Source: Natrinema versiforme JCM 10478 (GTDB taxonomy: Archaea > Halobacteriota > Halobacteria > Halobacteriales > Natrialbaceae). Taken from it: a stretch of DNA of 43,593 nucleotides. Location of the stretch: the NCBI RefSeq assembly GCF_000337195.1, contig NZ_AOID01000048.1, forward strand, positions 94,225 to 137,817, in the 5' to 3' direction. This document shows, piece after piece, positions 1 through 43,593 of this stretch. The notes below the pieces were generated by a model that searched no databases, had not been told where the DNA came from, and saw only the letters and a program-made list of their open reading frames with translations. Both the position numbers and the translations under genes were made by a program. Position 1 is the first letter of the stretch, and each line of letters starts with the position of its first letter.

Positions 1-2
1 AG

Positions 3-593
3 GATGTCCTCGAGTCCCGCGAGATCGCCGAGCCGTTCAACCTGCTGGACTGCTGTCTCGTCTCGGACGGCGGGGGCGCGGTCGTGCTCGTGAGCGAGGA
101 GAAGGCGGCCGAACTCGGCGTGCCGGAGATCGCTGTCGCGGGGGTCGCCTCGACGAGCACCCACCGCCAGGACATCAGCGAGATGCCCGACATGACCACG
201 ACCGGGGCCGCGGTCACGGGGCCGAAGGCCTTCGACCAAGCCGGGATTACCCACGACGACGTCGACGTCGCCGAGATTTACGACTCGTTTACCTACACCG
301 CTCTGGTCACGCTCGAGGACCTCGGGTTCTGCGAGAAGGGCGAGGGCGGCGAGTTCGTCTCGGGCGGCACCACCGCGCCGGGCGGCGAGTTACCGATGAA
401 CACCCAGGGCGGTGGGCTCTCGTACTGTCACCCCGGTCACTTCGGGGTCTTCGTCCTCATCGAGGCCGCGCGACAGCTCCGGGGCGACTACGAGGGCGAC
501 CGACAGGTCGCCGACGCCGAGGTCGCGGTCGCCCACGGTACCGGGGGCTTACTCTCCTCGAGCAGCACCGTCGTCCTCCGGAGGGAATCATGA
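3..593 (+). CDS. Thiolase, SCP-x/acetyl-CoA acetyltransferase type (5' end outside window)
   Basis: This is the C-terminal ~196 residues of a thiolase-superfamily enzyme; the open frame runs off the left edge. It shows the family blocks LVSDGGGAVVL, an AEIYDSFTYTAL segment, NTQGGGLSYCHPGHFG (active-site His and Cys region) and AHGTGGLLS near the C-terminus. The GGGLSYCHPG and HGTGG blocks are those of SCP-x-like archaeal thiolases, which usually work with a DUF35 partner. Here the DUF35 gene follows with an ATGA stop/start overlap, so the two are translationally coupled. The likely role is acyl-CoA cleavage or acetoacetyl-CoA formation in the cytoplasm. The substrate cannot be told because the N-terminal nucleophile region is missing. 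Confidence 0.9.
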   Translation, partial: DVLESREIAEPFNLLDCCLVSDGGGAVVLVSEEKAAELGVPEIAVAGVASTSTHRQDISEMPDMTTTGAAVTGPKAFDQAGITHDDVDVAEIYDSFTYTALVTLEDLGFCEKGEGGEFVSGGTTAPGGELPMNTQGGGLSYCHPGHFGVFVLIEAARQLRGDYEGDRQVADAEVAVAHGTGGLLSSSSTVVLRRES

Positions 594-1015
594 CCGGGCG
601 CGTCGAAGACCGCCGCGAGGAGTGGGAGGGACCGGTGCCCGTCCCGACCGGCGCGACGGTCCCCTTCTGGGCGGGCACCCTCGAGGGCGAACTGCGCTAT
701 CAGGAATGCGAGTGCGGTCACCGCCAGCTGTACCCGCGGGCGGTCTGTACCGCCTGCGGGGCCGAGGACCCGCCGTTCGAAGCGAGCGAGGGCGTCGGCA
801 CGATCTACACCTACACCGTCTGCCACGTCCCCGGCGAGCCCGGCTTCGGCGACCGAGTGCCCTACGTCGTCGGCGCGATCGACCTCGCCGAGGGGCCGCG
901 CCTGCTCACCCTGCTCGACGCCGATCCCGACGACCTCGAGATCGGCACGGCGGTCGGGGTCACGTTCTGGCAGGTCTCAGAAAAAGCTGCGATTCCGGTG
1001 TTCGTGCCGGAATAA
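590..1015 (+). CDS. DUF35 zinc-ribbon/OB-fold protein, thiolase partner
   Basis: A 141-residue protein with an N-terminal rubredoxin-like zinc ribbon (C40, C42, C53, C56 in ECECGHRQ...CTACGA) followed by an OB-fold of about 75 residues. This is the DUF35 architecture. In archaea such proteins bind SCP-x-type thiolases, and in some species they bridge thiolase and HMG-CoA synthase to channel acetoacetyl-CoA. The start overlaps the thiolase stop (ATGA), which supports complex formation with that gene product. No HMG-CoA synthase is next to it here, so a role as thiolase subunit is inferred rather than mevalonate channelling. Confidence 0.88.
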   Translation: MTGRVEDRREEWEGPVPVPTGATVPFWAGTLEGELRYQECECGHRQLYPRAVCTACGAEDPPFEASEGVGTIYTYTVCHVPGEPGFGDRVPYVVGAIDLAEGPRLLTLLDADPDDLEIGTAVGVTFWQVSEKAAIPVFVPE

Positions 1016-1036
1016 AAACGAACGCGTCTTCTTTTA
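1011..1036. terminator. Bidirectional T-tract terminator between convergent genes
   Basis: The gap between the DUF35 stop and the MaoC stop is 18 bases. It and its edges carry an A-tract (aataaaaacg, a T-tract on the minus strand) and a T-tract (tcttctttta on the plus strand). Archaeal termination uses T-rich tracts without a strict need for a hairpin, so this probably stops transcription in both directions. Confidence 0.45.
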
Positions 1037-2050
1037 CTCGAGGTCGGCCGTCGCCGTCCCGGTCAGCAGCGTCTCGCCGTCGGTCGTCCGGGCCTCGAGT
1101 TCCGCGTCCACCGTGCCCGCGTCCGCGTCGATCTCGGCGACTTCGCCGCTCGCGACGACGGTGTCGCCGGGGAAGACCCGGGACTGGAACCGCACGCCGA
1201 AGCTCATCACGTCCCGCAGGTCGAACCAGTTGGCGACGACCCGCGAAGTGACGCCGGCGGTGAACATCCCCTGGCCGAAGACGCTCTCGTTGCCCGCCGC
1301 CGTCGCGTAGGGTTCGTCGTAGTGGATCGGGTTGAAGTCGCCGCTCGCGCCGGCGTACTTCACGAAGTGCTGACGCTCGAGGTCCTCAACGACGACGGTG
1401 GGCCCGGTGTCACCGGATTCGAGCCCGTCGACGCTGCGGACACGCTCGAACTCGTCGATCGTTTCCCCGGGGGCCGTCGCCGCTTCGGTCGTGCCGCCGT
1501 CGGCCTCGGTCGGCTCGCCGTCGCTCTCAGCGTCGCCCTCGGCCGTGCTCTCGTCGCCGTCGTCGATCGCCCCCTCCGTTTCGATCGCGGTCGAGCGGTC
1601 GGTCAGGACGAGTTCGCCGTTCGGGGTTCGGTACTCGGTCTCGAGGACGGCGAAAGTCATCGTCCCCGCCCGGCCGCCCTCGCGTTGGAACACGTCCGCG
1701 AGCGTGGTCGTCCCCTCGAGGATGTCGCCGACGTAGACGGGGCGTTCGTACTCGTGGGCCTGCTCGCCGTGGATGACGTACTCGGGCTGGAAGGCGAGGT
1801 CGAACCCCTTGCCGTCGACGTCGTCGGGGGTGTACCGCGGGAAGCGAGCGACCTGCGAGTAGGTCAGCGGCGCGGGGACGCGGTCGTGGCCCCGTTCGGC
1901 GGCGACCCCCTCGTCGCGGAAGACGGGGTCGTCGGCGGTGATCGCCCGTGCGAACTCCTCGACCTTGCCCGGTTCGATGCGGAACTCCTCGGCCGTGACC
2001 GTGGTGTCGCCGACCATCGCCTCGAGTTCCTCGATCGGTTTATTCGGCAT
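1034..2050 (-). CDS. Two-domain MaoC family (R)-enoyl-CoA hydratase-like protein
   Basis: A 338-residue double hot-dog protein. Residues ~10-155 resemble the MaoC N-terminal (FAS1_DH-like) half, residues ~160-205 form a very acidic Glu/Asp/Thr linker, and residues ~215-338 are a MaoC catalytic half. The catalytic dyad is visible in SGDFNPIHYDEPY (D238, H243). The N-terminal half lacks that motif, as in eukaryotic-type hydratase 2, where one hot-dog binds substrate and the other is catalytic. The likely reaction is reversible hydration of trans-2-enoyl-CoA to (R)-3-hydroxyacyl-CoA. The long acidic linker looks like a haloarchaeal feature. It is convergent with the thiolase/DUF35 pair and has no clear operon partner. 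Confidence 0.85.
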   Translation of the reverse strand: MPNKPIEELEAMVGDTTVTAEEFRIEPGKVEEFARAITADDPVFRDEGVAAERGHDRVPAPLTYSQVARFPRYTPDDVDGKGFDLAFQPEYVIHGEQAHEYERPVYVGDILEGTTTLADVFQREGGRAGTMTFAVLETEYRTPNGELVLTDRSTAIETEGAIDDGDESTAEGDAESDGEPTEADGGTTEAATAPGETIDEFERVRSVDGLESGDTGPTVVVEDLERQHFVKYAGASGDFNPIHYDEPYATAAGNESVFGQGMFTAGVTSRVVANWFDLRDVMSFGVRFQSRVFPGDTVVASGEVAEIDADAGTVDAELEARTTDGETLLTGTATADLE

Positions 2051-2586
2051 CGCGTCCCTCCGTGTCGACGGTATTGGCCGCCGTCCGCCGTTCGGTTGCG
2101 CCGCGTTGCGTTCCGTCTCCGTGCTGTCCGCGCCTCATTGCCACCACGGTTTACCGAGGACCGCTATAACAGTACCCCTCGCGGAACGCGGTCGGCACCG
2201 CGTGGGGCTACGCTACGGATCAACCGGTCGAATCGCTTATACCGGCGGTCGATGAATCCGTAACCAGGAATGGCAGCGAATCGCACACTCGACTCGAGAG
2301 AACGGTCAGTAACCGGTATCGCCGTCGTGGAGGGGCAAGAATGACGACCGAGACGGCCGTCCTCGGCGCACTCGCTCCTGACACACACCCGCGGATCGTC
2401 GAGGTCCGTCGCGACCTCCCGAAGCGCGGCAGCGGGAAGCTCCGCGAGACGGACCCGCGAGACGACTGCATCAAGGCACACGGGAGACAATCGTGACGGG
2501 ACCCGATCGATCTCTCGAGGAACCACCGGTCGGAGTGCGATGGCCCTCGGCTCGAGACGGCTCTCGGCGGTCGCTCGCGACGGCCG
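2051..2586. other. 536-bp stretch without a convincing intact gene
   Basis: This lies between the 5' ends of the divergent MaoC and MFS genes. It holds a TATA-like cttatacc (2236-2243), a possible acyl-CoA ligase relic at 2341-2496, and mini-frames of 24 and 16 codons. The 24-codon frame overlaps the relic start as ATGA; the 16-codon frame overlaps the MFS start as ATGA. No RNA gene is recognisable. Confidence 0.6.
2341..2496 (+). pseudogene. 51-codon frame resembling the C-terminal A10 motif of an acyl-CoA ligase
   Basis: The frame encodes 51 residues and has a plausible Shine-Dalgarno GGAGG seven bases before the ATG. Its middle, HPRIVEVRRDLPKRGSGK, lines up with the catalytic-lysine (A10) region of AMP-forming acyl-CoA ligases; the ligase at 34513-36087 reads HPRKVEFVQELPRTTTGK there. 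Nothing else of the ~500-residue family is visible upstream in any frame. The simplest reading is a decayed 3' end of a ligase, possibly re-used as a small ORF that is translated before the MFS gene. The similarity is short and could be chance. Confidence 0.35.
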
Positions 2587-3891
2587 ATGACTGACGAGAG
2601 CGACGGCTCCGCGTACTCGAACGGGGAGATCCGGACGATAGCGCTCGCGGTCATCGCCGGCATCTTCTTCGGCGGGGTGGCGACCGGCGTGGCCTTCCCG
2701 ACGCTCCCGCTGCTCGACGAGCGGCTCGTGATCAGCGCAGTCATGCTGAGCGTGATCCTCTCGGCCAACCGAATCGCGCGGCTGGTCATGAACACGCCCG
2801 CCGGGACGCTCATCGATCGGGTCGGCGCGCGCAAACCGATGATTTTCGGGCTGTTCACCCAGGCGCTGGCCCCCTTCGGCTACGTCGTCGGCCTGCACAC
2901 GCCCCCGACCGATCTGGGTGCGGTGCCGGTGCTCGGCGAGGTGTCACTGCCGGGCGTCGTTTTCGTCACGGCGCGGCTGTTCTGGGGGATCGGCAGCGCG
3001 TTCGTCTTCCTCGGCGCGTTCGCGACTATCACCTACGTCACGACGGCTGACAACCGCGGCCGGTGGGTCGGCTACATGCGCGGCGGCCAGTCGCTCGGGT
3101 TCCCGACCGGACTCGTCCTCGGCGGCCTCCTGACCGATCTCGCCAGCATGCAAACGGCGTTTGTTACCGCCGGTGTCCTCGCGTTGATCGCCGGCACCGT
3201 CGCGACGCTCGTCCTGCCCGACGTTCACGGCGGTACCGACGAGGGCAGAGCCGCCAAACTCCGGGAGGTCCCCGCCTTGCTCGCAGCCAACCCGACCGTC
3301 GTCCTGATCGGCTACGGCAACTTCGCCGTCCGCTTTCTCTGGGGCGGCATCATCCTCTCGACGCTCGCTCGGTACGCCAGCGACTACGGGCTCGAGCTCT
3401 CTGCGCTCGGTGCGGCGGGTATCAGCGGGATCGTGATGGGACTCGGCGTCCTCACGTCGGGATCGACGACGGTCATCACCGGCTGGGTGTCGGACATGGT
3501 CAGCGATCGGACCCTGCTGACGATTCCGGCGTTCCTGTCGATGGGGATCGGATTTCTGATCATCGCGTACGTCCCGACGATCGAGGCGCTGCTCGGGGCG
3601 ATCGTACTCGTCGGCGGCGGCATGGGTGCGGCCGCGCCCGCGATGCTGGCGATTATGGGCGATCTGACCCCGGGCGACGAACTCGGCCGGATGGGCGGCG
3701 TCTATCAGGTGATGGGTGATATCGGGCTCAGTCTCGGTCCACTGGTCGCGATCCCGGCCGTCGATCTCTGGTTCGGCTACCGGGTGACGTACGTGCTCTG
3801 TGCCGCGCTCGTACTGAGCTGTCTCACGGTCGTCTCGCTGCCGCTGTTGCGCAACCCCGAGGTCTCCCGGACGAAGGTAAAAGCGGACTGA
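2587..3891 (+). CDS. MFS transporter, 12 transmembrane segments
   Basis: A 434-residue polytopic membrane protein with about 12 hydrophobic segments. It carries the MFS loop 2-3 signature (GTLIDRVGARKPMI, residues ~62-80) and a weaker second copy after segment 8 (GWVSDMVSDRTLL). A glycine-rich segment (LVGGGMGAAAPAMLAIMG) lies near residue 340-357. It is probably a proton- or sodium-coupled transporter in the cytoplasmic membrane. No substrate-specific motif is recognised and the neighbours give little help: a molybdoenzyme downstream and a non-coding stretch upstream. The start ATG overlaps the TGA of a 16-codon mini-frame. Confidence 0.85.
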   Translation: MTDESDGSAYSNGEIRTIALAVIAGIFFGGVATGVAFPTLPLLDERLVISAVMLSVILSANRIARLVMNTPAGTLIDRVGARKPMIFGLFTQALAPFGYVVGLHTPPTDLGAVPVLGEVSLPGVVFVTARLFWGIGSAFVFLGAFATITYVTTADNRGRWVGYMRGGQSLGFPTGLVLGGLLTDLASMQTAFVTAGVLALIAGTVATLVLPDVHGGTDEGRAAKLREVPALLAANPTVVLIGYGNFAVRFLWGGIILSTLARYASDYGLELSALGAAGISGIVMGLGVLTSGSTTVITGWVSDMVSDRTLLTIPAFLSMGIGFLIIAYVPTIEALLGAIVLVGGGMGAAAPAMLAIMGDLTPGDELGRMGGVYQVMGDIGLSLGPLVAIPAVDLWFGYRVTYVLCAALVLSCLTVVSLPLLRNPEVSRTKVKAD

Positions 3892-3964
3892 GCGTCGTCT
3901 CCGGGTCGAGCCGCCGGCGGCGTTCGCGAAGCTTTCATATCCGACCCGACCGTATTGGTAGGTA

Positions 3965-5500
3965 ATGTCACGCATCAGGGGTGCGCTCGCTCGGCTGCGC
4001 CCGTGGCTGCCGCCGATCGCCGTGGCGCTCGCTGCGGGCCTCGCCGCCGTGGGGGGCTCGTACCTGTCCGTCGGCCGACGACCGGGGTTCGTCGCGACGC
4101 CGATCGATCGGTTCGTCATCGTCGCCAGCCCCGACGCGCTCGTCGCATTCGCGATCACCGAACTCGGGACGCTCGGCCACCAGTTGGCCTTCCTGACGGC
4201 CATCGCACTGACCTGTGTCCTGTTCGGACTGGCGGCCCTGCCGGGCGTGTTGCTCCTTTGGGACCGCGGACCCGCTCTCGGTCCGTCGAGTATCCGCGCC
4301 AGCACGCTCGCCGGCGTCGTCGCCGGGACGGTCCTGCCGGGGCTGGTCGCCTTCGGGTTGACGAGGTCGCCGGTCTCGAGCATCGCCGCGGCTGCCGGTG
4401 CCGGTCTTGTCGTACTGGTGGTGGCCGTAACGACGGTCTTCGCCGCCGACGGAGACACCGCTCCCGGTTCGTTCGGTCGGCGGCGCGTCCTCGGTGCCGT
4501 CGGCTCCGCGATCGGCCTGAGCGCACTCGGGGTCTTCGTCCGCGGAACCGGCGAGGACTCCGTTCCGTCGGCCTTCGACGTTCCCGAGGACTCCCGGCCC
4601 GACGTTCGGGAGTTGCTCACGCGGGCGAAAGACCAGTCGCTCGCCGTCGAGGGCCTCGAGCCGCTGGTCAGCACCGACTTCTACGAGGTCGACATCGCCA
4701 ACGTGAACCCGGCCGTCGACCGCGAGGCGTGGACGCTCTCGATCACGGGTGCCGTCGAGGCTGAGCAGGAGTACGATATCGCGGACATCGAGGCCATGGA
4801 CGTCGAAGATCGGTTCGTCACGCTGCGCTGTGTCGGCGACCAGCTCAACGGCCGACAGATGGACACCGCGCTCTGGAGCGGTGTCCCCGTCGCGGCGCTC
4901 CTCGAGGACGCGAATCCCCAGGGCGACCGAGTCGTCTTGCACGGGGCGGACTCGTACTACAACGAGTTCCCGATCGAGGCGCTGTGGCCGGGGCTGTTGG
5001 CCTCCCGGATGAACGGCCGGCCGCTGCCGCGGGCCCACGGCGCGCCGGCGCGCGTCCTCGTCCCGGGCCACTGGGGCGAGATCAACGTGAAGTGGGTGAC
5101 CGAGATCGAGGTTCGCGACGAGGACACCAGGGGCTACTGGGAGCACCGCGGCTGGCACGGGACCGGCCCGGTCGAGACGGTCGCCAAGCTCTGGCAGGTC
5201 AACCACCTCGGCGGCGGCCGCATCGAGGTCGCCGGCCACGCGTATGCCGGGACGCGGGGCATCGATGCCGTCGAGGTATCTACTGACGACGGCGACACCT
5301 GGGTCGAGGCCGAACTGTCCGACCCCCTCCCGGGCGATGACGTCTGGCGGCAGTGGCGCTACGAGTACGGCGCGGCCGGCACACACGACGTGATCGTTCG
5401 GGCCCGCGACGGCGACGGGAACCTCCAGATCCCCGAGGAGGACGGCCCGAAGCCGGACGGGGCGACCGGCTGGGTCACGAAGACCGTGAGGCCGCAATGA
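3965..5500 (+). CDS. Membrane-anchored sulfite-oxidase-like molybdopterin oxidoreductase
   Basis: A 511-residue protein in two parts. Residues 1-160 hold four likely transmembrane segments. Residues ~172-192 (GRRRVLGAVGSAIGLSALGV) look like an internal twin-arginine segment. Residues ~235-400 form the Moco-binding sulfite-oxidase fold, with the cysteine Mo ligand at C289 in VTLRCVGDQLNG and the pterin-binding block HGAPARVLVPGHWG. Residues ~410-511 match the Mo-co dimerisation (Ig-like) domain. The catalytic part therefore probably sits on the outer face of the membrane. The physiological substrate is unknown; sulfite, other S/N-oxides or protein Met-sulfoxide reduction are family options. 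No cytochrome or MsrQ-like partner lies next to it. Confidence 0.85.
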   Translation: MSRIRGALARLRPWLPPIAVALAAGLAAVGGSYLSVGRRPGFVATPIDRFVIVASPDALVAFAITELGTLGHQLAFLTAIALTCVLFGLAALPGVLLLWDRGPALGPSSIRASTLAGVVAGTVLPGLVAFGLTRSPVSSIAAAAGAGLVVLVVAVTTVFAADGDTAPGSFGRRRVLGAVGSAIGLSALGVFVRGTGEDSVPSAFDVPEDSRPDVRELLTRAKDQSLAVEGLEPLVSTDFYEVDIANVNPAVDREAWTLSITGAVEAEQEYDIADIEAMDVEDRFVTLRCVGDQLNGRQMDTALWSGVPVAALLEDANPQGDRVVLHGADSYYNEFPIEALWPGLLASRMNGRPLPRAHGAPARVLVPGHWGEINVKWVTEIEVRDEDTRGYWEHRGWHGTGPVETVAKLWQVNHLGGGRIEVAGHAYAGTRGIDAVEVSTDDGDTWVEAELSDPLPGDDVWRQWRYEYGAAGTHDVIVRARDGDGNLQIPEEDGPKPDGATGWVTKTVRPQ

Positions 5501-5760
5501 GTGGAACGCGATGCTCGAGCCGAACTGCAATGTCCACCGCCGGCAGGCGACCACGCCTCCTGGGTCGACGCGATCGTCTCCGAGCCTCAGCGGGGTTCGG
5601 GGGCCGTTACTGTCGCTTTTGCCGTGTCAGAATGACCGCTCGTTTGATAACTTCCGGTCCCGATCGGAAATAATCGGCCGGAGATATATGTGAATTAATA
5701 GTGAAGATTTATATGACTGCCCATGGCTGTTACCGTTGTGCAAACGTGGCTTGATCACAG
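5501..5760. promoter_or_regulatory. Upstream region of the ABC importer operon
   Basis: This 260-bp gap becomes A/T-rich over its last 80 bases. A good TATA candidate, tttatatg, lies at 5708-5715, about 49 bases before the ATG at 5761, which would give a 5' leader of roughly 20 bases. A second A/T cluster (gatatatgtgaattaat) lies at about 5683-5699. No clear operator palindrome or Shine-Dalgarno precedes the start. Confidence 0.5.
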
Positions 5761-7170
5761 ATGACACGGAACACTATCAACAGACGCCGGGTACTTTCGG
5801 GAATGGGTGTCGGACTCGCGGGGGCGATGGCGGGCTGTCTCGGTGGCGGTGGTGGCGACGACGACGTCCACTTTATTACGGACTACTACAACGACGCGTG
5901 GCAGCCCCTCTGGGACGACCTCGAGTCGTCGTTCGAGGACGAGACCGACATCCCGATGAACATCGAGGAGGGCGGGATGTCCGGGACCCAGGAGGGGCGG
6001 CTCGCGCAACTGATCCAGTCGGGAGATCCGCCGGACGCCAACACGTCCACGTTCGATCAGGTGGCCGATATCTGGGAGACCGACCAACTCGAGACCGTCA
6101 ACGACGTCGTCTCGTCGATCGAGGAGGTCAACGGGGAGATAAACACCGATGCGTTCCTCGGAGAGGGCGACGAACTCTACCAGATCCCTCACGGGCTGTA
6201 CGTCTCGAACTTCCAGTATCGGGCGGACATCTACGAGACGCTCGGTCTGGACGTCCCCGAGACCTTCAGTGATGTTCTGGAGAACGCCCGGATCATCGAC
6301 GAGTCGGACGAAGTAGACGCCCGCGGCTACGGGCTCGCCGGCGCGCCGACGGGCAAGAGTCAGGACGAAATCCTTGTCATGCTGGCGAGCGCCGGCATCT
6401 CCGGGATCGGCCTCCGCTGGAGCGATCCGGACACCCGCGAGGAACTCGAGATCCACTGGCCCGAGGACGTGGTCACCGAGGTCTTGCAGTACGTCAAGGA
6501 CCTCTCTCAGTACTCGCCCGACCCGACCAGCATCGGCTGGGCCGAGTCGCTCAGTCAGTGGGTCCAGGGCCAGTACGCCCAGTGTTATCACCTCAACGCC
6601 TGGCCGATCGGCGTCACGGCGCAAACGGCCGAGGCGAACGACAACGACGACCTCCGCTTCGTCGCCGAGAACACGGAGATCATCCCGTATCCGATGATGG
6701 ACGGCGTCGACCCGGACGAGAACTGGCTCTCCGCTCCGGCCCCCGACGGCTACCACATCTTCGCGAACGGTGACAGACCGGGCGACGCCAAGCAGTGGTT
6801 CGAGTGGCTCTACGCCGACAGCATGGAGCAGACCGCGAGTTTCTACGAGACGGATCCCGGTCGGTTCCTGCCGACCTACGCCGACGTGATCGACTCGGAC
6901 GCGTTCCAGAACCAGGACATCTTCCAGGCCCATCCCCACCTGCTCGAGAAACTCGAGTACGTTCAGGACGAAATCTGGGGGAACCACTACGGGAGCGTCG
7001 ACGAGGCCAACACCTCCTCGCCCGAGTCGCTGTACATGCAACGGCAGTGGTTCTACGGCGAGATGGTCAACCGCGTCGTCACCGATTCGATGTCCGTCCA
7101 AGAAGCCTACGACTGGGGCTACGGGCAACTCGAGGAGGCCTTCGCGGACGCACAGGAGCAGTTTGGATAG
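5761..7170 (+). CDS. ABC importer solute-binding lipoprotein (carbohydrate family)
   Basis: A 469-residue extracellular binding protein. The N-terminus has a Tat motif (NRRRVLSG) and a lipobox ending in AGAMAGC, then a Gly/Asp-rich linker, so it is probably exported folded and lipid-anchored at the outer face. The rest has the layout of family 1 extracellular solute-binding proteins: an early EGRLAQLIQSGDPPD block and YQIPHGLYVSNFQYRADIY near residue 140-160. It heads a four-gene importer operon. CUT1 systems carry sugars, oligosaccharides or glycerol-phosphates, but the ligand cannot be read from the sequence; no glycosidase or sugar kinase lies nearby. Confidence 0.88.
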   Translation: MTRNTINRRRVLSGMGVGLAGAMAGCLGGGGGDDDVHFITDYYNDAWQPLWDDLESSFEDETDIPMNIEEGGMSGTQEGRLAQLIQSGDPPDANTSTFDQVADIWETDQLETVNDVVSSIEEVNGEINTDAFLGEGDELYQIPHGLYVSNFQYRADIYETLGLDVPETFSDVLENARIIDESDEVDARGYGLAGAPTGKSQDEILVMLASAGISGIGLRWSDPDTREELEIHWPEDVVTEVLQYVKDLSQYSPDPTSIGWAESLSQWVQGQYAQCYHLNAWPIGVTAQTAEANDNDDLRFVAENTEIIPYPMMDGVDPDENWLSAPAPDGYHIFANGDRPGDAKQWFEWLYADSMEQTASFYETDPGRFLPTYADVIDSDAFQNQDIFQAHPHLLEKLEYVQDEIWGNHYGSVDEANTSSPESLYMQRQWFYGEMVNRVVTDSMSVQEAYDWGYGQLEEAFADAQEQFG

Positions 7171-7273
7171 TCAGTATCGCGTGCGGTCCGGTCGTCGGTA
7201 CCCACGTTTGATACGGAGCGAATCTTTATGATCGACCGTGTTATTGACACACATATGAAGAGGAGACCGAGAG
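7171..7273. promoter_or_regulatory. Spacer between lipoprotein and first permease, possible internal promoter
   Basis: This 103-bp spacer has an A/T-rich stretch (gaatctttatga, about 7218-7229) that could act as a TATA box, and a purine-rich GGAGA seven bases before the permease ATG. In ABC operons such a gap often lets the binding protein be made in excess; no terminator hairpin was seen. Confidence 0.3.
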
Positions 7274-8227
7274 ATGGCTAGTGAAACTGGAGAGTCGATA
7301 CGGCCCGGAAGGGCGTACATTCCGTGGGACGACCTGCCGGTAAAGCGGGAGACGGTCGCCGGTATCGGCACCGTCCTGCCCGTCATCGTCCTGTACGTAC
7401 TCATCGCGGTGCTCCCGATCGCGTTCGCGTTCTGGGCATCGTTACACGAGATTCACACGCTCAACCCCGAGTGGCAGTGGGCCGGCCTCGCGAACTACCG
7501 GGAGGTCCTGAACATCTCCACGTTCTGGGGCTCGCTGTGGCGGGGGATCGTCTACATGGTCGGCAGCACGCTCCTCCAGCTCGGCGTCGGGCTCTGGATG
7601 GCGCTCGTGCTCAACCGCATCACTCGCGGGCAGAAACTGCTCACCGCGGTCGTCTTCACGGCCTATCTGATCCCGACGATCATCGTCTCGCTGGTCGCGC
7701 TGCGGGTGTTCGACCCGCTCGGGGGCGTGTTCCAGATGATGGGTGCCGAGTGGTTCGGCCTGTGGGGAGCCCAGACTGCGCCGCTTGGCTCGCGCGATTG
7801 GGCCATGCGGCTGCTGATCCTCATCGGGACCTGGAAGTTCGCCGTCTTCGTCACCATCTTCACGCTCGCGCAGTTGCGCGCAATTCCCGATCGATTCTAC
7901 GAGGCGGCGAAGGTCTGCGGCGCGAACCGGTGGCAGATGTTCCGCGACATCACGCTGCCGCGTCTCATGGGGATCGTCCTGGTCGTCGTCCTGCTCCGGT
8001 CGGTCTTCATGTTCAACAAGTTCGACATCATCTGGCAGCTCACGGAGGGCGGCCCCGGTAACGCGACGACGACGCTGCCCGTCCTGGCCTACAAGACCGT
8101 CTACACGGATCAGGCCTACGGGCTCGCCAACGCGATCTCCGTGGTCATGTTCCTGTTCCTGCTGGCGTCGGCGATCATCTACTTCAAGCTCTTCAACCCC
8201 AGCGAGGAGGTGGAGACGACGACATGA
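7274..8227 (+). CDS. ABC importer permease, MalF/UgpA type
   Basis: A 317-residue inner-membrane permease with six to seven hydrophobic segments. It has the conserved cytoplasmic EAA loop YEAAKVCGANRWQMFRDITL (residues ~212-231), which docks onto the ATPase. A soluble N-terminal stretch of ~30 residues precedes the first segment. It overlaps the next permease by ATGA, so the two are translationally coupled and form the transmembrane heterodimer. Confidence 0.9.
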   Translation: MASETGESIRPGRAYIPWDDLPVKRETVAGIGTVLPVIVLYVLIAVLPIAFAFWASLHEIHTLNPEWQWAGLANYREVLNISTFWGSLWRGIVYMVGSTLLQLGVGLWMALVLNRITRGQKLLTAVVFTAYLIPTIIVSLVALRVFDPLGGVFQMMGAEWFGLWGAQTAPLGSRDWAMRLLILIGTWKFAVFVTIFTLAQLRAIPDRFYEAAKVCGANRWQMFRDITLPRLMGIVLVVVLLRSVFMFNKFDIIWQLTEGGPGNATTTLPVLAYKTVYTDQAYGLANAISVVMFLFLLASAIIYFKLFNPSEEVETTT

Positions 8228-9096
8228 GCCAAAGCGAACCACCGGGAGGCGTCTTCGGCCTCTCATACGACGGCGAAACGCGAGTCATCGAAGCGTTGAA
8301 ACTGATCAGCACCGCGATCATCGTCCTCGTCGGTGCCTGGCCGATCTACTGGATGACCCAGTTAGCCTTTACCGAGTACGAGGCGGTCGAGGACTCCGTC
8401 ACCGCCTTCCCGACGCCCGACATCTTCACGCTCGGTAATTTCACGGTGTTGACACAGCCGGAGATGTACACCTACATGTTCAACACCGTCGTGGTCGCGA
8501 TCGGCACGATCGTGACGGTCGTCCTCGTCTCGTTGCTCGCCGGGTACGGCCTCGCGCGCCTCGAGTTCCCACAAAAGGAGAACTTCGCACGCATCCTGCT
8601 GGTCGGCTACCTCTTCAGCCCCATTGTCATCGGGATCCCGCTCTACCAGATCTGGCAGAACATCGGGCTGCTCGGGACCCGATTTGGGCTCATCATCGCC
8701 CTGTCGGCGATTTCGATGCCCTTCGCGGTGTGGCTGATGTGGAAGTACATCATGACGATTCCGGAGGCCCACGAGGAGGCCGCATGGGTCGACGGGGCCT
8801 CGCGCTGGCGGGGCTTCCGTGATGTCATCATTCCACAGTGCCGGCCGGCGATCATCGCCGCGGCCCTGTTCGCCTTCGCGCTCGCCTGGAACGACTTCAC
8901 GTTCGCGCAGATCCTCCTGCCCCAGACCGACACCACGACGTTCGCGCCCGGCATCCTCCGTGCGATGGGGCAGGCCCAGTTCCTGCCGGACGCCTACCTG
9001 ATGGCGATCTCGCTGGCCATGACGTTACCGCCGCTGCTCTTTGCCTACTTCATGCAGAGCTATCTGCTCAAGGGATTCCAGGTCAGGGCGCTGTGA
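8224..9096 (+). CDS. ABC importer permease, MalG/UgpE type
   Basis: A 290-residue permease with six likely transmembrane helices and an EAA loop at residues ~180-200 (HEEAAWVDGASRWRGFRDVI). The C-terminus ends in LLKGFQVRAL, close to the typical MalG-family ending YLVKGLTAGAVKG. It starts inside the stop of the upstream permease and is followed after 44 bases by the ATPase gene. It is the second half of the CUT1-type channel. Confidence 0.9.
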   Translation: MSQSEPPGGVFGLSYDGETRVIEALKLISTAIIVLVGAWPIYWMTQLAFTEYEAVEDSVTAFPTPDIFTLGNFTVLTQPEMYTYMFNTVVVAIGTIVTVVLVSLLAGYGLARLEFPQKENFARILLVGYLFSPIVIGIPLYQIWQNIGLLGTRFGLIIALSAISMPFAVWLMWKYIMTIPEAHEEAAWVDGASRWRGFRDVIIPQCRPAIIAAALFAFALAWNDFTFAQILLPQTDTTTFAPGILRAMGQAQFLPDAYLMAISLAMTLPPLLFAYFMQSYLLKGFQVRAL

Positions 9097-9140
9097 GCGC
9101 GTATCGACTGCCAATCACCATTCACGAAACACAACGACAG

Positions 9141-10226
9141 ATGCCAGACATCGAAATCCGGAACCTGACGAAGGTATACGAGGAATCGGGGAACAGAATC
9201 GTCGCCGTCGACGATGTCGACCTGACCATCGAAGACGACGAGTTCGTCACGCTCGTCGGCCCCTCGGGCTGTGGGAAGACGACGACGCTCCGCTGTGTCG
9301 CAGGGCTGAACAAGCCGACCAGCGGAACGATCACGTTCGGCGACCGCGACGTGACGGAGAAACCGGTCCAGGAGCGAAACATCGCATTGCTCTTCCAAGA
9401 CATCGCGCTGTACCCGCACATGAGCGTCTTGGAGAATATGGCCTACGGCCTCAAGATCTCCGGCTTCTCGCGGGAAGAACGCGTCGCCCGCGTCGAGGAG
9501 GCCGCGGAGTTGCTCCAGATCACCGACCAGCTCGAGAAGATGCCCGCGGACCTCTCGGGCGGGCAGCAACAGCGCGTCGCGCTCGGCCGCTCGCTCGTGC
9601 GGGACCCGGAAGTCTTCCTGTTCGACGAGCCGATGTCGGACTTAGACGCCAAGCTCAAAGCCGAGTTGCGCCCGGTCATCGAGAAGGTCACCGACGAGAT
9701 CGGCTGCCCGACGCTGTACGTGACCCACGATCAGGAGGAGGCGATGACGATGTCGGACCGCGTCGCGGTCATCAACGACGGTAAACTCGAGCAGGTCGCG
9801 CCGCCGAAGGAGATCTACGACGAACCGGAGTCGCAGTTCGTCAGCCAGTTCATCGGCCAGCCGTCGACGCAGTTCTTCGATGGCAACGTCAGGGCCGTCA
9901 ACGGAACCGCCGAACTGGCGGTCGGCAGCTACGACTACGAGTTCGCCCGCGACGGCCTCGAGGGATGGGCCGGCGACGACGTCCGCGTCGGCCTCCGCCC
10001 GCAGTACATCAGGGTCAATGACGACCCCGCGGCCGGCATCCCGGCGACGCATCTGCTCGACGAACCGCTGGGCGATGCGACGCACAGCTTCTTCGACACG
10101 GAGTTCGGCGAGATCGTCGTCGTCACCGATCCGGACTTCGAGGGCAACGGCGAGCAGTACGGCCTCGTCTTCCAGGACGAGTACATCCAACTGTTCGACG
10201 CCGACTCCGGCGTCCGGATCGCTTGA
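9141..10226 (+). CDS. ABC importer ATPase, MalK/UgpC type
   Basis: A 361-residue ATPase. The nucleotide-binding domain shows Walker A GPSGCGKTTT (residues 40-49), Q-loop LLFQDIALYPHMSV, signature LSGGQQQRVALGRSL, Walker B VFLFDEPMSDLDA and the switch histidine in THDQEEAM. Residues ~235-361 form the regulatory TOBE-like domain seen in MalK/UgpC proteins. The ATG at 9141 is chosen because the family begins right before the first beta strand (MPDIEIRNLTKVY); the longer open frame upstream overlaps the permease. It energises the importer encoded by the three preceding genes. Confidence 0.92.
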   Translation: MPDIEIRNLTKVYEESGNRIVAVDDVDLTIEDDEFVTLVGPSGCGKTTTLRCVAGLNKPTSGTITFGDRDVTEKPVQERNIALLFQDIALYPHMSVLENMAYGLKISGFSREERVARVEEAAELLQITDQLEKMPADLSGGQQQRVALGRSLVRDPEVFLFDEPMSDLDAKLKAELRPVIEKVTDEIGCPTLYVTHDQEEAMTMSDRVAVINDGKLEQVAPPKEIYDEPESQFVSQFIGQPSTQFFDGNVRAVNGTAELAVGSYDYEFARDGLEGWAGDDVRVGLRPQYIRVNDDPAAGIPATHLLDEPLGDATHSFFDTEFGEIVVVTDPDFEGNGEQYGLVFQDEYIQLFDADSGVRIA

Positions 10227-10250
10227 GAAACTAAGCCGGAATCAGTTTCT
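10226..10250. terminator. Convergent-gene hairpin
   Basis: A 7-bp inverted repeat (agaaact ... agtttct) with an 11-nt loop spans the 15-bp gap between the ATPase stop and the RDD-protein stop. Its position suggests a bidirectional terminator. Confidence 0.4.
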
Positions 10251-10817
10251 GCCGTTCTCATCCGCTCGAGCGGCCGCACTCGCGTCGATGTCTGCGGAGA
10301 CCGCCGGGTCGCGGTCCGCCGGGGCCGTCGAGCGGACGACGATCGTCCCGGCGGCGTGGTCGCCGAGGCGGCGGCCGTCGGTCACGAGCGCCGAGACGAG
10401 GCCGATCACGACCGGCGGGACGCCGAGAAGATCGACGTACAACAGGAGGTTCCGCACGGCGCTGGCGCGATAGGTGCAGCGACTGCCGTCGGCCATGACG
10501 ACGAGCAGGCCGCGGTTGACCTTTCCGGGCGTCCGCCCGTAGCGCCACTCACAGACGAACGAGTAGCTCGCGTAAATCGGCACGAGCCCGAGCAGCGACA
10601 GGCCGACGGCGGCCCCTCCAAGCGACTCGTAGGGCCCGCGGAACACCAGGCTCAACACGTAGATGACCGGGAGTTCGAGCAGCACGTAGCAGACAATCAA
10701 ATCGATGACCGCCGCTCCGCTGCGGGCGAGCAACACGTCGCGATCGCCCGCGCTCTCCGGGATGGGTGCTGGTTGTCGCTCGGTCGGGAGGAACCCGTTC
10801 AGTTTCCAGTCGATCAC
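10242..10817 (-). CDS. RDD family membrane protein
   Basis: A 191-residue membrane protein. The RDD family pattern is clear: an early LLARSGAAVIDLIVCY (Arg and Asp in the first helix), a second helical hairpin, CEWRYGRTPGKVNRGLLVV, and a third part with RNLLLYVDLLGV and DGRRLGDHAAGTIVV. The start is GTG; no in-frame ATG lies just upstream. RDD proteins are membrane proteins of mostly unknown function, some linked to ion exchange in halophiles. The C-terminal ~25 residues are hydrophilic and Ala/Asp-rich. Confidence 0.8.
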   Translation of the reverse strand: MIDWKLNGFLPTERQPAPIPESAGDRDVLLARSGAAVIDLIVCYVLLELPVIYVLSLVFRGPYESLGGAAVGLSLLGLVPIYASYSFVCEWRYGRTPGKVNRGLLVVMADGSRCTYRASAVRNLLLYVDLLGVPPVVIGLVSALVTDGRRLGDHAAGTIVVRSTAPADRDPAVSADIDASAAARADENGRN

Positions 10818-10902
10818 GGTGTCACCGTCCCGCCGTTCATGGCGAACGTATCGTCAGACTGCACGAAATATCTACCCCTCGACGGGAGGACGACGGTCGC
10901 GG

Positions 10903-11184
10903 TCACTCCATCCTGATGTCCGTCCGGAGCGTCGCGAGGAAGTAGAGCAGGAGAACGACGGTGATCCCGGCGAACACTTGCGTGTCGATGGACAGGTAGC
11001 CGTCCACGCGGAACAGCAGGACGGTGGTCACCGCCAGCACGATGACGGCACTGGCCATTCGCCACCGTTCGCGCACCTTCTCGACGAAGATCGTTGCCGT
11101 AGACTGCTCTACCGCGTCCGACGCCTCACGGATATTTTCTAGCCCGGCACTGTCCGAACTCCGGCGTGACGTGTCCCCGCTCAT
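10903..11184 (-). CDS. Small membrane protein, two transmembrane segments
   Basis: A 93-residue protein with a hydrophilic, charged N-terminal half (~40 residues) and two hydrophobic helices (about residues 45-60 and 68-86). No family is recognised. A T-rich box (gttttttac on the minus strand, 11210-11218) lies about 28 bases before the ATG, consistent with its own leaderless promoter. It sits 85 bp upstream of the RDD gene on the same strand, so the two may be co-transcribed and both act in the membrane. Confidence 0.6.
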   Translation of the reverse strand: MSGDTSRRSSDSAGLENIREASDAVEQSTATIFVEKVRERWRMASAVIVLAVTTVLLFRVDGYLSIDTQVFAGITVVLLLYFLATLRTDIRME

Positions 11185-11353
11185 ATGTCCCGGATATCCC
11201 GGTCTGCGCGTAAAAAACTATGGGACGAAGTCACATGCCGTTTCGCACCGTCGCGATGCAGATCGACCCCCGGATCTTCCGCGGTGACGGATTAGCGTCG
11301 ACCGCGAGTCCGGAGCGAAAACGGCGGCCGAAGGGAGCCCGGACGAACCGGGA

Positions 11354-12604
11354 TTACTCGTCGAGTGCGTCGATGCGCAGGTCCTCGTCGAACTCCAGGG
11401 CGTTCTCGATTTCGGCCTCGTCAACGTCCTCGAAGGCCCAGCGGGCGATCGAGCGGCGGTGGACCTCGTCGGCCCCGTCGACGATGCGGAACGCGCGGAC
11501 GTTCTCGTAGAAGTGCGCGATCGGCAGGTCCTTGCCGATCCCGTTGCCGCCAAGACACTGCAAGGCGAGGTCGATCGTCTCGTTGGTGACGTTCGCGGTG
11601 AACATCTTCGACATCGCGACCTCGATGCGGGCATCGCTGCGGTCGAGTTCGCGCGCCGCGTGACGGACCATACACCGCGCGGCGTGCAGGCGCGTCTCGG
11701 CATCCGCGATGCGATGGCGCAGCGCCTGTTTTTCCTCGAGTGTCGTGCCGAAGGCCTCCCGTTCCTGCAGGTAGGCCTTCGCGATGTCCAGCGAGCGCTC
11801 GGCCATGCCGGAGTAGCGCATGCAGTGAGTCAGCCGGCCGCCGCCGAGTCGCATCTGGGCGATCTGGAACCCCTCGTTTTCCTCGCCGATCGTGTTCTCG
11901 ACGGGGACGCGGACGTCGTCGAACTTCACTTCGGCGTGGCCGCCCTCGCGCTCGGTGATGCCGTGCCCGCCGAGGTGGGGAACGTTCCGGACGACTTCGA
12001 CGCCGTCGGCCTCGCGCGGGACGAGGATGATCGAGGTGCCCTCGTAGGGGTGAGCGTCCAGATCCGTTCGGACCATCGCCAGGTAGAAGTCGGCGCTGAG
12101 GCCGTCGGAGGTCCACCACTTGTGGCCGTTGATGACCCACTCGTCGCCGTCCTTGACGGCGGTGCTCTGGAGCATCTTCGGGTCCGAGCCGCCGCCCTGT
12201 TTGGGTTCGGTCATCGCGAAGGCCGAGGAGATCTCACCCTGCACGAGGGGCTCGAGGTACTCCTCCTTTTGCTCCTCGGTACCGACCATTTCTAAGGTGT
12301 GCATATTCCCCTCTTGGGGTGCGTTCGCCCGGATGGCGAGCGCGCCGATGAGCGAGCGCCCGACCTGTTCGAACGAGGGGAGCATGTCGCTGAAGTCGAG
12401 TCCCTGTCCGCCGTACTCCTCGGGGACCTGCGGCGCGAACAGGTCGCGCTCCTTGGCCAGTTCCCACATCTCCTCGATCTCGTCCATCGTGATCGCCTCG
12501 CCGGTGGCCAGCGCCTCTCGCTCGCGCGGAATGACGACTTCGTCCATGAAGTTCTCTACCCGGCCCGCAACTTCCTTCGCTTTCTCGGAGTCGTGGTATT
12601 CCAT
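11354..12604 (-). CDS. Acyl-CoA dehydrogenase, ACAD10/11-like
   Basis: A 416-residue flavoprotein. It has the FAD/substrate block FAMTEPKQGGGSDP, the beta-domain HKWWTSDGLSADF, the family block GGGRLTHCMRYSG and the C-terminal RIVDGADEVHRRSIARW, where ACAD10/11-type enzymes place their catalytic acidic residue. These enzymes oxidise acyl-CoA to 2-enoyl-CoA and pass electrons to ETF; the 10/11 group often prefers long or branched chains. The start MEYHDSEK is chosen because further upstream in-frame sequence overlaps the 3' end of the neighbouring thiolase and is not protein-like. A T-rich box (agctttaca) lies 27-30 bases before this ATG. The thiolase on the same strand ends 170 bp upstream. 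Confidence 0.88.
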   Translation of the reverse strand: MEYHDSEKAKEVAGRVENFMDEVVIPREREALATGEAITMDEIEEMWELAKERDLFAPQVPEEYGGQGLDFSDMLPSFEQVGRSLIGALAIRANAPQEGNMHTLEMVGTEEQKEEYLEPLVQGEISSAFAMTEPKQGGGSDPKMLQSTAVKDGDEWVINGHKWWTSDGLSADFYLAMVRTDLDAHPYEGTSIILVPREADGVEVVRNVPHLGGHGITEREGGHAEVKFDDVRVPVENTIGEENEGFQIAQMRLGGGRLTHCMRYSGMAERSLDIAKAYLQEREAFGTTLEEKQALRHRIADAETRLHAARCMVRHAARELDRSDARIEVAMSKMFTANVTNETIDLALQCLGGNGIGKDLPIAHFYENVRAFRIVDGADEVHRRSIARWAFEDVDEAEIENALEFDEDLRIDALDE

Positions 12605-12774
12605 ATCACCCATCATTGCACACAGCATTGTAAAGCTATAGGTCGAAGAACGCATACACTGGCAACCGGCGGGGAGACGATCGGCTCCTCGGTTCCGTGG
12701 TGGCCCCGCGTTGGGCCGTCGTTCCGGCCGGCCGGGTCCGGTTCTCGAGTCGGGTCTGCCGGGAAGCGGGCCGC

Positions 12775-14001
12775 TCAGACCCGCTCGATGATCGTCGCGA
12801 CGCCCTGTCCGAAGCCGATACACATCGTCGACAGCGCGGTGTCCTGGCCGGTGCGTTCGAGTTCGTGGGCCAGTTTGGTCAGCAACATCGCGCCGGTCGC
12901 GCCCAGCGGATGGCCGTGGGCGATCGCGCCGCCGTTGACGTTGACGTCCTCCCAGGACGCGCCGGTCTCCTCGAGCCAGGCCGCCGGGACCGCCGCGAAC
13001 GCCTCGTTGACCTCGAAGAGGTCGATGTCGCCGATCGTCATGTCGGCTTTCTCGAGGACGTTCTCGGTCGCCGGGATCGGCCCCTTGAGCATCGTCACGG
13101 GGTCGACGCCGACGACCTCGGTCTGGACGATGCGGGCCATCGGGTCCCAGCCGTGTTCCGCGGCGGCTTCCTCGCTCGCGATCAGCAGGGCGCTCGAGCC
13201 GTCGACGATCCCCGAGGCGTTCCCCGGATGGTGGACGCCCTCGCCTTCCTCGCGGAACGACAGCGGCAGTTCGGCGAGGGTCTCGGCGTCGGTGCCGGGA
13301 CGCGGGTGTTCGTCCTGCTCGACGACGACCGTCTCACGGGTCGTTTCACTCCCCGTTCGACTATCCGAGTCGCTTCGCGACTCGCTCTCCTCCCCCTCGA
13401 GTTCGGTTTCTACGGGGACGATCTGGTCGTCGTAGCGACCCTCGTCCCAGGCCTCTTTCCACCGGCGTTGGGAGTCAACGGCGATCTCGTCGAGTTCCGA
13501 GCGCGAGAAGCCGTACTCCTCGGCGATCCGCTCGGCCCCCTCGCCCTGATGAGTCACCTCGTCGAAGTGTTTGAAGTAGGTGTCGGTGAGGCTGTCGGCG
13601 CTGTCCGCTCCGTCAGCGCCGTCCGACCCCATCGGAACGCGGGTCATGTGTTCGACCCCACCGGCGACGAGCACGTCGTGCTGGCCGGCCATGACGTTCG
13701 CCGCGGCGAAGTTCGCCGCCTGCTGGCCGGAGCCACACATCCGGTTCAACTGGACGCCGGGGACGATATCGCCCCAGCCGGCGACCATCGGCGCGATTCG
13801 GGCGATGTTGAGCCCCTGCTCGTCGACCGGCGTCACACAGCCGTAGATCACGTCTTCGATCGTCTCCGGCTCGAAGCCGTTGCGCTCGCGCAGCGCCTCG
13901 AGCGGTGCGGCGGCCAGATCCTGCGGGTGCGTGTCGCGGAACGAGCCGCCCCGTTTGCCGAACGGCGTCCGGACGGCGTCGACGATGACTGCGGAGTTCA
14001 T
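12775..14001 (-). CDS. Acetyl-CoA acyltransferase (thiolase) with in-frame palindromic insert
   Basis: A 408-residue thiolase of the FadA/AtoB type. The nucleophile is C89 in NRMCGSGQQA, the general base His is H364 in AHGHPLGATG, and C394 lies in STMCIGFGQG. It carries out the last step of beta-oxidation or its reverse. Residues ~200-226 (EGEESESRSDSDSRTGSETT) form a low-complexity, highly charged insertion not seen in the other thiolases of this window; its DNA contains a perfect 8-bp stem, 3-nt loop palindrome. The insertion lies away from the catalytic blocks, so activity may be kept. The gene lies upstream of the ACAD10/11-like gene on the same strand. Confidence 0.9.
   Translation of the reverse strand: MNSAVIVDAVRTPFGKRGGSFRDTHPQDLAAAPLEALRERNGFEPETIEDVIYGCVTPVDEQGLNIARIAPMVAGWGDIVPGVQLNRMCGSGQQAANFAAANVMAGQHDVLVAGGVEHMTRVPMGSDGADGADSADSLTDTYFKHFDEVTHQGEGAERIAEEYGFSRSELDEIAVDSQRRWKEAWDEGRYDDQIVPVETELEGEESESRSDSDSRTGSETTRETVVVEQDEHPRPGTDAETLAELPLSFREEGEGVHHPGNASGIVDGSSALLIASEEAAAEHGWDPMARIVQTEVVGVDPVTMLKGPIPATENVLEKADMTIGDIDLFEVNEAFAAVPAAWLEETGASWEDVNVNGGAIAHGHPLGATGAMLLTKLAHELERTGQDTALSTMCIGFGQGVATIIERV
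13366..13384. repeat. Palindromic element inside thiolase gene
   Basis: The sequence cgagtcgc-ttc-gcgactcg is a perfect 8-bp stem with a 3-nt loop. It lies in frame within the low-complexity insertion of the thiolase. The design equals that of the element at 17172-17190. No convincing flanking direct repeat is seen here. Confidence 0.6.
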
Positions 14002-14162
14002 GACGTGGATTCGAGTATTCTACGATCGATCATAGAAGTTGTGCATAAATTCGTGATCGACCGTGCTGGACTCTTTTCGGACCGATCGTGATTCCGAATC
14101 GGTGTGTTGATTGCTATCTCTCCACAACGACTAAATCAGATAGTGTAGTAGTCGCTCGGGCG

Positions 14163-14948
14163 ATGGATTTGGGACTTCAGGACCGGACCGCCGTCGTCAC
14201 CGGCGGGGCCGGACGGATCGGAAGCGCAGACTGTCGACTGCTCGCCGACGAGGGCGCAAACGTCGTCGTCCTCGACGTGGACGCCGACGGCGCGGGGGAG
14301 ACCGCCGCGGAGATCAACGAAACCGCCGGGGGCGGCGAGGCGATGGCCCTCGAGTGCGATCTCACCGACCGCGCGGACGTCGCCGACTCGATGGCCGAGG
14401 TCCGCGACGCGTTCGGCGGCGTCGACGTTCTCGTGAACAACGCCGCGATGGTCGACGCCCGCTCGCGCGTCGGCGACTACGACGACGACATCTGGGACCG
14501 CGACGTCGAGATCAACCTCACCGGGACCTACAACATCAGCAAAGAACTCTTCCCGCGGATGTGCGAGCGCGGCTGGGGCCGGATCGTCAACATGTCCTCG
14601 ATGGCCGGCTGGTACGGCGGCTTCGGCCAGTTTTCGTACTCCGCGACCAAGGCCGCCATGATCGGCGTCGGCCGGACGATGGCGCTCGAGGGGGCTCAGT
14701 CCGGGGTCACGTCCAACGTCATCGCACCCAACATCGTCGTCGGCGATTGGGCCGACATGAGCCCCGACGAACTTCGGGAGAACGTCGACGAGTACTACGC
14801 CCGCATCGCCGACGCAACGCCGATGCGCCACCTCGGGACCGAGGAGGACGTCGCCAATATGGTCACGTATCTCTGCTCGGAACAGGCGAGCTACGTGACC
14901 GGGCAGGTGATCGGGGTGACCGGCGGAATCGACCTGTTCAGTTTCTGA
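14163..14948 (+). CDS. SDR family oxidoreductase (FabG/3-hydroxyacyl-CoA dehydrogenase-like)
   Basis: A 261-residue classical short-chain dehydrogenase. It shows the dinucleotide motif TGGAGRIG (13-20), an acidic end of beta-2 (VLDVD, suggesting NAD+ preference), NNAA (92-95) and the catalytic S145/S146-Y159-K163 (MSSMAGWYGG...FSYSATKAA). The ATG at 14163 matches the family start; an in-frame extension of 25 codons has no family match. The likely role is oxidation of a hydroxyl group on an acyl-CoA or related acid, or the reverse reaction. It is transcribed divergently from the thiolase; the 161-bp gap is A/T-rich. Confidence 0.85.
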   Translation: MDLGLQDRTAVVTGGAGRIGSADCRLLADEGANVVVLDVDADGAGETAAEINETAGGGEAMALECDLTDRADVADSMAEVRDAFGGVDVLVNNAAMVDARSRVGDYDDDIWDRDVEINLTGTYNISKELFPRMCERGWGRIVNMSSMAGWYGGFGQFSYSATKAAMIGVGRTMALEGAQSGVTSNVIAPNIVVGDWADMSPDELRENVDEYYARIADATPMRHLGTEEDVANMVTYLCSEQASYVTGQVIGVTGGIDLFSF

Positions 14949-15014
14949 TCGCGGGTGGGGACCGGCCGCGCCCCTCGCCGATCGTCACTCGGGATACGCG
15001 TCGTGCCACGGCCG

Positions 15015-16421
15015 CTATCGCTCGAGGGCGGCACTGGCCGCGATGACCGCGTCGTCGTCGTGGCGCTCTCCGGCGATCTGCATGCCGATGGGGAGTCCGT
15101 CGACGAACCCGGCCGGGACCGAGGCCGCCGGCTGGCCGGTGAGATTGTACGGCTGCGTAAGCACCCAGCCCCGATACGGTTCGATCTCGACGCCGTCGAT
15201 CGCCTCGGGTTCCTCGTCGTGGGGAAACGGCGTCGTCCCGACGGTCGCCGTCACGAGGAGATCGTACTCCGCGAACAGGTCGGCCAACCCGTCGAGGACG
15301 TGCGTCCGGACCACGTCGGCGCGCTTGTACTCCCGCGTGGTCGGCTCCTCGGCGTCCATAATGAGGTCGACGAGATACGGCCGCAGGCGGTCGCGGTCCT
15401 CGCCGCGCGGGTCGAACCCCTCGTCCCTGAGGTTCTCGAGCAGTGATCCCCACCGCACCGTCGCCATGGTGTAATAGGCCTCGAGTATCTCCTCGTTGTC
15501 GTGTCCCAGATCGGGGGTGACCCGATCGACCGTCGCGCCGGCGCTCTCGAGCGCCGAGACGGCGTCCTCGAGGACCTCGCGGACGGCGGGATCGATCGGA
15601 TAGACACCCATGTCCGGGCTGAACGCGATCGTCAGGTCGTCGATCGGCCGGTCGGCGGCGGCACGGTACTCGCCCTGTTTCGGAATCGAGAACGGATCGC
15701 GCGGATGTGACCCCGCCATCACGTCCAGCGAGAGCGCCGCGTCTTCGACGGTGCGGGCCAGCGGCCCGTTCGTGGAGAACGGGGTGTGACTGGCGAACGC
15801 GTTCGGCCGACTGACGTTCGGGATCACGCCCTGCGTGGGCTTGAGGCCGTAGACGCCGCAGAAGCTCGCCGGGATCCGGACGGAGCCGCCGGCGTCGGAG
15901 CCCGGCGCGAGCGGCACGAGCCGGTCGGCCAGCGCCGCGCCGGCCCCGCCGGAGGAGCCCCCGGAGACCCGGTCCGGGTCGAACGGCGTCCCCGTCGGCC
16001 CGGCGACGCGGTTGTCCGTCGTCGTGCCGAGCCCGAACTCGGGCGTGTTGGTCTTCCCGACGACGATCGCGCCCGCCTCTTTGAGCCGGGCAACGAACGG
16101 TGAGTCCGACTCGGCGACCCGATCCTCGAAGAGCAGCGATCCCGAGGTCGTCCGAACCCCTTCGACGTCGTCGAGATCCTTAATGGCAATCGGGACGCCG
16201 TGTAATGGCCCGAGCGGTTCGCCCTCCTCGATCGCCCGCTTCGCATCCGCGGCCATCTCGCGCGCCAGATCGTCCGTCACCGTGACGAAAGCGTTCGTCC
16301 GCTCGTTCCGGTCGTGGATTCGCTCGAGGGTGGCCTCGACGACCTCAGTCGGCGAATATTCGCCGTCGCGGATCGCTCTCGCGAGCCCGGCGGCGGTCGC
16401 GTGTGTCGGTGGTGCGGTCAT
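15015..16421 (-). CDS. Amidase signature family hydrolase
   Basis: A 468-residue amidase-signature enzyme. The Ser-cisSer-Lys triad is visible: K81 in GVPIAIKDLDDVEG, S156 in SGGSSGGAGAA and S180 in GSDAGGSVRIPASFCG. It hydrolyses a carboxamide or amide ester to the free acid. It resembles GatA and general amidases, but no gatB/gatC lies nearby, so a catabolic amidase is more likely. It starts only 6 bases after the stop of an acyl-CoA dehydrogenase, which itself follows an acyl-CoA ligase by 21 bases. This suggests a route in which an amide is turned into an acid, activated to CoA and oxidised. The real substrate is unknown. Confidence 0.85.
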   Translation of the reverse strand: MTAPPTHATAAGLARAIRDGEYSPTEVVEATLERIHDRNERTNAFVTVTDDLAREMAADAKRAIEEGEPLGPLHGVPIAIKDLDDVEGVRTTSGSLLFEDRVAESDSPFVARLKEAGAIVVGKTNTPEFGLGTTTDNRVAGPTGTPFDPDRVSGGSSGGAGAALADRLVPLAPGSDAGGSVRIPASFCGVYGLKPTQGVIPNVSRPNAFASHTPFSTNGPLARTVEDAALSLDVMAGSHPRDPFSIPKQGEYRAAADRPIDDLTIAFSPDMGVYPIDPAVREVLEDAVSALESAGATVDRVTPDLGHDNEEILEAYYTMATVRWGSLLENLRDEGFDPRGEDRDRLRPYLVDLIMDAEEPTTREYKRADVVRTHVLDGLADLFAEYDLLVTATVGTTPFPHDEEPEAIDGVEIEPYRGWVLTQPYNLTGQPAASVPAGFVDGLPIGMQIAGERHDDDAVIAASAALER

Positions 16422-16427
16422 GGGCGG

Positions 16428-17696
16428 TCAGTCCGTGATCCCCATGGACTTCGCGATCGTATTGAGCTGGATTTCGTCGGTTCCCTCGACGATCCGCAGG
16501 ATCCGGGCCTGATGGACCAGATCCATGTAGGGGTTCTCCTCGGCGAGTCCGTTGGCTCCGTGGACCTGGACGGCCGCGTCGGCGACCTCCCAGAGGACGT
16601 TCGTCGCGAACCATTTCAGTATCGACGCGTCCATCACCGTCCGCTCGTCCTGGGCCATCTTCCACGCGAGTTTCAGCCCCGCCGCGTCGGCCGCGTAGGT
16701 CTTGGCCTTCCCCTCCGCGATCTTGGTCGAGACCTGCTGGAAGTTCCCGATTGGCTCGCCGAAGGCCTCGCGCTCGGTGACGTAGTCGGTGGCCGCCTCG
16801 AGCAGGTATTCGCTGTACCCGATCGCCTCGGCACCCAACTCGAGCCGGCCAAGCGAGAGGAAGTCCATCGCGGCGTAGAACGCCTCGTCGACCTCGCCGA
16901 GGACGCGGTCCTCGGGGACGCGCACGCCGTCAAGTACGATCTCGGCCTGTGAGCCCACGGCCCCGACGGCGTTGTTGTACGAGCCGAGTTCGTACTCGTC
17001 TTCCTCGACGATGAAGCAGGTGATGCCGCCGTAGCGGCCGGCTTCTTCCTGCGGTGTCGTCCGCGCAAAGAGCTGGACAAAGTCCGCGTAGGGCGCGTTG
17101 GTGATCCACTGCTTGCGCCCGTTCAGCACCCATTCGTCCCCGTCTCTCTCCGCGGCTGCGCCGCTCCGTTCCGAGGCGCGTTGCGCCTCGCTCTTCTCCG
17201 CGGTGGTCTCCATGTTCGGCGAGTCCGATCCCACGCCGGGCTCGGTCTGGCCGAACGCCGTCGACTTCTCGCCGCGGACCACGGGCTCGAGGTACTTCTC
17301 GCGCTGCTCGCCCTCGGCCTGCAACAGCAGCGGCTTGGGGCCTTCGGGACCGGCCAGCGCGTAGCGCTCGAGGCCCCCGCCGTGGGTGGCGAGGTGCTTT
17401 TTGGCCCGGTACCACGTCACCGGCGAGATCCCGTCGCCGCCCGCCTCTTCGGGCAGATTCATCGCGTAGAAGCCGGCCTCGGCCGACTTCCGCCTGATCT
17501 CCTCGCGGGCCTCGAGCAGCTCGTCGGTCCAGCGGCCGTTCTCGCGGCGGCCCTTGCGGGGATTGGTGTAGACGTCGCCCAGCTCCTCGACGATCGGCTC
17601 GACCTCGCGTGCGACGAACTCGTCCAGACTCTCGAGGATCAGTTCGGTCTCCTCGTCGGTGTCGAAACTCACGCCGCCTGTGGTATTTGCTGCCAT
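16428..17696 (-). CDS. Acyl-CoA dehydrogenase with 16-residue palindrome-derived insert
   Basis: A 422-residue acyl-CoA dehydrogenase. Family blocks are FGQTEPGVGSDSPNMET, NGRKQWITNAPYADF and the C-terminal RIVEGTDEIQLNTIAKS, where the glutamate of VEGTDEIQ is the usual catalytic base. It makes 2-enoyl-CoA and reduces ETF. Between METTA and ERDGDEWVLNG there is an extra 16-residue stretch (EKSEAQRASERSGAAA) coded by a 48-bp insertion flanked by the direct repeat CCGCGGAGA and containing two hairpins. The insertion is in frame and lies in the loop before the beta domain. The gene is 21 bp after the ligase and 6 bp before the amidase, so it belongs to a three-gene operon. Confidence 0.9.
   Translation of the reverse strand: MAANTTGGVSFDTDEETELILESLDEFVAREVEPIVEELGDVYTNPRKGRRENGRWTDELLEAREEIRRKSAEAGFYAMNLPEEAGGDGISPVTWYRAKKHLATHGGGLERYALAGPEGPKPLLLQAEGEQREKYLEPVVRGEKSTAFGQTEPGVGSDSPNMETTAEKSEAQRASERSGAAAERDGDEWVLNGRKQWITNAPYADFVQLFARTTPQEEAGRYGGITCFIVEEDEYELGSYNNAVGAVGSQAEIVLDGVRVPEDRVLGEVDEAFYAAMDFLSLGRLELGAEAIGYSEYLLEAATDYVTEREAFGEPIGNFQQVSTKIAEGKAKTYAADAAGLKLAWKMAQDERTVMDASILKWFATNVLWEVADAAVQVHGANGLAEENPYMDLVHQARILRIVEGTDEIQLNTIAKSMGITD
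17147..17203. repeat. 48-bp in-frame insertion with 9-bp flanking direct repeats
   Basis: The 9-mer tctccgcgg occurs at 17147-17155 and again at 17195-17203, a period of 48 bp or 16 codons. Between the copies are the perfect palindromes gcggc-tgc-gccgc (17152-17164, sharing bases with the first copy) and cgaggcgc-gtt-gcgcctcg (17172-17190). Removing one period restores a normal acyl-CoA dehydrogenase sequence. The layout is that of a small palindromic mobile element with a target-site duplication. Confidence 0.6.
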
Positions 17697-17717
17697 GATG
17701 AAATACGGTGAAACCGC

Positions 17718-19391
17718 TTACTGCTGGGGTGCCTGCTCGTCGTCTGTCGTCTGCTCGTCGACCGCCGGCTCGTCGTCGTCCGCCTCGAGGACGATATCGA
17801 ACCGGTCGCGAAGCGTCTTCTTGTCGAACTTGCCGGTCGAGGTCTTGGGGATCTCGTCGACGATCTCGTAGATGTCGGGGAGCCACCACGAGGGGAAGGT
17901 CTCGCCGAGGTGGGCCTCGAGGTCGTCCGCGTCGACGGTCGCGCCATCCCGCGGCACCACGACCGCCATGGGCCGCTCCTGCCAGCGCTCGTGGTCGACC
18001 GCGATAACGGTGGCCTCGGTGACGGCCTCGTGGCCGATCAGTTCGTTCTCGAGTTGGACCGAGGAGATCCACTCGCCGCCGGACTTGATAACGTCCTTGT
18101 CACGGTCGACGACGTCGATATAGCCCATCTCGTCGCGGGTGGCGATGTCGCCGGTGCGCAGGAACCCGTCCTCGGTAAACGCCTGCTCGTTCTCCTCGGG
18201 CCGGTTGTGATAGCCGTCGGTCACCCACGGGCTGCGGACCTGCAGTTCGCCCATCGTCTCCCCGTCAGCGGGGACTTCCGTCCCGTCGTCACCGACCACA
18301 CGAGTCTGCATCCCGGGGACGGGGAGGCCGGCCTTCGCGCGGTACTCGTATCGCTCGTCGCTCGGCAGTTGCGCGGTTTCCTTGCGAAGGGTACTGAGCG
18401 TGCCCAGCGGCGAGGTCTCGGTCATCCCCCACCCCTGGATGATCGGCGCGTCGTACTCCTCGTCGTACCGCCGGATGAGCGATTCCGGCGGCGCGGAGCC
18501 GCCGACGGTCAGTCGATCGATGTTCGAGATGTCGACCTCGGGGTTCTCGTCCAAGAACTCCGCCATCTCGAGCCAGATGGTCGGCACGGCCGCGGAGAAG
18601 GTCACGCCTTCCTCGTCGATCAGGCGGGCGATCGACTCGGGGTCGGTGTGGACCGAGGGGAAGACCTGCTTCGCGCCCACGAGCGTCGCGCCGTATGGAA
18701 TTCCCCAGCCGTTGGCGTGGAACATCGGGACGACGGGGAGGACCGTGTCGCGCTCGCCGATCGCGTTGGCGTCGACGTGGCCGCCCATGATGCTGTGGAG
18801 GTACATCGCCCGGTGGGAGTAGGGGACCCCCTTCGGCAGCCCCGTCGTCCCCGAGGTGTGACACATCCCGTACTCCGCGTCCTCGTCGATCTCCGGCCAC
18901 TCGTAGTCGGTCGGCTGGCCCTCGAGCAGCGACTCGTAGTCCGTTACTGGCTCGAGGCTGGTCTCGGGCACCTCGTCGTCGAGGACGACGTACTGCTCGA
19001 CCGTCTCGAGGTCGTCGGTGTTGGCCTCGACCTTCTCGATGAGGCCGGGATCGACGAAGAGCACGCGATCCTCGGCGTCGTCGATCGTGTGGACGAAGTG
19101 GTGGTCGGGCAGCCGCATGTTGCACATGTGGATCGACCGCCCCGAGCAGGCCGGCCCGAAGTAGAGTTCGAAGTGCCGGTAGTGGTTCGTCGCGACGACG
19201 CCGACCCGGTCGCCCTCCTCAAGCCTGAGGTCGTCGAGCGCGCCGGCAAGCTGATTGATTCGGTCGGCCGCGTCGGCGTACGTGTACCGATGCATGCTCC
19301 CGTCGGGCAGTTTCGTCACCAGTTCCCGGTCCGGGTACAGGTCGACCGCCCGCTCGAGGAGCTTGTCAAGTGTTAACTGGACACCCATCAT
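17718..19391 (-). CDS. AMP-forming acyl-CoA ligase (medium/long-chain type)
   Basis: A 557-residue adenylate-forming enzyme that activates a carboxylic acid to its CoA thioester at the cost of ATP. Motifs: A3 CHTSGTTGLPKGV, A5 QGWGMTETSPLG, A7 LRTGDIATRDEMGYI and A10 IPKTSTGKFDKKTLR with the catalytic Lys. The C-terminal ~20 residues are an acidic Asp/Glu/Gln tail. The ATG at 19391 is preferred: a GTG lies four codons upstream and another ATG one codon downstream; a TATA-like aatgataagg lies about 21-30 bases before it. It heads the operon ligase-acyl-CoA dehydrogenase-amidase. Confidence 0.9.
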   Translation of the reverse strand: MMGVQLTLDKLLERAVDLYPDRELVTKLPDGSMHRYTYADAADRINQLAGALDDLRLEEGDRVGVVATNHYRHFELYFGPACSGRSIHMCNMRLPDHHFVHTIDDAEDRVLFVDPGLIEKVEANTDDLETVEQYVVLDDEVPETSLEPVTDYESLLEGQPTDYEWPEIDEDAEYGMCHTSGTTGLPKGVPYSHRAMYLHSIMGGHVDANAIGERDTVLPVVPMFHANGWGIPYGATLVGAKQVFPSVHTDPESIARLIDEEGVTFSAAVPTIWLEMAEFLDENPEVDISNIDRLTVGGSAPPESLIRRYDEEYDAPIIQGWGMTETSPLGTLSTLRKETAQLPSDERYEYRAKAGLPVPGMQTRVVGDDGTEVPADGETMGELQVRSPWVTDGYHNRPEENEQAFTEDGFLRTGDIATRDEMGYIDVVDRDKDVIKSGGEWISSVQLENELIGHEAVTEATVIAVDHERWQERPMAVVVPRDGATVDADDLEAHLGETFPSWWLPDIYEIVDEIPKTSTGKFDKKTLRDRFDIVLEADDDEPAVDEQTTDDEQAPQQ

Positions 19392-19464
19392 GGCCGTCGC
19401 CACTATTCTGTCCAGTACCTTATCATTTGGGACGAGTTTGCCGCCGTGACGGTCCGACGCCCCG

Positions 19465-20628
19465 TCAGCGGATGGCTCCCGTCTCGCGGAGGGCGGCTCG
19501 CTTGCCCTCGTCGTACCCCACTGAGGCGAGCAGTTCGTCGGTGTGTTCGCCGTGGCCGGGCACCGACTCGTCGCGGCGCTCGGGGACGTTCGATCCCACT
19601 GCCGGAAAGCCGACTCGCGGCGGCGCGTCGTCGGGCCGCTCGATCAGTCCCCGGGCCTCGAGTTGCGGGTGCTCGAGGGCTTCGGCCGGCGTACACACCG
19701 GCCCGACCATCGCCTCGTCGCTCAGTTCGTCGAGCCACGCGTCCCGCGTGCGCGCCGCGAACAGGGCCGTCAGTTCCTCGCGTACGGCTTCCAGTTCGGC
19801 CGGGTCCTCGCTCCCGTGATAGTCGACGAGATCCTCGCAACCCGCGTCCTCGCAGAAGGCTTCCCAGAACTTCGGCTCGAGCGCAGCGAGAGTGACGTAT
19901 CGCCCGTCGGCGGTCTCGTACACGTCGTACCACGGGTAGCGGCCGGTGAGCGCGGTCTCGCCGGGCCGCGGGTCGCCGCCGGTCAGCGCCTCGTGGGAAA
20001 CCGCCTGCGAGAAGGAGGCGACGACATCGGTCATGGCTACGTCGATGTACTCGCCGCCGTTGCCGAGTTCCCGCGAGAGAAGGCCGCCGACGATCGAGAA
20101 GGCCGCGAACAGCCCGCCGCCGAGGTCGCCGACCTGATAGCCCGGAATCTGGGGAGCCATCGCCTCGTCCTCGCGAGTCATGTCGAGCAACCCGGCGATC
20201 CCGACGTAGTTGAGGTCGTGACCCGCGCGTTCGGCGTACGGCCCCGATTGTCCGAACCCCGACAGCGAACAGTAGACCAGGTCCTCGTTGTACTCGACCA
20301 GCGTCTCGTACCCGATCTCGAGGCGGTCGGCGACGCCCGGCCGAAATTGTTCGAAGACGACATCGGCCTCTTCGACGAGGTCGTAGAACGCCTCGCGGCC
20401 GGCCCCCGATTTCAGGTCGAGCGCGACGCTGCGCTTGCCGCGGTTGACGCTATCGAACAACGCGCCGACGCCGCGGTCCGTCGTCGGCGGCGTGTGTCTG
20501 GCGTAGTCGCCCGCGTCGGTGTCCTCGACTTTCACTACGTCCGCGCCCGCGTCGGCGAGCAGTTGCGTCGCGTACGGCCCCGGCAGGAGCCGCGACAGAT
20601 CGAGTATCCGCACCGAATCGAGTCGCAT
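19465..20628 (-). CDS. Family III CoA-transferase (CaiB/BaiF; racemase-like)
   Basis: A 387-residue member of the CaiB/BaiF family. It has the N-terminal LDLSRLLPGPYATQLLADAG and VVKVE blocks, FEQFRPGV, SLSGFGQSGPY and the catalytic aspartate block GYQVGDLGGGLFA (D168). The C-terminal part has YDVYETADGRYVTLAALEPKF. Family members move CoA between acids or epimerise 2-methylacyl-CoA; the sequence is close to both groups, so either CoA transfer or 2-methylacyl-CoA racemisation is possible. It lies between the R2lox gene and the ligase on the same strand, with its own T-rich promoter box. Confidence 0.85.
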   Translation of the reverse strand: MRLDSVRILDLSRLLPGPYATQLLADAGADVVKVEDTDAGDYARHTPPTTDRGVGALFDSVNRGKRSVALDLKSGAGREAFYDLVEEADVVFEQFRPGVADRLEIGYETLVEYNEDLVYCSLSGFGQSGPYAERAGHDLNYVGIAGLLDMTREDEAMAPQIPGYQVGDLGGGLFAAFSIVGGLLSRELGNGGEYIDVAMTDVVASFSQAVSHEALTGGDPRPGETALTGRYPWYDVYETADGRYVTLAALEPKFWEAFCEDAGCEDLVDYHGSEDPAELEAVREELTALFAARTRDAWLDELSDEAMVGPVCTPAEALEHPQLEARGLIERPDDAPPRVGFPAVGSNVPERRDESVPGHGEHTDELLASVGYDEGKRAALRETGAIR

Positions 20629-20650
20629 GGTACCACGTCCCTGTCGGGTT

Positions 20651-20660
20651 CCAAAAGCCT
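20651..20660 (-). promoter_or_regulatory. TATA-like box of the CoA-transferase gene
   Basis: The minus strand reads ggcttttgg centred about 27 bases before the ATG at 20628. This is the usual haloarchaeal spacing for a leaderless transcript. Confidence 0.4.
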
Positions 20661-20710
20661 ACCGTCGCCGGGCACTCGATGAATCGCCCGCCGAACCACC
20701 GTCTCCGTTC

Positions 20711-21643
20711 TCAGTCGTCGCCCTCGAGTTGCACCAGGTCGTCGACGTCGGGAATGTCGGCCGCGGCATCGGTAATCTGTCGCATCCGATCGGCGTGTTT
20801 CTCGATCGCGTACTCGGCCAGTTCGCCGGACTCGAGGCCGGCTCGGTCCGCGGGGTCGTCGGGCTGGAACCGCTCGTCTTCGGTGATGCCCTGAACGAGC
20901 GGGAGCAGTTCCTCGACGGTCTCCTCGATGAGGCGGGGGTCGACCCCCTCCGCGATGAGCTTCTTGAGCTGGTTCATCCCGAAGCCGACGTGGCGGCCCT
21001 CGTCGCTGCGGATCTTGGTGAAGCCCTGCACGAGCCCCGGCAGGTGGGGCAGCCCCTCGAACTCGCCGCCGTAGGAGGTCTGCATCCCGTAGTAGCCCGT
21101 CTGTGCGAGGATGCCCTCCACCGTGAGGTGGTAGTGGCAGTACGCTTTCGCTCTGTTTTCGGGCGTGTCAGCCTCGAGCAGCCGGAACTGCGCTTTCCGG
21201 TTGCGGTCGAACAGTTCGATGTAGGGGTCGTTGAACCACCGCTCGTGGCGGGGGTTCGATCGCTCCCAGCCGAGTTCGTCCTCGACTGCCCAGACGACCT
21301 CGCGCCAGTAGCGGTCGAAGAAGTCCGCGTGCTTGGCCTCCTCGTACAGCTGGGTCGTCAGGAACAGTTGGTCGTCGATGTTATCGAGGACGGTCCCCAG
21401 CGGCGCGAGGTCCTCGGTGACCGCGTCCTCGCCCGCGCCGAACTTCGCAATGCCGTTGAGGGTGCCGTACCACGACTCCCGGTCGTACGACTCCGACGCC
21501 TCGATGAATGCGAGCAGGTTCTCGACGTCCCGCTCGAGGTCGATCTCCCCGGGATCCCAGTGGCGCTCGACCGCGTTGCGATAGTAGCGGTTCGACCGGG
21601 ACTCCCGGTCCATCATCTCCGTTGGCGTGTACTCCGTTGCCAT
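20711..21643 (-). CDS. R2-like ligand-binding oxidase (R2lox), Mn/Fe ferritin-superfamily
   Basis: A 310-residue ferritin-fold protein that would often be labelled ribonucleotide reductase beta subunit. Its residues fit R2lox better. The metal ligands are E72 (GEDAVTEDLAPL), E102 and H105 (YEEAKHADFF), E176 (HYHLTVEGIL), E215 and H218 (SDEGRHVGFG). V75 and Y171 sit exactly where R2lox forms its Val-Tyr ether cross-link (three residues after the first Glu and five before the fourth ligand). R2lox binds a long-chain fatty acid and a Mn/Fe cofactor; its reaction is unknown. No nrdA lies nearby. The gene is surrounded by fatty-acid CoA genes and divergent from a 3-hydroxyacyl-CoA dehydrogenase, which supports a lipid-related oxidation. 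Confidence 0.82.
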   Translation of the reverse strand: MATEYTPTEMMDRESRSNRYYRNAVERHWDPGEIDLERDVENLLAFIEASESYDRESWYGTLNGIAKFGAGEDAVTEDLAPLGTVLDNIDDQLFLTTQLYEEAKHADFFDRYWREVVWAVEDELGWERSNPRHERWFNDPYIELFDRNRKAQFRLLEADTPENRAKAYCHYHLTVEGILAQTGYYGMQTSYGGEFEGLPHLPGLVQGFTKIRSDEGRHVGFGMNQLKKLIAEGVDPRLIEETVEELLPLVQGITEDERFQPDDPADRAGLESGELAEYAIEKHADRMRQITDAAADIPDVDDLVQLEGDD

Positions 21644-21666
21644 GCACCAAACATCGGCGAGCTAAC

Positions 21667-21674
21667 TATTAAAT
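21667..21674 (-). promoter_or_regulatory. TATA box of the R2lox gene
   Basis: The minus strand reads tttaatag, centred about 27 bases before the ATG at 21643. It shares a 137-bp divergent intergenic region with the promoter of the 3-hydroxyacyl-CoA dehydrogenase. Confidence 0.55.
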
Positions 21675-21748
21675 CTGCGGCCGGTGTCGGTCGCGTCCAG
21701 TCCGTTCGACGGCGAGCCCGATCACCGGCCCGATTCCGCTCGTGAGAA

Positions 21749-21756
21749 GAATTAAG
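21749..21756 (+). promoter_or_regulatory. TATA box of the short 3-hydroxyacyl-CoA dehydrogenase gene
   Basis: gaattaag lies about 28 bases before the ATG at 21781, the typical leaderless spacing. It supports 21781 over the longer in-frame start at 21742, which would lie upstream of the transcription start. Confidence 0.55.
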
Positions 21757-21780
21757 TCAATACCTGTGAAGGTTGCTGGC

Positions 21781-22518
21781 ATGGCACGACAGAGTGCTGC
21801 CGTCGTCGGTGGCGGCATCATGGGCGCTGGCATCGCACAGGTTCTCGCGCGAAACGGCTACGAGGTGGCCGTCCGCGAGATCAACGAGGAACTGGCCGAG
21901 GAGGCCCGCGAACGCGTTATCTCGGGGAATTACGGCCTCGAGGACGCCGTCGAGGGTGGCTATCTCTCCGAGGCGGAGAAAGACGAGGTCCTCGATCGGA
22001 TGACGTTTACCACGGACCTCGACGCGGCGACCGACGGGACCGACTTTACGATCGAGGCGGTCACCGAGGACTTAGCGATCAAGGGGCAGGTCTTTCGCGA
22101 CTTAGACGAGGTGACTGACGACCAGCCGCTGTACTCGAACACGAGCGGCTTTTCGGTGACCTCGATCGCCAACGCCGTCGACGACCCCTCGCGCGTGGCG
22201 GTGACGCACTTCTTCAACCCGGTCGCGGTCATGGACATGGTCGAGATCGTTCAGGCACCGGAGACCGACGAGGCCGTCGTCGAGCGCGCCGAGGAACTGG
22301 TCGACGAAATCGGGAAGACCCGGGTCACCATCGACGACGATCCCGGTTCCTACGGCTTCCTCGCCAACCGGTGTCACGCGGCGATGCGCGAAGAGGCCAC
22401 GAAGATCGTCGACGAGGGGATCGCTACGAAAGAACAGGTCGATACGGCGCTCGAGGAGGGGTACAACCTCCCCGTCGGCCCGTTCTCGCTGGCCGGCCTC
22501 GGCGAGGAGTGGGACTGA
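21781..22518 (+). CDS. 3-hydroxyacyl-CoA dehydrogenase, short at C-terminus
   Basis: A 245-residue NAD-dependent dehydrogenase with Rossmann motif VVGGGIMGAGIAQVL, S122 in SNTSGFSV, and the catalytic pair H143 (VTHFFNP) and E155 (MDMVEIV). The C-terminal domain starts normally (LANRCHAAMREEATKIVDEG) but stops at VGPFSLAGLGEEWD, about 40 residues before the usual end of 280-290-residue members such as the second copy in this window (30510-31394). The missing part contributes to helical packing and dimer formation. The stop codon lies ~60 bp before a large palindromic element, so an insertion may have cut the gene. Activity is uncertain. Confidence 0.85.
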   Translation: MARQSAAVVGGGIMGAGIAQVLARNGYEVAVREINEELAEEARERVISGNYGLEDAVEGGYLSEAEKDEVLDRMTFTTDLDAATDGTDFTIEAVTEDLAIKGQVFRDLDEVTDDQPLYSNTSGFSVTSIANAVDDPSRVAVTHFFNPVAVMDMVEIVQAPETDEAVVERAEELVDEIGKTRVTIDDDPGSYGFLANRCHAAMREEATKIVDEGIATKEQVDTALEEGYNLPVGPFSLAGLGEEWD

Positions 22519-23012
22519 CAATCGGTCTCGAGAGCTATTGCAGATTCGCTTCAGTCTCCGACTGATGAATTGGGATGTGGCGGCGCGCGCTGAACCGCAG
22601 TGAGCGGCGAGCGAACTGCGGTTCGATACTGCGCGAGGGATGAGCGAGCGACTTTGGAGCGAGCGAATCGGCTGGGGAGGGCGTGGTCCCCCCGTGTTGC
22701 CACGATAGCAGGACGCTCTCACTCGTGTTCTAAATATCGCTCGACGAGTGCCATCGACCAAAATAGAGTGCGCTGCTATCGTGGCAACTAAGAATTCCAC
22801 GTCCTCCCCAGCCGATTTCTCCTCACGGCGCTCCGCGCCGTTCGGATGGTTCGCGGGACCGCAGGTCCCGCGCTAACGCTCAGTCACTCCGTTCCTTCGC
22901 TCATCCCTCGCGCAGCGTTGCGTCGCGGTTCGTTGGTCCTCCCGCGCCACAGCGCGCGCCACCGCAGGTGGAAAATCAGTTGGGAGTGAGACGGCAGTCG
23001 CCCGCCGTCCCG
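22519..23012. repeat. Concentric inverted-repeat element between two beta-oxidation genes
   Basis: No gene is seen in this 494-bp gap. It holds five nested inverted repeats: 22582-22592/22950-22960 (11 bp, perfect), 22629-22647/22897-22915 (19 bp, perfect), 22666-22686/22797-22817 (20 of 21), 22696-22710/22774-22788 (15 bp, perfect) and 22720-22726/22744-22750 (7 bp). The right arm also carries two extra hairpins: 22825-22841 (7-bp stem) and 22853-22871 (8-bp stem), each with a 3-nt loop. The core gctggggaggNcgtgg recurs in related form at 31647-31662. It looks like a decayed, non-coding mobile or dispersed repeat. Confidence 0.75.
22696..22788. mobile_element. 93-bp MITE-like core with 15-bp terminal inverted repeats
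   Basis: The ends GTTGCCACGATAGCA and TGCTATCGTGGCAAC are perfect 15-bp inverted repeats bounding 63 bp of more A/T-rich DNA with a further 7-bp inner stem. There is no coding capacity and no clear target duplication at the borders. It sits at the centre of the larger palindrome, as if a miniature element had inserted into an older repeat. It could equally be the apical hairpin of one large structure. Confidence 0.45.
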
Positions 23013-23810
23013 CTACTTTCCTTCGAACTCGGGCTCGCGGTCCTCGGCGAACGCCGCCGCGCCCTCCGCGTGGTCCTCGGTCTCGAGGAGCCCCTCGAAG
23101 AGCTGGCGGTCGTACGCCAGTCCCTCCTCGAGTCCCGTCTGGACCGCCATAGTCGCGGACTTCTTGATGCCCTGAATCGCCAGCGGGGCCTGTCCGGCGA
23201 GGTCGGTGACGAACGCGTCGACCTCGTCTCCGAACTCGTCGTCGGCGTAGACGTGGGTGACGATGCCCTCCTCGCCCGCGCGTTCGGCGGAGATGTGCTC
23301 GCCGGTCATCGCGAGTTCCTTCGCGACCGCGGGGCCGGCGAGTTTCTCGACGTACTGGATCCCGCCGGCACCGGGGAGGATGCCGAGGTTCACTTCGGGG
23401 AAGCCGAACGTACTCCCCTCGCTGGCCAGCCGGAAGTCACACGCCAGCGCGGTCTCGAGGCCGCCGCCCAGACAGTAGCCGTCGATCTTTGCGATGACCG
23501 GTGCCGGGAAGTCCCTGATCACCTCGTAGTGGGACCGGGCCGAGGAGTCGCCCGCCGACTCGTCGGCGAAGCCGCCGATGTCCGCCCCGGCACAGAAGGC
23601 CTTCTCGCCGGCTCCCTCGAGGACCACGGCGCGCAGCGCGACGCCGTCGGCGTCCGCGTTCTCTTCCTCGAGCAGTTCGAGCCCCGCGATGATGTCGTCT
23701 CTGAGCTGGCCGTTCAGTGCGTTCAGCGCGTCCGGGCGGTTCATCGTGAGCGTGCCGATGCCGCTGTCGTCGTCGAACTGCACGAGAACCGTCTCGAGTG
23801 ATTCGTCCAT
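23013..23810 (-). CDS. Enoyl-CoA hydratase/isomerase family protein
   Basis: A 265-residue crotonase-fold enzyme. The oxyanion hole is formed by AFCAGADI and YCLGGGLE; the two catalytic glutamates are E119 (GGGLETALACD) and E139 (FPEVNLGILPGAGG), exactly 20 residues apart as in rat mitochondrial hydratase. The product is probably an (S)-3-hydroxyacyl-CoA from a trans-2-enoyl-CoA, feeding the 3-hydroxyacyl-CoA dehydrogenases here. It is convergent with the short dehydrogenase, with the palindromic element lying between the two 3' ends. A T-rich box (ctttttgatc, 23831-23840) lies ~26 bases before the ATG. Confidence 0.9.
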   Translation of the reverse strand: MDESLETVLVQFDDDSGIGTLTMNRPDALNALNGQLRDDIIAGLELLEEENADADGVALRAVVLEGAGEKAFCAGADIGGFADESAGDSSARSHYEVIRDFPAPVIAKIDGYCLGGGLETALACDFRLASEGSTFGFPEVNLGILPGAGGIQYVEKLAGPAVAKELAMTGEHISAERAGEEGIVTHVYADDEFGDEVDAFVTDLAGQAPLAIQGIKKSATMAVQTGLEEGLAYDRQLFEGLLETEDHAEGAAAFAEDREPEFEGK

Positions 23811-24252
23811 GGGTGCTGGTCTCGGCCACCGATCAAAAAGGTGTCCTGTTTTTCGCAGGTCGGGGGTCGATCGCCTCTCGACCGTCGGCGCACTTGTCGA
23901 ATAGGGGTATAGAAATTGGTATGTTGAGGCAGCTATTTCAAATTGAACACGATCGGTTGCACTCGCGAATGAGATCCGATACCATCGATAGCGGTGGCCG
24001 ATGCGGTTGCTACCCCGTGCTGGTGCTCTTCAGTTGACACTCGAGTATCGATCCAGGAATAGCTGAGACAGAGCCGAATGCGGCCTTCTACGGAGTCCTA
24101 ACAGGCTAAAATCATATCTGTGCTCTCTCTACAAATGACAGAACTGGCAGATAGTAGAATTTATGACTCATACCGGCTCCGGTCGGTGGCCAGTGTACAG
24201 TGCGGGAGTCGAGAGTCAAGGAGCGAGGGTCAACGCGAGACGACCCGGCCGG
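23811..24252. other. 442-bp stretch without a supported gene
   Basis: Apart from the enoyl-CoA hydratase promoter, this stretch is more A/T-rich than the surrounding genes (for example 23905-23950 and 24100-24170). It contains a 38-codon frame at 23922-24038 with no Shine-Dalgarno and no family. No repeat or RNA gene is recognised. It may be decayed DNA. Confidence 0.5.
23831..23840 (-). promoter_or_regulatory. TATA-like box of the enoyl-CoA hydratase gene
   Basis: The minus strand reads ctttttgatc centred about 26 bases before the ATG at 23810, consistent with leaderless transcription. Confidence 0.45.
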
Positions 24253-25320
24253 TCAGAACGCCTGTAACTCCTCGAGTACCGCTTGCGCGCTGCCGTCCGC
24301 GATGACCTCGCGGGCCTGCTCGAGGCCCTCGTCTAAGCTCTCGACGTCTTGGCGGGCGTACATCCGGAACGCGCCGTTGAGCGCGATGGCGTCGGCGAAG
24401 TGGTCCTCGCGGTCACCGGCGAGTACCTCCGTCGTGATCGTCGCGGAGTCGGCCGCGATATCGTCGACGGCGAGGTCGTCGCGTTCCATGTCCATGGCGT
24501 ACTCGGCGGTCTCGACCTCGTAGTCCTCGAGGTCCTCGCTCTCGTCCCACTCGGCGACTTTCGTGTAGCCGGGGCGGATGTCGTCGTAGCCCTCCATGCC
24601 CTGGAAGAAGATGGCACGGGAGTACTCGAGGCGGTCGCTCTCCTTGAGCGTGTCCGTCAGCTTCTTCGCGAACGCGAGGTGGTAGAACGAGCCGAGGTGG
24701 ACGTCGGCGTTCGCGGGGTTCGCGATCGTCTCGATGGTGTTGACGAAGGTCCGGACGCCCATCTCGTCGCGCCGGTCCCACAGGTCGTCGATCCCCGGGT
24801 TGAAGGCGGGCTGATAGTAGAAGCCGAAGCCGGTCTCGTCGACCATGTCGGCGCTTTCCCCGGGCTCGAGTTCCGTCCGAATGTCGAGTTCGTCGAGGAC
24901 GTGTTTGTACGGGGTCGCCTTCTGGGAGGGGACGCGATCGCCGGAGTGGACGACGACCGGCGTGCCCGCAGCGGCGGCGACGATGCCGGCACCGACGCCG
25001 AGGATGGCGGAGGTGTCTTTGCCGTCGTAGTTCGCCCCGCAGTCGACCGGGTCGGCGTCGGGCTCGGCGGTGACGACCGACTCCTCGCGCATCACATCGG
25101 TGTAGGCCGCCAGCTCCTCGGGGTTGTTGCGCTTCCAGCGGTTGGCCAGCCAGAACGCGCCCAGCGTGGTCTCGTCGGGCTCCCCGGCGAGAATCCGCTG
25201 GAACGCCTCGCGGGCCTGCTCGCGGTCCATGTCGTCGGCCGATTTGGGGCCGGAACCGACAACGTCTGTCATCAGCCGTTTCAGCGGCCAGTCGCCGAAC
25301 TCCTGTGTTGCCTGGGCCAT
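24253..25320 (-). CDS. TrpD2-like protein (anthranilate phosphoribosyltransferase family)
   Basis: A 355-residue protein with the family layout: a helical N-terminal domain (MDREQAREAFQRILAGE, GAFWLANRWK) and a glycosyltransferase-family-3 body. The hallmark GTGGD phosphoribosyl-diphosphate loop of true TrpD is replaced by CGANYDGKDTSAILG, and the KHGNR/SSxxGSADVLE stretch reads VHSGDRVPSQKATPYKHVLDEL. This fits TrpD2/YbiB-like proteins, some of which bind nucleic acid, rather than a tryptophan enzyme. No other trp gene is nearby. The start MAQATQEF is chosen because a T-rich box (gatttttgc, about 25344-25352) lies 24-32 bases upstream; the further upstream in-frame Met would overlap that promoter. 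Confidence 0.75.
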   Translation of the reverse strand: MAQATQEFGDWPLKRLMTDVVGSGPKSADDMDREQAREAFQRILAGEPDETTLGAFWLANRWKRNNPEELAAYTDVMREESVVTAEPDADPVDCGANYDGKDTSAILGVGAGIVAAAAGTPVVVHSGDRVPSQKATPYKHVLDELDIRTELEPGESADMVDETGFGFYYQPAFNPGIDDLWDRRDEMGVRTFVNTIETIANPANADVHLGSFYHLAFAKKLTDTLKESDRLEYSRAIFFQGMEGYDDIRPGYTKVAEWDESEDLEDYEVETAEYAMDMERDDLAVDDIAADSATITTEVLAGDREDHFADAIALNGAFRMYARQDVESLDEGLEQAREVIADGSAQAVLEELQAF

Positions 25321-25491
25321 GTGCACTCGTTGGGACGGACGGCGCAAAAATCCCCCGTTTCCGGTACTCACTCCGCCGTCGAATAATAGGTTTTTCATCA
25401 CCAGCAGTATGGACTACCGGAAACCCAACCGACCTCCCGGGGTTCGGGATGACCCGAAAACGATACGGTGGTCTTCTCCCTAGGGCCACCA

Positions 25492-26532
25492 ATGAGCACC
25501 CTGTCGGGGAACTGGCGCGAGGCCATCGACGACGTGGACGCAGCCCTGATCGACGGCTATCAGAGCGGCTTCCCGATCGACGAGCGCCCGTTCCGCCGCG
25601 TCGCCGCCGATCTGGGGATCGACGAATCGACAGCGGTCGACCGCGTTCGCGCCCTCCGGGAGTCGGGGATCGTCCGCCGGTTCGGTGCCGTCCTCAACCC
25701 GCCCGTCATCGGCTCGTCGACCCTCGCCGCGGTCCGAGCGCCCGCGGATCGCTTCGACGAGGTCGCGGCCGTCATCAACGACTACCGGCAGGTCAACCAC
25801 AACTACGCCCGCGACCACGAGTGGAACATGTGGTTCGTCGTCACCGCCGGTTCGCGGGACGCTCGCGACGATATCCTCGCCGAAATCGAGGACCGAACCG
25901 GCTGTACGGTCCTCAACCTACCGATGCTGACCGACTACTACATCGACCTCGAGTTCCCCGTCGTCAACACCGACCGCTTTGCACGCGAATCGCTCGCGGA
26001 CCGCACCGACTCCTCGGCGACCCGGATCAGCGAGACCGCGACGGGGGACCTCTCCCCGCTCGAGGCGGAACTCCTGCTCGAGATCCAGAACGGGTTCCCG
26101 CTGTCGGCGACGCCCTACCGCGACATCGCCGAAAACGTCGGCTACGCGGTCGCGGACGTCCTCGAGGCGCTCGAACGGCTGCGGGACACGGGGTGTATCA
26201 AGCGGATCGGCTGCGTGGTCAACCACGTCGTGACGGGCTTTGACGCCAACTGCATGGTCGTCTGGAACGTGCCGGACGAGTCCCTCGACGAGTGGGGCGA
26301 GCGCGCGGGCGGGTTGCCCTACGTCACGCTGTGCTATCACCGGCCTCGCCGGCCCGAGCAGGACTGGCCGTACAACCTGTTCACGATGATCCACGGGCGC
26401 GACCCCGCGGCCGTCGACGAGAAGATCGACGAACTCGCCGCCGACTACCTCCCCGTCGACCACGAGCGACTCTACTCCACCGAGACGCTGAAACAGACCG
26501 GCGCGCGCTACGACGACCTGCTCGGCGCGTAG
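25492..26532 (+). CDS. ahbAB: Siroheme decarboxylase, fused AhbA-AhbB (alternative heme pathway)
   Basis: A 346-residue protein made of two Lrp/AsnC-like halves. The first has a winged-helix (VAADLGIDESTAVDRVRALR) then VNHNYARDHEWNMWFVV; the second has a winged-helix (IAENVGYAVADVLEALERLR) then VTLCYHRPRRPEQDWPYNLF. These HNYxR...NMWF and CYHR...WPYNLFTMIHG blocks are the signatures of AhbB and AhbA. In the siroheme route to heme, the AhbA/B pair decarboxylates siroheme to didecarboxysiroheme. In many organisms the two are separate subunits; here they form one chain. ATG 25492 is used because the eight upstream codons show no match. It is divergent from the TrpD2-like gene. Confidence 0.85.
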   Translation: MSTLSGNWREAIDDVDAALIDGYQSGFPIDERPFRRVAADLGIDESTAVDRVRALRESGIVRRFGAVLNPPVIGSSTLAAVRAPADRFDEVAAVINDYRQVNHNYARDHEWNMWFVVTAGSRDARDDILAEIEDRTGCTVLNLPMLTDYYIDLEFPVVNTDRFARESLADRTDSSATRISETATGDLSPLEAELLLEIQNGFPLSATPYRDIAENVGYAVADVLEALERLRDTGCIKRIGCVVNHVVTGFDANCMVVWNVPDESLDEWGERAGGLPYVTLCYHRPRRPEQDWPYNLFTMIHGRDPAAVDEKIDELAADYLPVDHERLYSTETLKQTGARYDDLLGA

Positions 26533-26579
26533 CGGGACACGAGTCGACCGTTCCCGTCGGCCGACCCAATCGAACGGTG

Positions 26580-26587
26580 TTTTTATC
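26580..26587 (+). promoter_or_regulatory. TATA box of the DUF2238-like gene
   Basis: tttttatc lies about 29 bases before the ATG at 26613, so this gene probably has its own leaderless promoter even though it follows ahbAB by 80 bp. Confidence 0.55.
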
Positions 26588-26612
26588 AGTCGGCGCTCCG
26601 ACGGATCCCGCA

Positions 26613-27176
26613 ATGAACGGGGAGCGAGCGGTCGAACGCGGCGTCCGAGCGGGACTCGTCGCCGTGGTCATCGCGGGCGTGCGCCGGCGCGATCCGGGCG
26701 CGGTCGTCAACGCCGTCGTCGGGTTCGCGGCGACGTACGCCCCCGTCGCCGTCGAACGCGTCTTCGGCCTCGAGTTCCGGCCGTGGCAGCGCGCGTACGT
26801 CGATGTCGCTATGCTCACCCACGCCGTCGGCATGCTCGGCCCCTACGACGATGTCTGGTGGTGGGACCACCTGACCCACGCCCACTCGTCGACGCTCGTG
26901 GGCGGCCTCGCCTTCGCGGCCGCCCGTCGCCGCGACGAGAATCCCCGCCCGCGCGTCGTCGCGACCGTCGCCGTCGCCGGCTGCTGCTGGGAACTCTTCG
27001 AGTACGCCATCCACGCGACGGCGAAGCGACTCGGCGTCGAACCGGTGCTAGTCACCTACGGCAAACGGGACACCGCGCTCGATCTCGTCTTCAACTTCGT
27101 GGGGGCCGCCGTCGTCCTCCTGTTGGGCGATCGTGCCCTCGAGAACGTCGCTCGAGGGTCCGGGACCGACGACTGA
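26613..27176 (+). CDS. DUF2238/YjdF-like membrane protein
   Basis: A 187-residue protein with about four hydrophobic segments. Conserved polar residues sit inside or next to helices: VWWWDHLTHAHSSTLVGG (near 88-105), CCWELFEYAIHA (near 129-140) and TALDLVFNFVGAAVVLL (near 157-173). The WD-x-L-TH, WE-x-FE-x and D-x-x-x-N patterns match the DUF2238/YjdF family of small membrane proteins, whose His/Asp/Glu residues suggest metal binding. The function is unknown. The start is supported by a TATA box 29 bases upstream and by the family N-terminus; in-frame sequence further upstream overlaps ahbAB. Confidence 0.7.
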   Translation: MNGERAVERGVRAGLVAVVIAGVRRRDPGAVVNAVVGFAATYAPVAVERVFGLEFRPWQRAYVDVAMLTHAVGMLGPYDDVWWWDHLTHAHSSTLVGGLAFAAARRRDENPRPRVVATVAVAGCCWELFEYAIHATAKRLGVEPVLVTYGKRDTALDLVFNFVGAAVVLLLGDRALENVARGSGTDD

Positions 27177-27185
27177 CCGAGCTCC

Positions 27186-30100
27186 TCACTCGAGCGCGTC
27201 GGCCACGACTTCGATCGGCGTCGGCGGCTCCTCGGGCACGCCCAGCCGGTTCTCGAGTTGGGTGCGACAGGAGGCACCGGGGGCGACGACGCGGTCGCCC
27301 GCGCTCTCGTCGACCTGCTTGTAGAGGATCGAGGCGATGGCGTCGCTCATCGAGGCGTGCTCGGACTCGTAGCCGAAACTGCCGGCCATGCCACAGCAGC
27401 CCGAATCGAGCGGGTCGACGGCGTAGCCGGCCCGCCGGAGCACCCCGACGGCGTGGTGGTCCTTCGCGACGGATTTCTGGTGGCAGTGGCCGTGATAGAC
27501 GAGATCCCGCGTCGCCGACCCGGCGTCGAACGCGATGTCCTCGTCTAGCCGGAAGGTGTCGATGTACTCGCAGACGCCGTAAGTAGCGCCGGCGAGCGTT
27601 TCGGCGGCCTCCGAGGAGAGCAGGTCGAGGTAATCGGACTGGAACATGACCGCGTCGGAGGGCTCGATGACGACCACGTCCCAGCCCTCGGCGACCCGCG
27701 GCGCGAGCGCGGTGACGTTCTCGCGGGCCGCGTCTTCGGCCTTCTCGAGGAAGCCCTTCGAGAACGCCGGCCGACCGGTGTCGCCGAGGTCGTCGGGCAC
27801 CGCGACGTGGACGCCCGCGGCCTCGAGCACGCGAACCGCCGCCTTCCCCGCCTCGGGATGGCTGTAGTTCGTGTAGGTATCGGGGTAGAGGACGGCCTTG
27901 CGGGTCGCGTCGGCCTCCCTGACGCGAGCGCCGCCCCGCTGGTGAAACCAGTCCCGGAACGTCGTCGCGTGGAACGTCGGCAGCGGCCGATCCGAATCGA
28001 TGCCGACGGCCACCTCGAGGGCCTTGCGCGCGCCCGGGAGCTTCGGTAGGGCGTTCGACAGCGGTGCGAGTTGGCTCCCCACTTTCGAGAGCGTCGCGAC
28101 GTTGGCGAAGAGCCGATCGCGCAGCGTCGCGCCGTTTCGCTGGTGGTACTCGTGGGTCACCTCGGCCTTGAGCTTCGCCATGTCGACCTCGCTCGGGCAG
28201 TCGATGGCACAGCCCTTGCAGCCGATACAGAGCCCCATCACCTCCTCGACGAACTCGTCGGAGACGGCCTCGTCGGGATCCAAATCGCCGCTCATGGCCT
28301 GCCGGAGCGCGTTCGCCCGGCCGCGGGTCGCCGTGATCTCTTCTTGGCTCGCCCGATAGGTCGGGCACATCACGCCGCCGGTGGTCTCCTGCTCGCCGCG
28401 ACAGCCGCCACAGCCGTGGCAGAGTTCGACCATCCCCTGCATGCCGTTGTCGTTCTCCCACTCGAGGGCGGGCTCGAAGCCAGCGTCGAACTCGTAGTCG
28501 GGGTCGAACCGCAGGTGCTCGCGCAGGTCGGTGGGGTCGTCCTCCCGAAACACGACCTGTCCGGGATTCAGAAGCCAGTCGGGGTCGAACGCCGTCTTGA
28601 GGTCCTGAAAGGTCTCCCAGAGATCGTCCCCGTAGAGTTTCCGGTTCCACTGGGTGCGGGCGCGGCCGTCGCCGTGCTCGCCCGAAACCGACCCCCCTAA
28701 TTCGACCACGAGGTCCGTCACGTCGTCCGCGATGCCGTGCAACTGCTCGAGGCCGATCTCTGTCTTCGTGTTCACGAGCGGGCGGACGTGGAGCACGCCG
28801 GGGCCGGCGTGGGCGTAGAAACTCGCGTAGGTGTCGTGGCTCTCGAGAATCTCCTCGAACCGCTCGACGAACTCGGGGAGCCGTGCCGGCGGGATCGCGG
28901 TGTCCTCGATGAAGGAGATGTGCTTCTCGTCGGTCGTCCGCGAGAGCAGGATCGGCAGCCCGGACTTGCGGAGCTTCCACAGTTTCGCCCGCTCGGCGTC
29001 GTCGTAGGCCTCGAGGGCTTCGATGGCGAGCGGGTCGCTATCGCTCCGCGGCGCGTCGGCGGCCGGCTCGGCCGTCGGCGTCGCCGACGGCACGCGGTCG
29101 GCCAGCAGGCCGGCGACCTGCTCTCTCCCGTGCTCGTCGTCTTCGGCGTAGAACTCGACCAAGAGAACGGCGTTGGTTCCCGCCGGAAGCATCTCGGTGA
29201 CGGGGCCGAACTCCGCGGTGTCGCGAGCGAGGTCGATCAGCACGTCGTCTAACACCTCCACGGCGGCGGGGTCGTGTGCGAGGATCGTCTCGACATCTCG
29301 CATCGCCTCGTGGAGATCGGGGTAGCAGAGCAGGGCGACGGCCTTCGTCTCGGGGATTTGCTCGAGCGAGACAGTCGCCTCGGTGACGATCGCTAAGGTC
29401 CCCTCGCTGCCGGCCAGCAGCCGCGCGAGGTTGACGGTGCCCGGGTCGCCGGTCTCCTCACCACCCGGCAGTTCCTCCCCGCGAGCCTCCGCGACGAGGC
29501 GATCGAGGTTGTATCCGGAGACGTTGCGCTTGAGATCGGGATAGGTCTCCGCGATGTGATCCGCGTCTTCCTCGAGGATTCGGTCGACCTCGGCGTAGAT
29601 CCGGCCCTCGAGGTCGCCGTCGGGATCGGCCCTCTCGCCGATCTCCTCGAGGGTGACCTCGCCGAAGGTCGTCACAGTACCGTCGGCGAGGACCGCCTCC
29701 ACTTCCTCGACGTAGGCGTCCGTTTTCCCGTACTGTAGCGAGTGCGAGCCGGTCGAGTTGTTGCCGATCGCGCCGCCGATGGCGCTCTTGTCGCCCCACG
29801 CGGGGTCGGGGGCGAACTTGAGGTCGTGGGGGGCGAGCGCCTCGTTCAGCGTTCCGAGGACCGTCCCCGGTTGGACCGTCGCCGTGCGGTCCTCGGGATC
29901 GATCTCACGGATCTCGTTCATATGCCGCGTAAAGTCCAGCACGACGGCCCGGTTGACCGTCTGCCCGGCGAGGCTCGTCCCGCCACCTCGCGGGAGGACG
30001 GGAATCTCCCGTTCGGCGCAGTACTCGAGGATGCCGGACACGTCGGCCGTCGACTCGGGGAAGGCGACGGCGATCGGCGTCACCTCGTAGGGGCTCGCGT

Positions 30101-30260
30101 CGGTCGCGTACAGTTCGCGAGAGTAGGAGTCCGCGCGGACCTCGCAGTCGACGAGTGCCTCGAGGTCCGCGACCAGCGCCGGGCGATCGACATCGTCGCT
30201 CCGGTAGTCGTAGTTCGCTCGCCGGTCGGCGGCCGGGTCGGCGCTCGGCTCCGATGCCAT
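27186..30260 (-). CDS. GlcD-GlcF fusion: FAD-linked and Fe-S (D)-2-hydroxyacid dehydrogenase
   Basis: A 1024-residue fusion. Residues ~55-280 are the FAD_binding_4 (PCMH) domain with LPRGGGTSLAGQTVN (89-103); ~300-560 is the FAD-oxidase C-terminal domain (LWKLRKSGLPILLSR, HAGPGVLHVRP, GEHGDGRARTQWN). Around 610 and 678 are two 4Fe-4S ligand sets (CHGCGGC, CIGCKGCAIDCP). The final third holds two cysteine-rich CCG domains, the last with CCGMAGSFGYE near 953. Such fusions oxidise D-lactate, glycolate or similar 2-hydroxyacids and feed electrons to the respiratory chain. Residues ~385-405 (SATPTAEPAADAPRSDSD) look like an extra low-complexity insert whose DNA contains a perfect 9-bp stem, 3-nt loop palindrome. 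Confidence 0.9.
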   Translation of the reverse strand: MASEPSADPAADRRANYDYRSDDVDRPALVADLEALVDCEVRADSYSRELYATDASPYEVTPIAVAFPESTADVSGILEYCAEREIPVLPRGGGTSLAGQTVNRAVVLDFTRHMNEIREIDPEDRTATVQPGTVLGTLNEALAPHDLKFAPDPAWGDKSAIGGAIGNNSTGSHSLQYGKTDAYVEEVEAVLADGTVTTFGEVTLEEIGERADPDGDLEGRIYAEVDRILEEDADHIAETYPDLKRNVSGYNLDRLVAEARGEELPGGEETGDPGTVNLARLLAGSEGTLAIVTEATVSLEQIPETKAVALLCYPDLHEAMRDVETILAHDPAAVEVLDDVLIDLARDTAEFGPVTEMLPAGTNAVLLVEFYAEDDEHGREQVAGLLADRVPSATPTAEPAADAPRSDSDPLAIEALEAYDDAERAKLWKLRKSGLPILLSRTTDEKHISFIEDTAIPPARLPEFVERFEEILESHDTYASFYAHAGPGVLHVRPLVNTKTEIGLEQLHGIADDVTDLVVELGGSVSGEHGDGRARTQWNRKLYGDDLWETFQDLKTAFDPDWLLNPGQVVFREDDPTDLREHLRFDPDYEFDAGFEPALEWENDNGMQGMVELCHGCGGCRGEQETTGGVMCPTYRASQEEITATRGRANALRQAMSGDLDPDEAVSDEFVEEVMGLCIGCKGCAIDCPSEVDMAKLKAEVTHEYHQRNGATLRDRLFANVATLSKVGSQLAPLSNALPKLPGARKALEVAVGIDSDRPLPTFHATTFRDWFHQRGGARVREADATRKAVLYPDTYTNYSHPEAGKAAVRVLEAAGVHVAVPDDLGDTGRPAFSKGFLEKAEDAARENVTALAPRVAEGWDVVVIEPSDAVMFQSDYLDLLSSEAAETLAGATYGVCEYIDTFRLDEDIAFDAGSATRDLVYHGHCHQKSVAKDHHAVGVLRRAGYAVDPLDSGCCGMAGSFGYESEHASMSDAIASILYKQVDESAGDRVVAPGASCRTQLENRLGVPEEPPTPIEVVADALE
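29071..29091. repeat. Palindrome inside the GlcD-GlcF gene
   Basis: gccgtcggc-gtc-gccgacggc is a perfect 9-bp stem with a 3-nt loop, in a low-complexity stretch of the coding region. The stem/loop geometry equals the other palindromes in this window, but GC-rich codon usage makes chance more likely here. Confidence 0.35.
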
Positions 30261-30282
30261 ACGAGAGCTTTACTCACGGGTG

Positions 30283-30290
30283 GCTAAAAG
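30283..30290 (-). promoter_or_regulatory. TATA-like box of the GlcD-GlcF gene
   Basis: The minus strand reads cttttagc centred about 27 bases before the ATG at 30260, consistent with leaderless transcription. Confidence 0.5.
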
Positions 30291-30509
30291 CGTCCGCATT
30301 AGCGAGGGTCGAGACCGGTGACAAACGACCGGACGGTTCGGACTCCGTCCGGTCGGAACGCGAGTTCCGCTGCGGTCGGTGACCGAGTCGAAAATGGCCC
30401 CGTCGTTTTCCCACGTGCGCCCCCGGGGCCGCCGCCCGAGCGATCGGACGGTACCTGAAAAGACGAGCGGAACCGAAACAAGCGCCGCGCCTAACTAGTA
30501 GGGGTCGGA

Positions 30510-31394
30510 CTACTCGTCGCCCCACTCGCCGCTCATTCCGACGCGTTCGCCGTCCTCCCAGACGTAGTAGCCCTCGCCGGTCTTCTTGCCGAGGTTGCCC
30601 GCGCGGACCTTCCGGCGCAGGGACTGGGGCGGCTTGAACCGCTCGCCCAGTTCCTCGCGGAGGTGTTCGGCGATGTGCAGGCGCACGTCCAGCCCGACAT
30701 GGTCGGTCAGCTCGAGCGGCCCCATCGGGTGCCCGTAGCCAATTTCCATCCCCTCGTCGATGTCTGCCGGGCTGGCGACGCCCTGCTCGACCATCCGGAT
30801 CGCCTCGAGGCCGAGCGCGAGGCCGAGTCTCGAGGTGGCGAAACCGGCCGTATCACGCACGACCACGTCCTCTTTCTCGATGCCCCGGACGTAGTCGACG
30901 GCGAACTTCTCGGTGCGATCGTCGGTCTGCTCGGCGATGACGATTTCGACGAGGTCCATGATGTGGGGCGGGTTGAAGAAGTGCAGTCCCACCGCTCGTT
31001 CGGGCTGGTCGAGGACGCTCGCCATCTCGGTCACCGACAGCGAGGAGGTGTTCGAGGCGATAACGGTGTCCTCGCTCGCGGCGGCTTCGATGTCCGCGAA
31101 CACGTCCTGCTTGAGGTCCATATCCTCCGGGACGGCCTCGACGACGAGGGCCGCGTTGTCGACCGCCGCCTCGAGGTCCGTCGTCCCCTCGATGCGCTCT
31201 AAGGCCGCTTCCATCTCCGATTCGGTGAGCTTGTCCCGGTCGACGCCGCCCTGAAGGTTCTCGCGGATCCCCTCGATGCCGTCCTCGACGAACTCCTCCT
31301 CGATGTCCCGCAGGACGACATCGTGGCCCGCCATCGCGGAGACCTGTGCGATTCCGTGTCCCATACTCCCGGCTCCGAGGACTGCGATTTGCAT
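30510..31394 (-). CDS. 3-hydroxyacyl-CoA (3-hydroxybutyryl-CoA) dehydrogenase
   Basis: A 294-residue full-length enzyme. Rossmann motif AVLGAGSMGHGIAQV (residues 4-18), S117 in SNTSSLSV, and the catalytic pair H138 (LHFFNPP) and E150 (IMDLVEIV). The C-terminal domain is complete, with GYGHPMGPLELTDHVGLD and GKKTGEGYYVW. It oxidises (S)-3-hydroxyacyl-CoA with NAD+. The ATG at 31394 starts directly on the Rossmann strand, and a T-rich box (cttttgat, 31417-31424) lies 27 bases upstream; the long open frame upstream is non-coding. Compare the shortened paralogue at 21781-22518. Confidence 0.92.
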   Translation of the reverse strand: MQIAVLGAGSMGHGIAQVSAMAGHDVVLRDIEEEFVEDGIEGIRENLQGGVDRDKLTESEMEAALERIEGTTDLEAAVDNAALVVEAVPEDMDLKQDVFADIEAAASEDTVIASNTSSLSVTEMASVLDQPERAVGLHFFNPPHIMDLVEIVIAEQTDDRTEKFAVDYVRGIEKEDVVVRDTAGFATSRLGLALGLEAIRMVEQGVASPADIDEGMEIGYGHPMGPLELTDHVGLDVRLHIAEHLREELGERFKPPQSLRRKVRAGNLGKKTGEGYYVWEDGERVGMSGEWGDE

Positions 31395-31915
31395 GTGCGA
31401 ACCCACAGACGAAGCGATCAAAAGCGTTCCCTTTCGGACGATGTCCCAGCGCCGTCTCGAGTGACGACGGTCCGAAACGCAGTCTTCTCGGACCATCCGG
31501 CGTGCGCTGTCGATCACGTTCGAACGGTAGTGAGAACGGATCGACGACGGTGCGCGAGGTCTTCGCGAACATGAGAGCGAAGGCGTGGGAGACGCGGAGC
31601 GTCTCCCTATGGACGAGGACCGCAGCAACTGCGAGGACCGCAGTCGGGTGGGGAGGACGTGGCGCTGTGCCGGGCGGGACTGAAAGGGGCGAGCGGGCTC
31701 GAGGAAGGCGGCTGACGTACGCACCGCAGGCCGGCGGCCGATGAGCGAAGCGAGTTCCCCGACTCGAGCCCTCTCGGGGCTTTCTGGGCACCTCTTTTCT
31801 ACCCGTGTGTAGCACCTGTCTGCTCACGACGGTGAAATGCTGCGTCTGTAACCCGAGGATCGGATCGCGAGGAACGGAGCTACTTTAGTTCAGGAGCGCG
31901 AGTCACTCAGTAGCA
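31395..31915. repeat. 521-bp intergenic region with a dispersed haloarchaeal-type repeat
   Basis: Besides divergent promoters (cttttgat at 31417-31424 for the dehydrogenase; ctttagtt at 31883-31890, ~29 bases before the thiolase ATG), it holds structured repeats: a perfect 9-bp stem, 3-nt loop hairpin (31587-31607), a 12-bp direct repeat cgaggaccgcag (31614-31625 and 31632-31643), the core ggtggggaggacgtgg (31647-31662) shared with the element at 22666-22817, and an inverted repeat gagcgggctcgag/ctcgagccctctc (31691-31703/31763-31775, 12 of 13). No coding capacity is convincing. It could be a repeat or a structured RNA. Confidence 0.6.
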
Positions 31916-33058
31916 ATGAGCGATCGCCAGCCAGTTATCGTCCAGGCAGTCCGAACTCCCCAGGGAAAACACGGCGGCGTCTACGCCGAGACCGGCAGCG
32001 AGGAACTGTCGGTCCCGCTCGTCGACGCGATGCTCGAGCGAACCGGCCTCGCGGGCGAGGCCGTCGACGACATCCGGTGGGGCTGTGCCAAGCAGGTCAA
32101 CGAGCAGAGCAACAACATTGCCCGGGTGATCGCCCTCTTGTCGGATCTCGGCGAAGGCGTCCCCGGAACCACCATCGACCGGCTCTGTGCCTCCTCGGCC
32201 GAGGCTATCATGAGCGCAAGCGACGCCATTCGAGCGGGCCAGCGCGAGGTCATCGTCGCCGGCGGCGTCGAGAACATGTCCCGCAACGAGCGCCGAAAGG
32301 AGATCGACTCCTACGCGGGCATCGCCGAGCAGTACGACGCGGCTGGCCTCGCGATGGGCCAGACCGCCGAGAAGGTCGCCCGCGAGTACGACATCTCCCG
32401 CGAGGCCCAAGACGAGTACGGTGCCCGGAGCCAGCAACGCGCCTGCGAGGCCACCGAGGCGGGCAAGTTCGACGAGGAGATCGTCCCCATCGAGACTTCC
32501 GAGGGCACAATCACCGAGGACGAGGGGCTCCGACCCGGCACGACCGCGGAGAAAATCGCCGGCCTCCCGCCCGCGTTTCAGGAGGACGGTACCGTCACCG
32601 CCGCCAACGCCTCGCAGGTCTCCGACGGCGCTGCGGGCGTCCTGATCACGAGCCGCGAATTCGCCGAGGAGCGGGACCTCGAGATCATGGCCGAAATCGA
32701 GGATCACAACGTCGCCGGCGTCGACCCCACGGTGATGGGCATCGGTCCGGTGCCGGCGGTGCGAGGCATCTGGGAGCGAAACGGCCGCGATGCCGACGAC
32801 TACGACCTCGTGGAACTCAACGAGGCCTTCGCCAGCCAGACGCTCTACTGCCGGGACGAACTCGGCTTCGACGACGAGACGTTCAACGTCAACGGCGGCG
32901 CGATCGCAATCGGCCACCCGCTTGGGGCCTCCGGCGCTCGTCTTCCGGTGACGCTGATCCACGAACTCCAGCGCCGGGGCGGCGGCCTCGGCCTCTCGAC
33001 GATGTGTGTCGGCTATGGTCAAGGTGCTGCCGTCGAACTCCGCGTCCCGGAGCAGTAG
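31916..33058 (+). CDS. Acetyl-CoA acyltransferase (thiolase)
   Basis: A 380-residue thiolase. The nucleophile is C91 in [12 protein letters not shown]334 in [17 protein letters not shown] and C364 in [10 protein letters not shown] complete the active site. It lacks the charged insertion seen in the thiolase at 12775-14001. It catalyses CoA-dependent cleavage of 3-oxoacyl-CoA. It is divergent from the full-length 3-hydroxyacyl-CoA dehydrogenase across the repeat-bearing region; the two catalyse consecutive beta-oxidation steps. Confidence 0.92.
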
Positions 33059-33144
33059 GCGAGTACCGCTCTGTTCGCGTCTCGAGCTATCTTCGTCGTT
33101 GGTCTCGCGACTACTCGAGAGCGGACTCGAGTGGATTTCACGCT

Positions 33145-33176
33145 TCAGACACCCGTCTCACGAGACGGGTCTTGAA
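33145..33176. terminator. Strong hairpin between convergent thiolase and acyl-CoA dehydrogenase
   Basis: The core acccgtctc/gagacgggt (33151-33159/33162-33170) is a perfect 9-bp inverted repeat, drawn with a realistic loop as 8 bp around cacg. It is extended by ttca.../...ttgaa flanks with one bulge. It lies between the 3' ends of two convergent genes, so it is probably a bidirectional terminator. Confidence 0.5.
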
Positions 33177-33239
33177 ACGGACTGGAAAGAGCTGTGAAAA
33201 CTGCAGAGAAGAGATCGATCTACGCTGTGGCGTGCCCGC

Positions 33240-34379
33240 TCAGAGGATCTGGTCGGCGATGATGTTCTTCTGGATCTCGCTGGTGCCCTCGTAGATCTTC
33301 GTGATGCGAGCGTCACGGTAGTAGCGCTCGGCGGGGTAGTCCGTGACGTAGCCCGAGCCGCCGTGGACCTGAATGCCCTCGTCGGCGACTTCGACCGAAA
33401 TCTCGCTCGCGAAGTACTTCGCCATGCTCGAGTACTGTGCGGCGATGTCCTGGTTTTCCTGCTCGACTTGGGTCGCGGCGCGGTAGGTCAGCGAGCGGGC
33501 GGCCTCGACCTTGGTGGCCATCTCGGCGATCTTGTGCTGGATGGCCTGGAACTCGGAGATCTTCTGGTCGAACTGCTCGCGCTGGTTGGCGTACTCGATG
33601 GCGGCGTCAAGCGCGCCCTGTGCGGCACCGACGGCCTGCGCGGCGACGTTGGCACGACCGGCGGCGAAGAACTCCATCAGCTGGTAGAAGCCCTTGTCGA
33701 CCTCGCCGATGACGTTCTCCTCGGGAATGCGGACGTCGTCGATGACGACCTCCGCGAGGTCGGAGGCGCGGATCCCGAGCTTGTTGTTGATCTTGTCGGT
33801 CGTGATGCCGTCCCAGTCCATCTCGACGAGGAAGGCGGTGATGCCCTTGTGGCCCTCGCCGGGGCTCGTCTTGGCCATGAGGACGCCGACGTCGGCGACG
33901 GTCCCGTTGGTGATCCACATCTTGTTGCCGTTGGCGACGTACTCGTCGCCGTCCTTCTCGGCGACCGTCTCGATGCCGGCGACGTTCGAGCCGTGTGCGG
34001 GCTCGGAGATCATCGACACCGACGCGATTTCGCCGTTGGCGATCTTGGGCAACCACTCCTCTTTCATCCACTCGTCGCCGAACTCCATGATCATGTTCGA
34101 GCCGAAGCCGGCGCTGCCGATCGCGGAGCCGATTCCCGGATCCGCGCGCCAGAGTTCCTCGGTGACGATGGTACTGGCGATCTTATCCATCCCGGCACCG
34201 CCGTACTCGAGCGGGATACTCGGCGCGACGAAGTCGTACTCGGCGGCCTTCCGGCGAAGGTCCTCGGGATACTTGCCTTCTCGGTCGTGTTCTTCGGCGA
34301 CCGGAACCATCTCGTTTTCACCGAATTCGCGGACGGCCTCACGGATCGCCTCGTGCTCGGCTGACAGCTGGAATGCCAT
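33240..34379 (-). CDS. Acyl-CoA dehydrogenase, short-chain/butyryl-CoA type
   Basis: A 379-residue flavoprotein of the common acyl-CoA dehydrogenase type. Blocks: SMISEPAHGSNVAGIET, GNKMWITNGTVADV, KLGIRASDLAEVVIDDVRIPEENVIG split over the beta domain, QVHGGSGYVTDYPAERYYRDA and KIYEGTSEIQKNIIADQIL, where the glutamate of YEGTSEIQ is the catalytic base. It produces 2-enoyl-CoA and reduces ETF. A TATA-like ctttgtaa on the minus strand (34400-34407) lies ~25 bases before the ATG. The ligase lies 133 bp upstream on the same strand. Confidence 0.92.
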   Translation of the reverse strand: MAFQLSAEHEAIREAVREFGENEMVPVAEEHDREGKYPEDLRRKAAEYDFVAPSIPLEYGGAGMDKIASTIVTEELWRADPGIGSAIGSAGFGSNMIMEFGDEWMKEEWLPKIANGEIASVSMISEPAHGSNVAGIETVAEKDGDEYVANGNKMWITNGTVADVGVLMAKTSPGEGHKGITAFLVEMDWDGITTDKINNKLGIRASDLAEVVIDDVRIPEENVIGEVDKGFYQLMEFFAAGRANVAAQAVGAAQGALDAAIEYANQREQFDQKISEFQAIQHKIAEMATKVEAARSLTYRAATQVEQENQDIAAQYSSMAKYFASEISVEVADEGIQVHGGSGYVTDYPAERYYRDARITKIYEGTSEIQKNIIADQIL

Positions 34380-34512
34380 ATCGTTTGCTTGGTGTCGTCT
34401 TACAAAGTAGCTTCGGATATGCTCGAAATTTGTTTTTGTTAATATCCCGTCGAACGGCCCGTAAGCATGGAAACGAACGGATCGCGAGAGATCGAGCGGC
34501 GCGCGCTCGCGA

Positions 34513-36087
34513 TTACTCGCCGACGTCGTCGGCGTCGTCGCCGCGAAGTTCGAACTTCTGGACCTTCCCCGTCGTCGTTCGCGGGAGTTCCTGAACGAAC
34601 TCGACCTTGCGGGGGTGTTTGTACTCCGCGAGATTGGTCAGGCAGTACTGCTTGATGTCCTCGGGCGTCGCCTCGGCGTCGGGCGTGGTCACGACGAACG
34701 CTTTGACGGTCTCGCCGCGGCGCTCGTCCGGCACCCCGACGACGGCGGCGTCGGCGACGTCCTCGTGCTCGAAGAGCAACTCTTCGACCTCGCGCGGATA
34801 GACGTTGTAGCCGCCCGTGACGATCATGTGCTTCTCCCGGTCGACGACGTAGAAGAAGTTATCCTCGTCCCAGTAGCCGATGTCGCCGGTGTGGAACCAG
34901 CGCTTGCCGTCCTCGTCGGTAAAGGCCTCCTCGTTGGCCTCGGGCAGGCCGTAGTACTCCTTCATCACGTTCGGCCCGTGGATGACGAGTTCGCCCGTGA
35001 TCTCGTGGATCGCCGCTTCCTCCTCGTCGATCGGCCCCTCCTCGACGCGCGGGACCTCGTCGAAGTCCTCGTCAACGATCTTCGCCTCGACGCCCTCGAG
35101 GGGCCGGCCGATGCTGCCCTTCCGCCGGGCGTCGTTCGTGTTGGCGTGGGTGACCGGACTCGTCTCGGTCAGGCCGTAGCCCTCGTTGAGCTGAACGCCC
35201 CAGAGCGATTCGAACCGGTTTAAGACCTCGACCGGCAGGCTCGAGCCGCCGGAGTTGGCGAAGCGAAGCGCCTCGAACTCGTAGCTCTCGGCGTCGGGCT
35301 GGTTGATCATGTCGTTGAACATCGCGGGAACGGCGAACATGATCGTGATGTCGTCGTTCTCGAGCTGGTCCATCACCGTTGGAGCGTCCCACTCGGGGAC
35401 GGGGTAGTAGGTGCCGCCGCTGTACATCGCGCCGTTCATCACGACGGACATGCCGTAGATGTGGAACAGCGGGAGCGTGCCGATGAGTCGGTCGGAGGCC
35501 TGAAAGCCGCCTGGCGGCACGCTCGCGTTGGCCCGCGTCGTAAAGGCGAGGTTGTGGTGGGTCAACAGCACGCCCTTCGGCGTCCCGGTCGTCCCCGACG
35601 TGTACGGCTGGACCGCGACATCGTCGTCCGCGCGGTCGACGGTCTCCTTGGTCTCCTCGGCGAGGAACTCGTCGAACGCCGTCGCGCTGTCGACGTCCGC
35701 GCCCACGCTAACGATCTGTTCGACGTCGGTGTCGTCCTGTACCTCGAGGACGTTCGGCACCAGATCAGCCAGCGCGACGACGGCTTTCGCCCCGCTGTCG
35801 CCGAGCATGTGGCGGATCTCGCGGGCCTTGTACTGCGGGTTCATCGGGACGATGATCCCGCCGGCACGCAGGGTGCCGTAGAACGCCGTCACGAACTGGG
35901 GCAGGTTCGGCAGGTAGATCCCGACGCGGTCACCCTCGCCGATGCCGCGGTCCTCGAGCGCCTGCGCGAACTGTCCGGCTCGCGTCCAGAACTCCTCGTA
36001 GCTCAGTTCTGCGCCGTCGTAGGCGATCGCAGCCGAATCCGGGTTCGCATCGACCGTCCCGCCGACGTCCCGCACGAGATTTGTCAT
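34513..36087 (-). CDS. AMP-forming long-chain acyl-CoA ligase
   Basis: A 524-residue acyl-CoA ligase with A3 PYTSGTTGTPKGVLLTHHN, A5 EGYGLTETSPVTH, A7 WFHTGDIGYWDED and A10 LPRTTTGKVQKFELR. It activates a fatty or other carboxylic acid for beta-oxidation. The start MTNLVRDVG is preferred over an ATG ten codons upstream because a T-rich box (ccttttgtg, about 36112-36120) lies ~30 bases before it. It is transcribed towards the short-chain acyl-CoA dehydrogenase and may share its regulation. Confidence 0.92.
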   Translation of the reverse strand: MTNLVRDVGGTVDANPDSAAIAYDGAELSYEEFWTRAGQFAQALEDRGIGEGDRVGIYLPNLPQFVTAFYGTLRAGGIIVPMNPQYKAREIRHMLGDSGAKAVVALADLVPNVLEVQDDTDVEQIVSVGADVDSATAFDEFLAEETKETVDRADDDVAVQPYTSGTTGTPKGVLLTHHNLAFTTRANASVPPGGFQASDRLIGTLPLFHIYGMSVVMNGAMYSGGTYYPVPEWDAPTVMDQLENDDITIMFAVPAMFNDMINQPDAESYEFEALRFANSGGSSLPVEVLNRFESLWGVQLNEGYGLTETSPVTHANTNDARRKGSIGRPLEGVEAKIVDEDFDEVPRVEEGPIDEEEAAIHEITGELVIHGPNVMKEYYGLPEANEEAFTDEDGKRWFHTGDIGYWDEDNFFYVVDREKHMIVTGGYNVYPREVEELLFEHEDVADAAVVGVPDERRGETVKAFVVTTPDAEATPEDIKQYCLTNLAEYKHPRKVEFVQELPRTTTGKVQKFELRGDDADDVGE

Positions 36088-36195
36088 ACCTTGTGTATGG
36101 TCGTCTGAGGCCCACAAAAGGATTGTTACTCATCGATCCAATTTATTTCGGTTGTTCGAGAAAACGGGCGGCCAGTCCGGCGGAGAGGGCCGCGA

Positions 36196-38388
36196 TCAGT
36201 CGGTGGTCGACGTCGTCTCGATATCGGCCTCCGAACCCTCTTTGGTCGGCATCTCGTAACCGACGACGAAGCGGGCGTGGAGCAACACGCCGACGATGGC
36301 GGCCGCGGCGACGACCTGGATCGCGACGTGGGCGAGCGATCCGAACATCGCACAGAACGCAGCGGCGATGTAGAGGCCCCGAACCGGTGCCGAGAGGTCT
36401 CGAGCCCCGTCGAAGCCGATCGTCGCGACGATCAGGGCGACGGTACCGGCGAGTACCGTGGGGAACGCGAGCAACGTCTCGCTCGACCAGTAGATGAGGC
36501 TCTCGTTCGCGATGAACGCGTAGGGGATGACGAACCCGGGCGCGCCCAGTCGGAGCGCCTGCTTGGCCGACTGGAGGAAGCCCGCGCCCGCGATCCGCGC
36601 CCCGATCGCGACCGAGATCGCGACCGGCGGCGTGATCGCCGACAGCATCGCGAAGTAGAACACGAACATATGCGTCGCGATGTCTGGGGTCCCCAGTTCG
36701 GTGATCGGTTTCGCGACCAGGATGGCCACGAGGATGTACGCCGCGGGCGTCGGCATCCCCAGCCCGAACAGAATGCTGGCGATCATCGCGAGGAACAACA
36801 CGACGAACAGCCCGCCGCCGAACCCGAGCAGGCTCACGTCGCCGAGGCTGACGATCGACGTCGCGACGCGGGCCGTCAGCCCCGTTCCCTCGAGCAGTTC
36901 GACGATCACGCCCATAGCTGCGAGGACGCCGACGAGCGGTGCCATGTCGGTCCCGCCCTGCTTGAACCCGTCGAAGGTCTGCTTAACCGTCGCGGCGAGG
37001 TTCCCGAGCGGGTCGTCACCCCGTATTTCCCGTCCGAAGACCTCCGCCGTCACTTCGTCGGAGCCGACGTCGAAGACGCCGACCACGAAGTTTCGGACGA
37101 ACATCACGCCGACGATCGCGAAGATCGTGTTCATGCCCGACGACAGTGGCGTGTACCGGAGATAGACGAGCGTATACAGGAGGACGCCCATCGGGATCGC
37201 GAAGTGGAGTCCGTTGAGGAGGAGCCGCCACCTGAACGACGTGAGGTCGTTCGAGATCCAGCCGAACTTGAGGATCGTGAAGTGGACGGCGAGACAGACG
37301 CTGAAGTAGAACAGCGCTGCCGGAATGACGCCCGCCCTGACGATATCCAGGTACGGGACCTGAATGATGTCGGCCATCAGGAACGCGGCGACGCCCATCA
37401 CCGGCGGCAGCATCTGGCCGCCCGCGGAGGCGACCGCCTCGATCGAGGCGGCGATATCGTCGTCGACGCCCTGGTCCTTGATCATCGGGATGGTGAAGCT
37501 GCCGGTCGTCGCGGTGTTGGCCGCCGCGCTGCCGGTGATCGAGCCCATGATCATACTCGAGATGACGGCGATCTGGACGACGCCGGTCCGGAGGCTCGTC
37601 CCGAGCTCTTCGCCCACCTCGCGGACGAATTCCATTAGGCCGAACGCCTTCGCGATCCCGGCGAACATGATGAAGATCGCGACCCACGTCGATCCGATCC
37701 CCATCATCGTACCGTCGTAGACGCCGCTGAGCGCGATCGCACCGTTCTCGGCGATCTGCTCCCAGCTCTGGCCCGAGTGCTGGAAGACGCCGAACAGCCG
37801 CGGGCCAACCGCGGTGTGTGCGTACGCGATCGCCGCGACGGCGACGGCCGCGATCGTGGTACCGAACGCCCGACGGGTCGTGTCGACCGCCATCGCGATC
37901 AACACCACGCCGACGACGTGGTCGGCGGTGGTGTAACCGAGGATGTACGCTTCCCCGTCGAGTCGGCTGAAGTTCGTGTAGACGTGGTACATCGTGTACA
38001 GCGCCGCGAGGGCGAGGACGAGGGCGACGTACGGATCGACTCGCTTCCAGACGCGTCGCGCTCGCTCGAGCGCACCGTCGGCGCTCTCGCCGGCCGATGC
38101 GGACGTCGCTGCGTCGTCCTCGACATCGACGCCGGCGGCCTCGTCGGTGAGCTGCTGATAGACGTAGTCGAGGTAGTACAGCGTGATCCCCATGCCGAAA
38201 AAGAGGATCATGTATCGTTTGTCCCGGACTACCCAGCGCGGTTCCTCGACGAGGCCGGTAAGGGGCCAGCCGCCCACGAGGGACACGGCGTACAGGACTG
38301 TGTATCCCGTCAGGATGACTCCCAGTGCGTACACGAGGGCTCCGAGGGCTAACTCGGGGAGACCGCGATCGGAGTATGTTTCGGACAT
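36196..38388 (-). CDS. TRAP transporter fused permease (DctQ-DctM, TAXI type)
   Basis: A 730-residue membrane protein. The N-terminal ~200 residues have about five to six helices (DctQ-like part) split by an acidic Ala/Asp/Ser linker (near 72-105). The rest is the large DctM-like subunit with GSITGSAAANTATTGSFTIP and SAGGQMLPPVMGVAAFLMADI (broken at ~20 residues here) as hallmark blocks, and a second repeat with FGLGMPTPAAYILVAIL. Such fused permeases take up organic acids with a sodium or proton gradient and need a TAXI binding protein. The binding-protein gene lies 8 bp upstream on the same strand, so the two form an operon. Confidence 0.9.
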   Translation of the reverse strand: MSETYSDRGLPELALGALVYALGVILTGYTVLYAVSLVGGWPLTGLVEEPRWVVRDKRYMILFFGMGITLYYLDYVYQQLTDEAAGVDVEDDAATSASAGESADGALERARRVWKRVDPYVALVLALAALYTMYHVYTNFSRLDGEAYILGYTTADHVVGVVLIAMAVDTTRRAFGTTIAAVAVAAIAYAHTAVGPRLFGVFQHSGQSWEQIAENGAIALSGVYDGTMMGIGSTWVAIFIMFAGIAKAFGLMEFVREVGEELGTSLRTGVVQIAVISSMIMGSITGSAAANTATTGSFTIPMIKDQGVDDDIAASIEAVASAGGQMLPPVMGVAAFLMADIIQVPYLDIVRAGVIPAALFYFSVCLAVHFTILKFGWISNDLTSFRWRLLLNGLHFAIPMGVLLYTLVYLRYTPLSSGMNTIFAIVGVMFVRNFVVGVFDVGSDEVTAEVFGREIRGDDPLGNLAATVKQTFDGFKQGGTDMAPLVGVLAAMGVIVELLEGTGLTARVATSIVSLGDVSLLGFGGGLFVVLFLAMIASILFGLGMPTPAAYILVAILVAKPITELGTPDIATHMFVFYFAMLSAITPPVAISVAIGARIAGAGFLQSAKQALRLGAPGFVIPYAFIANESLIYWSSETLLAFPTVLAGTVALIVATIGFDGARDLSAPVRGLYIAAAFCAMFGSLAHVAIQVVAAAAIVGVLLHARFVVGYEMPTKEGSEADIETTSTTD

Positions 38389-38396
38389 TGATTCCG

Positions 38397-39473
38397 TTAG
38401 TTACCGCCGGCGGCGATGAAGAACCACGGCAGATCGTAGAAGTGGACGATCTGTGCCATATCGAAGCCGAGTTCGCTGTAGGAACCGGCTCCGTCTTGAA
38501 CCTCCTGTGCCGACCAGTTCTGGATGTACACCATCTCGGCGTCCTCCTGGTCGAGCGCACCGAGGTTCGCCTCGGTCCCCTCGCTCGTCTGGGCTTCGAC
38601 GAATATGTCGCTGGTCGCGTTGTTGACGGCACTGGCCATCCCCTGGTTGGCGGTGTAGGCCGTCGTCGTCGACGTCGACGTCCGCATCCGGACATCCGTG
38701 TCGCCGGTCGCGCCGCCGCTCGTACTGCCGCCGGCGCGCTCGAACTCGTCGCTCCAGACGCCGATCTCCTCGTAGAAGTCCGCCGCGGCGTCGTGGAAGG
38801 GGACGCCGTCGTACATGTTCTCCACCCAGAAGTCGTCTTCCTCGTGGGTCGCCAGCAGGCCGGCGTACTCCGCCAGTTCCGATTTCTGTTCGTACAGCGT
38901 CTCGAGGAACGTATAGACCGTGTCGTACTCGAGGTCGGCCCGGGAGACGAAGTTGTACGCGAACGTCGGCGTGGGGACCTCCTCCGGGGCGTCGACGTTC
39001 TCGATCTGGCCCGTCTCGGCAGGCTGGATCAGCAGCCGGTCGTCGTCGTTCCAGGCCTGTTCGGTCTCGTCGCTCACGTCGAGGACGCGGAGGTTGTCGA
39101 CCGTACTTGCCGTCTGCTGGAGCCAGCTGGGCGTGATCGAGAAGTTCATCAGCGTCCCGACGCCGACGTCGAGCTGGTTCTCGTTGATCGCGTTGCCTTG
39201 CTCGCTGTAGCTCGTACTCACGCGGTCATAGCCGTCGGTCGCGTGATCGAGCGCACGCTCGAGCGCCGGAGCCGTTCCGGAGCCGCTTGGCGTCGGTGAC
39301 ACCGACGTGTTCTCGTTGATGTCCGATAGGGTCTCGAGGTTCTGGTTGCCGCCGCCGCCGCTCGACTGACCGCCGATACAGCCGGCGAGTGCAGTCGCGC
39401 TTCCGACGCCGGCTGCTGCGAGGAGTGATCGTCGAGTCGTGTCCTTGGAGATGTTAGTTCGCTCTTCCACCAT
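38397..39473 (-). CDS. TAXI-type TRAP solute-binding lipoprotein, circularly permuted
   Basis: A 358-residue lipoprotein. Residues 1-32 are a Tat/lipobox signal (TTRRSLLAAAGVG...ALAGC, lipid Cys C32), followed by a Gly/Ser linker. Residues ~43-248 (from NLETLSDINENTSVSPTPSG to GVWSDEFERAGG) match the part that normally forms the C-terminal two-thirds of TAXI proteins. Residues ~249-358 (from TDVRMRTSTSTTTAY through EAQTSEGTEANLGAL to HFYDLPWFFIAAGGN) match the normal N-terminal third. The order is therefore signal-B-A instead of signal-A-B. The ATG at 39473 is preferred: a TATA box (ttataat) lies 28 bases upstream, while the in-frame ATG at 39488 is only ~13 bases from it. It is the binding subunit of the adjacent permease; the ligand is unknown. 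Confidence 0.85.
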   Translation of the reverse strand: MVEERTNISKDTTRRSLLAAAGVGSATALAGCIGGQSSGGGGNQNLETLSDINENTSVSPTPSGSGTAPALERALDHATDGYDRVSTSYSEQGNAINENQLDVGVGTLMNFSITPSWLQQTASTVDNLRVLDVSDETEQAWNDDDRLLIQPAETGQIENVDAPEEVPTPTFAYNFVSRADLEYDTVYTFLETLYEQKSELAEYAGLLATHEEDDFWVENMYDGVPFHDAAADFYEEIGVWSDEFERAGGSTSGGATGDTDVRMRTSTSTTTAYTANQGMASAVNNATSDIFVEAQTSEGTEANLGALDQEDAEMVYIQNWSAQEVQDGAGSYSELGFDMAQIVHFYDLPWFFIAAGGN

Positions 39474-39497
39474 GAGACGCCCCTTCATACTTAGCTA

Positions 39498-39504
39498 TTA
39501 TAAT
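39498..39504 (-). promoter_or_regulatory. TATA box of the TRAP operon
   Basis: The minus strand reads ggattataatag; ttataat is centred 28 bases before the ATG at 39473. It sets the likely leaderless start of the binding-protein gene. Confidence 0.6.
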
Positions 39505-39597
39505 CCTTCCGCTCTCTCGTGAGATCGCATGCCGGGCGTTCGAATCAATATCCACGATATACTCGCTCCGATGGAAGCAAACGGGACGGCTCCAATT

Positions 39598-39623
39598 GAC
39601 GGGAGGTAGCCTCACCTCCTGTC
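39598..39623. promoter_or_regulatory. Candidate operator: inverted repeat in the divergent TRAP/glutaryl-CoA dehydrogenase region
   Basis: gacgggaggt-agcctc-acctcctgtc is a 10-bp inverted repeat with one mismatch and a 6-nt spacer. It lies midway in the 259-bp gap between the TRAP operon and the glutaryl-CoA dehydrogenase gene. A dimeric regulator such as the IclR protein encoded just downstream could bind it. A TATA-like ttgataatc (39683-39691) lies ~45 bases before the ATG at 39733. Confidence 0.4.
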
Positions 39624-39732
39624 GGTTCCGTCCGTGCATCAGAAACGACGGTTCGACGTCGGATTATGCGCCTATCTGCCGCTTGATAATCCGTACCGCA
39701 ACGCCTATTGCACCCTTGCCGAAGTATGACGT

Positions 39733-40896
39733 ATGCTGGATTTTGTTCAGCTCGAGGAAGACCTCGACCAAGAAGAGCGGATGATCCGGGACACCGCCCG
39801 GGAGTTCGTCGAAGAGCACGTCAAACCCGACATCGGCGACCACTTCGAGGCGGGAACCTTCCCGAAGGAACTCATCCCGAAGATGGGTGAACTCGGTTTC
39901 TACGCCCCCAACCTCGAGGGCTACGGCTCGCCGAACGTCTCCGAGACGGCCTACGGCCTGTTGATGCAGGAACTCGAGGCGGGCGACTCGGGGCTGCGCT
40001 CGATGGCGTCGGTCCAGGGCGCGCTGGTGATGTATCCGATTCACGCCTACGGGAGCGAGGAGCAGAAAGAGGAGTGGCTGCCGGACATGGGGCGGGGCGA
40101 GGCGATCGGTTGCTTCGGTCTCACCGAACCCGAACACGGCTCGAACCCGTCGGCGATGGAGACCCGCGCCGAGCGCGACGGCGACGGTTACGTCCTCAAT
40201 GGCGCGAAGACGTGGATCACGAACTCGCCGATCGCCGACGTGGCCATCGTCTGGGCGCGCGACAAGTCGGCCGATGACGACCCCGTTCGCGGGTTCCTCG
40301 TCGAGACCGACCGCGACGGCGTCTCGACCAACAAGATCGACGACAAGCTCTCGCTGCGAGCCTCGATCACGGGCGAAATCGGGCTGAACGACGTCCACGT
40401 GCCCGAGGAGAACGTCCTTCCGGGCGTCGAGGGCATGAAGGGCCCGCTCTCCTGTCTCACGCAGGCCCGCTACGGCATCGCCTGGGGCGCGGTCGGCGCT
40501 GCCCGGGACTGCTTCGAGGAGGCCCGCCAGTACGCCAAGGACCGCGACCAGTTCGGCGGCCCGATCGGCCGGTTCCAGCTCCAACAGCGCAAGCTCGCGG
40601 AGATGGGCACCCAGATCACGCTGGCCCAATTGCTTGCCTACCGCCTCGCGGAGCTCAAGGAACGCGGCGACATGCGGCCACAGCACGTCTCGATGTCGAA
40701 GCGAAACAACGTCCGCATGGCGCGCAATCAGTCCCGCATCGCCCGCGAGATGCTCGGCGGGAACGGCATCACGACGGACTACTCCCCGATGCGGCACATG
40801 GCCAACCTCGAGACGGTCTACACCTACGAGGGGACCCACGACATCCACACGCTCGTCCTCGGCGAGGAGTTCACCGGCATTCCCGCCTACCAGTAA
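39733..40896 (+). CDS. gcdH: Glutaryl-CoA dehydrogenase-type acyl-CoA dehydrogenase
   Basis: A 387-residue enzyme of the glutaryl-CoA dehydrogenase group. Besides the usual FGLTEPEHGSNPSAMET block, it keeps the residues that bind the second carboxylate of glutaryl-CoA: E82, R89 and S90 in ELEAGDSGLRSMASVQ (E87, R94, S95 in the human enzyme). The catalytic base is E366 in YTYEGTHDIHTLVLGEEFTG (E370 in human). It probably oxidises and decarboxylates glutaryl-CoA to crotonyl-CoA, a step in lysine, tryptophan or aromatic-acid breakdown. It is divergent from a TRAP importer and followed by an IclR regulator, suggesting uptake and breakdown of a dicarboxylic or aromatic acid. A related substrate cannot be excluded. 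Confidence 0.85.
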   Translation: MLDFVQLEEDLDQEERMIRDTAREFVEEHVKPDIGDHFEAGTFPKELIPKMGELGFYAPNLEGYGSPNVSETAYGLLMQELEAGDSGLRSMASVQGALVMYPIHAYGSEEQKEEWLPDMGRGEAIGCFGLTEPEHGSNPSAMETRAERDGDGYVLNGAKTWITNSPIADVAIVWARDKSADDDPVRGFLVETDRDGVSTNKIDDKLSLRASITGEIGLNDVHVPEENVLPGVEGMKGPLSCLTQARYGIAWGAVGAARDCFEEARQYAKDRDQFGGPIGRFQLQQRKLAEMGTQITLAQLLAYRLAELKERGDMRPQHVSMSKRNNVRMARNQSRIAREMLGGNGITTDYSPMRHMANLETVYTYEGTHDIHTLVLGEEFTGIPAYQ

Positions 40897-41084
40897 CGAC
40901 GCGATCCGGCAGCCCGTCTTCGCTTCTCGGCTTCTCTCTGCGTCTCTTCGCGGTTTCCGCTCGGGGATCGACTCGAGGCCCGCCCTCGCCGACACCGGTC
41001 CGGATTTGCAACGTCCGTTCCACTAAGTGATGTCCCCGTCCCAGTATCCGGAACATTGATTGCGACGTGTGAATATCATCGTAT

Positions 41085-41861
41085 ATGGATACGGATCGGG
41101 ACGAAACCGAGGTCGACGCCGACGCCGTAGGCGTCTCGACGACTCGGAAAACGTTCGCGCTCCTCGAGGCGCTCAAAGCCGAGGAGGGCGTCACGATCGC
41201 GGACCTCACGGAGCGGACCGACCTCCCGAAGAGCACCGTCTACCGACACCTGCAAACGCTTACCGATCTGGGCTACGTGATCGAGCGCGACGGGAACTAC
41301 TACGTCGGGTTCCGTTTCGTCGAACTCGGCGAACAAGCCCGGTCCCGAAACGTGGGATACACGGCCGCCAAGCGCGCGGTGTTCGAACTCGGACAGGAGA
41401 CCGACGAACGAGCGGTGTTCATCGTCGAAGAGGACAACGAGGCCGTCTACGTCCACCGCTATGGCAGCCTCTCGAACACGATGCTCGGCCAGCGACGGCC
41501 GCTGCACTCGATGGCCTCGGGAAAACTCATTCTCGCGGAGTGGGACGACGAGGCGGTCCGCGAGTATATCGACGAGGTCGGCCTCGAGCGGATCACGTCG
41601 AACACGATTACCGACTCCGACGCGCTGTTTTCGGAACTCGAGTCGATCCGCGAGCGCGGGTACGCGGTGAACAATCAGGAACACATGGACGGGCTCCGCG
41701 GTGTCGCCGTCCCCGTCTACACGCCCGACGACGAGTTCCTCGGTTCGCTGGCCGTCTTCGGGCCGACCAGCCGATTCACGGACGAGTACGTCCACGACGA
41801 TCTCCCGACGCGACTCCGGGACAAGGCGGGCGAGATCAGAGTCACGCTCGCATACGGTTGA
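41085..41861 (+). CDS. IclR family transcriptional regulator
   Basis: A 258-residue regulator. Residues ~18-80 are the winged helix (TTRKTFALLEALKAEEGVTI, TERTDLPKSTVYRHLQTLTD, GYVIERDGNYYVGFRF); residues ~90-255 are the IclR ligand-binding domain with the conserved GQRRPLHSMASGKL and EHMDGLRGVAVPVY blocks. IclR proteins bind acids of central and aromatic metabolism and control nearby catabolic operons. The most likely targets are the glutaryl-CoA dehydrogenase gene upstream (same strand, 188 bp gap) and the divergent TRAP operon. Confidence 0.88.
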   Translation: MDTDRDETEVDADAVGVSTTRKTFALLEALKAEEGVTIADLTERTDLPKSTVYRHLQTLTDLGYVIERDGNYYVGFRFVELGEQARSRNVGYTAAKRAVFELGQETDERAVFIVEEDNEAVYVHRYGSLSNTMLGQRRPLHSMASGKLILAEWDDEAVREYIDEVGLERITSNTITDSDALFSELESIRERGYAVNNQEHMDGLRGVAVPVYTPDDEFLGSLAVFGPTSRFTDEYVHDDLPTRLRDKAGEIRVTLAYG

Positions 41862-42327
41862 TGTGTCGAAATCGAAGCGGCTGCCGAAACCGGTCGACTG
41901 ACTGTGCGTATTCGCTGATCGGCGACTAAACCGTCCGTCGGAACCCGTATTTTACTGGATGAAACGCCGGCCGGCCGACGGCATCTTACAGGGAAAATAC
42001 GGATAGATATTCGTAGTCGCTCCCTCAAATCGGGAGTGATATTCCAATATCCAGGCCGTATCTCCCGGAGAACGGATAGACTCTCCTTCTCATCGAAACG
42101 ACGTTCCTCGGCTTCCGAAACGATTAGTTCAGTGTCCGACCGACAAACCGATTGGGTCCGGAACCAACACTTCACTGTCCCGTTCGGATGGCGGATCTCG
42201 AGAACGGAGACGACGAGCTCGAGAACCATACCAGTCCCACTACTGCGACGGAATTCTATGCCCACTATACAGCACGGAACCGCCGGTTGGACGAGGGTTT
42301 ATCAATCAAACCGCGGCCAACAGGGGT
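41862..42327. other. 466-bp stretch without a supported gene
   Basis: A more A/T-rich region with a 9-bp inverted repeat ccgtatttt/aaaatacgg (41945-41953/41994-42002), whose arms are 40 bases apart. Overlapping open frames here have no family, atypical composition and overlap the start of the downstream gene. The inverted repeat could serve as terminator for the IclR gene. Confidence 0.4.
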
Positions 42328-42726
42328 ATGTCGGATCACTCCCGGCGATCGCGACGAACAGTTCTTCGAACGCTCGGTGTGCTCGGGGCGGGTACGCTCG
42401 CCACGCCGGCTGCAGCCGGCGCGAGCACCGGCAACTCGTCCGAACGACCCGACGCTGCGATCGACGACGAACTCGACGGCACCGATCTGTACGTCGGGGT
42501 CGTCGACCGTATCGTCGACGACGAACACGTCGTTCTCCTGCTCGAGGACGGCGAGGCGGTTGTCGACCAGCTCGTGCTTCCGGTCGATCGCTTCGAGGCG
42601 ATCGCGGCGAATGACATCCTGTTGACCGCCGTCGTTGACGGCGAGCTACGTGCGCACCGATACGTCCCGGCGAAGCCGAACGGGTGTCCCGACCCCGACT
42701 TCGAACGCCTCTCGGCCGACGGCTGA
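42328..42726 (+). CDS. Tat-exported small protein, DUF3006-like
   Basis: A 132-residue protein with a Tat-like signal (SRRSRRTVLRTLGVLGAGTL) ending at an Ala-rich cleavage region (TPAAAGA) and no lipobox Cys. The mature part contains VGVVDRIVDDEHVVLLLEDG and VLPVDRFEAIAANDIL, the VDRIE-like and LP...G patterns of small beta-strand DUF3006 proteins. It probably acts outside the cell. The function is unknown. No neighbour suggests a pathway. Confidence 0.65.
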   Translation: MSDHSRRSRRTVLRTLGVLGAGTLATPAAAGASTGNSSERPDAAIDDELDGTDLYVGVVDRIVDDEHVVLLLEDGEAVVDQLVLPVDRFEAIAANDILLTAVVDGELRAHRYVPAKPNGCPDPDFERLSADG

Positions 42727-42733
42727 GTTAAAC

Positions 42734-42786
42734 GCCGGAGAACACCGGCCGAAACGAACCCCGTGAACGGCCCTCCGGCGGCCGTT
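42734..42786. terminator. Two hairpins downstream of the DUF3006-like gene
   Basis: gccgg-agaaca-ccggc (42734-42749) and aacggcc-ctccggc-ggccgtt (42766-42786) are perfect 5- and 7-bp stems just after the stop at 42726. No long T-tract follows, so termination is plausible but not certain. Confidence 0.35.
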
Positions 42787-42892
42787 TACAGCCGGTGTCG
42801 TCGCCGTCGATATCGATGGTGTGAACCCCTCACAGTGCCCGGAAACAGCAAGTCAAAGGCGTAATGCTCGCAGTCCACTCCGTCCGAATACG

Positions 42893-43252
42893 ATGGTGGA
42901 AACGTCCTCGATCGGAATCGGGTTGGACAGGCCGGGTACCACCAGCCTCCGCGCCGCGTTTTTCAGCGTCTGGTTCGTCGATCTCGTCGCGACGATTATG
43001 TTCTTCGTCGTCCCCTACGCGTACGAACTGAATCCGGTGACCGTGTTTCTGCACGAGCTCTTCGGACTCGCCGGCGTCGTCCTCGCTGCCGTTATCTACG
43101 CCGGCTTCGTGATCGCGATCGGCTACGTCCTTTCGCGGCCGTTCGATATCGCCTTCGTGGCCGCGACCGTCGTCCTGTATGCCGTCTTCGCGAGCAACAA
43201 CGTCGTCCTCCTGGTCTCTCGCGAACCGCTGCTCACGCCGTTGATACCGTGA
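42893..43252 (+). CDS. Small membrane protein, three transmembrane segments
   Basis: A 119-residue protein with three hydrophobic segments at about residues 20-40, 50-75 and 82-105. Between the first two lies NPVTVFLHELFG, with Asn, His and Glu near the membrane face. The pattern (WFVDLVATIMFF, an ELNPVTVF loop) resembles DUF5658-like proteins, but I am not certain. The ATG at 42893 is preferred because the preceding in-frame 24 codons are hydrophilic and unlike an exported or membrane N-terminus. Confidence 0.6.
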   Translation: MVETSSIGIGLDRPGTTSLRAAFFSVWFVDLVATIMFFVVPYAYELNPVTVFLHELFGLAGVVLAAVIYAGFVIAIGYVLSRPFDIAFVAATVVLYAVFASNNVVLLVSREPLLTPLIP

Positions 43253-43419
43253 GTCCCCGTCCGAAACGAACTGTCGTCGCCTCCCAGTTCGGCTTTCGTT
43301 TCAGTCGTCTCGAACGTGATTCTCGTCGGGACGTTACGCTCTCCCTTACACACCTACGGCCGTATAATTTGCAAGGCTGATGGGACGACTCCGTCTCGAC
43401 GGGACGGGGTACTCTCGGC

Positions 43420-43593
43420 TCACGCGTCGTCGGTCGCCAGCGCGAGCGCGGCCGACGCGAGGGTGTTCGCGGCGCTGTAACAGTCGTCCCAACTGGTGAA
43501 CTCGTCTTCGGTGTGGCTCTTGCCATCCTCGCTGACGGCGAACACCATCCCGGCGTCACACACCTCGTTGGCGTGGGTCGCGTCGTGGACGCC
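43420..43593 (-). CDS. M20 family metallo-hydrolase, C-terminal end (5' end outside window)
   Basis: The last 57 residues of a larger enzyme that enters from the right edge. The blocks GVHDATHANEVCDAGMVFAV and SEDGKSHTEDEFTSWDDCY match the C-terminal metal-binding and dimer region of M20 peptidases of the N-carbamoyl-amino-acid hydrolase/allantoate amidohydrolase group (typically GHDA...M.F.PS..G.SH..EE). The conserved His in GKSH is present. The substrate cannot be judged from this fragment. Confidence 0.8.
   Translation of the reverse strand, partial: GVHDATHANEVCDAGMVFAVSEDGKSHTEDEFTSWDDCYSAANTLASAALALATDDA

Follow-up and report, generated by a model that had tools for sequence, protein, structure and literature searches.

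The window analysed here is a 43,593-nucleotide stretch of the Natrinema versiforme JCM 10478 genome (contig NZ_AOID01000048.1). On its minus strand it carries a gene for a TAXI solute-binding protein (SBP), whose frame is open from 39473 (or from an alternative start at 39488) to a TAA stop codon at 38397. The protein begins with a Tat-like motif and a lipobox, followed by a Gly/Ser linker and then by two TAXI parts in swapped order (B-A). The features of the gene and its surroundings are as follows.

39381..39473 (-): signal peptide with twin-arginine TTRRSLLAAAGVG, ending in the lipobox LAGC; from the sequence and an N-terminus comparison of 72 homologues
39339..39380 (-): lipobox Cys and Gly/Ser linker CIGGQSSGGGGNQN, which now connects the anchor to part B
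39240..39338 (-): part B1, lobe 2 entry (LETLSDI..SVSPTPSGSGTAPALERALDHA); from swapped-order alignment to colinear homologues, PF16868 positions from 101
38733..39239 (-): part B2, remaining lobe 2, second hinge, and lobe 1 C-terminal segment (..FHDAAADFYEEIGVWSDEFERA)
38694..38732 (-): linker GGSTSGGATGDTD, bridging the two canonical termini, C to N
38400..38693 (-): part A, lobe 1 N-terminal segment and first hinge strand (VRMRTS..QTSEGTEAN..YDLPWFFIAAGGN), last in the chain
36196..38388 (-): fused TRAP permease (DctQM type), the SBP partner; TIGR02123 405.4 bits (cut-off 320.65), DctM 1.2e-52
34513..36117 (-): AMP-dependent acyl-CoA ligase, operon-conserved; from synteny and NCBIfam matches, all under cut-off
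33240..34379 (-): acyl-CoA dehydrogenase family protein, downstream, operon-conserved
39733..40896 (+): acyl-CoA dehydrogenase family protein, divergent, adjoining permuted and colinear SBPs alike
41085..41861 (+): IclR-family regulator, conserved neighbour; Pfam IclR_C 7.2e-34, and synteny

The mature domain of canonical TAXI proteins runs from part A to part B, with B1 following part A. In the window protein the order is B1-B2-A, and B1 forms the new N-terminus of the fold (the type I break); the start of B2 is the break site in the type II permutants described below. PF16868 (NMT1_3) matched the protein in two swapped stretches with 69.6 bits, above the gathering score of 27 bits, and residues 44–238 corresponded to profile positions 101–289 although they precede the rest of the match in the protein. 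TIGR02122 was also matched in two swapped stretches, and its score of 62.9 bits fell under the cut-off of 84.35, at least in part because the alignment is split. The colinear orthologue L040, from Natrinema altunense, matched each profile in a single run (positions 3–289 of PF16868 and 6–320 of TIGR02122). Colinear L040, L043, and L046 scored 112.3, 86.6, and 95.3 bits, respectively, for TIGR02122, and the other permutants 68.5 (L039), 57.4 (type II, L014), and 87.8 bits (type II', L048), the last of which passes.

When the window protein was cut at approximately residue 247/261, the pieces aligned in swapped order to colinear homologues with approximately 70% identity, the level reached by its nearest colinear relatives. 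Parts A, B1, and B2 each occur once, rotated and joined by a linker, with the signal peptide and the stop/spacer context retained. Judged by these marks, the gene is a natural circular permutant of a TAXI SBP. A preliminary description of the locus had proposed the B-A order, and the profile order, the swapped-order alignment, and the nearest homologues all agree with it; its placement of the break at the first hinge crossing between the lobes was borne out by alignment to TAXI structures, by which the break falls just after the first hinge strand. The SBP has no other close copy in this genome, where the next TAXI protein is only 24% identical.

The permease starts 8 bases past the SBP stop, providing the adjacent fused membrane subunit that characterizes TAXI-TRAP systems. 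The Tat/lipobox signal is common to the permuted and colinear orthologues, as judged from the N-termini of the 72 homologues; Pfam TAT_signal matches were under the family cut-off. The IclR regulator and a dehydrogenase on one side, and the SBP, permease, ligase, and second dehydrogenase reading away from them on the other, form an order shared by the type I genomes and by the majority of both the type II and the colinear genomes. The exceptions are G349, which retains only the SBP and permease, and G259, which lacks the adjacent divergent dehydrogenase. Because the operon order is conserved, types I and II are orthologues in place. The earlier reading of the gene as a permuted TAXI SBP that has an export signal of its own and belongs to a TRAP operon is supported by the profile order, the nearest homologues, the genome context, and the trees.

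Elsewhere in the window, a single frame at 25453–26529 matches AhbA (residues 31–168) and AhbB (207–353), i.e., a fused siroheme decarboxylase AhbAB, and 27189–30269 encodes a large FAD/Fe-S oxidoreductase that is YdiJ-like (D-2-hydroxyglutarate dehydrogenase), with a match under the family cut-off.

Distribution, selection, and exchange of the permuted genes

The preliminary description had pointed to close relatives as the place to look for the same order, and the type I order and breakpoint were indeed found in nine further species, comprising eight genomes of the window's genus (L006–L013; 83–88% identity to the window SBP) and Natrialba taiwanensis (L039). The named type I records are Natrinema thermotolerans, gari, pallidum, and mahii. 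Since all these sequences have the break in common, it is neither a chance feature nor a misassembly. A second order, B2-A-B1 (type II), occupies this locus in five more genomes from the Natrialbaceae, three of them from one genus (G032, G415, and G248) and the others being G259 and G168. Its break lies approximately 35 residues beyond that of type I, in the loop that connects the first helix of lobe 2 (ALEHALDN) with the strand after it (GYERISVS). G349, a member of another family, also has the order B2-A-B1 with a break in the type II loop, but its SBP (L048) is not closest to type II and is here called type II'. Overall, B2-A-B1 was seen in L014, L048–L051, and L064, and the remaining 56 homologues examined were colinear.

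The type II gene lies on plasmids of two Natrarchaeobaculum sulfurireducens strains (NZ_CP024046 and the complete plasmid of the second strain), where it is 79% identical to the type II protein used as the query. Both proteins are annotated merely as 'substrate-binding domain-containing protein'; together with the sub-threshold TIGR02122 match of the window protein, such generic names indicate that standard annotation tends to miss permuted SBPs. PF16868 was detected in 266 of the 392 genomes in our sample of the order, and the matches listed were colinear and near full length. The sample searched beyond the order contained no relatives at E 1e-20. Outgroups and the nearest sisters all have the A-B order, by which the B-A order is not ancestral; the earlier proviso that it might be the original haloarchaeal state does not hold.

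Selection on the permuted genes was assessed by Nei-Gojobori dN/dS, whose medians were 0.17 for type I, 0.105 for type II, and 0.256 for the colinear set, which is more diverged. All 16 permuted sequences have an open frame. These values point to purifying selection on the permuted SBP. The SBP and permease (36196–39473) diverge much faster than the surrounding genes, down to approximately 70% identity within the genus; the neighbouring ligase, dehydrogenases, and regulator (33240–36117 and 39733–41861) are mostly 82–98% identical.

The SBP and permease have also moved together. Between Natrialba taiwanensis and N. asiatica, the flanking proteins are 95–99% identical, versus 62% for the SBP and 72% for the permease; between N. 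taiwanensis and the Natrinema genome G015, the SBP and permease are 85 and 83% identical, respectively. Conversely, G026, a genome of the window's genus, carries a Natrialba-like colinear SBP (L140; 91%) and permease (83%) between Natrinema-like flanks. These identities show that the SBP travels between genera together with its permease and that permuted and colinear versions act as alleles would. This co-exchange is the strongest indication from the sequences that the permuted SBP works with its own permease.

The window assembly is a 72-contig draft, in which an assembly or sequencing artefact might have swapped the halves; however, the same junctions recur, between orthologous flanks, in the assemblies of nine other species, some of them single-contig chromosomes, and one of the N. 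sulfurireducens plasmids with type II is a complete record. The independent assemblies refute this reading, which the preliminary description had raised, and we regard its probability as negligible. The gene could also be a rearranged, non-functional pseudogene heading for loss, since the gene can decay, as in the colinear orthologue of G222. Set against this are the 16 open frames with dN/dS of 0.1–0.2, the position of the gene as the sole close SBP copy next to an intact permease, and the transfer of the permuted SBP between genera along with that permease, which make a dying gene highly improbable. The G222 copy (L142, approximately 6535–7451, minus strand) seems to be frameshifted within B2 and is either a pseudogene or a sequencing error.

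Independent origins and possible course of the rearrangement

The SBP tree was inferred with IQ-TREE from 72 proteins, all rotated to A-B first. The type I sequences fell into a single clade (100/98), whose sister group consisted of seven colinear genes (100/93); type II formed another (96/88), with the colinear L116 as its sister (100/100); and L048 (type II') was placed elsewhere, apart from both. Forcing all permutants into one clade cost 166 log-likelihood units and was rejected (AU p 6e-8), as was a grouping of II with II' (109 units, AU p 2e-6). Trees of part A only and part B only also separated the three groups, and the tree of the adjacent, unpermuted permease gave the same three separate positions. 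The G207 SBP and permease (L116/L137) are colinear and long-branched, are sister to type II in both trees, and represent the nearest available unpermuted relative of that group. The most parsimonious count, and the best reading of these trees, is that one orthologous haloarchaeal gene was permuted on three separate occasions; the difference between the type I and type II breakpoints requires two at the least.

A single permutation followed by reversions or further rearrangement would be an alternative to three origins, and types II and II' are indeed broken in one loop, and on the tree alone a gain plus losses would be conceivable. The different breakpoints of types I and II, the colinear genes lying between the permuted groups in both the SBP and permease trees, the AU rejection of joint clades, and the need for several reversions, each back to precisely the canonical order, render such a history improbable. 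Another possibility is that the permutant is a chimera of tandem paralogues, with a Natrialba-like A and a Natrinema-like B fused by an intervening deletion. Consistent with this, type I grouped with L019/L043/L044 in the A-only tree (90/94) and with L015–L018 and relatives in the B-only tree (90/87), and SBP-permease cassettes do move between Natrialba and Natrinema. However, part A did not reject the alternative placement (p 0.318 over 100 columns). A single parent gene is therefore enough, and the part A and part B trees are left without significant conflict. We therefore consider a chimeric origin unlikely, if less so than a single event, and retain three permutations, each of one gene.

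Permuted and colinear genes resemble each other in the signal peptide that precedes the mature domain and in the short stop/spacer/ATG stretch that follows it; the rotation concerns the mature domain only. At the B2|A joins, a native C-terminal end (..ERAD, ..ERADEP) is followed by an N-terminal-type linker (..GGSGETTVRMRTS); in early-branching type I members this linker reads DGSS..GGSGETT and resembles the N-terminal linker of the colinear L078 (GDGGSGETTVRMRTS). With the signal peptide and the stop codon on either side left as they were, the mature domain may have been duplicated and then reduced by two deletions; alternatively, it may have been excised as a circle and reinserted. The tandem duplication and partial loss suggested in the preliminary description fit the joins, but no tandem A-B-A-B intermediate was found among the loci examined. 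The cagt-type repeat between the linkers, on which that suggestion partly drew, is significant in the window (codon-shuffle p 0.002) but does not recur in most other type I genomes, including early-branching ones (p 0.02–0.87, marginal in only a few). As the repeat is inconsistent across the clade and the sequence is Gly/Ser-rich, it constitutes weak evidence and was dropped as proof of tandem duplication.

Predicted fold, anchor position, and function

The AlphaFold2 model of the colinear L040 (pLDDT 73.5, pTM 0.73) matched the TAXI crystal structures 1us4, 8u79, 9ibo, 4ddd, 9ibp, and 8s4j with TM scores of 0.70–0.77, and its profile aligned end to end with 1us4 (E 4.8e-10). The permutant was modelled as one chain with modest confidence (pTM 0.64, mean pLDDT 65, from 20 sequences), with secondary-structure elements that broadly match in rotated order. 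A sequential Foldseek search of this model against the PDB gave nothing below E 1e-3; the best match, OpuAC, was weak (E 1e-3, TM 0.35–0.49), and TAXI 4ddd aligned over 216 columns. Because a sequential aligner cannot fully score a permutant, retention of the two-lobed TAXI fold is likely but not demonstrated. The two-lobed shape would still be reachable, since both canonical termini lie in lobe 1 and are bridged by a linker of approximately 9–16 residues.

In VcGluP, domain 1 comprises residues 29–115 and 268–328, and domain 2 comprises residues 132–254 (PMC11574862). From these limits, part A and the end of B2 would belong to lobe 1, and B1 would start lobe 2. In all three permutations, the N-terminal lipid anchor would then sit on lobe 2, having been on lobe 1 before. 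The main physical effect would be an anchor attached where lobe 2 begins and no longer to lobe 1; the ligand cleft should stay intact while the position of the tether is altered.

The gene context (ligase, dehydrogenases, and IclR regulator) suggests some carboxylate as the substrate. The SBP would bind it in the cleft and deliver it to the neighbouring fused permease; the ligase would then activate it with CoA, and the acyl-CoA dehydrogenases would process it. Overall, it is highly probable that the window encodes a working, naturally permuted TAXI SBP of a TRAP transporter and that this one haloarchaeal gene has been permuted independently at least three times, the window SBP being one such case. 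More speculatively, the permutations may be adaptive. Selection in surface-tethered archaeal TRAP systems would then have favoured, time and again, a transfer of the anchor out of lobe 1 and into lobe 2, which would change the docking of the SBP on the fused permease, and permuted and colinear cassettes would act as interchangeable alleles at one locus; we regard this as a tentative idea that is rather doubtful at present.

Relation to known systems

A natural circular permutation is usually taken to be a single, ancient event that separates distant proteins. In the present case, orthologues of both forms, with approximately 70% identity, occupy the same operon, which allows a before-and-after comparison of folding, binding, tether geometry, and docking. 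Three events, two of them in one loop, together with intergenus exchange along with the permease, provide a natural test case for why proteins permute.

Compared with the characterized TAXI SBPs (TtGluBP, 1US4/8U79; VcGluP, 8S4J/9IBO; and the Ehrlichia protein, 4DDD), both halves of the window protein are homologous but swapped. The lipoprotein signal and the adjacent fused permease are as usual for TAXI systems generally. OpuAC and ProX, which bind compatible solutes, possibly present a known difference in lobe order between related SBPs, but they belong to another family and transporter class than the window SBP. Permutation is unmentioned in the TAXI papers PMC11574862, PMC12344293, and PMC5812351, and a literature search that mostly covered papers outside subscription found none on circular permutation in TRAP/TAXI systems or Natrinema. 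The cpRAS GTPases are reported to be natural permutants in which different breakpoints have evolved in one fold (PMC2430557). Permutation there is a family-level feature with a scattered distribution, whereas the present case involves permuted and colinear orthologues at approximately 70% identity, some exchanged as alleles.

The closest precedent is Tp0684/MglB-2 of Treponema pallidum, a naturally permuted SBP for which the class 'Type Ic/Cluster Bc' was proposed; a lipid tethers it by the new N-terminus, it has kept ligand binding and closure, and it is also found in other species (PMC4990184). The window SBP is likewise a tethered, permuted SBP. MglB-2, however, is the glucose binder of an ABC transporter, belongs to another structural cluster, and has one topology, whereas the window case concerns a TRAP-TAXI protein with at least three permutations and colinear sisters alongside. 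Given its TAXI homology and TRAP permease, the window SBP is similar to MglB-2 in its working but is not a member of the MglB-2 class. The authors of the MglB-2 study suggested that tethering may drive permutation (PMC4990184), and the haloarchaeal SBPs offer a test of this suggestion. Natural permutation of an SBP thus has a precedent in MglB-2, and it is the recurrent permutation of one TRAP-TAXI orthologue that appears to be new.
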